Source of the DNA: Oribacterium sp. UBA3737 | GTDB lineage: Bacteria; Bacillota_A; Clostridia; Lachnospirales; Lachnospiraceae | Length of the DNA: 6,761 nucleotides | Direction of reading: 5' to 3' | Assembly: GCA_002371295.1 (NCBI GenBank) | Contig: DFGZ01000315.1 | Location: 1-6,761, forward strand | Shown here: piece after piece, positions 1 to 6,761 of the stretch | Layout: each line of letters starts with the position of its first letter | Numbering within the stretch: the first letter of the stretch is position 1 | Translations under genes and position numbers: made by a program | Notes under the pieces: generated by a model | Database searches by the model: none | Seen by the model: the letters and a program-made list of their open reading frames with translations, nothing else | What the model was told of the DNA's origin: nothing

Positions 1-559
1 CCCCGTCATGGCCGTCTTTGTCCTCTTCATGAGCATGATTGCCCTCTTCATGTTCATGCTCCATGCCTTCCACGATCTCTTCATTCTTAACCTGATCCCC
101 GAGAACCTCCAGCAGATTGAGGGAAGCCGGAGCCTCACCGGATCCGAGAACATCCTTAACCCATGCATCCGAAGTACCGCCTACATAGATAAAAAGATCA
201 CACTCCTTTATCTTTGCCATATCCTCAACTGTCGGCTGATAGCTGTGCAGATCCGCACCATCATCCAGGAGCAGGGTCAGTTCCGCATGGTCCGCATTCT
301 CCCCGAGAATATTCTTTACCCAGTCATATTCCGGAAAGATCGTTGTAACTATCTTTAATGTTTTACCGGTAGTGTCTTCTCCTGCTTTATCCGTGGCAGT
401 GTCCGCCGGGGCGCCCTTCTCACCACCCTTTGTCTGACCTTCCGTCGCGTTTGCGGCAGCAAACTCGCTTCTGCCGTCCGAGAGATTTCCGCAGCCCGTA
501 AGGCACCCAAATGCCAAAACCGCAGTAAGTATGCCGGCAAGAAGTTTTCTTCTTTTCAT
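1..559 (-). CDS. Zinc-type ABC transporter substrate-binding lipoprotein (ZnuA/AdcA-like), 3' end outside window
   Basis: The frame starts at the ATG at 559-557 and stays open to the window edge (186 codons). A GGAGG site lies 8 nt upstream of the ATG. The product begins with MKRRK, a hydrophobic stretch and a lipobox LTGC, so Cys23 should be lipidated and the protein anchored outside the membrane. A low-complexity Gly/Ala/Thr/Lys linker (about 35-66) leads into the family fold: KIVTTIFPEYDWVKNILG (69-86), then DLHSYQPT with His105, the position of the first metal ligand in cluster A-I (zinc/manganese) solute-binding proteins. A His/Glu/Asp-rich loop begins near residue 167 (HEHEEGNHAHEED), typical of zinc-specific members. 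The C-terminal half is not visible, so permease and ATPase partners cannot be checked. Adjacent to a Fur-family regulator and preceded by 7-1-7 palindromes, it is likely repressed by metal. Zinc over manganese is inferred from the His-rich loop. Confidence 0.9.
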   Translation of the reverse strand, partial: MKRRKLLAGILTAVLAFGCLTGCGNLSDGRSEFAAANATEGQTKGGEKGAPADTATDKAGEDTTGKTLKIVTTIFPEYDWVKNILGENADHAELTLLLDDGADLHSYQPTVEDMAKIKECDLFIYVGGTSDAWVKDVLGSGEAPASLNLLEVLGDQVKNEEIVEGMEHEHEEGNHAHEEDKDGHDG

Positions 560-619
560 TGTGAGATCCTCCAAATCCATGTGGTGGTGCTTATCTTCTC
601 TGACACCACCGGCTATATT

Positions 620-634
620 TGCAACGCTGTCGCA
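620..634. promoter_or_regulatory. Candidate Fur/Zur-family operator, downstream box
   Basis: TGCAACGCTGTCGCA is an imperfect copy (5 of 7 arm positions paired) of the 7-1-7 palindrome at 673-687. Its left half-site TGCAAC is identical to that of the upper box. It covers the expected transcription start, and the two box centres are 53 bp apart, about five helical turns. A further CAAC/GTTG inverted pair with different spacing lies between them at 648-660. Confidence 0.5.
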
Positions 635-635
635 T

Positions 636-664
636 ATTATAGAACGGCAACTGCCGGTTGTCAA
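636..664 (-). promoter_or_regulatory. Sigma-A promoter of the zinc-binding lipoprotein gene
   Basis: Read on the minus strand, TTGACA (664-659) and TATAAT (641-636) are both perfect consensus hexamers separated by 17 bp. Transcription should begin near 629, giving a leader of about 70 nt before the ATG at 559. Such a strong promoter fits a gene that is held off by a repressor when metal is plentiful. Confidence 0.85.
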
Positions 665-672
665 TACATTTT

Positions 673-687
673 TGCAACATTGTTGCA
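673..687. promoter_or_regulatory. Candidate Fur/Zur-family operator, upstream box
   Basis: TGCAACATTGTTGCA is a perfect 7-1-7 inverted repeat, the geometry bound by Fur-family dimers (compare the Gram-positive Zur, PerR and Fur boxes). It lies just upstream of the -35 hexamer of the lipoprotein promoter. The sequence differs from the textbook Fur and Zur boxes, so assigning it to the adjacent regulator is inference from geometry and position. Confidence 0.65.
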
Positions 688-726
688 TTTTTCTTCGGAC
701 AGGAATTTCTTTACCCCGGCCTGCAT

Positions 727-758
727 AAAAAAGGCCCTGCCCTGCGGGCAAAGCCTTT
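727..758 (-). terminator. Intrinsic terminator after the Fur-family gene
   Basis: On the minus strand AAAGGC (758-753) pairs with GCCTTT (735-730), and GCCC pairs with GGGC inside it around a GCA loop, with U-G wobbles between the two stems. A run of Ts follows (plus-strand As at 727-732). It begins a few bases after the TAG at 767-765 and separates the regulator from the lipoprotein gene, which therefore has its own promoter. Confidence 0.85.
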
Positions 759-764
759 CCTGTC

Positions 765-1178
765 CTATTTCTTCTGACAGTCTTCACATTTTCCTATAAT
801 GATGGATTTGGATGCGTTGATATCCAGTCCGTAGATGGAATGCAGCTTATCCTCAAATTCATCCATAAACGGATTTTCGAGATGAAATACCTTTCCGCAC
901 TCACTGCACTGGGCATGCATATGCGTATCACAGTGCTCATGCTCCTCCGAGTACTGATAGAACCATGCATCCTGATTCGGTTCCTTAAAGCGGAGCAGAC
1001 TACCCTGCTCACACAGCCGGTCCAGATTCCTGTAGACCGTAGCCCGGTTGACATTCTCCTGCTCACAGACGGATGCATAGATCTCCCGCGCAGTAAATCT
1101 CTTATCCTTATGCTCCTTCAGATAGCCAATGATCAGTTCTCTTGCCTTTGTTTTATAGGTCTGCTTTCCCTTATCCAT
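765..1178 (-). CDS. Fur-family metal-dependent transcriptional repressor, probably Zur-like
   Basis: A 137-residue protein of normal length for the family. The N-terminal winged helix-turn-helix is at about 12-62, with FTAREIYASV and the recognition helix NRATVYRNLDRL. The C-terminal dimerisation domain carries a His/Cys cluster (H80, H82, C83, H86, H88) and two CxxC pairs, CSEC (91-94) and CEDC (131-134), which in this family hold the structural zinc. The start is placed at 1178 because AGGCAGGTGATC, an excellent match to the 16S anti-SD, lies immediately upstream; a Met ten codons earlier (1208) has no ribosome site and would sit only a few nt from the predicted transcript start. The regulated metal is not decided by residues alone. 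The adjacent zinc-binding lipoprotein gene and palindromic boxes favour zinc, while Fur or PerR remain possible. Confidence 0.9.
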   Translation of the reverse strand: MDKGKQTYKTKARELIIGYLKEHKDKRFTAREIYASVCEQENVNRATVYRNLDRLCEQGSLLRFKEPNQDAWFYQYSEEHEHCDTHMHAQCSECGKVFHLENPFMDEFEDKLHSIYGLDINASKSIIIGKCEDCQKK

Positions 1179-1219
1179 CAGATCACCTGCCTCAAATCCA
1201 CGATACATGAAACATAGTC

Positions 1220-1249
1220 ATTCTATCATTCCGGATCCGGAAATGTCAA
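1220..1249 (-). promoter_or_regulatory. Promoter of the Fur-family gene with a palindrome in the spacer
   Basis: On the minus strand, TTGACA (1249-1244) and TAGAAT (1225-1220) are separated by 18 bp. The predicted start near 1213 gives a leader of about 35 nt to the ATG at 1178. The spacer contains TTCCGGATCCGGAA (1229-1242), a perfect 14-bp palindrome that lies between the two hexamers and could be an operator. Confidence 0.7.
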
Positions 1250-1257
1250 AAGATTTA

Positions 1258-1301
1258 GAGTATCACAGGAGCATTACGGGAGCATCACCTGAGTATCATC
1301 C
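1258..1301. repeat. Four 11-bp imperfect tandem repeats upstream of the Fur-family promoter
   Basis: Units start at 1258, 1269, 1280 and 1291: GAGTATCACAG, GAGCATTACGG, GAGCATCACCT, GAGTATCATCC. The consensus is GAG(C/T)AT(C/T)A followed by three variable bases. The period is exactly 11 bp, about one helical turn, and the array ends 8 bp upstream of the -35 hexamer. The last unit overlaps the stop codon of the membrane-protein gene. Confidence 0.7.
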
Positions 1302-2030
1302 AAATGTGATCACTGCTAGGATCCACACATAACACAGGGTTTTCGGTATCATCAGCATACCAAGCTTCGGACGCAACTTCCCATAGACCGCGACGGGAAG
1401 ATAGGTAAGAAAACTAAGGATCACCGCAAGAATGATCTGTATATAGATTCCGGTCCCATAATTCATTGCATGGCTGATCACCCGGAGATAACCGATGATC
1501 GTAAGGATCCCAATGAGTACAAAAGGCAGATTCCGGATCCACGCCCACTTTACGCTGCCCTCCGAAGAAAACCACCTGTTCTGCGGGAAGAGAAGCAGGA
1601 TGATCCGGATCACAGTGAGCCAGAGGATCGCCTGTTCTACCCAGAGATTATATGCCGCCGTCTGAGTGTCTGTCCCGACATGGTATTCCATGGAATCACC
1701 GACTCTGATCAGGATGTTGTAGAAAAGCGTCATCGTAATGGAAGAAATGAGATTCCCAAGTCCAAGGAAGAACCCCTGCTGCGATATACTTCCACGCAGA
1801 TTCACCATGATCCGAGGAACAAGGTGAAAGGAATCACCCACCAGAAGAAGGAGTGTCAGCAGAAAGCCTAAGAAATACCGCGGACGTTCCGTGTTCATAA
1901 CGGGATCCCCATCGGCAACACCCCATTTCTCCTTCAGTATAAAGATAAAGATGACCAATGTAAGTAGATAGAGGATGCAAAAACCTGCTTCCCCGAGTCT
2001 AGCACCTAAAGTTTTTTCATTCTCTTTCAT
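1296..2030 (-). CDS. Polytopic membrane protein of unknown function, about seven helices
   Basis: A 244-residue protein that I do not recognise. The ATG at 2030 is preceded by AAGAGGG with 8 nt spacing. Hydrophobic segments suitable for membrane spanning lie at about 15-33, 52-71, 86-108, 130-148, 167-185, 194-215 and 226-243, so about seven helices, with Arg/Lys-rich loops (RLGEAG, PRIMVNLRG, GKLRPK) between some of them. No signal peptide, ATPase motif, or clear catalytic or substrate motif is visible. It is on the same strand as the Fur-family gene, but that gene has its own promoter and no shared operon is evident. A transporter or sensor role would be a guess. As the chromosomal gene at the left edge of the inserted element, it is probably part of the core genome. 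Confidence 0.8.
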   Translation of the reverse strand: MKENEKTLGARLGEAGFCILYLLTLVIFIFILKEKWGVADGDPVMNTERPRYFLGFLLTLLLLVGDSFHLVPRIMVNLRGSISQQGFFLGLGNLISSITMTLFYNILIRVGDSMEYHVGTDTQTAAYNLWVEQAILWLTVIRIILLLFPQNRWFSSEGSVKWAWIRNLPFVLIGILTIIGYLRVISHAMNYGTGIYIQIILAVILSFLTYLPVAVYGKLRPKLGMLMIPKTLCYVWILAVITFG

Positions 2031-2053
2031 TGCAGTTTCCCTCTTTCAGGATC

Positions 2054-2067
2054 CGGTATGGATACCG
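2054..2067. promoter_or_regulatory. Inverted repeat in the leader of the membrane-protein gene
   Basis: CGGTATGGATACCG is a perfect 6-2-6 inverted repeat, 24 bp upstream of the ATG at 2030 and between the putative promoter and the ribosome site. It could be a small operator or an RNA hairpin. Function is unknown. Confidence 0.35.
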
Positions 2068-2112
2068 ACCATCATCTCACAACCATTGTAACACACTCCT
2101 CCACCGGCGACC

Positions 2113-2140
2113 ATTCTATTTCCCTTCTTCGTTCTGTCAG
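2113..2140 (-). promoter_or_regulatory. Putative promoter of the membrane-protein gene
   Basis: On the minus strand, CTGACA (2140-2135) and TAGAAT (2118-2113) are 16 bp apart. The leader to the ATG at 2030 would be about 75 nt. A TACAAT closer to the gene lacks a good -35. This is a moderate match only. Confidence 0.45.
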
Positions 2141-2177
2141 ATACACATACCCCTTGCGAAAAAAATATCGATGACAG

Positions 2178-2221
2178 AAAAAAGAGCCGCAAACCCCGGA
2201 ATTTCTCAGGGGTTGCAGCTC
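2178..2221 (-). terminator. Original tRNA-Leu terminator, now separated from its tRNA
   Basis: On the minus strand GAGC, TTGC and CCCC arms (2221-2206) pair with GGGG, GC and GCTC arms (2197-2184), followed by a T run (plus As at 2178-2183). It follows the 3'-end remnant of tRNA-Leu at 2229-2250. It presumably terminated that tRNA before the element was inserted, and may now stop transcription leaving the toxin genes. Confidence 0.75.
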
Positions 2222-2228
2222 ATGCACA

Positions 2229-2250
2229 GTGCCGGCGACCGGGATCGAAC
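2229..2250 (-). repeat. Left attachment site (tRNA-Leu 3'-end remnant)
   Basis: These 22 bp are identical to 6527-6548 and cover the tRNA segment from the T-loop (GTTCGATC) through the acceptor 3' strand CGCCGGC, the discriminator A and the next base. The match ends abruptly at 2251, so this is a duplicated end and not a functional tRNA. A 7-bp inverted pair, CCGGCGA (2232-2238) and TCGCCGG (2258-2264), spans the border. Confidence 0.85.
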
Positions 2251-2306
2251 ATCCTAATCGCCGGAAAACCCTTACGGAAAGGAGGTTCGCTGACCTCGCC
2301 TAAATC

Positions 2307-2330
2307 TTGAACCACTTTTTGAACCACTTT
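2307..2330 (+). repeat. Tandem 12-bp repeat, candidate left arm-type integrase sites
   Basis: TTGAACCACTTT occurs twice in perfect tandem (2307-2318 and 2319-2330). A related pair with the same GAACCA core and the same orientation is at 6448-6467. Each pair is 56-60 bp from its attachment core. Paired direct repeats flanking the core are typical arm-type sites of tyrosine integrases. Apart from this, 2251-2409 shows only a weak GAGGT/ACCTC hairpin (2282-2297) and no gene. Confidence 0.55.
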
Positions 2331-2409
2331 CGCGCGGTTACTTTCTACATATACTTTGTATAGCGAGTCTCACTTCAAAATAATCCATTTCCCAGCTCGG
2401 TCTGATCCC

Positions 2410-2958
2410 TCACGCCGGATACCAATTTGGAATATGAGATGATACTCTTACACATACACCATTTTTATAGATTGCAAATCGTCTGAACGCATCAGTATTA
2501 TCGTATATCGCCACGACATCGCATACCGGCAATACCATTTTAAGTTTTTTCATACTCTCCACATACCGTCTTTCAATGTCCTCATCCGGTATGCCATGGC
2601 CTCCATGCATAACCCTGCTTTTGACGCGTTCTTTTGCTATATCTGCACTATCTAATCCAACATAGTGCATCTCAATGCTATAACCAAGACTTTTTGCTCT
2701 TCTTATATTTTGAATGATACTCTTCCCGCAAAGGGTCGTCTCCTGACTAAAAGAAACTCCTTCAGCAAAAAACCTATCAATACGGGATATTATTATTCTT
2801 CCGGCGGACAATACATCTTTTGGATTTCGCCAGTCACCTATCTCCCTTACTGTTTCGTCAAGATTTACCTTTTCAATCTCCGATAAAGACGAAATCAGAG
2901 AGAAGAGAGTTGACTTTCCTGCTCCATTTACTCCCGCCAACAAAACGTACTTTTTCAT
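2410..2958 (-). CDS. Zeta-toxin-family P-loop kinase, putative toxin
   Basis: A 182-residue P-loop kinase-like protein. Walker A is GVNGAGKST (9-17). VNLDE (31-35) supplies the acidic residue expected near the substrate. FSQETTL (70-76) and RVKSRVMHGGHGIPDEDIERRY (111-132), with the GGHxIP...RR signature, match the zeta-toxin/PezT group, whose characterised members phosphorylate UDP-N-acetylglucosamine and so block cell-wall synthesis. All visible core motifs are intact. The ATG at 2958 shares its A with the TGA of the upstream small gene (TGATG), so the two are translationally coupled, as in antitoxin-first modules. No canonical epsilon or PezA partner is visible. The kinase is shorter than classic zeta (about 280 residues) but similar to compact relatives, and a non-toxic small-molecule kinase of the same fold cannot be excluded. 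The gene looks AT-richer than the chromosomal flank, consistent with transfer. Confidence 0.85.
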   Translation of the reverse strand: MKKYVLLAGVNGAGKSTLFSLISSLSEIEKVNLDETVREIGDWRNPKDVLSAGRIIISRIDRFFAEGVSFSQETTLCGKSIIQNIRRAKSLGYSIEMHYVGLDSADIAKERVKSRVMHGGHGIPDEDIERRYVESMKKLKMVLPVCDVVAIYDNTDAFRRFAIYKNGVCVRVSSHIPNWYPA

Positions 2959-3137
2959 CAGAACACGTTCCTCGCGATAGATTCCTTTTGTTTTTTCTGT
3001 AGGAGATAATCACCTATCATTTCGTAGAATTCTTTTTCCTCCTCTGATTCAGATTCCAGAACAAGTTGCATGGTATCATCCGGATCTAACTTGCTAATTT
3101 CCGCATAGATGTCGCTATACTTTTTTACATCACACAT
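2958..3137 (-). CDS. Small acidic protein, candidate antitoxin of the zeta-like kinase
   Basis: A 59-residue protein that I do not recognise by family. It begins MCDVKKYSDIYAEISKLDPD, has a strongly acidic middle (ESESEEEKEFYE, 28-39) and a basic tail (QKKQKES). It is probably mostly helical, and no helix-turn-helix or ribbon-helix-helix DNA-binding motif is obvious. The ATG at 3137 is preferred because GGTGAGG ends 8 nt upstream; an in-frame GTG at 3146 overlaps that site badly. Its stop overlaps the kinase start by one base. Position, size, charge and coupling suggest an antitoxin that neutralises the kinase by direct contact, as epsilon does for zeta, but this is inference from context only. 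Confidence 0.7.
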   Translation of the reverse strand: MCDVKKYSDIYAEISKLDPDDTMQLVLESESEEEKEFYEMIGDYLLQKKQKESIARNVF

Positions 3138-3176
3138 ACGAAACACCTCACCTTCTGTTTTCAGTGTCTTTTTAAT

Positions 3177-3204
3177 ATTATACTCTTCCCGTTTCTTAAA
3201 GCAA
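3177..3204 (-). promoter_or_regulatory. Promoter of the antitoxin-kinase operon
   Basis: On the minus strand a perfect TATAAT (3182-3177) is preceded at 16 bp by TTGCTT (3204-3199), a weak -35. The transcript would start near 3170, about 33 nt before the ATG at 3137. An inverted repeat ATTATG...CATAAT (3227-3246) lies upstream. The pair is therefore transcribed independently of the helicase gene, which ends at 3281. Confidence 0.6.
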
Positions 3205-3280
3205 TCCTTAATTGCACTGCATACCGATTATGACACAGCCCATAATTCGCTATTCAAAATGGCTCAAACCCTTATTATGC

Positions 3281-5476
3281 TTATTCCGCCAACATCTCAT
3301 TTGTTATAGCCAACAATTCCGCCGCGACTTCTTCATTTCTCACTCGAAGCAGATTATCATAAACGTCTGCCTTTCCCAGCAGATTCATTCCTCCGTGCCA
3401 AACCAATTTCCTGTCAATCACAGCAAAACGCTCTCCTTCAGAATCTGTTAAGCGAACCATAATCCCCGCAATCTTCATTTCACTTACCATAGCTTCGATA
3501 TCTCCGATATCTCCGAATAAAGCAACCTCCGGGTCCATGGTGATTACAATAACAGAAACACCTGCTTCCTGCCTGCTCTTCAGCAGACTGATCAATCGTT
3601 CAACCTTCGACCGTTGAAGTCCCGGACTGGAGATTATGATCTCATTATCAGCCTCAACCAAATCTCTCTCAAATGTTTCCGTATACTCCAGCCCGTCATA
3701 TATGGCATTGGTCTGCTGCTTATCAGGGATTCCCTCAGAAATCACCTGATACCCAAGTTTTTTATATGTTTTCAATCTGCTGCGGTACTGCCCATCAAAG
3801 AATGAAATATGAGAATCCACATAATCGTACACTATCACATCCGTCTTGCCTTCATAGATACGATTCAATCTTCCGACATATTGGATCACTCTGCCTTCAA
3901 AACGAATAGGCGCCGCCAACATTAATGTATCCAGCCGTGGGAAATTAAACCCTTCCCCGATCTTCTGTCCTGTAGCAATCAGGATCAGGCTTTCAGTTCG
4001 AGGAGTCTGTAGCATTTCCTCTACAACTGACTGATTTTGCTTCATCGACTGACCACCATAAATTAAGAAAACATGGTCTGCCTTCCCCTGAAGTAATTGG
4101 GAAAACAATTCCGCATGTCGCTTAAGTTTCGTCAGAATGACCGGCGTACGTCCAGCATGTATCGCCTGCTCTACATCTGCTACAATCTGCTCATTTCTGA
4201 ACTTATTATCCGCAACCAGATCATCCGCTTTATGTATATCCGGTTTATTTCCGGACAAATCAACCACTCTGGTAAATCTCGGGTACACATACCCCTTCAG
4301 GCCTTGTGACTCCGCTTGTTCCTTTGCTGTATACTTGTGACGCACCGGCCCCAAAAGCATATAAACAATCTCATCCAAATGATCACTGCGCCCCGGCGTT
4401 GCCGAAAGACCATAGATATATTTAGCACGGATCCGATTCATCAATGCCTGCGCCTGATTTGAACCCACATGATGGCATTCATCGACAAGTACCATCCCAT
4501 AGGAATCAATATGATCAAAGAATTCTCCCTTATGATATGCAGACCCGATCATTGCAAAATCAATAATCCCGGTCGTTTTATCTGTCCCGGATATCAGCGT
4601 TCCGATCACTCCGTCTCTTGTTTTTACTCTCCCTGTTTTTGTCTTATAAATTGGCAGCTTTTCGTCAATATCCAGAAACTTTTCAAATTCACTGATCCAT
4701 TGTGGCAACAGATCTGCCTTTTCAAGCAGAACCAGGGTACTGACCTTGCGCTTAGCCACCATATATGCCGCAAGAACGGTTTTTCCGAATGCAGTTGGCG
4801 CACATAGAATACCATTTTCATACTTTTCCAATTGCTCAGCAGCCAAACCCTGTTGATGTTTCAGTTCTCCTTTAAAATGCACACGAATCGGTCTTCCATG
4901 CAGTCGCTTGTCATATACGATACATTTTACTCCGGCTTCATTGCATTTTGCCTGCAACTTCTCTAAAAGACCAATTGGGACACGGATATATCCTTCTGAT
5001 TCTCTCCACATGGATATCGTTCTAAGATTATAATAATTTGAACGACCGATTGCTTTGTTCTTGTAATACTCCGGATTATCTATGGTGGCAAGACCTTTGA
5101 TCTGGTTTTGAATTCTGGGCAGAAGATTCAACGTATCAACGTATGCGCCGTCATCAAGGACAATGTGAAGTTCCTTTCCAACCACATCCGGTGCACTAAA
5201 ACGATCATTTCTTTTCCATGGGCGTATCTGCCCATTCTCTTTTGCATACTTCGTTGGCCGAATCATGGACATCTGTCCGGAGTTCCAATCCTGAAGATAA
5301 GTCTCCACTTCCTCCTTTGTCATTTTTTTTACCGACAACAGCTTTCCCCATTGGTCAGGGTATGCATTCCATGATTCATCAATAAATGCACTGTTTCCCT
5401 GCTTGAGTGCCCTCCCCTGAAGCGGAAGCGCCACCAGATTTCCCAGTTTGCTGAGCACATCCTGGGAAGGGTACAT
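3281..5476 (-). CDS. Superfamily-2 DEAH-like helicase with PLD-like C-terminus; TOTE-type primase-helicase lacking its primase half
   Basis: 731 residues from the first in-frame Met. Residues 1-50 (MYPSQDVLSKLGNLVALPLQ...YPDQW) resemble, from memory, the end of the archaeo-eukaryotic-type primase domain in TOTE conflict proteins. Residues 60-210 are the usual linker (IDNPEYYKNKA, YIRVPIGL, GRPIRVHFKGEL). The helicase core has motif I APTAFGKT (226-233), motif II DECH (332-335), motif III SAT (358-360), motif V GQKIGEGFNFPRLD (503-516) and motif VI QYVGRLNR (532-539), all intact, so ATPase activity is plausible. Residues 600-731 look like a phospholipase-D-type domain (IIISSPGLQRSKVERLISLL; RFAVIDRKLVWHGGMNLL), but the His of the HxK(R)x4D motif is Gly681. 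The Met at 5476 has no ribosome site and the frame stays open upstream to 5543 with LPSFKYYDR just before it, which also looks family-like. I infer a 5'-truncated gene, probably not expressed properly. Full-length relatives would be about 300 residues longer. Confidence 0.8.
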   Translation of the reverse strand: MYPSQDVLSKLGNLVALPLQGRALKQGNSAFIDESWNAYPDQWGKLLSVKKMTKEEVETYLQDWNSGQMSMIRPTKYAKENGQIRPWKRNDRFSAPDVVGKELHIVLDDGAYVDTLNLLPRIQNQIKGLATIDNPEYYKNKAIGRSNYYNLRTISMWRESEGYIRVPIGLLEKLQAKCNEAGVKCIVYDKRLHGRPIRVHFKGELKHQQGLAAEQLEKYENGILCAPTAFGKTVLAAYMVAKRKVSTLVLLEKADLLPQWISEFEKFLDIDEKLPIYKTKTGRVKTRDGVIGTLISGTDKTTGIIDFAMIGSAYHKGEFFDHIDSYGMVLVDECHHVGSNQAQALMNRIRAKYIYGLSATPGRSDHLDEIVYMLLGPVRHKYTAKEQAESQGLKGYVYPRFTRVVDLSGNKPDIHKADDLVADNKFRNEQIVADVEQAIHAGRTPVILTKLKRHAELFSQLLQGKADHVFLIYGGQSMKQNQSVVEEMLQTPRTESLILIATGQKIGEGFNFPRLDTLMLAAPIRFEGRVIQYVGRLNRIYEGKTDVIVYDYVDSHISFFDGQYRSRLKTYKKLGYQVISEGIPDKQQTNAIYDGLEYTETFERDLVEADNEIIISSPGLQRSKVERLISLLKSRQEAGVSVIVITMDPEVALFGDIGDIEAMVSEMKIAGIMVRLTDSEGERFAVIDRKLVWHGGMNLLGKADVYDNLLRVRNEEVAAELLAITNEMLAE

Positions 5477-5540
5477 ACGATCATAATACTTGAACGAAGG
5501 CAGATTTATGGATGATTGCGAAGATGCAGATCGAAAATAT
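5477..5540. other. Deletion junction between two 5'-truncated divergent genes
   Basis: The minus-strand helicase frame continues upstream of its first Met to a TGA at 5542-5540, and its last part (LPSFKYYDR, about 5477-5503) looks family-like. The plus-strand integrase frame opens after a TGA at 5491-5493. Homology-like sequence of the two genes therefore meets or overlaps within roughly 5495-5530, with no room for either native promoter, ribosome site or N-terminal domain. A single deletion is the simplest explanation. Confidence 0.6.
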
Positions 5541-6372
5541 CAGGAAAAAGGACATCAAGTACATGTTTGAACGGTGGACTGGTCCCGGACTCATCACAAG
5601 AAAGGTATTTGTGAATAGGAAGTCCGCGCTAAACGGTGTATTTACATATGCAGCCGAAAATGATTACATTCCAATTAACTTCATCCCCTCCATCGGAACT
5701 TCGGAACTAAAGTTCAAGGAACCGAATCACCGAAATAAGGCCTTTCGCAAGGATGAACGGCTGAAGCTTCTGCAGTATCTGAAGACACTTGATCAGGACG
5801 GCTATACACTGGCGATCCAGCTTGCCCTGTACTCCACCTTTCGTGTCGGAGAACTTCGGGCAATCCGATATGAGGATGTCTGTGGCAATACGCTTACCAT
5901 CCGGCACCAGCTTGTGGAGGAATCGCAGTACAGCGTAGATACCAGATTCATGAAGGTCACTAAGGCCCCCCGGTATGTAAATGAGAAGCTTCCCAAGGGA
6001 AATACGCATTTCTCAGTCAGAGAAATCCTGCTCGTTCCTGAAGCTGTCGCCATTATCCAGGAAGCCCATGCGCTCAATCCTGACGGAGAATATCTCTTCA
6101 TGTGTCATGGACGCGAGCTGAATAACGACACCTTCAATGAGCGTCTGCGGAAATACTGCACAGAAGCAGGAGTCCCCTATCTTTCCAGCCACAAGCTTCG
6201 TTTCACGGTTGCATCAACTCTCCGGGCCGCCGGCGTGGATTTGACCTATCTTCAGAAGACCTTAGGTCACTCCAACAGGGCCATGACAGAGCATTATATC
6301 TATGAAACTGTGGAGGAACCGGAAGATCTGGAGGGGCAGCTTGCCAATGCGCTCAGCATTCAGGGTGTATAA
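5512..6372 (+). CDS. Tyrosine recombinase (integrase), N-terminally truncated
   Basis: 286 residues ending at TAA 6370-6372. The catalytic domain is complete: R111 (TFRVGEL), K162 (LPKGNTHFSVREI), H227 and R230 (SSHKLR), H253 (LGHSN) and the nucleophile Y262 (TEHYIYET). The core-binding region is represented only by its second half (MQIENIRKKDIKYMFERW ... GVFTYAAENDYIPINFI, about 5-58). The arm-binding domain and first core-binding helices, expected in integrases of about 370-400 residues, are missing, and an in-frame stop at 5491-5493 excludes an earlier start. GAAGG lies 11 nt before the ATG, which is a poor site. The gene sits beside tRNA-Leu at the right end and presumably inserted the element there, cutting and joining DNA at the tRNA 3' end. 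In the present state it probably cannot bind arm sites or excise the element efficiently. Confidence 0.85.
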   Translation: MIAKMQIENIRKKDIKYMFERWTGPGLITRKVFVNRKSALNGVFTYAAENDYIPINFIPSIGTSELKFKEPNHRNKAFRKDERLKLLQYLKTLDQDGYTLAIQLALYSTFRVGELRAIRYEDVCGNTLTIRHQLVEESQYSVDTRFMKVTKAPRYVNEKLPKGNTHFSVREILLVPEAVAIIQEAHALNPDGEYLFMCHGRELNNDTFNERLRKYCTEAGVPYLSSHKLRFTVASTLRAAGVDLTYLQKTLGHSNRAMTEHYIYETVEEPEDLEGQLANALSIQGV

Positions 6373-6411
6373 TTATGCAGAAATTTGAATAGATCTTAGA
6401 ATCGCAAAAAG

Positions 6412-6445
6412 CCTAAAACCCCTTGTATTTACTGGGTTTTTAAGG
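6412..6445 (+). terminator. Hairpin after the integrase gene, probable terminator
   Basis: AAAACCC (6415-6421) pairs with GGGTTTT (6434-6440), extended by CCT/AGG with a bulge, 40 bp after the integrase stop. The plus-strand T run is partly inside the stem. The minus strand also has a T run after the hairpin (plus As at 6406-6410), so it may act in both directions. Confidence 0.55.
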
Positions 6446-6447
6446 TT

Positions 6448-6467
6448 TGAACCAAACTGAACCAAAT
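6448..6467 (+). repeat. TGAACCAAA repeat pair, candidate right arm-type integrase sites
   Basis: TGAACCAAAC (6448-6457) and TGAACCAAAT (6458-6467) are tandem 10-bp units that share the GAACCA core and orientation with the 12-bp pair at 2307-2330. The distance to the right attachment core is 59 bp, close to the 56 bp on the left. This fits paired integrase arm sites. Confidence 0.5.
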
Positions 6468-6471
6468 GAAT

Positions 6472-6512
6472 AAAAAGAAAAGGAGCCGCAAACCCAGATA
6501 AAATCTGGGCTC
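6472..6512 (-). terminator. tRNA-Leu terminator supplied by the element
   Basis: On the minus strand CCCAGAT (6509-6503) pairs with ATCTGGG (6499-6493) around a short loop, with GAGC/GCTC outside, followed by a T-rich tract (plus As at 6472-6480). It shares GAGCCGCAAACCC (6483-6495) with the chromosomal terminator at 2184-2196. The tRNA therefore keeps an equivalent terminator after insertion. Confidence 0.75.
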
Positions 6513-6526
6513 ACGACTCATCAGTT

Positions 6527-6548
6527 GTGCCGGCGACCGGGATCGAAC
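6527..6548 (-). repeat. Right attachment site inside tRNA-Leu
   Basis: Perfect 22-bp copy of 2229-2250. Here it forms the 3' part of a functional tRNA: T-loop, T-stem 3' strand, acceptor 3' strand, discriminator and one base beyond. The element thus supplies the tRNA 3' end and leaves the gene intact. Confidence 0.85.
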
Positions 6549-6613
6549 CGGTACGGGTATCGCTACCCACGGGATTTTAAGTCCCGGGCGTCTGCCAGTT
6601 CCGCCACGCCGGC
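6528..6613 (-). tRNA. tRNA-Leu (anticodon UAA)
   Basis: An 86-nt class II tRNA. The acceptor arms GCCGGCG (6613-6607) and CGCCGGC (6535-6529) pair perfectly, with discriminator A at 6528. The anticodon stem CGGGA/TCCCG holds the loop CTTAAAA, so the anticodon is TAA, reading UUA. The long variable arm (GGGTAGCGATACCC) and the T-arm ACCGG-TTCGATC-CCGGT are canonical. CCA is not encoded. It is the integration target of the adjacent element. Confidence 0.95.
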
Positions 6614-6622
6614 GTATGTGTC

Positions 6623-6651
6623 ATTATAATGTTACCTCAAAAAAAATACAA
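6623..6651 (-). promoter_or_regulatory. Promoter of tRNA-Leu
   Basis: On the minus strand TTGTAT (6651-6646) and TATAAT (6628-6623) are 17 bp apart. The predicted start is only a few nt before the mature tRNA 5' end at 6613. The -35 hexamer overlaps the terminator hairpin of the upstream tRNA-Asp. Confidence 0.7.
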
Positions 6652-6674
6652 CCTGGCGTGCACGCACGCGGTTG
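6639..6674 (-). terminator. Intrinsic terminator after tRNA-Asp
   Basis: On the minus strand CAACC-GCGTG (6674-6665) pairs with CACGC-GGTTG (6660-6656 and 6653-6649, with a 2-nt bulge) around a CGTG loop, followed by eight Ts (plus As at 6639-6646). It separates the transcription units of the two tRNAs. Confidence 0.8.
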
Positions 6675-6720
6675 CATCAATCATACACGTCGCAAAAACC
6701 GTATTTCATATGAAAATGAG

Positions 6721-6761
6721 CGACCCAGACGGGACTTGAACCCGTGACCTCCGCCGTGACA
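6721..6761 (-). tRNA. tRNA-Asp (anticodon GUC), 5' half outside window
   Basis: The visible 3' part has the anticodon loop from U33 (TGTCAC, anticodon GTC), the anticodon stem strand GGCGG, the T-arm ACGGG-TTCAAGT-CCCGT, the acceptor strand CTGGGTC and discriminator G (plus C6721), the known aspartate identity base. CCA is not encoded. Confidence 0.85.

Follow-up and report, generated by a model that had tools for sequence, protein, structure and literature searches.

A primase-helicase gene and an integrase gene truncated at a single junction in a tRNA-Leu island: a probable relic of deletion

The window analysed here, i.e. the whole stretch of 6761 bases, carries a small island in which two facing genes, one for a primase-helicase and one for a tyrosine integrase, have both lost their 5' ends. 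Judging from the relatives of its genes, the host would be of the Lachnospiraceae type and probably a gut bacterium. One deletion is the best explanation for the two losses, since they meet at about position 5515. Very probably this was a recent single deletion that cut both genes, which would make the primase-helicase gene a pseudogene and leave the island most likely immobile. The preliminary description had offered two readings of the helicase gene, an inactivated system or a working derivative; inactivation is the likelier of the two, given that one junction cuts the integrase short as well and deprives both genes of their start regions. Neither the truncation of the integrase nor the directly repeated copies of the tRNA-Leu 3' end on either side of the island figured in that description.

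The primase-helicase ORF (3281-5476, minus strand) encodes 731 aa and consists of an SF2 helicase core and a C-terminal PLD-like region, with Pfam matches to the end of the AEP-TOTE domain followed by the helicase domains ResIII and DEAD. Its residues 1-59 correspond to positions 169-229 of the 230 in the AEP-TOTE profile PF22548 (63.6 bits, cut-off 27, E 2.7e-17), and together with the frame upstream they form a leftover C-terminal edge of an AEP primase domain at 5300-5515 on the minus strand, equivalent to residues 241 to about 312 of the best database relative by Pfam and alignment. This relative (P0001, 984 aa) matches the same profile from 4 to 229 of 230 with 246.5 bits. The 731-aa ORF equals residues 254-984 of P0001 with 729 of 731 residues identical, while over all 744 residues shared by P0001 and the window two differ, the identity beginning abruptly at residue 241. 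The in-frame SSINLPSFKYYDR peptide preceding the Met is also present in the P0001 alignment. The proposals that the first 50 residues are a C-terminal primase edge, that the open frame continues upstream of the Met and that homology to full-length relatives would begin in mid-domain are all borne out, and the similarity of these first residues to primase-helicases is clear.

The primase catalytic region, described earlier as missing, is indeed absent. We surveyed motifs in 114 full-length relatives, i.e. the best 120 listed homologues minus six shorter than 940 aa, and FDFD and GxGAHxW, which we take to be the primase catalytic motifs, are invariant in 114 of 114 (the residue after the first G of the latter being R in 97, K in 14 and another in 3); neither is found in the window frame. 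The four SF2 helicase motifs Walker A, DECHH, SAT and QYVGR are all kept in the window ORF. The PLD label has proved weak, since the window protein has no reported Pfam PLDc_2 match and that of a second relative (P0002) lies below the cut-off; for many of the best 120 listed homologues, though, the domain is precomputed. HxK(x4)D is the canonical PLD motif, and it is absent from the aligned stretch 934-955.

The first start codon of the frame is the ATG at 5476, and the frame is open to 5539 with no ATG, GTG or TTG upstream. This ATG aligns with residue 254 of P0001, and a Met stands at that place in all 77 relatives that could be assessed among 80 loci. That it is not preceded by a ribosome site, as first noted from the letters, agrees with the calculated anti-SD duplex of +0.6 kcal/mol. 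At the equivalent Met an SD of -5 kcal/mol or lower is found in none of the 77 relatives (median +0.6), and at the true start in 56 of 71 (median -6.5). The values for true starts are biased towards low energies, the most favourable site from -90 to +15 nt having been chosen in each case, and 105 of 520 random sites also attain -5. Since the Met is conserved in 77 of 77 and carries an SD in none, Met 5476 looks like an internal residue and not like a start with a ribosome site common to the homologues. For the same reason, database entries for short TOTE-type helicases that begin with MYPSQD are probably fragments. The first ATG of the Fur-family ORF in the window is also without SD (+0.2), so that a missing SD is no proof of silence, and a modest resemblance to an SD (-3.3) is seen for the truncated integrase. 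A sigma-70 scan gave no site within 450 nt upstream of either truncated ORF, which is a weak test, as the region holds 8 such sites against 8.9 expected.

The integrase (5512-6372, plus strand) faces the primase-helicase and keeps its catalytic domain (Phage_integrase PF00589 at residues 78-265), with about 144 N-terminal residues gone. Integrases of 427-428 aa (P0123, 427 aa; P0127) align with it from residue 145 onward, and in the closest one, a protein of 313 aa (P0121), two of 285 residues differ and the sequence extends upstream beyond the junction of the window. In the alignments, codon 241 of the primase-helicase is joined at 5510-5516 to an integrase codon equivalent to residue 145 of P0123; the homologies on the two sides come together at about 5515, and judging from the codons some 1-3 nt may be assigned to either side. 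In line with this, the DNA match of a host-family genome (G002) to the window spans 3310-5514 and stops there while the gene of that genome continues. An integrase of 295 aa from another lineage (P0122; 85% identity, 6 members, 4 contigs) begins near the same internal point, so that integrases of this short form may occur apart from the lesion in the window as well. Integrase relatives at E <= 1e-60 were found in 2 of 397 host-family genomes, at 41% and 45% identity, no more than 4 candidates being scored in each genome. At one locus (L002) an integrase and a full-length primase-helicase lie head-to-head 1.3 kb apart; this integrase is a distant one, found by the family HMM and missed by tblastn at 1e-5.

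We propose that one recent illegitimate deletion, guided by few matching bases at most, would have taken the integrase N-terminus, anything that lay between, the primase N-terminus and the start regions of both genes, and may also have taken an upstream defence-type partner gene. The primase-helicase would then no longer be made as a working protein, and since the integrase has been left without its N-terminal DNA-binding part, the island is most likely immobile. The size of the deletion and the original gene order can only be inferred, as the undeleted island was not found as DNA; protein scans of viral_contigs with the primase-helicase and with the integrase confirmed no relative. Given the near-identical intact copies of the genes, the window illustrates how a small tRNA island can lose its mobility gene together with defence-type cargo in one step.

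One alternative, which we regard as quite unlikely, is that the helicase and the PLD-like part are still functional without the primase, translated from Met 5476 or from another internal start. The helicase motifs are kept and the frame is open, the 731 retained codons having zero stops and zero frameshifts, which counts against a dead gene, but a very recent deletion would explain the openness too. Copies that are primase-less or have a broken primase recur (L064 below is one), and in a survey of short database forms (length filter <= ~772 aa; best 120 of 752 matches) 17 of the 120 listed begin at residue 254, the same Met. The remaining 103 start elsewhere, with projected starts from -7 to 467 of P0001. 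Such a scatter would arise if broken genes, or genes cut by a contig end, were annotated from whichever Met comes next, and many of these forms may be cut by contig ends. The spread of the starts over many positions, the lack of an SD there in the window and in the relatives, and the fact that the same lesion cuts the integrase all speak against a functional derivative, as does the intact full-length ORF in 67 of 80 kept loci. A helicase-only derivative that works has little support.

Broken relatives of the primase-helicase are not rare. The genome scan found 163 loci, of which 80 were kept; apart from the intact ORFs, 7 are interrupted within a contig and 6 are cut off by its end, and one of the 7 (L012) is doubtful, with only 39 residues missing at 237 nt from the contig end. 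Among the 397 host-family genomes, scored with at most 2 candidates each, a match at E <= 1e-80 occurs in 51. Of the 56 match rows, 30 run from residue 13 or lower to residue 955 or higher, and 3 of these 30 have one in-frame TGA. Four otherwise long relatives (L024, L042, L135, L136) carry one in-frame TGA each, and in three of the four this codon falls within a primase or helicase motif that is strongly conserved. A second primase-less copy, in Lachnoanaerobaculum gingivalis (L064, 7884-10184), begins at residue 215, and no N-terminus or primase match was found in the 7.9 kb upstream of it. Starts near 215-217 in this locus and in another genome (G293) had suggested that the gene was split by an insertion at residue 215; this was rejected, since a further apparent case (G098) is the same contig as L064 and the N-terminus in G293 (locus L139) lies in another frame, i.e. 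a frameshift. In yet another locus (L038, 2-1840), which touches the contig start, one ORF passes from residues 49-131 straight into 382-903 and has thereby lost the core of the primase in frame.

We consider it very unlikely that the junction is a chimera from assembly or amplification and that the genome carries intact genes. Near-identical intact counterparts are known from metagenomes, and the exact junction DNA was found zero times in viral_contigs, the sole collection searched for it. Against this, at most about 3 bases appear to be shared at the junction, probably less than an assembler would need for an overlap; the borders of the island and the two genes are arranged and oriented as a simple deletion would leave them, and the four residue differences in all against P0001 and P0121 suggest a different strain. 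Highly improbable, too, is the view that the primase is a costly part shed repeatedly, that helicase-only derivatives keep their function and that the window is a fresh example of this.

The reading as a deletion relic concerns an island of about 4.3 kb at 2251-6526, delimited by att repeats: the last 22 nt of tRNA-Leu are repeated at 2229-2250. The tRNA-Leu with anticodon TAA (6527-6613, minus strand; ARAGORN and Rfam tRNA) is the integration target, with one att copy of 22 nt at its 3' end (6527-6548, minus strand) and the identical displaced copy, detected by repeat search, at the far island end (2229-2250, minus strand). As for a tRNA-targeted integrative element, repeats are present at both borders; a complete integrase is lacking. 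A terminator-like hairpin of 17 pairs follows the tRNA-Leu (6483-6519, minus strand), found by a consensus scan that gave 4 such sites in the region against 3.3 expected. Besides the two truncated genes the main island ORFs are a zeta-toxin-like P-loop protein of 182 aa as cargo (2410-2958, minus strand; Pfam Zeta_toxin PF06414, E 1.2e-6) and an overlapping ORF of 62 aa with a GTG start (2958-3146, minus strand), known from ORF prediction alone and with no match in Pfam or NCBIfam, making four in all. The 62-aa ORF is a possible partner of the zeta-like gene. The two have joint DNA-level relatives in other host-family genomes (e.g. G255, G332 and G380). To the left of the island lie a ZnuA-type binding protein, the Fur-family regulator and one protein without family match.

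A comparable site exists in Butyrivibrio sp. XPD2006 (L013). Like the window, it has tRNA-Leu(TAA), 21 nt of the same att core and a primase-helicase oriented in the same way with respect to the tRNA; unlike the window, it has three att copies, the integrase search was negative in the locus and the gene is broken near residue 886. The att cores of 21 nt lie at 951, 5121 and 6604, in tRNA-Leu(TAA) and the sequence after it, and the primase-helicase, with its primase kept, lies between the first two. These att cores and this gene make tRNA-Leu(TAA) a site at which such islands have inserted in two lineages or more. A PBECR4-type gene is also present between the first two att cores of this locus (951-6628). 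By ARAGORN, a tRNA was found in 3 of the 80 loci only (L013, L046, L069), most relatives not being beside a tRNA within the stretch fetched.

Among the genes found upstream of intact relatives are DarT/DarG (L001), AbiEi/AbiEii (L008) and PBECR4 nucleases (L003 and, as above, L013), and Schlafen AlbA_2 proteins lie directly upstream in L007 and L020 and about 1.8 kb away in L003; most of these examples were picked by eye from 11 loci. In 51 of the 65 loci where this could be judged (it could not in 7 others), the first upstream ORF with 100 aa or more points in the same direction as the primase-helicase. The neighbourhood of the primase-helicase fits a defence-type one. The toxin or defence genes upstream in L001, L003, L007, L008 and L020 suggest a coupled module. 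Plasmid relatives are every one below 60% identity, and among 2112 matches in phage records none covers 80% of the query, the best 20 of the 2112 beginning at query residue 94 or later, outside the primase part. Four alphaproteobacterial plasmid relatives (L148, L149, L150, L151; about 34-35% identity) stand in mobile-element settings, one ending a TniB-TniQ-helicase run and three beside trios of tyrosine recombinases.

The TOTE conflict systems are named for TPR, OB, TBP and Effector, as stated in PMC12458937, which cites Aravind et al. 2022. The window shares with them the domain family that Pfam names after them, and the preliminary description's link to this family holds by the AEP-TOTE match; its conflict system is not supported, as no match to TPR, OB or TBP domains was found in the four main island ORFs (Pfam, E <= 0.001) or in 10 neighbour proteins from 7 relative loci. 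On these domain searches TOTE is here a domain-family name and not a proven system.

The window can also be compared with the CRISPR-associated PrimPol: residues 125-310 of P0001 match PDB 7nqd and 7nqf, labelled only 'TPR_REGION domain-containing protein', which we take to be this protein, and residues 125-334 match NCBIfam NF040561 with 98.6 bits, below the cut-off of 200, while the window ORF matches only the end of that family with 27.2 bits. The closest known kind are the Lachnospiraceae proteins with AEP-TOTE primase, SF2 helicase and PLD-like region (PF22548), with which the window shares the helicase and the C-terminal region, whereas residues 1-240, the primase motifs and the start site of the full-length proteins are missing from it. 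The window gene is in this respect most likely a relic of a known kind of primase-helicase, and it is not a new system.
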